Shown here piece after piece: positions 1-5,399 of a stretch of DNA of 5,399 bases. The notes beneath the pieces were generated by a model. The model did no database searches and was not told the DNA's origin. It worked only from the letters and a program-made list of their open reading frames with translations. The stretch covers positions 1 to 5,399 of the forward strand of contig JAHILE010000033.1 of the NCBI GenBank assembly GCA_018897155.1, written 5' to 3'. This DNA comes from Nanoarchaeota archaeon (GTDB lineage: Archaea > EX4484-52 > LFW-46). A program made the position numbers and the translations under genes. Positions within the stretch are counted from its first letter, which is position 1; each line of letters opens with the position of its first letter.

Positions 1-411
1 AACGCATTTTCTTATTTTGCGATTGTCGGAGAGAAAGCGCAGGCGGCTCAAACCTCGCCTCCCGCTGCTGAGCCGCCTAAGGAGACGGTTAAAGAGGAAA
101 CAACTGATGAACAGCCGAAAGAGCCTGACGCGCCTGTTGTTGAAGAGCCGAAGGCAACGCCGCCATACTTTACCTATGTTATCGCCGTGATCATATTGCT
201 TGTCGCGGCTTATGCGGCAACGAAAATAAAGGCGACAAAGGAGGATAAAGCGCCGCGAAACGAGCCTGTTAGCGAACCCACGGCAAAGTATTTTGTGCCG
301 CATCAAGGCAAAAAACCAGAAATTCCAAAAACAAGGATTGCTGCGCAAAAGAACAATCTCGACGACATTGAAAAAAGGCTTGATGCTATAAGGAGGAAGC
401 TGAAGGAATAA
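1..411 (+). CDS. Membrane-anchored surface protein, C-terminal part (5' end outside window)
   Basis: The frame is open from base 1 to the TAA at 409-411, giving 136 visible residues. A GTG at 187 is internal, because the frame continues upstream without a stop. Residues 1-12 (NAFSYFAIVGEK) resemble the closing strand of PGF-pre-PGF-type domains of archaeal surface proteins; that match is from memory and tentative. Residues 18-55 form a low-complexity Pro/Glu/Lys/Thr linker. Residues 56-74 are a hydrophobic helix (core YVIAVIILLVAAYAA), followed at once by basic residues (KIKATK), so the tail should be cytoplasmic and the missing N-terminal part outside the cell. Residues 116-136 are charged and probably helical or coiled coil (ending DDIEKRLDAIRRKLKE). 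I infer a single-pass anchored cell-surface protein; its external function cannot be told from this fragment. The gene ends about 20 bases before the ATPase promoter, so the two are separate transcription units. Confidence 0.8.
   Translation, partial: NAFSYFAIVGEKAQAAQTSPPAAEPPKETVKEETTDEQPKEPDAPVVEEPKATPPYFTYVIAVIILLVAAYAATKIKATKEDKAPRNEPVSEPTAKYFVPHQGKKPEIPKTRIAAQKNNLDDIEKRLDAIRRKLKE
41..78. repeat. Perfect 10-bp inverted repeat inside the surface-protein linker
   Basis: AGGCGGCTCA at 41-50 is the exact reverse complement of TGAGCCGCCT at 69-78, with an 18-base spacer. It lies within coding sequence for the start of the Pro-rich linker. Bases 46-77 also align without gaps to 1894-1925 (25 of 32 identical), where another hairpin occurs in an intergenic gap. 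It could be a dispersed element or a chance product of GC-rich Ala/Glu/Pro codons. Confidence 0.5.
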
Positions 412-432
412 CGACCACGTTCCAGCACGTAC

Positions 433-447
433 CGAAAGCTTTATATA
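433..447 (+). promoter_or_regulatory. Archaeal BRE/TATA promoter of the ATPase gene
   Basis: CGAAAG at 433-438 fits a TFB-recognition element and TTTATATA at 440-447 fits the TATA box. With the usual spacing of about 25 bases from TATA centre to start, transcription would begin near 467-473. The leader before the ATG at 481 would then be about 8-14 bases, just enough to include the GGTGA at 471-475. Confidence 0.75.
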
Positions 448-477
448 TTCACTTAGTGAATAATTCAGTAGGTGAAT
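447..477. promoter_or_regulatory. Tandem 15-bp palindromes, likely operator of the ATPase gene
   Basis: Two inverted repeats lie 16 bp apart: ATTCACTTAGTGAAT at 447-461 (arms ATTCAC/GTGAAT) and ATTCAGTAGGTGAAT at 463-477 (arms ATTCA/TGAAT). They match at 12 of 15 positions. The first abuts the TATA box and the second covers the predicted start site and Shine-Dalgarno sequence, so a bound dimer should block initiation. The encoded ATPase has a predicted winged-helix region, making autorepression a reasonable but unproven guess. Confidence 0.6.
471..475 (+). promoter_or_regulatory. Ribosome binding site deciding the ATPase start
   Basis: GGTGA, within TAGGTGA, is complementary to the archaeal 16S 3' end and stands 5 bases before the ATG at 481. 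It overlaps the alternative GTG at 472, which argues that this GTG is part of the Shine-Dalgarno sequence and not the start codon. Confidence 0.6.
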
Positions 478-480
478 AGA

Positions 481-1872
481 ATGAAATTTATTGACCGAAT
501 AGAAGAAATACGTTATCTGAAAGAAGCCGCCGGATTGTCCAAGAGCAAGCTTTTCACTGTTTCCATTACAGGCCTTAGGAGAGTTGGAAAAACAAGGCTC
601 ATTCTAGAACTATTATCAAAGGATGACTTGTATTTTTTTGTAAACAAAGACAAGGAAAGCACAAGCCTTTTGCAGGAGTATGCAGACATTCTCCGGGCAA
701 GAAAAATCATTACCGAACTTGAAGTATTGAACAGTTGGGACACTTTTTTTAAGATACTATTAGAGCGGTTTAAGGGAATTATTGTCTTTGACGAATTCCA
801 GAATTTTATGGCTGTCGACAAGTCGGTTTATGGAATCCTTCAGAAGCACATTGATTTAAACGAGAACAAAGGCGGGCTTTTTATCATTTTCTCGGGCTCT
901 ACAGTTGGCCTTATGAAAAAGCTTTTTTCTGATTCAAAACAGCCTTTATACGGCCGCCTCAAAAGAAAGATGCCGCTAAAGCCGCTCATGTTCCGCGATA
1001 CGTTAGAAGTATGCAATACGCTCGGAATACACTCTATTGAAGAAGCGGTGCGGCTTTATGCAATTTTCGGCGGCTTTCCAAAATATTATGTCGCCATAGA
1101 GGATGAACAGCTTGGCGACGCAAGTTTTGAAAAGATAATGGACCGATTATTCTTTGCAGAAAACGCAGTTCTTGAAGACGAGGCAAGCCAGATACTATCT
1201 TTGGAATTTGGCAAAAGATCCGGCATATATTATGACATTCTTGCGGCGATAGCATCCGGAAATACAAGAATAAGCGAGGTTGCATCCGTTCTTAGAAAGA
1301 AAGAAACCACATTGACAAGGCAGCTTAACGAACTTATAAACCGTTTTGAGATTGTATCTGTCGAGAAACCAGTCACCGGAGGAAAAAGTATTTTTGTCAT
1401 CAATCATCCGCTTCTTAATTTCTGGTTCAGGTTTTTCTACAAGAACCTATCCAGTTATAAAAGGCGTGAAGGCTGGCTGGTCAATAAAGTGAAAAATAAT
1501 ACAAACGCATACGTGGGCTTGCGGTTTGAAGAAGTGTGCCGCGAGTTCTTATTATCACAAAAGCTGAATTTTGAGAAGACCAGCAGATGGTGGGGCGCAT
1601 ACCGGGAAAATGAGGAAAGAAAAGTCGCGGAAATAGATATTGTTTCGATTAACGAACAGACAAAGGAAATACTCTTCTGCGAATGCAAATGGCAGGACAA
1701 AGTCGACGCAAAGAAAGTATTAACGGAACTGAAAGATAAAACAAAGTTCGTAAACTGGAATAGGGAAAAAAGAAAGGAACAGTACGCCATTTTTGCCAAA
1801 TCCTTCAAAGAGCGGTTTAAAGAGCCGAACCTGTTGCTTTTTGATTTAACGGATTTGGAAAAGCTCTTGTAA
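481..1872 (+). CDS. Archaeal ATPase with wHTH and DUF234 nuclease-like C-terminus
   Basis: This 463-residue protein has the layout of the archaeal ATPase family (PF01637 with DUF234), a STAND/AAA-like P-loop group common in archaea. Numbering from the ATG at 481, the Walker A motif GLRRVGKT is at about 31-38, Walker B VFDEFQ at 102-107, and a sensor-like FSGS at about 137-140. The family's GGFPKYY motif is at 197-203. Residues about 252-310 look like a winged helix (ISEVASVLRKKETTLTRQL). The C-terminal part has RFEE near 348-351, D386 in AEIDIV, and E401-C-K403, the pattern of a PD-(D/E)xK nuclease fold. The ATG start is preferred over the in-frame GTG at 472 because of the Shine-Dalgarno position. 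The gene stands alone with its own promoter and palindromic operator. The cellular role of this family is poorly known; a mobile-element or defence link is only a guess. No frameshift or missing motif is visible. Confidence 0.92.
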   Translation: MKFIDRIEEIRYLKEAAGLSKSKLFTVSITGLRRVGKTRLILELLSKDDLYFFVNKDKESTSLLQEYADILRARKIITELEVLNSWDTFFKILLERFKGIIVFDEFQNFMAVDKSVYGILQKHIDLNENKGGLFIIFSGSTVGLMKKLFSDSKQPLYGRLKRKMPLKPLMFRDTLEVCNTLGIHSIEEAVRLYAIFGGFPKYYVAIEDEQLGDASFEKIMDRLFFAENAVLEDEASQILSLEFGKRSGIYYDILAAIASGNTRISEVASVLRKKETTLTRQLNELINRFEIVSVEKPVTGGKSIFVINHPLLNFWFRFFYKNLSSYKRREGWLVNKVKNNTNAYVGLRFEEVCREFLLSQKLNFEKTSRWWGAYRENEERKVAEIDIVSINEQTKEILFCECKWQDKVDAKKVLTELKDKTKFVNWNREKRKEQYAIFAKSFKERFKEPNLLLFDLTDLEKLL

Positions 1873-1893
1873 TTGCAAAGCGCCGATTTTTCA

Positions 1894-1925
1894 GCTCAAA
1901 TAGCATCTCCCGCTATTGAGCCGCC
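1894..1925. terminator. Hairpin in the convergent gap, possible bidirectional terminator
   Basis: CTCAA(A)TAGC at 1895-1904 pairs with GCTATTGAG at 1912-1920: 9 base pairs, one bulged A and a 7-base loop. It lies in the 65-bp gap between the stops of the ATPase (1872) and the DUF35 gene (1938), where a two-way terminator is expected. No T-run follows it on the plus strand; TTTTT lies just before it at 1887-1891. The 32 bases resemble 46-77 in the surface-protein gene. Confidence 0.35.
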
Positions 1926-1937
1926 GAAGAAGGAGCA

Positions 1938-2339
1938 TCATACCAGCTGGAACTTCAGCCCGTAGTGTATTATGCCTTCTTTTCCGTCCTCATAAACCTT
2001 TCGAAAGCAAGCAGCTACTTTAGCGCCGATTTTAATGCGGTCAAGCGGAGAATCTACAATCTGCGAAACAAGAACCGGGCCGCTGTCAAGCTTTATCAAA
2101 GCCACTGCATAAGGCGTCTGCTTCTCAAATCCTGTAGGACCTGAGCGGATTATAGAATATGTGTATATACAGCCCTTTCTTTCGAACTCTTTTTCCTCAA
2201 GAACGCCGCGTCGTCGGCATGTCGGGCAGATCTCGCGCGGCGGATAATAATCCGTCTTGCAAGTCTTGCAGTGATTTCCAAGCAGCCGATAGTGGTGCTT
2301 AAACCTTCGCCATAAAAGCGGAACTGATGTGCGGTGCAT
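1938..2339 (-). CDS. DUF35 zinc-ribbon/OB-fold protein (thiolase/HMG-CoA synthase partner)
   Basis: This 133-residue protein has the two-part DUF35 layout. An N-terminal rubredoxin-like zinc ribbon has cysteines C24, C27, C38 and C41 (CKTC...CPTC, with the family's YPPRE between the pairs). An OB-fold of about 90 residues follows (IYTYSIIR, PYAVALIKLDSGPVLVSQI). In archaea such proteins hold acetoacetyl-CoA thiolase and HMG-CoA synthase together in one complex and may bind the CoA of the passing intermediate. Here it is encoded in the thiolase operon, so that role is likely. The ATG at 2339 is chosen because GAGGT lies 8 bases upstream and the protein then begins just before the conserved LWRRF...YRLLG segment. 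An in-frame ATG at 2354 would add five residues and would overlap this Shine-Dalgarno sequence. The upstream gene stops at 2367, so the genes are 27 bases apart. Confidence 0.9.
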   Translation of the reverse strand: MHRTSVPLLWRRFKHHYRLLGNHCKTCKTDYYPPREICPTCRRRGVLEEKEFERKGCIYTYSIIRSGPTGFEKQTPYAVALIKLDSGPVLVSQIVDSPLDRIKIGAKVAACFRKVYEDGKEGIIHYGLKFQLV

Positions 2340-2366
2340 AATTATTAACCTCATTATCTATATCTC

Positions 2367-2675
2367 TTATCTCAGTACAAACCCAAATGACGATTCAACT
2401 TTCGTCAGTATCTCTTCCCTTGATATATGCAAAGAGCACTTCTTTCGCGATATAATGATGCCATCATCATCCGCGCCAACTACATCAAAGCCGGGATATT
2501 TATCCATCGCGCCGTTCATTTTGCGTAAAATATATATTGCTGGTATGGAGTATAAGTGCTCTCCAGGAGCAAGATTTCCACCCAACTCGCCAAATTGTAT
2601 CATCGGCACTTTTCTCTCTTCATCGTAAACTATCCTGCCTCCATTTCCAACATTAGTTATTTCTCTGTAAGTCAT
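2367..2675 (-). CDS. Unknown 102-residue protein between thiolase and DUF35 genes
   Basis: I do not recognise a family. The protein is small and soluble, with no signal peptide, membrane segment or metal-binding cysteine cluster. It has likely beta strands (GRIVYD, VPMIQFG, FDVVGADDDGIIIS) and a helix-like C-terminal stretch (SREEILTKVESSFGFVL). The start is set at the ATG at 2675, because AGGAAGTGAT ends 4 bases upstream and is nearly the full complement of the archaeal 16S 3' end. An in-frame GTG at 2684 falls inside that Shine-Dalgarno sequence and would add three residues. The strong ribosome site and tight placement in the operon support a real gene. Its position between two genes whose products normally work in one complex suggests a role linked to thiolase/HMG-CoA synthase, but this is inference from context only. 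Confidence 0.75.
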   Translation of the reverse strand: MTYREITNVGNGGRIVYDEERKVPMIQFGELGGNLAPGEHLYSIPAIYILRKMNGAMDKYPGFDVVGADDDGIIISRKKCSLHISREEILTKVESSFGFVLR

Positions 2676-2692
2676 ATGAATCACTTCCTAAA
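2675..2692 (-). promoter_or_regulatory. Extended ribosome binding site of the 102-residue gene
   Basis: Read on the minus strand, AGGAAGTGAT differs at one base from AGGAGGTGAT, the complement of the archaeal 16S 3' end, and is followed by TCAT and the ATG. This is the strongest ribosome site in the window. The same GTGAT-N4-ATG spacing recurs at the MNT1 and thiolase starts. Confidence 0.65.
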
Positions 2693-2724
2693 AATCCGTT
2701 CATTTCGCTTCGCTCATTCTCGGC

Positions 2725-2749
2725 TTTTCAAACGCTTAGCGTTTGAAAA
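2725..2749. repeat. Perfect palindrome centred on the thiolase stop codon
   Basis: TTTTCAAACGC at 2725-2735 and GCGTTTGAAAA at 2739-2749 are perfect reverse complements, with only the three bases of the thiolase stop codon (TAA on the minus strand) between them. As RNA this is an 11-bp stem with a UAA loop. It could mark the 3' end of the upstream message, stabilise it, or tune expression of the two genes downstream. No U-run follows directly, so it is not a standard intrinsic terminator; a T-run occurs about 30 bases further on. Confidence 0.7.
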
Positions 2750-3902
2750 TATGCACAACCGCAGTCGCGCCGCTTCCGCCGACATTGTGCGTCATTCCGA
2801 TTTCTGCGCCTTTGACCTGCCTTGCGCCGGCTTCACCGCGCAATTGCATAACGATTTCACATGCTTGTTTTATTCCTGTTGCGCCGACAGGGTGTCCGCA
2901 TGCTTTGAGCCCTCCTGAAGTATTAAATGGAATTTTTCCGCCGAGCTTTGTGTTTCCTTCCTCGATGAATTTAGCGCCTTTGCCCTTTTCCGCAAAGCCC
3001 AAATCCTCAACTGCCATAAGCTCTGCAATCGTAAAGCAATCATGAACTTCCACAACATTGATGTCCTTTGGCGCGACTCCTGCCTGCTTGTATGCAGCTC
3101 TAGATGCCATTATTGTCGCATCAAGCCTTGTGAGTGATTTTCTCTGCGCAAGAGCCAAACTGTCTGATGCCTGCCCTGAGCCGACAACATAAACCGGATT
3201 GCTTGTGTATTTCTTCGCAATGTCCTCCCTGCATAGAATCATTGCCGCCGCGCCGTCTGAAACAGGCGAACAGTCAAGAAGAGTAAGCGGATCTGCAACC
3301 ATTGTCGCATTCAGGACTTGATCGATTGTAATCTTGTTCTTGAACTGAGCAATCGGATTCATTGAGCCGTGCTCGTGGTTTTTCACGGAAATTGCAGCAA
3401 GCTGCTCGCGCTTTGTTCCATATTCATGCATATGCCTTCGCGCCATCAAAGCATAAAGGCCCGGAAATGTCAAACCCTGGAAGCCTTCCCATTCCTCGTC
3501 TGCCGCGCCCATCAAAGTTGTCGTGACCTGGTCGCCGGACATGTCGGTCATTTTTTCCGCGCCTCCGACAAGAACCATGTTATGCTGGCCTGAAAGTATT
3601 GAGAATAGTCCCTGCCTTAACGCAAGTCCGCCGGATGCGCAAGCTGCTTCTACGCGAGTTGCAGGAATAGTCATGCCAATCTGATCTGCAACAAGCGCGC
3701 CTAAATGCTCTTGTCCTGTAAGCCGGCCGCTCGCCATATTTCCGATAAACATCGCATCGATTTCCTTTCCTTCTATCTTCGCATCGGTTACTGCTTTTAC
3801 CCCTGCCTCAAGCGCGAGGTTTCGAAGGCCCTTTTCCCAATGCTCGCCGAATTTAGTAAGGCCTAATCCTATGACTGCAACTCGAAATTTTGGACTGTCC
3901 AT
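2736..3902 (-). CDS. Acetyl-CoA acetyltransferase (archaeal thiolase)
   Basis: This 388-residue thiolase-fold enzyme is full length for the archaeal acetoacetyl-CoA thiolase/SCPx-like family. The reaction is condensation of two acetyl-CoA to acetoacetyl-CoA, the first step of the mevalonate (isoprenoid lipid) pathway. Numbering from the ATG at 3902, the nucleophile is C88 in EAACASGG, a conserved His is H287 in EVHDCF, and C335-G-H337-P lies in the [14 protein letters not shown] motif. The C-terminus has the glycine-rich HNVGGSGAT loop. The N-terminal [13 protein letters not shown] strand is typical of the family; MDSPKF before it is a short extension. The ATG is preferred over the GTG at 3911, since GTGAT looks like a ribosome site 4 bases before the ATG; the GTG would overlap the HEPN1 stop. 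The sequence around this start is nearly identical to that of MNT1. A DUF35 gene lies two genes downstream, as expected for the archaeal thiolase/HMG-CoA synthase complex. Other thiolase substrates cannot be excluded. Confidence 0.92.
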
Positions 3903-3918
3903 AAAAATCACACATTAT
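3883..3918. repeat. Junction repeat, copy A (HEPN1 end / thiolase start)
   Basis: Bases 3883-3911 match 4573-4601 at 28 of 29 positions. The match continues into ACATTAT versus ATTAT, with a 2-base CA indel. On the minus strand the block holds the HEPN1 stop, the GTGAT ribosome-site-like sequence, the thiolase ATG and its first codons (MDSPKFR). Confidence 0.85.
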
Positions 3919-4267
3919 CTTCTTCTGCTTTGATGATATTTTGTATTTTGCCCTTTAATGTGGGAATGTCATTTTCTGCTGTTTCCCATACAGCATCAAA
4001 ATCGACGCCGAAGTAACTATGTATCAATTTGTCCCTCATTCCAGCCATGTCTTTCCATGGAATGTCGGGATACTTCTTTCTCATGTTGTCTGATAAGTTT
4101 TTTGTAGCTTCGCCGATTATTTCAATCTGGCGCACAATCCCATCGCGGAGCAATTTCTTTCGGTTGCTGATAAATTCGTCGTAATCTATATTTTGGAGAT
4201 ATTCCTCAATGGTCAACATGGCGTCAAAAATATGCTTCAGATACACGAGATCGTCTTTACGCCCCAT
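3908..4267 (-). CDS. hepT: HEPN toxin of type VII pair 1 (HepT-like, DUF86)
   Basis: This 119-residue all-helical protein is of HepT/DUF86 type. The HEPN ribonuclease motif is R78-DKLI-H83, followed by Y85, i.e. the full RX4HXY motif. Family features include IIGEATKN (about 50-57), DIPW (68-71) and HSYFGVD (83-89). Known HepT toxins cut RNA, including tRNA 3' ends in a studied cyanobacterial case, and are neutralised when the MNT partner adds AMP residues to the motif tyrosine, which is present here. Its ATG overlaps the end of MNT1 by 11 bases, so translation is probably coupled and the antitoxin is made first. The TGA at 3908-3910 is 5 bases before the thiolase ATG, placing a toxin gene directly upstream of a metabolic gene. 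The protein is complete with no lost residues, so it is probably active. The symbol is by family only. Confidence 0.9.
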
Positions 4268-4592
4268 AAATAACCTCTGCTTCTTTTTTTATCCGGTCTT
4301 TCAGATACGGACTTATGGCGTTTTCAGTGAGCAAATCCACCTTTTTCCCCACTTCTTCGGATACTTCCCGCTCGATTCTTACAAAATCAAGGAGGCTTTT
4401 CCTATCTCTGAACTCCACAAGCACATCAATATCGCTTTTAGGCGTTTGCTCTCCGCGCGCATAAGAGCCGAAAATGCGGATTCTCTTTGCTCCGCGCCTG
4501 GAGAGAGAGTAAACGAGTTTTTTTATAACTGCATCGCGGCTGACTCTATTTGCCGACATCTTCCTATCAATGCGAAATTTTGGATTGTCCAT
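4257..4592 (-). CDS. mntA: MNT nucleotidyltransferase antitoxin of pair 1 (MntA-like)
   Basis: This minimal nucleotidyltransferase has 111 residues from the ATG at 4592. It carries the complete GSX10DXD motif (G42-S43, D54, D56 in IFGSYARGE...KSDIDVLVEF) and a third acidic residue D86 in KKVDLLT. MntA antitoxins of type VII systems use this site to transfer AMP to a tyrosine in the HEPN toxin. The gene precedes and overlaps HEPN1, the usual order. The start is uncertain: TTG 4625 and GTG 4601 also lie in frame. The ATG at 4592 has GTGAT 4 bases upstream. A later ATG at 4559 would remove MDNPKFRIDRK, which is not part of the usual MNT fold and matches the thiolase N-terminus at the DNA level. 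The HEPN2 stop lies 10 bases upstream of the chosen start. The symbol is by family only. Confidence 0.9.
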   Translation of the reverse strand: MDNPKFRIDRKMSANRVSRDAVIKKLVYSLSRRGAKRIRIFGSYARGEQTPKSDIDVLVEFRDRKSLLDFVRIEREVSEEVGKKVDLLTENAISPYLKDRIKKEAEVIYGA

Positions 4593-4606
4593 AAAAATCA
4601 CATTAT
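4573..4606. repeat. Junction repeat, copy B (HEPN2 end / MNT1 start)
   Basis: This is the partner of 3883-3918. On the minus strand it holds the HEPN2 stop region, GTGATTTTTATG and the codons for MDNPKFR. Together with copy A it flanks the MNT1-HEPN1 pair as a direct repeat about 690 bp apart. A more diverged third copy lies at the MNT2 start. Confidence 0.85.
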
Positions 4607-4968
4607 TTATTTGAATCCTCAACAATTAAAATATTTTTCAACATTACTTCTATTTTAGGCTTTGTTTCCGGAATATTTTTTGTCACAATTTGCCAGATAA
4701 TGCTTAAATCGACTCCGAAGTATTCGTGAATTGCAATGTTTCTTAGCCCGAGCATCCTGCTCCACGGAATTTCAGAATATAGTTTCCTAATCTCCAATGG
4801 TATGTTCTTTGATGCTTCGCCGATTATTTCAAGGTTTCTTATAACTGCATCCACAACCAGCTTGTTTTCCGAAAATTTTTCATAATTCATATTGCGGGTG
4901 TATGCTTGGATTCTATTCATTGACTCCAAAATATCTTCAACGAATAATTTGTACGACCGCTTAAGCAT
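4603..4968 (-). CDS. hepT: HEPN toxin of type VII pair 2 (HepT-like, DUF86)
   Basis: This 121-residue HepT/DUF86 protein has the motif R76-NIAI-H81 and Y83 (RX4HXY), numbered from the ATG at 4968. It shares the blocks IIGEASKN, EIPW and HEYFGVD with HEPN1, and is otherwise well diverged, with a longer C-terminal tail (MLKNILIVEDSNK). The two are paralogues or relatives acquired separately, not a recent copy. The ATG at 4968 overlaps the MNT2 stop by 8 bases; a TTG at 4974 would add two residues and is less likely. A predicted RNase toxin neutralised by AMP addition at Y83 by its partner is the family role. All active-site residues are present. Whether each antitoxin acts only on its own toxin or also on the other cannot be told. 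The symbol is by family only. Confidence 0.9.
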   Translation of the reverse strand: MLKRSYKLFVEDILESMNRIQAYTRNMNYEKFSENKLVVDAVIRNLEIIGEASKNIPLEIRKLYSEIPWSRMLGLRNIAIHEYFGVDLSIIWQIVTKNIPETKPKIEVMLKNILIVEDSNK

Positions 4969-5305
4969 AAACAACCTCTTTCAGTATGCCGGCTTTTAAT
5001 TGCGGTTTAAGGGCGCCGCGCGTAACCAAATCAATTTCTTTGCCCAAAATGCTTTCAAGATATTCTTTAAGGTCTATAAACTCCCAGCCCACGGGCTCGT
5101 AAAACTCAACAAGGATATCTATGTCGCTTTTTTTCGATTCCTCGCCCCTTGCATAAGAGCCAAACACGCCGATTTCCTTGACTTTGAACTTCTCTTTTAA
5201 AATCGGCTTATTTTCCTTTAAAACGGTTTCAATTTCTTTCAGGGTTTTTGGCTGTTTGCGCATTTCTGCCGTTTTGGCGCGGAATTTTAGATTATTCATA
5301 ATCAT
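4961..5305 (-). CDS. mntA: MNT nucleotidyltransferase antitoxin of pair 2 (MntA-like)
   Basis: This minimal nucleotidyltransferase has up to 114 residues. GSX10DXD is complete (G49-S50, D61, D63 in VFGSYARGE...KSDIDILVEF), with a third acidic residue D92 in GKEIDLVTRGALKP. It differs from MNT1 outside the motif, including a longer N-terminal helix (TLKEIETVLKENKPILKEKF). The ATG at 5305 overlaps the upstream gene's TGA as ATGA. A second ATG at 5299 aligns with the starts of MNT1 and the thiolase, and an ATG at 5263 is where the usual MNT fold would begin. The leading MNNLKFR is a diverged form of the MDNPKFR seen at the other two junctions. It likely adds AMP residues to HEPN2, which it overlaps. 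The symbol is by family only. Confidence 0.9.
   Translation of the reverse strand: MIMNNLKFRAKTAEMRKQPKTLKEIETVLKENKPILKEKFKVKEIGVFGSYARGEESKKSDIDILVEFYEPVGWEFIDLKEYLESILGKEIDLVTRGALKPQLKAGILKEVVYA
5278..5305. repeat. Junction repeat, copy C (diverged, MNT2 start)
   Basis: On the minus strand TGATT-ATGAATAATCTAAAATTCCG aligns with TGATTTTTATGGACAATCCAAAATTTCG of copy B after a 3-base gap. Within the first seven codons from the ATG at 5299, 17 of 21 bases match the MNT1 start. It is older or more diverged than copies A and B. Confidence 0.5.
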
Positions 5306-5399
5306 TCACTTACGCATATTCTAGTTCCCAAATCCAGCTTATCCACCATATCCTGACGTTTCTTATATATTGGAGTATCGCTTATACCGAGATTTGTTC
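5302..5399 (-). CDS. Unidentified protein, C-terminal 31 residues (5' end outside window)
   Basis: On the minus strand an open frame enters at the window edge (first full codon at 5397) and ends with TGA at 5302-5304. It reads TNLGISDTPIYKKRQDMV, then DKLDLGTRICVSE. The TGA overlaps the MNT2 ATG in an ATGA arrangement, which supports a real gene in the same operon. The fragment is too short to identify. HMG-CoA synthase is a candidate because it is commonly encoded next to archaeal thiolase and DUF35 genes, but the residues do not prove it. An unrelated operon member is equally possible. Confidence 0.5.
   Translation of the reverse strand, partial: TNLGISDTPIYKKRQDMVDKLDLGTRICVSE

Follow-up and report, generated by a model that had tools for sequence, protein, structure and literature searches.

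Gene organization at the thiolase locus

The window, that is the whole stretch of 5,399 nucleotides analysed here, is a contig of a Nanoarchaeota archaeon genome (GCA_018897155.1, hereafter G000), and it was compared above all with a same-genus genome, G001. Two MNT-HEPN pairs stand in series ahead of an isoprenoid-pathway thiolase gene, and along the coding (minus) strand the order of genes is MNT2, HEPN2, MNT1, HEPN1, thiolase, a small ORF and a DUF35-type OB protein. The features of the locus are as follows:

2736..3902, minus strand: thiolase of the archaeal acetyl-CoA acetyltransferase type, 388 aa (Pfam PF22691/PF00108)
3883..3918, minus strand: block copy S1, covering the HEPN1 stop codon, GTGAT and the thiolase ATG with the first 7 codons (MDSPKFR)
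3908..4267, minus strand: HEPN1, predicted HepT-like RNase toxin, motif RDKLIHSY (PF01934, E=8e-27)
3919..4572, minus strand: putative inserted unit 1, 654 nt, lying between S2 and S1 (from the S1/S2 coordinates)
4257..4592, minus strand: MNT1, MntA-like nucleotidyltransferase and predicted antitoxin, motif GSX10DXD (PF01909, E=2.2e-18)
4573..4606, minus strand: block copy S2, covering the HEPN2 stop codon, GTGAT and the MNT1 ATG with the first 7 codons (MDNPKFR)
4603..4974, minus strand: HEPN2, predicted HepT-like RNase toxin, motif RNIAIHEY (PF01934, E=6.7e-30)
4607..5279, minus strand: putative inserted unit 2, 673 nt, lying between S3 and S2 (from the S2/S3 coordinates)
4961..5299, minus strand: MNT2, MntA-like predicted antitoxin (PF01909, E=1.5e-19)
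5280..5299, minus strand: block copy S3, covering the MNT2 ATG with the first codons (MNNLKFR), sequence ATGAATAATCTAAAATTCCG
5302..5399, minus strand: 3' end of an orphan ORF (C9:44-634, 196 aa) between the HMG-CoA synthase gene and MNT2 (from the exact overlap of the window with contig C9)

The thiolase scores 584 bits against the NCBIfam subfamily PRK06064 (cut-off 420) and shares 93% amino acid and 83% nucleotide identity with the thiolase of G001. In both pairs the adjacent PF01909 and PF01934 genes exceed the Pfam gathering score, and the motifs that define HepT/MntA (PMC7641770) occur in all four proteins, RX4HXY in both HEPNs and GSX10DXD in both MNTs. Domains and motifs together place both pairs in the HepT/MntA (type VII, HEPN-MNT) class as predicted members and not as certified equivalogs, with scores (33.0, 55.3, 51.6 and 51.6 bits) below the NCBIfam equivalog cut-off of 60 bits for HepT_toxin and MntA_antitoxin. 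The likeness to this class extends to the antitoxin gene standing first and to the overlapping reading frames, which share 11 nt in HEPN1/MNT1 and 14 nt in HEPN2/MNT2. Unlike the known systems, two unrelated modules are found here in series, and their antitoxins carry N-terminal extensions common to a housekeeping gene. The 654- and 673-nt units hold the MNT and HEPN genes only; neither a transposase or integrase nor terminal inverted repeats turned up in them, and the adjoining orphan ORF holds no integrase gene either.

Three copies of a start block

The original prediction described near-identical repeats on both sides of the MNT1-HEPN1 pair, each covering a HEPN gene end, GTGAT, an ATG and the first codons of the next gene, and this description stands. 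Between 3883-3911 and 4573-4601 only one base differs (28/29 identical), and once a gap of 2 bases is allowed (GTGTGAT against GTGAT) the alignment lengthens to 36/34 bases (3883-3918 versus 4573-4606) with one substitution; it then scores 56, against a maximum of 26 among 200 shuffles. Both copies are thus real, but a third one, S3 at the start of MNT2, had been missed. S3 shares 17/20 positions with the G001 thiolase start, 16/20 with MNT1 and 15/20 with the local thiolase, and matches only loosely outside the coding half; the best of 230 unrelated ORF starts matches no more than 14/20 positions of any block start, the G001 thiolase start included. Near the MNT2 start, at 5305, there is a further in-frame ATG. 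The block copies are spaced 690 and 707 nt apart, and the similarity ends after AAATTYCG in every copy. The GTGAT of the block pairs with the 16S 3' end (GGATCACCTCC), thus S1 and S2 are each likely to bring a ribosome site.

The 20-base coding part of the block encodes M-D/N-N/S-x-K-F-R. A search of 35 genomes with a degenerate 20-base pattern, allowing at most one mismatch, returned only the three block starts in G000 (one of them counted twice owing to the contig overlap), the thiolase start of G001 and one stray match with one mismatch. On the other hand, the 12-base non-coding leader half, GTGATTTTTATG, recurs in this genus as an initiation sequence, with 6 exact sites in G000, 9 in G001 and 0 in the reversed control; the significance is therefore carried by the coding half. 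The possibility that the block is a common initiation sequence had been named beforehand as grounds for rejection, and it holds for the leader but not for the coding half, which is unique among the 35 genomes. The block is absent from all other MNT genes inspected in G000, G001 and relatives. A mobile-element source was also considered and rejected, as the sole exact match in viral contigs is out of frame within a coding region and is put down to chance; no MNT1 relative was found in the viral contigs.

Close homologues of MNT1 align with it only from residue 15 on, mostly from 20-24, and those nearest to MNT2 from residue 20; in both cases the alignment begins at the start codon of the homologue. 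Since the homologues begin after it, M-D/N-N-x-K-F-R is an added N-terminus on both antitoxins, and residues 1 to about 11 of MNT1, like the first residues of MNT2, appear to be a grafted extension. The block would thereby serve as the translation start of the antitoxins.

Single-copy empty site in a same-genus genome

In G001, the HMG-CoA synthase gene is followed by 12 bases and then by a thiolase gene with exactly one block copy, GGTGATTTTTATGGATAATTCAAAATTCCG; there is no MNT-HEPN pair at this place and no pair remnant in the 12-base gap. An empty site with one copy of the junction is what the original prediction had proposed to look for in relatives. The same interval in G000 holds the orphan ORF and MNT2-HEPN2-MNT1-HEPN1, in a neighbourhood that we infer by joining the window to contig C9 through a 141-nt assembly overlap and not from a read-through contig. 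Bases 5259-5399, the final 141 of the window, are identical to G000:C9:1-141, which looks like an assembly-graph overlap, and the C9 side of the join holds the HMG-CoA synthase gene (C9:631-1752) and the orphan 196-aa ORF, followed by MNT2. The orphan ORF has no Pfam match and no relative in G001. The end of the window at the MNT2 start is probably an assembly-graph branch and may mark strain variation at the locus.

The thiolase gene directly follows the end of an HMG-CoA-synthase-like gene in at least 15 further archaeal genomes. The MDxxKF extension is present in 0 of the thiolases of 28 other genomes, and the block appears from these comparisons to be a thiolase N-terminal extension of this genus only; 80 thiolase loci from named genomes yielded no further member of the genus. 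The comparison is based on one metagenome-assembled genome and one sister genome, and the polarity rests on one genome, since the genus offers just one empty site. Within this comparison, a direct repeat that flanks the unit in G000 is present as a single copy at the empty site in G001, as in a target-site duplication, and att-like direct repeats flank the unit next to a restored target gene, as in dusA-type islands.

Ancestry and timing of the two pairs

MNT1 and MNT2 are 40-42% identical in amino acids; outside the block they share about 40% amino acid and 50% nucleotide identity, and HEPN1 and HEPN2 share 40% and 55%, with synonymous sites saturated in both comparisons, as against 97% nucleotide identity inside the block. 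The statement that the toxins and antitoxins are far more diverged than their junctions was thus well founded, and so was the rejection of a recent tandem duplication of the pair. In the tree of 29 sequences, MNT1, whose nearest kin is in G031 (61%), and MNT2, whose nearest kin are the MNTs of the ATPase operons of G000 and G001 (60-64%), are set apart by a branch with 98/96 support. MNT1 and MNT2 were sisters in 0 of 200 bootstrap trees, and HEPN1 and HEPN2 were never sisters either. Since the two antitoxins belong to different supported clades, a tandem duplication is very unlikely, which leaves two unrelated pairs with a common in-frame junction. The original prediction had seen that unrelated starts share the block, but had missed both the use of the same junction by two unrelated pairs and the extension on both antitoxins. 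The ATPase-operon pair is itself orthologous between the two genomes, L216 (G001:C53) and L217 (G000:C23), and lies between subunits F and A (Pfam) of a V/A-type ATPase operon.

The block is short, and statements on the timing of S1, S2 and S3 are therefore rough. The thiolases of G000 and G001 have a dS of about 1.03, and S1 and S2 differ at 1/29 positions, thus the copying (or conversion) between S1 and S2 would be much younger than the split of the two species. S3 is about as diverged from the other copies as the thiolase starts of the two species are from each other, which suggests that it is older.

Proposed serial insertion at the thiolase start

We propose, with a probability of about 0.6, that two unrelated MNT-HEPN pairs inserted successively at the thiolase start, each duplicating the start block. 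The ancestral thiolase of the genus would already have started with GTGATTTTTATGGA..AAATTYCG (MDNSKFR), and the insertion point would have been just after thiolase codon 7 both times. Upon each insertion the start block would have been duplicated, so that the upstream copy, next to the old ribosome site as before, started the incoming antitoxin in frame, and the downstream copy gave the thiolase a complete start. The HMG-CoA synthase-thiolase operon would thus keep working with neither frame lost, because the old start goes to the antitoxin and the thiolase is made whole by the new copy. MNT2-HEPN2 would have come first, leaving the diverged S3, and MNT1-HEPN1 later, leaving the near-identical S2 and S1, well after the split from G001. 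Serial insertion predicts a single-copy empty site, in-frame extensions and a common end point of the copies, and all three are seen. Between insertion with duplication of the target and gene conversion, the two readings offered originally, insertion is favoured, short of proof. A target duplication of 20-36 bp is long for common transposases.

Alternatively, the block may have arrived with an MNT-HEPN element, for instance as an attachment or start site, with the thiolase extension derived from it and the pair of G001 lost again by recombination between copies, one of which was left. Thiolases outside the genus lack the extension, which would make it a novelty there too, recombination between copies of the block would presumably delete a pair precisely, and elements that give a target gene a new 5' end are known at dusA (PMC4482086). 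However, the other MNT genes looked at in G000, G001 and relatives lack the block, nor does the 12-base gap of G001 retain any trace of a pair; we thus consider a cassette origin of the block unlikely.

In the case of gene conversion, the pairs would have arrived without target duplication, and short-tract conversion from the thiolase start would have overwritten the antitoxin starts, or the reverse. The near-identity of S1 and S2 is also expected from recent conversion, and the tract in common is short, with the start at its centre. Conversion, however, needs prior similarity at the site, which MNT homologues without such an N-terminus do not offer, and it would have to place the same in-frame extension on two unrelated MNTs with the same end after AAATTYCG. 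Duplication by insertion is therefore preferred, and conversion seems a rather improbable source of the three copies.

Convergence of the starts, or selection at each of them for a common translation-initiation signal, agrees with the recurrence of the leader in the genus and with the pairing of GTGAT, but it is very improbable since the next 17 coding bases are common too and are found nowhere else. Least credible of all is that one start-MNT-HEPN unit was duplicated in tandem and its proteins then diverged; the gene order, the similar spacing and the shared junction would point to this, but the trees and identities effectively rule it out.

MNT-HEPN ranks with the most frequent mobile gene pairs of archaea, and a recent insertion into the lysine operon of Thermus thermophilus HB8, absent in HB27, as well as a case in Deinococcus, was reported in 2009 (PMC2701414). 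As at the thiolase, those pairs lie within a biosynthetic operon of one genome and are absent in a close relative, so that entry of MNT-HEPN into operons, with the site empty in a relative, is already known, but the parts of that report available to us describe no junction repeat, start duplication or reuse of a site (PMC2701414). The dusA-specific genomic islands are inserted in a housekeeping gene, within its 5' end, with 21-28 bp imperfect direct repeats and a usable 5' end provided for the target (PMC4482086). The thiolase locus resembles them in the 5'-end insertion, the att-like direct repeats and the restored target, but the dusA islands carry their own integrase, whereas the units of about 650-670 bp found here have no recombinase, and the displaced start would be used by their cargo gene.

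We know of no described mechanism by which MNT-HEPN pairs land inside operons, and the literature searched gave no account of target duplication at the start codons of toxin-antitoxin genes. Three features are, as far as could be found, new: a junction formed by the duplicated start, the use of this junction again by an unrelated pair, and antitoxins with a housekeeping N-terminus. The locus can be read as a footprint, with one junction for two unrelated pairs and an empty site in the sister species, and it suggests how such pairs may enter a working operon without breaking the downstream gene: the duplicated start leaves that gene intact and places a housekeeping start ahead of the antitoxin. 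It is conceivable, but quite doubtful, that the start block is an attachment site at which MNT-HEPN cassettes of about 650-670 bp are moved by a trans-acting enzyme, with repeated in-frame insertion at a housekeeping start, which they would take over and restore downstream, and with precise removal through recombination between the copies.

Flanking repeats at other MNT-HEPN pairs

A survey of flanking repeats covered 38 distinct MNT-HEPN pairs, that of the window included, and 3000 control windows, 14 of which reached a score of 36. The pair of the window was chosen for its repeat and is therefore not counted towards generality; besides it, only two loci exceed this score. One is an unrelated pair of another family (L189/L247, G056:C32), which has a perfect 22-bp direct repeat, TGATGCTCTTCTGGAAAAGTTT, at a spacing of 674 bp, compared with 690 and 707 at the thiolase locus. 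The stop codon of a converging PfkB-like gene overlaps the second copy, and the MNT looks frameshifted. The names of the neighbours at this locus, PfkB-like and ELP3-like, were read by eye from the sequence and not from a family search, and its repeat was missed under a stricter pairing rule. The other locus (L193/L251, G055:C36), also of an unrelated family, is a pair next to a DUF35-type gene, on the contig that also carries the thiolase, with an imperfect 44-bp hairpin-like repeat, probably a dispersed repeat. Nearly all of the about 37 other pairs have no flanking repeat and one is a clean case, so that the suggestion of a general route by which cassettes enter operons has found little support so far; two extra cases among about 38 pairs are suggestive only and too few for a rule.

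Other features of the window

The gap between the thiolase and the DUF35-type gene differs by species, with one 105-aa ORF in the window (2367-2684) and two ORFs of 117 and 136 aa in G001 (L039:10675-11490). The left end of the window (1-120) is multi-copy in the genome, with matches in C31 at 99%, in C7 at 79% and in C52, and this is likely the reason for the contig break there. A 39-nt direct repeat (77%) at 46-84 and 1894-1932 of the window flanks a DUF234-type ATPase gene at 472-1872.
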